Below are positions 1 to 10,177 of a stretch of 10,177 nt of DNA, piece after piece. Below the pieces are notes generated by a model, which did no database searches, was not told the DNA's origin, and saw nothing but the letters and a program-made list of their open reading frames with translations. Source of the stretch: Acidobacteriota bacterium (GTDB taxonomy: Bacteria; Acidobacteriota; Terriglobia; UBA7540); assembly GCA_021827245.1 (NCBI GenBank), contig JAKAWN010000243.1, positions 1 to 10,177 on the forward strand. The letters are read 5' to 3'. Position numbers and translations under genes: made by a program. The number at the start of each line of letters is the position of its first letter. Position 1 is the stretch's first letter.

Positions 1-520
1 CATATTATGTGGCTGATTAAGCAGAACATCATTCAGCCCGCGGACAAAATTTAAGCTTTCCGATGACGATGGAGCGCGTCTTACCCAACCCCTCAAAAAG
101 GTAAAATGAGCGGAGCTTTGACGGGGCGGAAGGGTGAATTCCGGTAATTGAAAGCATCACCGGCTTTCAATTACCTTGCCGCGTTACAATGATTCCTCGC
201 CCATCTTTCTCGCCCAATGAGAAAATTATGTTATTTGAAGTAGATCGGCTGTTTTGTGTCCTGGAGCTCCTTGTTTTCCACATGGCCATTCTCGCGTGTG
301 GGGTTGCCTCGACCTTGCGGTTTGTGAGGGCGGAAATAAGGTCAGCACGCCCTAAGTCAAGGAAGCGCCGGCGTAGGTGAAGAGGGCATGCGGCCCGCTA
401 CCCATCGAGAGAATCTGGTTAAATTCCAACAAAGGTACGTAAAGTTCCACAGATTTCTTTGCAACTCCTGTTGACTCAGAGAGATAAGTTGAATCGGCAG
501 CCACCAAATTTCTGGCCTGT
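1..520. other. No supported gene; left flank of Tn3 remnant
   Basis: I see no convincing gene in these 520 bases on either strand. A 63-codon plus-strand ORF at 189-380 has no good ribosome binding site, a low-complexity basic C-terminus and no recognisable family. A minus-strand frame over roughly the same bases is also open but equally unrecognisable. The one clear structure is the hairpin at 143-175. The stretch lies just outside the 3' end of the Tn3-family tnpA remnant, so it is probably the sequence next to an old transposon end. Confidence 0.6.
143..175. repeat. Perfect 13-bp inverted repeat (hairpin)
   Basis: GGTAATTGAAAGC at 143-155 is exactly matched by its reverse complement GCTTTCAATTACC at 163-175, with a 7-nt loop. 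No U-tract follows on either strand, so it does not look like a standard intrinsic terminator. It could be a protein-binding palindrome, a transposon or MITE end, or a structured RNA. Nothing nearby decides between these. Confidence 0.7.
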
Positions 521-973
521 TTAGGGGGTCAATTTTGGGAGCCGGATTCCGATGCTGTCCCGTAGCTTTTCTTCCGAAAAATCATACTCGCCCAGCAGGT
601 TAAAGTGTCGCCAGGCAGCTGCCGAGCCGTGGGCCACCGCATCGAGAAATGCCTCCCGGTCGGCAGTATCTTTGATCTCCTCCAGCTTCTGTGACAGGTA
701 CAGATAATTCCAGCAGATGATACAGTTCTTGATGAGGCGCTTGCAGGCTTCCTCCATCTCCTGGTCTTCTTGCTCCGCCTGCAGAAACTCCCGCGGATTG
801 CCCACTGAGACAGCCCGTGTAAAGCGGTGCACGTGCTCGATCCGATCCATCTGCTTTTCGATGGCCTGCCTCAGTACCGGATCGTCGATGACCTGGAGGA
901 TAAACAGCGATTTCGGAATCTGTCCAAAGGCCTTCAGGGCCCGATAGAGGGCGTGCTGTTTCGAGTAGGAGTT
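521..973 (-). pseudogene. tnpA: Tn3-family transposase TnpA, C-terminal 150-codon remnant
   Basis: In Tn3-family transposons TnpA is the DDE transposase that performs replicative transposition; full proteins are about 1000 residues. Here only the last 150 codons remain, ending in TAA at 521-523. The frame is open to position 973 and begins within N-SYSKQHALYRALKAFG. It contains stretches typical of the TnpA C-terminus: QHALYRALKAFGQIPKSLF, HRFTRAVSVGNPREF, KNCIICWNYLYLSQ and W-RHFNLLGEYDFS. At 974-976 the frame meets a TAA exactly where the IS1595-family terminal repeat begins, and the sequence beyond the IS (after 2027) does not continue the protein. The gene is therefore truncated and inactive. 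The run of G at 524-528, just inside the stop codon, could be the outer GGGG of a Tn3-type terminal repeat, but no partner copy lies in the window. Confidence 0.9.
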
Positions 974-1006
974 TTATGCTTATCCGGTTGTTTCAGCAAC
1001 CCCCAA
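974..1006 (+). repeat. IS1595 left terminal inverted repeat
   Basis: It begins ttatgcttatccggttg and continues through cagcaa to ccccaa. It matches the reverse complement of 1995-2027 at 32 of 33 positions, with 26 identical bases from the outer end before the single mismatch at 1000. Confidence 0.92.
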
Positions 1007-1027
1007 CAGCTTGTGGTCTGCCTTGGA

Positions 1028-1978
1028 TCAGCGTTTTGAAAACGTCCGCCCGATGTAGATGTCCTTATAGCTCGCGGATTTGTGCCCAGTCCCGAGACCG
1101 AGCAGGATTTGGAATGCAGCCATCGGTTGCTTCCGACGATTATGGCGAAAGACGAATTCATCAAGGTAAGCCTGGAGCCGATCGCTGCCTACGCCGTGAT
1201 GGGTTCCCAGCAACCATTGTTTCAGGTTGCCGATGGCGAGGTCTGCCAAAGGAAGCACAGACTTCGCGCCTTTGTGCAGGTCCGTTCGCGAGGGTTGAAT
1301 GCGGGGCACATGGCGAAACCCAGCCTCCTCCAATCCGCTGAAGCTCTTGAGCCCGTCGGTGTATACGACAGAGCCCAGTGCAACGTTCTGTCGCAGAAAC
1401 ACGATGAGGGTTCCGGCTCTGAAATCAGGGATGACCGCCATGCGAGCGCGCCCGGTCGCACGGCCGCGCTTCTCCACCGCCACCAGGACGAGTGCGGCCT
1501 TCCGGCCCCTGAGTTGTCGGCTTCCCCGGAGGCCCGCTTGGGTACCACCGATCCAGGTGTCGTCCACTTCCACCTCCCCGTGAAGCGGTTCTCGAGCCAG
1601 GTTGACCATGGCTTGCCGCAACTTGTGCAGCATTATCCATGCCGTCTCGTAACGTCGCAGACCGAGTTGGCGCTGCAACAGAAGTGCCGAGACGCCGCGT
1701 TTATCCGTGGTCATCAGGTAGGCCGCCCAGAACCAAACCGTCAACGGCGTTTTCGTGTTATGCAGAATCGTCCCGGCCGTCAGGGAGACCTGATACCGAC
1801 ATCGGGTGCACTGCCAGCGGCGCAGTTTCACGATTTCGTAGGAACGGTGATTCCCGCAGCGTGGGCAAATGAAGCCATCCGGCCAGCGGCACTCTGCCAG
1901 ATACTTTTGGCAAGCTTCTTCCGTAGCGAATATCGACTGGAACTCGCGCAGAGTTTTCGGAAACGGTGGGCGCGGCAC
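1028..1978 (-). CDS. IS1595-family (ISXO2-like) DDE transposase
   Basis: This cut-and-paste transposase acts on the terminal repeats that flank it. The 316-aa product has the N-terminal zinc ribbon of the family (CPRC at 38-41, CTRC at 57-60) followed by SLTAGTI. The core of the DDE_Tnp_IS1595 type follows: first catalytic Asp at residue 139 in EVEVDDTWIGG, second at 208 in VYTDGLKSF, then the family block NLKQWLLGTHHGVG (251-264) and LDEFVFRHNRR (272-282), which carries the third acidic or polar ligand. Length is normal for the family and no frameshift is visible, so it should be active. The start is a GTG at 1976-1978, about 50 bp inside the right terminal repeat. The upstream G-rich AAGGGG/AGGGG sequence is a mediocre ribosome binding site. 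The protein starts with PKTLREFQSIF, the usual N-terminus for this family. Confidence 0.93.
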   Translation of the reverse strand: MPRPPFPKTLREFQSIFATEEACQKYLAECRWPDGFICPRCGNHRSYEIVKLRRWQCTRCRYQVSLTAGTILHNTKTPLTVWFWAAYLMTTDKRGVSALLLQRQLGLRRYETAWIMLHKLRQAMVNLAREPLHGEVEVDDTWIGGTQAGLRGSRQLRGRKAALVLVAVEKRGRATGRARMAVIPDFRAGTLIVFLRQNVALGSVVYTDGLKSFSGLEEAGFRHVPRIQPSRTDLHKGAKSVLPLADLAIGNLKQWLLGTHHGVGSDRLQAYLDEFVFRHNRRKQPMAAFQILLGLGTGHKSASYKDIYIGRTFSKR

Positions 1979-1994
1979 GCCCCTATACTACCCC

Positions 1995-2027
1995 TTGGGG
2001 TTTGCTGAAACAACCGGATAAGCATAA
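1995..2027 (-). repeat. IS1595 right terminal inverted repeat
   Basis: It is the reverse complement of 974-1006 with one mismatch. The outer end reads ...ccggataagcataa on the plus strand. The transposase start codon lies just inside it, so the transposase promoter must lie within or beside this repeat. Confidence 0.92.
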
Positions 2028-2247
2028 GACCGCCTGGGACAGATCACCGGGCGAGAGTCTACAATCTATCTAAACTTGATCTATTAGAGGGGGCGATACA
2101 GTGATCCAGCTCACGGGCGGAGGTGATGCCAGTGAATTCAGACTTCTTTTAATACTCGGTCTTTACCACCGGCTCCAAAAGAATCAGGGTGTGCACAGCT
2201 CTGATGGCCTGTGACTGTGCGAAAATTCTGGCCGGAAACTGTGGCGC

Positions 2248-2613
2248 TCAAAAGAGTGCATGGACAAAATGGCGCAGGACGAAGGTAAGCTTTTCCGGAA
2301 GAAAATGCCGGTGACGGAGTTCTTGAACTTGTTGCAGGATCTGGAGGCTGGTGACCTCACCGTTTACCACCAGGACATTCCCAACTTGGCTCGCTCTGAG
2401 ATTCCTGACTCCCGGAGAAATTCCACAAGGTAGTCCCTTGGCTGTTCTGAGATCCAGAACCAGCCGGTCGCACTGGGCACACCGCTGAAGGGTGTCACGG
2501 GTGCCCGGCGTTACGTCAGCCTCCGATTTGATGAGTCCCAGGACGAGGGAGAGCGCCGCCCGGATAACCGAAGCATTCTCGGTAATTAAGACGCGTCTCT
2601 CCGCTTTGGTCAA
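2248..2613 (-). CDS. Small receiver-like (degenerate response-regulator) protein
   Basis: The predicted 121-aa single-domain protein resembles a CheY-type receiver. It opens with a beta strand RRVLITENASVIRAAL (acid-pocket position partly kept as E12-N13). LVLDLRTAKG places an Asp at the phosphoacceptor position (about residue 54). NVLVVNGE (79-86) occupies the place of the strand-4 Thr/Ser. The usual C-terminal Lys of the active site is not evident, so phosphotransfer may be lost. No output domain is present. I chose the TTG at 2611-2613 because GGGAGGGGG lies about 6 nt upstream and the receiver fold begins at once. A GTG at 2656-2658 would add 15 residues with no obvious function. An ATGATG preceded by AGGAG lies just upstream in another frame and may encode a short overlapping peptide. 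The gene follows the recombinase on the same strand after a gap of about 130 bp. Function is unknown. Confidence 0.55.
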   Translation of the reverse strand: MTKAERRVLITENASVIRAALSLVLGLIKSEADVTPGTRDTLQRCAQCDRLVLDLRTAKGLPCGISPGVRNLRASQVGNVLVVNGEVTSLQILQQVQELRHRHFLPEKLTFVLRHFVHALF

Positions 2614-2747
2614 GGTCCCCCTCCCGTTTGGCTGCCACCTGAAAGGGGCAGCCAACACACATCATCGTACTCTCCTGATGATATCGGCTCAATGGTACGA
2701 AAGTATCAGGGCTATTGAGCTGGCGGCTGGGCCCCAGATAGAAGCAC

Positions 2748-3737
2748 CTAAATCTGGATGCGCTCCACTTCGTCCAAGGTGATCTCGTCGTTCGTGCGGT
2801 CGTAGAGCTTCGTCGTCCTCGGTGACTCATGTGCGGCAATCGCCTGAGCGTTTTCGAGTGTGCCGCCGTTGGCGAGATACGCGGTGATGCCGGTGGCGCG
2901 GAAGGTGTGGCAACAGGTGGATGCCGGCAGGCCCGCGGCGCGCGCCCGGCGTTTGATCATCAGGAACACCTCCACCCGGCTGAGCGGCCGGTCCGTCAAC
3001 TCGCGCCGGCGGTTGAGGCTCCGGAAGAGCGGCTCTTTCGCGCCGTGTTCCTTGAGCCCGGCGGCCCGAAGATAGGCGTCCATATATTCCTGAGCATTGT
3101 GATGGGCCGGCACCTCGTGGCGCTTGCCGCCCTTCTCGTGAAAGCGGAACCAGGAACGGCGCCCGTCATCATAGTAATCGCCGATCCGCATCTTGGTGAC
3201 GGCGCTCACGCGGGCGAAGCTGTAGACCATCACCCCGATCATGGCCCGGTCCCTCAGCCCGGCCATATTGCCGGTCTGGATGGAATCGATCAGCCTGCGG
3301 GCCTGTTCCGGACTGAGCACGGGCGTCTTGCCGCGTCTCACCACATGTTTCGGCCCCCGTACGGCGGCGGCCGGGTTCATGGGGATCACCTGGCTCACCA
3401 CCAGCCAGTCAAAAAGCATCCGGATGGCGGCCAGGTGCTGCTTGACAGAGGGCGGAGCAAGCGGAAGCCTTTCGATGTAGACGGCGACATGGACCGGGCG
3501 GATCGTCTCGAGCGACAGGCCGCGCTCTTCGCACCAGGCGAGAAATTGCCCCACCGCCCGCGCGTAAGCTTCCCGGGTGTTGCGGTTGCGGATCCGCGCC
3601 GCGAAAAACTCGAGGAACTTTTCCGGCGCATCTCCGCCGGCGTCGACGATGAGCGAGGGCAGGGAATGGGCGCTCGCAACCGGGGTGGGGTAGTGACGAT
3701 TCGAAATGATCTCTGCCAAGTGGCGATTTTCTGACAT
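2748..3737 (-). CDS. Tyrosine recombinase / integrase (XerC/D-like)
   Basis: This enzyme is a site-specific DNA recombinase of the phage-integrase family that cuts and rejoins DNA through a covalent 3'-phosphotyrosine. The 329-aa protein has a SAM-like N-terminal DNA-binding domain (about 37-125, with AARIRNRNTREAYARAV and WCEERGLSL). The catalytic domain (about 140-325) shows the full set of residues: R176 in YSFARVSAV, K202/K205 in HEKGGKRHEVP, H277 and R280 in CCHTFRATGITAYL, H303 in AIAAHESPRTT, and the nucleophile Y312 in KLYDR. Arg176 sits in AR rather than the common GLR-[IV], a mild variation. The ATG at 3735-3737 is well supported by GGGAGG 7 nt upstream. The gene begins 30 bp after the abiEii stop in the same direction and may be read from the abiE promoter. 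No att sites could be identified in the window. It could mobilise an integron-like or island element, or act as a resident Xer-type enzyme. Confidence 0.93.
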   Translation of the reverse strand: MSENRHLAEIISNRHYPTPVASAHSLPSLIVDAGGDAPEKFLEFFAARIRNRNTREAYARAVGQFLAWCEERGLSLETIRPVHVAVYIERLPLAPPSVKQHLAAIRMLFDWLVVSQVIPMNPAAAVRGPKHVVRRGKTPVLSPEQARRLIDSIQTGNMAGLRDRAMIGVMVYSFARVSAVTKMRIGDYYDDGRRSWFRFHEKGGKRHEVPAHHNAQEYMDAYLRAAGLKEHGAKEPLFRSLNRRRELTDRPLSRVEVFLMIKRRARAAGLPASTCCHTFRATGITAYLANGGTLENAQAIAAHESPRTTKLYDRTNDEITLDEVERIQI

Positions 3738-3767
3738 CCGCGTTCCTCCCTCTGTTGAATCTCCAGC

Positions 3768-4691
3768 TTACCGGCCCGGTTTCAAGTGATGCGCTTTCCA
3801 AGGCCCGGCCTGGGGCCAGAATCGATTAAACTTCCTACCCGCTCGAACCGCGTGGGCAGGCGGCAGGAGAAACCCCCGCAGGTCCTCCGTCACGCGCTCG
3901 AGGGTCACACCTTCCGCCCCAAGCCCGCTCTTTCTCAGAAACGCCCGCCACTGGGTCGCCTTACTTTCGGCGAATTCGGCTGTCAGGGGTAGGGGATCGG
4001 CGGCGGGCATTTCAGTTTTCTGTCTTCGAAAAGTGGCTTCGATTGCCTGGGCGAGCAGCCGGCCCTCAAACTTGAATTCGCGCCCCAGAATCCACAGGTC
4101 GTAAAAATCCTTCATGCGGCTGTTCGTGAGGCCCAGCTTGACCAGGGCATGAAACTTCTCGGCCACCACGGTCTCGCGCGGGTAGGCTTCGAGGCGTGGC
4201 GCCGGAAAATCGAGCAGCGTGGGATACTCGAGTTTCACCGGTCCAGGCGTAATGGCGTCGCCAAAGCCCACATCAACCTGCAAGGGGATCCGGGCGTTGC
4301 CGAGGCGCGCGAGACACCGCACCCGCACTCCCTGGTAAGCAAGCTCCTCGCGGATCATCTCCGCGCGGACCGCCTTCGGATCAAAAATCAATCCGTCGCT
4401 TTCGACCGGCTGAGCCGAGATTTCGGCAAAAATCTCCTTCATGCCGTCCACCGTCGTTTCCCGCTGGCCGGCCAGGTCGAGATCGCGGGTCGGGCGGTGG
4501 GGATGCCGGGTCCAGAGCTCAAAGAGCAGGGCTCCTTTCAGTACAAAGAGGCCCCGGTATTTTGACCGGCTGAGACGGTAGAGCAGGCGCTCGATCCCGT
4601 AGCGGGTGAGAACCAGCCCGAACTCTTCGTTCCGGGCGCGCGCCAGGTTCATGAGGCGCTGGCGGACAGACGCGGTCAGATTCTTGGTCAC
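3768..4691 (-). CDS. abiEii: AbiEii-type nucleotidyltransferase toxin (type IV TA)
   Basis: AbiEii is the toxin of the AbiE abortive-infection system, a DNA polymerase beta-like nucleotidyltransferase that stops cell growth when not restrained. The 307-aa product shows the family motifs in order: FVLKGALLFEL (49-59), the metal-binding RPTRDLDLAG (67-75, D70 and D72), a further acidic strand LQVDVGFGD (137-145), VAEKFHALV (177-185) and SRMKDFYDLW (191-200, with K194 and D198). All expected catalytic positions are present, so it should be active. The start is taken as GTG at 4689-4691, which overlaps the abiEi stop as GTGA. That gives translational coupling to the antitoxin, as is typical for AbiE pairs. 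An in-frame upstream ATG at 4736 would lie inside abiEi and is unlikely. The C-terminal tail after residue 280 is basic and family-variable. Confidence 0.92.
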   Translation of the reverse strand: MTKNLTASVRQRLMNLARARNEEFGLVLTRYGIERLLYRLSRSKYRGLFVLKGALLFELWTRHPHRPTRDLDLAGQRETTVDGMKEIFAEISAQPVESDGLIFDPKAVRAEMIREELAYQGVRVRCLARLGNARIPLQVDVGFGDAITPGPVKLEYPTLLDFPAPRLEAYPRETVVAEKFHALVKLGLTNSRMKDFYDLWILGREFKFEGRLLAQAIEATFRRQKTEMPAADPLPLTAEFAESKATQWRAFLRKSGLGAEGVTLERVTEDLRGFLLPPAHAVRAGRKFNRFWPQAGPWKAHHLKPGR

Positions 4692-5293
4692 GTGAGAGAC
4701 TCCATATACGGCCGCATCACTTTGGCCACCCGGCAAACCTTCGCCGCCTGCCAGATCTCATCGAGCGTGGCCTTCCTCTGGCGAAAGCAGTCGCGCAGGG
4801 CCTCCAGGGCCACGTCCAGTCCGATCTTGTTCCGGTACTTGAAGCAGTCGGCCACGGTCTTCGCCGGCGTCGTGATGCGCACCGGGATGCCTTCAATGAT
4901 ATGCGGCGCCGCGCCATAATCGAGCGCCGCTCCCGAAAAGCGCACAATGCGCAGGGGCGGATAGTCAATTTTCGGCAGGCGCGCCTTGGTGTCGATGGCG
5001 AGCCACACCTCGTGGGGCAGCTGGGTGGTGAGATCGTGGAAGCGCAGCGCCGAAAGCAGCGCGACCACGCCGTGCGGGACGCGCTTGGCGGCCAGCGCCA
5101 GGTCGTGGTTCTCGGTCACCTCGGCGTCGCTCGCCACGTAAAGCCCCCGGGCGACGCGCCTGACCTTGCCTTGCGCTTCCGCGAGCCGAAGGTACTGGCG
5201 CGGGATCGGGCCGAGGTCGCGCGACCGGAGGATGCCGGCCCGGCGGGCAAACTCGGCCACGCGGTCGGTCACGGAAGGGGAGGCATTACGCAT
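4688..5293 (-). CDS. abiEi: AbiEi-type antitoxin and autorepressor (type IV TA)
   Basis: AbiEi counteracts the AbiEii toxin and represses its own operon by binding inverted repeats in the promoter. The 201-aa protein has an N-terminal winged helix (about 8-55: SVTDRVAEFARRAGILRSRDL, then IPRQYLRLAEAQGKVRRVARG and LYV). The AbiEi antitoxin domain follows, with VVALLSALRFHDLTTQLP, EVWLAIDTKARLPKI, the strand pair IEGIPVRITTPAKTVADCFKY (133-153) and GLDVALEALRDCF. Length and motif order match the family. The ATG at 5291-5293 is only 8 bp from a perfect -10 hexamer, so the mRNA is predicted to be leaderless and no Shine-Dalgarno sequence is expected. The stop overlaps the abiEii start by 4 bp. 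The 28-bp palindrome directly upstream is the probable self-binding site. Confidence 0.92.
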   Translation of the reverse strand: MRNASPSVTDRVAEFARRAGILRSRDLGPIPRQYLRLAEAQGKVRRVARGLYVASDAEVTENHDLALAAKRVPHGVVALLSALRFHDLTTQLPHEVWLAIDTKARLPKIDYPPLRIVRFSGAALDYGAAPHIIEGIPVRITTPAKTVADCFKYRNKIGLDVALEALRDCFRQRKATLDEIWQAAKVCRVAKVMRPYMESLT

Positions 5294-5330
5294 CGTAGGT
5301 AATTATATATATTAACCTACGTATTGTAAA
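5294..5330 (-). promoter_or_regulatory. abiE promoter inside an AbiEi-type operator palindrome
   Basis: Read on the minus strand there is TTTACA (5330-5325), exactly 17 nt, then TATAAT (5307-5302): a near-consensus sigma-70 promoter. The -10 lies between two 7-bp palindrome arms, CGTAGGT at 5294-5300 and ACCTACG at 5315-5321, separated by 14 AT-rich bases. A protein bound to both arms would cover the -10 and start site, which fits AbiEi autorepression. The expected transcription start falls at about 5293-5296, at or next to the ATG. Confidence 0.82.
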
Positions 5331-5364
5331 GATCCGGGCCCGCCCCGCCGAGGCCTAGAGACTC

Positions 5365-5386
5365 TAACATAAAGGACGTTATGTTA
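5365..5386. promoter_or_regulatory. Palindrome, candidate operator upstream of zinc-finger gene
   Basis: TAACATAA (5365-5372) and TTATGTTA (5379-5386) form perfect 8-bp arms around a 6-nt spacer. It lies between the two divergent promoters, upstream of the -35 box for the gene at 5436. Its sequence differs from the AbiE palindrome, so a different protein probably binds it. Confidence 0.6.
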
Positions 5387-5399
5387 TATAAATAACGAC

Positions 5400-5430
5400 T
5401 TGACTTATATAAACCACAAGTGGTTATATT
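5400..5430 (+). promoter_or_regulatory. Putative promoter with internal palindrome for zinc-finger gene
   Basis: TTGACT at 5400-5405 is a good -35. The -10 is less certain: TATATT at 5425-5430 gives a 19-bp spacer, and TTATAT at 5424-5429 gives 18 bp. The spacer holds a 14-bp palindrome with 6-bp arms, AACCAC at 5412-5417 and GTGGTT at 5420-5425, a likely repressor site. The ATG at 5436 is only 5 nt past this -10, so the transcript would be leaderless or nearly so. Confidence 0.6.
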
Positions 5431-5435
5431 AAGGC

Positions 5436-5975
5436 ATGAACAAAGAAGAGCCTTTCCTTTATGAGTGCCCCGGCTGCCATACCAAGATCAAGGTCGCTGA
5501 GGTGGTTGCCGAGATCCCGGATGAAATCTTGCGCGTTGAGTTGGCCCGGCGCAACGGACGCCGTCAGACCCCGCATCGCGGCCCAGGGCGTCCCGTCGTT
5601 AGACGCTGTCCAGGCTGCGATCAGGAGATGTCGAGCGCGGAATTACGCGAGCACCGGGTCGGATGCGTGCACGACCGGCTTCAGAGCTTGCGCGGTTTCA
5701 CGATTCGGCTGGAGCCTAAAGATCCGGACCCTTATCCGGACTTCGCGATCAACGAAGTGCATGCTGAGCGGGTCAAATTCGAGAAACTATCCAACGAGCA
5801 GCAACTTGAAGTGGAATTGCAGAAGGTTGCGGAAATCACCCCCAGTCCCCAGGAACACCTGGCCCGCATCCGCCTGTACGGACACGTCACATGGGATGAA
5901 AACAGCCAGATCTGGCGCTTTGTACCCTCCGTGCTTGGTCGGCCTGCGCTCACGGGAACTCTTCATCTTCGCTGA
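5436..5975 (+). CDS. Zinc-finger protein with AT-hook-like motif, unknown function
   Basis: I do not recognise a named family for this 179-aa protein. It has two cysteine clusters. The first is a CPGC knuckle at 11-14 (YECPGCHTK). The second is a C2HC finger: C58 and C61 in RRCPGCDQEM, then H73 and C77 in LREHRVGC. Between them lies a basic segment LARRNGRRQTPHRGPGRPV (36-54) whose GPGRP resembles an AT-hook core. This suggests DNA binding, and the gene's own upstream region is AT-rich and palindromic, so autoregulation is plausible. The C-terminal half (about 85-179) is acidic to mixed, probably helical around 107-133, without known motifs. The gene is divergent from abiEi, and its last 26 bp overlap the end of the ImmA-type peptidase gene on the other strand. 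The 182-codon plus-frame ORF over the same bases is a shadow. Confidence 0.72.
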   Translation: MNKEEPFLYECPGCHTKIKVAEVVAEIPDEILRVELARRNGRRQTPHRGPGRPVVRRCPGCDQEMSSAELREHRVGCVHDRLQSLRGFTIRLEPKDPDPYPDFAINEVHAERVKFEKLSNEQQLEVELQKVAEITPSPQEHLARIRLYGHVTWDENSQIWRFVPSVLGRPALTGTLHLR

Positions 5976-6744
5976 GAGCAAGCAGTTGTTGCTCGTCCCG
6001 CCACCATAGCAGTGTCAGGACCTGGTCAGAGCCAATTTTGATGGAATCTTCCACTAGGCTGTACCGGTTTGCATCCCGATGATCGATCCAACTATCGGCG
6101 TAGACCTCGACCGGCCGCTTCACACTGAGCTCTCCGTGAGTCAAGGAACTAGCAAGGGTATCGTCTTCTGGCCGCTCCCGCGGCCACAGCACTTCGGGGA
6201 CATCAGGGCCTCGGATGAACCATTTGCGTCTTCCTCCCTCGCTGCAAATGATCATTGCTGGAAAGGAACCATGCTGGACCAATCGGATTGCCGCTGCGGT
6301 CATACTGGTAACAAATTGGTGCGCCAGCGCATCCACAGTATCAAACGTAATTTCCTTGTTGCGTGCCCTGGGAACAAACATGAACTCGGGCAAAAGGCAA
6401 TCGGCGGCATATTCGTTTGCCCTTCGTTCGGCGTTGTCGGCAGTCCATTCCGAATTGAGCACGGATTCTGCACAGGCAAAGCCTACTTTCCCGCGGTCCA
6501 GCATCCAATGACCTAACTCGTGGCCTGCCGAGAAACGCTGTCGTGGTCGCTGTGCTCGGCAATCGACAGTGATAATCGCTCGGTCACCGTGGCCCACAAC
6601 GCGCGCCGCACACCCTTCTAAAACTTCGTAAACTATCGTAGCACCACAATATTGCGCAATCGCCTCGATGTCGATTTCATTAGGCTCGGAAATGCCAAGT
6701 TCTTTGAGCAACGCTTCGGGGGGTGTGAAGGAACGTGCCATCAT
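5950..6744 (-). CDS. ImmA/IrrE-family zinc metallopeptidase
   Basis: Proteins of this family cleave or control a partner transcription regulator: ImmA of ICEBs1 cuts the ImmR repressor, IrrE of Deinococcus cuts DdrO, and CapP of CBASS cuts CapH. The 264-aa protein shows the zinc-site signature HELGH at 75-79 within FSAGHELGHWMLD. The third ligand is expected at E106 in ERRANEYAADCLLPE. The peptidase domain spans about 10-160. The remaining 100 residues, ending in a WWRDEQQLLAL strand, form a C-terminal domain that may sense a signal, as in IrrE. It is the last gene of a minus-strand operon, 18 bp after the 141-aa gene. The start could be either ATG of ATGATG (6744 or 6741), and no clear Shine-Dalgarno is seen. 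Its genomic partner is not a classic XRE repressor but a sigma-like protein, which is the likeliest substrate together with the 141-aa protein (inference). Confidence 0.9.
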   Translation of the reverse strand: MMARSFTPPEALLKELGISEPNEIDIEAIAQYCGATIVYEVLEGCAARVVGHGDRAIITVDCRAQRPRQRFSAGHELGHWMLDRGKVGFACAESVLNSEWTADNAERRANEYAADCLLPEFMFVPRARNKEITFDTVDALAHQFVTSMTAAAIRLVQHGSFPAMIICSEGGRRKWFIRGPDVPEVLWPRERPEDDTLASSLTHGELSVKRPVEVYADSWIDHRDANRYSLVEDSIKIGSDQVLTLLWWRDEQQLLALSEDEEFP

Positions 6745-6762
6745 TCTGATTATTAGACTATA

Positions 6763-7188
6763 TCAACTGTCGAGGACGCCTAGTTCTTTCAATTGTTTGA
6801 GGAAGGTTTCGACATCGGCATCGGATAATTCCCTAAAATCGCGGTGCTGAGTCGTGAGCATTGCCGACTGGATATTGGGCCGCGCCGCGAAAACCGCTGC
6901 CAGGAGATCCCGCCGTTCGGCGGCCGAGGCTGGTAGATCGTACTGCCTCGTGCGCATTTCAGCAATTCTCTGCTCATAGGTATGCTTCGCTTCCCGCAGC
7001 TTCTTCTGCCGATGAGCTTTTGAGGCCTGCCGAAGCACGTTTCGAATACGTGCTGCCTCTATGGCAGGGTCAATTCCCTCCTCACGGATTTCGCTGAGGA
7101 TCTGTTCGTCCGAGAGCTCAAGTACCGAATCCGCCAGTCCACACATGATATTGGCAAGCTGTTCGTCGTATCTATTCTTATTCGGCAT
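6763..7188 (-). CDS. Small helical protein between sigma-like and ImmA genes
   Basis: I recognise no named domain in this 141-aa protein. It is charged and looks mostly alpha-helical. LADSVLELSDEQILSEIREEG (18-38) forms an acidic amphipathic helix. Residues 45-80 (VLRQASKAHRQKKLREAKH, then YEQRIAEMR) are a long basic-acidic helix that could form a coiled coil. ASAAERRDLLAAVFAARP and the ELSDADVETFLKQLKELGVL tail complete it. Translation is well supported by GGAGG 8 nt before the ATG. The gene overlaps the sigma-like gene by 11 bp and ends 18 bp before the ImmA-type gene, so the three are co-transcribed. It might be an anti-sigma-like partner or the substrate of the peptidase. Position is the only evidence for that. 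Confidence 0.8.
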   Translation of the reverse strand: MPNKNRYDEQLANIMCGLADSVLELSDEQILSEIREEGIDPAIEAARIRNVLRQASKAHRQKKLREAKHTYEQRIAEMRTRQYDLPASAAERRDLLAAVFAARPNIQSAMLTTQHRDFRELSDADVETFLKQLKELGVLDS

Positions 7189-7813
7189 GGCTCTGGCCTC
7201 CGTGTGTTCTGCCTCGCACGGCGTAGCGAATGCGCTTTACCGCCGCCTCGTATTGTTGTTTGGTAAAGCCGAGTCCCATGATTTCAGTACCGGTCATGCC
7301 TTCGGCCCATCCCTGAAGGATAAGAATACCCTCATCATCCCCTTCAACAATCTTGAAAACCCGAGCCACCTCTTCCTTCGCAAAAAGCACCCGGTCTGCC
7401 GGGGGGTCTTTTGAGCGGGCACTATCTAAGGGCGAAGATTCTTTCCCTTCGGGGTCTGCTGTGATGAGGTCAGATTCAAGCTGCGTGTCGTCTTCTTCGA
7501 CACCCTTGCGCTTTTGGTGGTGTGTCATGCTCCGCATGGCTCCGGTTAGGTGTTTTACGAAGTCAACTCTTTTGTTCCAGTGTCTTCCTTCGCCTGGGCC
7601 TTCAGCACCGGCCAAAGTCGAGGCTATTGCGTCATTTAACAGATCGTCAGCCTCGTGCCATGGACTCGTTCGCCCTAGACCTCGTATTCGCCAAGCGGCG
7701 AATTTGTGAAGCCGCAACAGTTGCCCGCTGGTCAAGGTCTCAATCGCGTGGTCAATTTCCTCGCGTGTCGCTGCTGTATCTTCCGGTATTCGCCTCGGAG
7801 TTTCAGACGCCAT
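7178..7813 (-). CDS. RNA polymerase sigma factor-like regulator
   Basis: The 211-aa protein looks like a divergent ECF-type sigma factor or sigma-derived DNA-binding protein. Residues 33-100 resemble sigma region 2, with LRLHKFAAWRIRGLG, then HEADDLLNDAIASTL (the DDL-x-x-A pattern of region 2.2) and FVKHLTGAMRSMTHHQKRK, which resembles regions 2.3-2.4. An acidic, low-complexity linker (105-140) follows. Residues 145-200 resemble region 4: EEVARVFKIVEGD, ILILQGWAEGMTGTEIMGLG and QQYEAAVKRIRYAVRG, a helix-turn-helix-like end. Similarity is weak, and region 4 is less typical than region 2. It is the first gene of the operon that ends with the ImmA-type peptidase. It is divergent from the ubiquitin-like operon across 151 bp, so it is the natural candidate to control that operon. 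The ATG at 7811-7813 follows AAGGG with about 6 nt spacing. Confidence 0.7.
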   Translation of the reverse strand: MASETPRRIPEDTAATREEIDHAIETLTSGQLLRLHKFAAWRIRGLGRTSPWHEADDLLNDAIASTLAGAEGPGEGRHWNKRVDFVKHLTGAMRSMTHHQKRKGVEEDDTQLESDLITADPEGKESSPLDSARSKDPPADRVLFAKEEVARVFKIVEGDDEGILILQGWAEGMTGTEIMGLGFTKQQYEAAVKRIRYAVRGRTHGGQSHAE

Positions 7814-7866
7814 GCCTGGCCCTTACTGTTGGCCCCTGTCTTCCTATGCCGACCTCAGTTACTCTG

Positions 7867-7893
7867 CGGAGAAATTTATTACTTTTTTCTCCG
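7867..7893. promoter_or_regulatory. Palindrome in the shared divergent control region
   Basis: CGGAGAAA (7867-7874) and TTTCTCCG (7886-7893) are perfect 8-bp arms around an 11-nt AT-rich spacer. The spacer includes TTTATTACT, which could carry a -10 box for either direction. It lies about 54 bp from the sigma-like start and 72 bp from the ubiquitin-like start. That is suitable for an operator that controls both operons. The binding protein is unknown; the sigma-like product is a candidate. Confidence 0.55.
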
Positions 7894-7926
7894 AACACTC
7901 CCGAGACCGGGCATTAGGTAAATGTG

Positions 7927-7949
7927 GGGAGGCCGGATTAATCCCTCCC
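7927..7949 (+). promoter_or_regulatory. Hairpin just upstream of the ubiquitin-like gene RBS
   Basis: GGGAGG (7927-7932) pairs with CCTCCC (7944-7949) around an 11-nt loop. The overlapping 10-mer GGATTAATCC (7935-7944) is a perfect palindrome in its own right. The Shine-Dalgarno AGGAG at 7954-7958 begins 5 nt after the stem. The GGGAGG arm is itself Shine-Dalgarno-like, and its CCTCCC partner could alternatively pair with the real AGGAG, so a translational switch is conceivable. A DNA operator is the simpler alternative. Confidence 0.4.
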
Positions 7950-7964
7950 GGACAGGAGAACGGA

Positions 7965-8243
7965 ATGGAAAATATCACGGAAACTCAGCAAGGTACAACC
8001 GAAGATCACAGTGGGAAAAAGTTTTTCATCGATATTGAGGGACACGAATACACCTGGGACACCCCCACCATTACGGTGGCCCAGATTCGCGCCCTCGGAA
8101 ATATTCCGCCAGACCAGCCCATCATTCAGGAAGCCCCTGACGGCACGGAGCGTACGTTGGGCGAAAATGAAGTGGTTGAACTAAAGCCCGGGCATCGCCA
8201 CGGTCGGGCTCCCAAATATAAGCGGGGGCAAGAAAATGCATGA
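7965..8243 (+). CDS. Ubiquitin-like protein (Multi_ubiq-type) of a conjugation operon
   Basis: This 92-aa protein is the probable modifier of the operon. After a polar N-terminal tail (1-17), one beta-grasp domain of the bacterial multi-ubiquitin type covers about 18-75: KKFFIDIEGHEYTWDTPTIT, VAQIRALGNIPPDQPIIQE, DGTERTLGENEVVELKPG. The basic tail is HRHGRAPKYKRG followed by QENA. Eukaryotic-type modifiers end in GG. Here a single Gly at 88 is followed by four residues, so C-terminal trimming by the neighbouring JAB peptidase to expose Gly88 is plausible (inference). The ATG at 7965-7967 is chosen because AGGAG lies 6 nt upstream and the domain fits. The in-frame upstream ATG at 7812 would reach into the divergent promoter region. 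The last 8 bp overlap the E2-like gene, the sign of one operon. Bil and Bub operons are the relevant known systems. Confidence 0.85.
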   Translation: MENITETQQGTTEDHSGKKFFIDIEGHEYTWDTPTITVAQIRALGNIPPDQPIIQEAPDGTERTLGENEVVELKPGHRHGRAPKYKRGQENA

Positions 8244-8646
8244 GCGTGTTAGGCAGGAGATCGAATTACTCCGCAAGAAATATGCGGCACTGGAGCATGG
8301 TGAGCAACTGAACTGGGTTTCGGTTCCAGAATTCGAACTCCCCCCTAACCGATTCAACAGGGAGAAAACTCAGCTTTTGTTCACGATACCGGTGGGATAT
8401 CCCAACACGGGGCCGGACAACTTCTTTGTTGATGTCGAGTTGCGTTTACGGAACGGAACGCCCCCGCCCGGGTTTAACCCAAATTCACAATCAACTAGCG
8501 GGGCGGCTCCACGGCCTGGGAACTGGGGATGGTTTTCATGGCACCCCAAGGCTTGGCGACCCGCAGCTTCTATCGCCGAAGGGGACAACCTCCTGACGTT
8601 CGTACGCGGCGTGAATTTATGCCTACGGGGTGAAGAGTCAGCATGA
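8236..8646 (+). CDS. E2-like (prokaryotic E2 family E type) protein
   Basis: In ubiquitin-like pathways E2 carries the activated modifier to its target. The 136-aa protein fits the bacterial E2 family E pattern: an N-terminal helix (2-22), FELPPNRFNREKTQLLFTIP (33-52), YPNTGPDNFFVDVELRL (55-71, the YPxxPP-like turn of the UBC fold), then NGTPPPG. The loop to NWGWFSWHPKAWRP (96-109) takes the position of the E2 active site, and the C-terminal helix is DNLLTFVRGVNLCL. The only cysteine in the protein is C129, in the last helix and far from the usual catalytic position. S101 next to W102-H103 is the most suggestive replacement. Transfer by a serine (oxyester) or a purely structural role are both possible. 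Start overlaps the upstream gene by 8 bp, and the stop overlaps the JAB start as ATGA. Confidence 0.82.
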   Translation: MHERVRQEIELLRKKYAALEHGEQLNWVSVPEFELPPNRFNREKTQLLFTIPVGYPNTGPDNFFVDVELRLRNGTPPPGFNPNSQSTSGAAPRPGNWGWFSWHPKAWRPAASIAEGDNLLTFVRGVNLCLRGEESA

Positions 8647-9209
8647 AGTGTTCAATCTCCATACCGGCCAGTATGAACAAGCAGCTCCAAAAGCACCTAT
8701 TTCGGAATCATCTGGAACAGGGAGCCTTCCTGTTTACCTATGTGGTAGGCAGTTCCGAGAATTCCTTACGGCTTGAGGCCACCGAGATGTACTTGATACC
8801 GCCCGAAGGATGGGAGGTTCAGTCAGACGTACATCTCGAGATGAAGGACGCTGAGCGAGCAAAGATCATGAAGATGGCTCGCAACGGCAAGCATGCAATT
8901 ATTGACTGTCACTCTCACCCCGGCTCTCATGATCATGTGGAGTTCTCCGCAAGCGATCGTGCTGGCATTGCCGATTTCTCTGCCTATGCGAAGTGGAAGC
9001 TTCCGGGTCAGCCATACACTGCCATGGTCTGGGGAGAAATGTCCGTCGATGCGGTTGTGTGGCATGGGGCCTTCGAACAAGCTCGCCATGTCCATGAGGT
9101 GATTCTTGCAGGTAGAAATATGAGCCGAGTTCTTGTTCCCCGTGGTACTTGGTTTTCTAGGAGATCGTTGCGAGGCAGAAAGCTGAGACTAACCAAACAT
9201 GAAAACTAG
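8643..9209 (+). CDS. JAB/JAMM metallopeptidase (deubiquitinase-like)
   Basis: JAB-domain zinc isopeptidases remove ubiquitin-like proteins from targets or trim their C-termini. The 188-aa protein has the JAMM signature: a Glu at 25 (HLEQGAFLFTYVVG), H90-S-H92-P in IIDCHSHPGSHDH, and S102-x-x-D105 in VEFSASDRAG. The gap between the second His and the Asp is 12 residues instead of the common 10, a small insertion that is still compatible with the fold. Strands SLRLEATEMYLIPPEG and PYTAMVWGEMSVDAVVW complete the core (up to about residue 142). The C-terminal 45 residues are basic and family-variable. It starts with an ATGA overlap after the E2-like gene and its last 11 bp overlap the E1 gene. 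Likely jobs are to mature the ubiquitin-like protein behind Gly88 or to reverse conjugation (inference). Confidence 0.9.
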   Translation: MKCSISIPASMNKQLQKHLFRNHLEQGAFLFTYVVGSSENSLRLEATEMYLIPPEGWEVQSDVHLEMKDAERAKIMKMARNGKHAIIDCHSHPGSHDHVEFSASDRAGIADFSAYAKWKLPGQPYTAMVWGEMSVDAVVWHGAFEQARHVHEVILAGRNMSRVLVPRGTWFSRRSLRGRKLRLTKHEN

Positions 9210-10059
9210 ATTTTCGCGTCAGATACTGGCGTTCGGCGAGGAGGGTCAACGTTCCATCGAAGCGCAGCGCGTCGGTATTGTCGGTCTCGGTGGCATCGGC
9301 TCTCACGTCGCTCAGGCTCTTGCCTATTTCGGGGTTCAAAGCTTCGTGTTGGTCGACGATGATTATGTCGAGGAGTCGAACTTGAACAGGTTGATCGGGG
9401 GCACAGCAAAGGACGTCGAGAAAGAGACCTTGAAAATTCGGGTGGCTGAAAGACTTGTTTGGGCAGTCGCGCCTGCTGCCAAGATCGACCCTATTCCCCA
9501 GAATTTGCGGTCTGCAAAAGCGATCGATGCCTTGACATCCTGCACCGCGATTTTCGGCTGCGTAGACCATGATGGGCCACGCCTGGTTCTCATGGAGCTG
9601 GCATGTGCCTACGAAATCACGTTTATTGATTGCGCGACAGAGATCGTGCCCGATTCTAAGAAAAGTCGTATTGAGGACTTCGGCGGCCGGGTCGTCGTAT
9701 GTCGCCCAGGGGACTTTTGTCTAGCCTGCGCCAACGAGATCGACCTTGAGATGGCAAAGGCGGAATTAGAATCTGAAGACGTTCGTGCGCTCCGAAAGGC
9801 ACACGGGTACGGCCTTGGGGAAGAAGTTGTGGCGCCCGCGGTCGTGTCGCTAAATGGCATCATCGCAAACCTAGCGGTAACCGAATTTTTAGTATGGACG
9901 ACGGGCATCAGGGAACCCTTCCGGAAGCGATTTTATCGGGGAATGAGAGGAATTATTCTTGAGAACAAGGACGTTCGACGCAAGGATTGTTACAATTGTG
10001 GCTACTTGGTTGGGAAGCGCGAGGCAGTAAATCTCTATCGGTACGTGAAGACTCAGTAA
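9199..10059 (+). CDS. E1-like ThiF/MoeB-type adenylating enzyme
   Basis: E1-like enzymes activate the C-terminal carboxylate of a ubiquitin-like protein as an acyl-adenylate using ATP-Mg. The 286-aa protein opens with RFSRQILAFGEEGQ. It shows the nucleotide site VGIVGLGGIGSHV (25-37), the DDDYVEESNLNRL block (53-65) with the conserved Asn and Arg, a Lys near 79, and CVDHDGPRLVLMELA (121-135) with the metal-site D123. The structural zinc site is complete: C174/C177 (FCLAC) and C264/C267 (CYNC). The crossover loop before PAVVSLNG (about 200-212: AHGYGLGEEVV) contains no cysteine, although thioester-forming E1s carry their catalytic Cys near there. It may only adenylate, or use a different nucleophile. 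The protein is single-domain, without E2 fusion, and starts inside the last codons of the JAB gene. Confidence 0.92.
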   Translation: MKTRFSRQILAFGEEGQRSIEAQRVGIVGLGGIGSHVAQALAYFGVQSFVLVDDDYVEESNLNRLIGGTAKDVEKETLKIRVAERLVWAVAPAAKIDPIPQNLRSAKAIDALTSCTAIFGCVDHDGPRLVLMELACAYEITFIDCATEIVPDSKKSRIEDFGGRVVVCRPGDFCLACANEIDLEMAKAELESEDVRALRKAHGYGLGEEVVAPAVVSLNGIIANLAVTEFLVWTTGIREPFRKRFYRGMRGIILENKDVRRKDCYNCGYLVGKREAVNLYRYVKTQ

Positions 10060-10066
10060 AGGCGTT

Positions 10067-10171
10067 ATGGTCGCTAACCTGACTTCCGCGCTCGGGCGAG
10101 TGAAGTATCGCATTGGCAATGAGATAGCATTTCATTCCGTCACTATGGCGAAAGGGCGGACCAACTTCTGA
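10067..10171 (+). CDS. Possible 34-aa small protein after the E1 gene
   Basis: The ORF runs from ATG at 10067 to TGA at 10169-10171, beginning 7 bp after the E1 stop. A weak AAAGG lies 4 nt upstream. The 34-residue product (begins MVANLTSALGRVKYRIGNE) matches no family I recognise. Its position invites reading it as a last small gene of the operon. A random ORF, or the 5' edge of a gene continuing in another frame beyond the window, is as likely. Confidence 0.25.
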   Translation: MVANLTSALGRVKYRIGNEIAFHSVTMAKGRTNF

Positions 10172-10177
10172 CCGGCT

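Follow-up and report, generated by a model that had tools for sequence, protein, structure and literature searches.

The window, as the whole stretch of 10,177 nucleotides analyzed here is called, contains a ubiquitin-like (Ubl) operon of the Bub kind and, upstream and divergent to it, a trio of genes for a sigma-like protein, a 141-aa middle protein and an M78 protease. The same trio adjoins further immune operons in bacteria, which makes it a probable on-switch of such operons. We propose, at a probability of about 0.65, that the ECF sigma factor, the anti-sigma-like middle protein and the CapP-like protease make up a general controller of immune operons (Bub, CBASS, TIR/short-pAgo and MBL-type), which would activate them via mirrored divergent promoters and not by derepression, here driving a Bub operon with a serine E2. 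That this particular locus is a Bub operon activated through release of an ECF sigma factor by a protease is considered moderately probable.

Identity of the Ubl Operon

The four-gene operon reported in the first-pass annotation at positions 7965–10059 is real, with the gene positions and the overlaps (8, 4, and 11 bp) as described there. Its genes encode, according to Pfam, a Multi_ubiq Ubl (PF14452), a Prok-E2_E protein (PF14462), a JAMM peptidase (PF14464) and a ThiF-type E1 (PF00899). Each of the four proteins reached the cut-off of its Pfam model, the JAB exactly, and all four component classes claimed earlier were found to be present. The proposed assignment to the Bub-like branch holds as well, on the basis of these four families and of the first PDB match of each protein, which was Citrobacter BubA, BubB or BubCD; taken alone, the PDB matches of the E2 (E 0.018) and the JAB (E 0.18) are weak. 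Because of these first matches, the operon is, as far as its sequence can tell, almost certainly a Bub operon, that is, one of an already described kind. Among the best 25 of 40 NCBIfam matches, none gave a name for the Ubl, the E2 or the JAB, and those to the E1 remained below their cut-offs.

The Ubl gene (BubA-like, 7965–8243, plus strand) encodes 92 aa with a single beta-grasp domain, in which Gly88 is followed by a C-terminal QENA tail. Its match to Multi_ubiq reached 38.7 bits against a cut-off of 24.5, in agreement with the beta-grasp fold obtained in the structure model; the same check returned a UBC fold for the E2, as the annotation had supposed. A total of 59 Ubl sequences were found, including that of the window, and 57 were aligned. 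Gly88 was invariant in all 57, being the C-terminal end in 46 of them and preceding a tail in the other 11, and one of the two Ubls outside the alignment ends at the glycine while the other carries a tail. The QENA tail may be trimmed by the JAB.

The JAB/JAMM peptidase (BubC-like, 8643–9209, plus strand, 188 aa) matched Prok-JAB with 25.0 bits, and its residues E25, H90, H92, S102, and D105 were invariant in 120/120 aligned JABs, the alignment comprising the 120 listed of 204 sequences. The E1-like ThiF protein (BubD-like, 9199–10059, plus strand, 286 aa) gave 124.8 bits with ThiF and a PDB match to BubCD with an E value of 1.3e-21. It contains the zinc-type cysteines C174, C177, C264, and C267. 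Among 19 diverse E1s, C264 was the sole cysteine of the window protein common to all, with C121 found in 16, C174 and C177 in 15 and C267 in 14. The BubC and BubD modules are both present, as two genes instead of one chain.

The closest known system is the Bub system of Citrobacter (PDB 9d59, 9ea4, 9ea5, 9ea8, 9eae, and 9eav), and operon type 6e is the closest type in Iyer et al. (2006). Citrobacter has one 458-aa chain in place of the two genes for JAB and E1, and a filament-forming multi-ubiquitin BubA of 247 aa in place of the one-domain Ubl; moreover, the window E1 has CxxC pairs, which are partly missing in the Citrobacter-like branch. The Bub form described here is thus compact, with a single Ubl domain and unfused JAB and E1, and it offers a setting for testing a serine-carried Ubl. 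A different arrangement was seen at L051:4423–6870, on a Candidatus Tenderia plasmid, where Ubl and E2 are joined in one 347-aa chain and JAB and E1 are separate.

The comparison with Bil, also raised by the annotation, stood in one part and failed in the other. According to PMC11354881, BilABCD has the same four classes in the order Ubl, E2, JAB, E1, as in the window. In the same paper, the catalytic cysteine of the Bil E2 is part of a CEHH motif, BilD combines two adenylation domains with a Cys domain, and BilA carries two tandem Ubl domains. Membership in Bil was rejected on all three features, given that the E2 of the window has Ser101 instead of the CEHH cysteine, its E1 is a 286-aa protein with one ThiF stretch instead of an inactive and an active adenylation domain with a Cys domain, and its 92-aa Ubl has one domain instead of two. 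Antiphage defense by Bub has not been demonstrated so far according to PMC13373217.

Relatives of the E2 were not found in viral contigs with either the single sequence or the alignment as query, and no DNA match to the window was found in the plasmid collection. E1 relatives were detected in 250 plasmid records, all below 60% identity, of which three were opened, and 11 phage records contained distant E1 matches. Close Ubl and E2 genes were also seen on MAG contigs of Aenigmatarchaeota and Heimdallarchaeota (L002 and L005), where binning errors are possible; L002 has the whole operon on its MAG contig. In L003:8916–9748, the E1 gene is split over two overlapping frames, through either assembly error or decay.

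A Putative Serine-Based E2

The E2-like protein (BubB-like, 8236–8646, plus strand, 136 aa) belongs to Prok-E2_E, and the fold comparison secures its identity where the PDB score is weak. Cysteine is absent from the usual E2 site, which is occupied by Ser101 in a Ser101-x-His103 arrangement at the active-site region. S101 and H103 were both kept in 120/120 aligned close sequences (the 120 listed of 183). In a set of 26 diverse E2s from the loci, the S101 column was occupied by Ser 23 times and by Cys three times, and 22 of these E2s kept H103. The three Prok-E2_E proteins with Cys in this column (L029, L030, and L041) make this a family with both nucleophiles. Bub systems may use oxyester chemistry. 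Given that S101 and H103 are kept and that the Ser/Cys pattern of the column fits, it is fairly likely from these alignments that the E2 is serine-based and would carry the Ubl on Ser101.

The E2-like protein could otherwise be a Ubl-binding scaffold, or make use of Cys129, with the E1 alone transferring the Ubl. For row 6e operons, Iyer et al., 2006 (PMC1779556) mention forms of the E2 fold that are RWD-like and inactive, and Cys129, near the C-terminus, is kept in 119 of the 120 close sequences. This explanation is nevertheless regarded as doubtful, since a scaffold or a Cys129 user accords poorly with S101 and H103 in every one of the 120 E2s, with the cysteine in the S101 column of three wider-family members, and with L005, L006, L007 and other branches, which have no Cys129; the last point also led to the rejection of Cys129 as a general E2 nucleophile.

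The Divergent Trio of Genes

The trio upstream of the Ubl operon, on which the first-pass annotation made no comment, lies on the minus strand and consists of the genes for an ECF-like sigma factor (7178–7813, 211 aa), the middle protein (6763–7188, 141 aa) and an M78 (ImmA/IrrE) protease with the motif HELGH (5950–6744, 264 aa). A profile of 28 sigma-like members matched ECF SigH with an E value of 1.3e-8 over positions 35–186 of 197, a match that spans regions 2 to 4, and the profile also draws unrelated chains at E values of 1e-4 to 6e-4. TIGR02937 was matched by 18 of the 28 members and Sigma70_r2 by 11 (E 0.01 or better), the L084 member passed the Pfam cut-off, and among the 18 plasmid copies with an annotation, five carry the name sigma-70 family. 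The window member alone was matched by no sigma model or family of Pfam and NCBIfam.

For the middle protein, no known family was found above cut-off, DNA-binding families included. Its gene occupies the same position in all 31 trios scanned, and the protein is a candidate anti-sigma factor. The protease matched Peptidase_M78 with 37.8 bits and, as best PDB match, CapP (7t5t, E 3.7e-9), and HExxH is likewise kept in the protease of 31/31 trios.

The trio resembles CapH+CapP in having a CapP-family protease and in being divergent to an immune operon. According to PMC13373217, CapH+CapP is known to adjoin Bub operons, and single-stranded DNA activates CapP, which cleaves CapH. However, CapH+CapP has an XRE-type repressor, in whose place the window has the sigma factor and the middle protein; no CapH-type HTH repressor was found by Pfam or NCBIfam in the two neighbors of the protease. 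The type III CRISPR set CalpL/CalpT/CalpS likewise combines a protease, a (candidate) anti-sigma factor and an ECF sigma factor, as described in PMC11417357. The protease of that set, CalpL, is of the Lon-SAVED type, senses cA4 and is part of CRISPR, whereas the window has an M78 protease and the trio adjoins Bub, CBASS and other operons. CapK+CapS, a DNA-damage controller adjoining Bub and CBASS operons (PMC13373217), differs in being a kinase with a STAS-domain repressor, and no such genes were found in the window.

Occurrence of the Trio

A complete trio adjoins the Bub operon in 8 of the 37 large loci scanned, namely the window, L001, L004, L045, L048, L054, L060, and L062, with the trio of L045 convergent to the Bub operon. 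The models of the trio were built from five of these eight loci, that of the M78 protease also from L002, L006, and L007; L054, L060, and L062 were not used in model building and are therefore independent finds. In L060:9149–9960, the M78 gene is split across two frames. The trio was absent or incomplete in the remaining 29/37 loci, and therefore Bub does not need it. These loci comprise L067, with sigma and M78 matches and the middle gene missing, thirteen others with an M78 match only, and 15 with none of the three genes. In L002, L006, and L007, an XRE-type gene adjoins the M78 gene (as judged by eye), as in CapH+CapP.

Searches for the middle protein in three further genome sets, each from one of three phyla and comprising 251, 194, and 246 genomes, gave matches in 6, 3, and 3 genomes, respectively. 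Five matches were already known, which left seven new places; apart from the weak matches G818 and G932, all of these were opened. Complete trios were found in L082, L084, and L109; the matches in L083 and L085 were judged false, having no sigma or M78 gene adjoining. The trio is divergent to a TIR/short-pAgo pair in L082 and to NucC and a cyclase in L084, and no adjoining immune operon was recognized in L109.

In plasmids, tblastn with the sigma protein of either L084 or L048 gave no match at E 1e-3, and the M78 protein was used as query instead. From the first 26 rows of matches, 20 distinct records made up the sample; the remaining six rows repeat Cereibacter and Bradyrhizobium barranii. 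The trio was present in 20/20 records opened, a figure that applies to the closer relatives only because 34 rows further down the list and 20 records beyond it, which matched more weakly or over a shorter length, lie outside the sample. Divergent to the trio, a Bub operon was found in six of the 20 (L094, L099, L102, L103, L105, and L106; in L102 only the E2 was recognized and no E1 was detected), a CBASS operon in four (L092, L096, L101, and L104, with cyclases by PADLOC), and an MBL-type (MBL/E1-E2) operon in one, L093. The latter had been considered as type II CBASS, which was rejected because PADLOC shows no cyclase. The other nine have something else, with no recognized immune operon there, including small DUF2188 genes in L097, L098, and L107 and likewise, behind IS21, in L095, a DUF3892 gene in L090 and, in L089, a gene that matches the PADLOC model ‘beta’. 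Genes with DUF2188 are a recurrent feature close to the trio or following the operon, as in these four loci and in L001:7020–7250; the identification is from Pfam in L001 and L107 and from annotation in the others.

In several phyla, the trio lies immediately divergent to immune operons that are unrelated to one another, with a short gap in between. Cereibacter sphaeroides 2.4.1 carries one copy on its plasmid pDE, where it adjoins a CBASS operon (L092), and the proposal is therefore testable in a well-known strain.

Promoter-Like Pairs in the Divergent Gap

The gap between the sigma gene and the Ubl operon contains a promoter-like pair of blocks, TTTCTCC-N15-CGGGCAT (7886–7914, plus strand), directed toward the Ubl operon, and its mirror, TTTCTCC-N15-TCGGCAT (7846–7874, minus strand), directed toward the sigma gene. 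This mirrored pair scored 12/14, and none of 30 shuffles was as good. No sigma70-type promoter match was found in 7700–10177. In a mirrored-pair test covering 26 gaps (L001, with its 18-bp gap, L045, L100, L106, and L109 being set aside), the score was 14/14 in seven gaps and was reached by 0/780 shuffles, figures to be read knowing that the block lengths were chosen after the gaps had been read and that several loci are mutually related. Nine gaps, including that of the window, beat all of their 30 shuffles, and in the other 17 the pair was matched by at least one of 30.

In the 18 plasmid gaps (3,311 bp), the consensus TGTCCGA-N15-CCGCATA occurred toward the sigma gene in 15 and toward the divergent gene in 13, with 13 gaps having it in both directions, compared with 63 matches in 241,855 bp elsewhere in the loci; these counts serve as description only because the consensus was derived from the same gaps. 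The window agrees with it toward the sigma gene only, at 11/14. The consensus was not found in five non-plasmid gaps (L004, L048, L054, L082, and L084), which would therefore need other promoter sequences. The two blocks keep a spacing of 15–16 bases, which is typical of a promoter. It is quite likely that the sigma factor controls the Ubl operon.

Proposed Switch and Alternative Explanations

We infer a switch in which protease activation leads, through cleavage of the middle protein, to Ubl conjugation. In the manner reported for CapP, a signal such as single-stranded DNA would activate the M78 protease, which in turn would cut the middle protein, by which the sigma factor would otherwise be held. 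The freed sigma factor would then bind the mirrored promoters and turn on both its own genes and the Ubl operon. Subsequently, the JAB would trim QENA to expose Gly88, the E1 would adenylate this residue, and the E2 would carry the Ubl on Ser101, as an oxyester, to a target; the linkage could also be reversed by the JAB. By analogy, this switch would parallel CapH+CapP in its protease and CalpL/CalpT/CalpS in its logic.

Two other explanations of the trio have to be weighed. In the first, the Bub operon is an ordinary one and the trio, a stress or mobile-element module in its own right, shares defense islands with it but exerts no control over it. The AbiE toxin-antitoxin genes, the recombinase and the IS1595 transposase close by would suit such a module, as would the nine plasmid trios and the L109 trio without a recognized divergent immune operon and the 29 Bub loci with the trio absent or incomplete. 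What makes it unlikely is the immediate divergent placement beside unrelated immune operons in several phyla, together with near-identical mirrored promoter-like pairs, pointing in both directions, in several gaps. Alternatively, the mirrored elements could be operators of a repressor, be it the middle protein or another, which the protease destroys as in CapH+CapP, the sigma-like protein having lost its role as a true sigma factor and become a DNA-binding partner. This is considered distinctly unlikely, because a match to a DNA-binding family is lacking for the middle protein, the similarity of the sigma family to ECF sigma factors extends across regions 2 to 4, and the block spacing is that of a promoter, even though nested inverted repeats would also suit a dimeric repressor, the sigma protein of the window alone matches no sigma model, and the protease matches CapP.

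CapW, CapH+CapP and CapK+CapS, the DNA-damage controllers of immune operons named in PMC13373217, act by lifting repression. If the proposed activation by a sigma factor is true, the controller would be a positive switch with self-feedback, common to unrelated immune systems. Among the titles and abstract beginnings listed in literature searches, none reported control of CBASS or Bub by an ECF sigma factor.

Gene Neighborhood

A protein of 179 aa with CxxC pairs is encoded at 5436–5975 (plus strand), with zinc-finger matches at sub-threshold level only. An IS1595 transposase, above cut-off, was found at 1028–1978 (minus strand) and a XerD-like tyrosine recombinase, below the cut-off of its model, at 2748–3737 (minus strand); both indicate a mobile setting. 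In addition, an AbiEi/AbiEii-type toxin-antitoxin pair is encoded on the minus strand at 4688–5293 and 3768–4736 (PADLOC, 272 and 405 bits).
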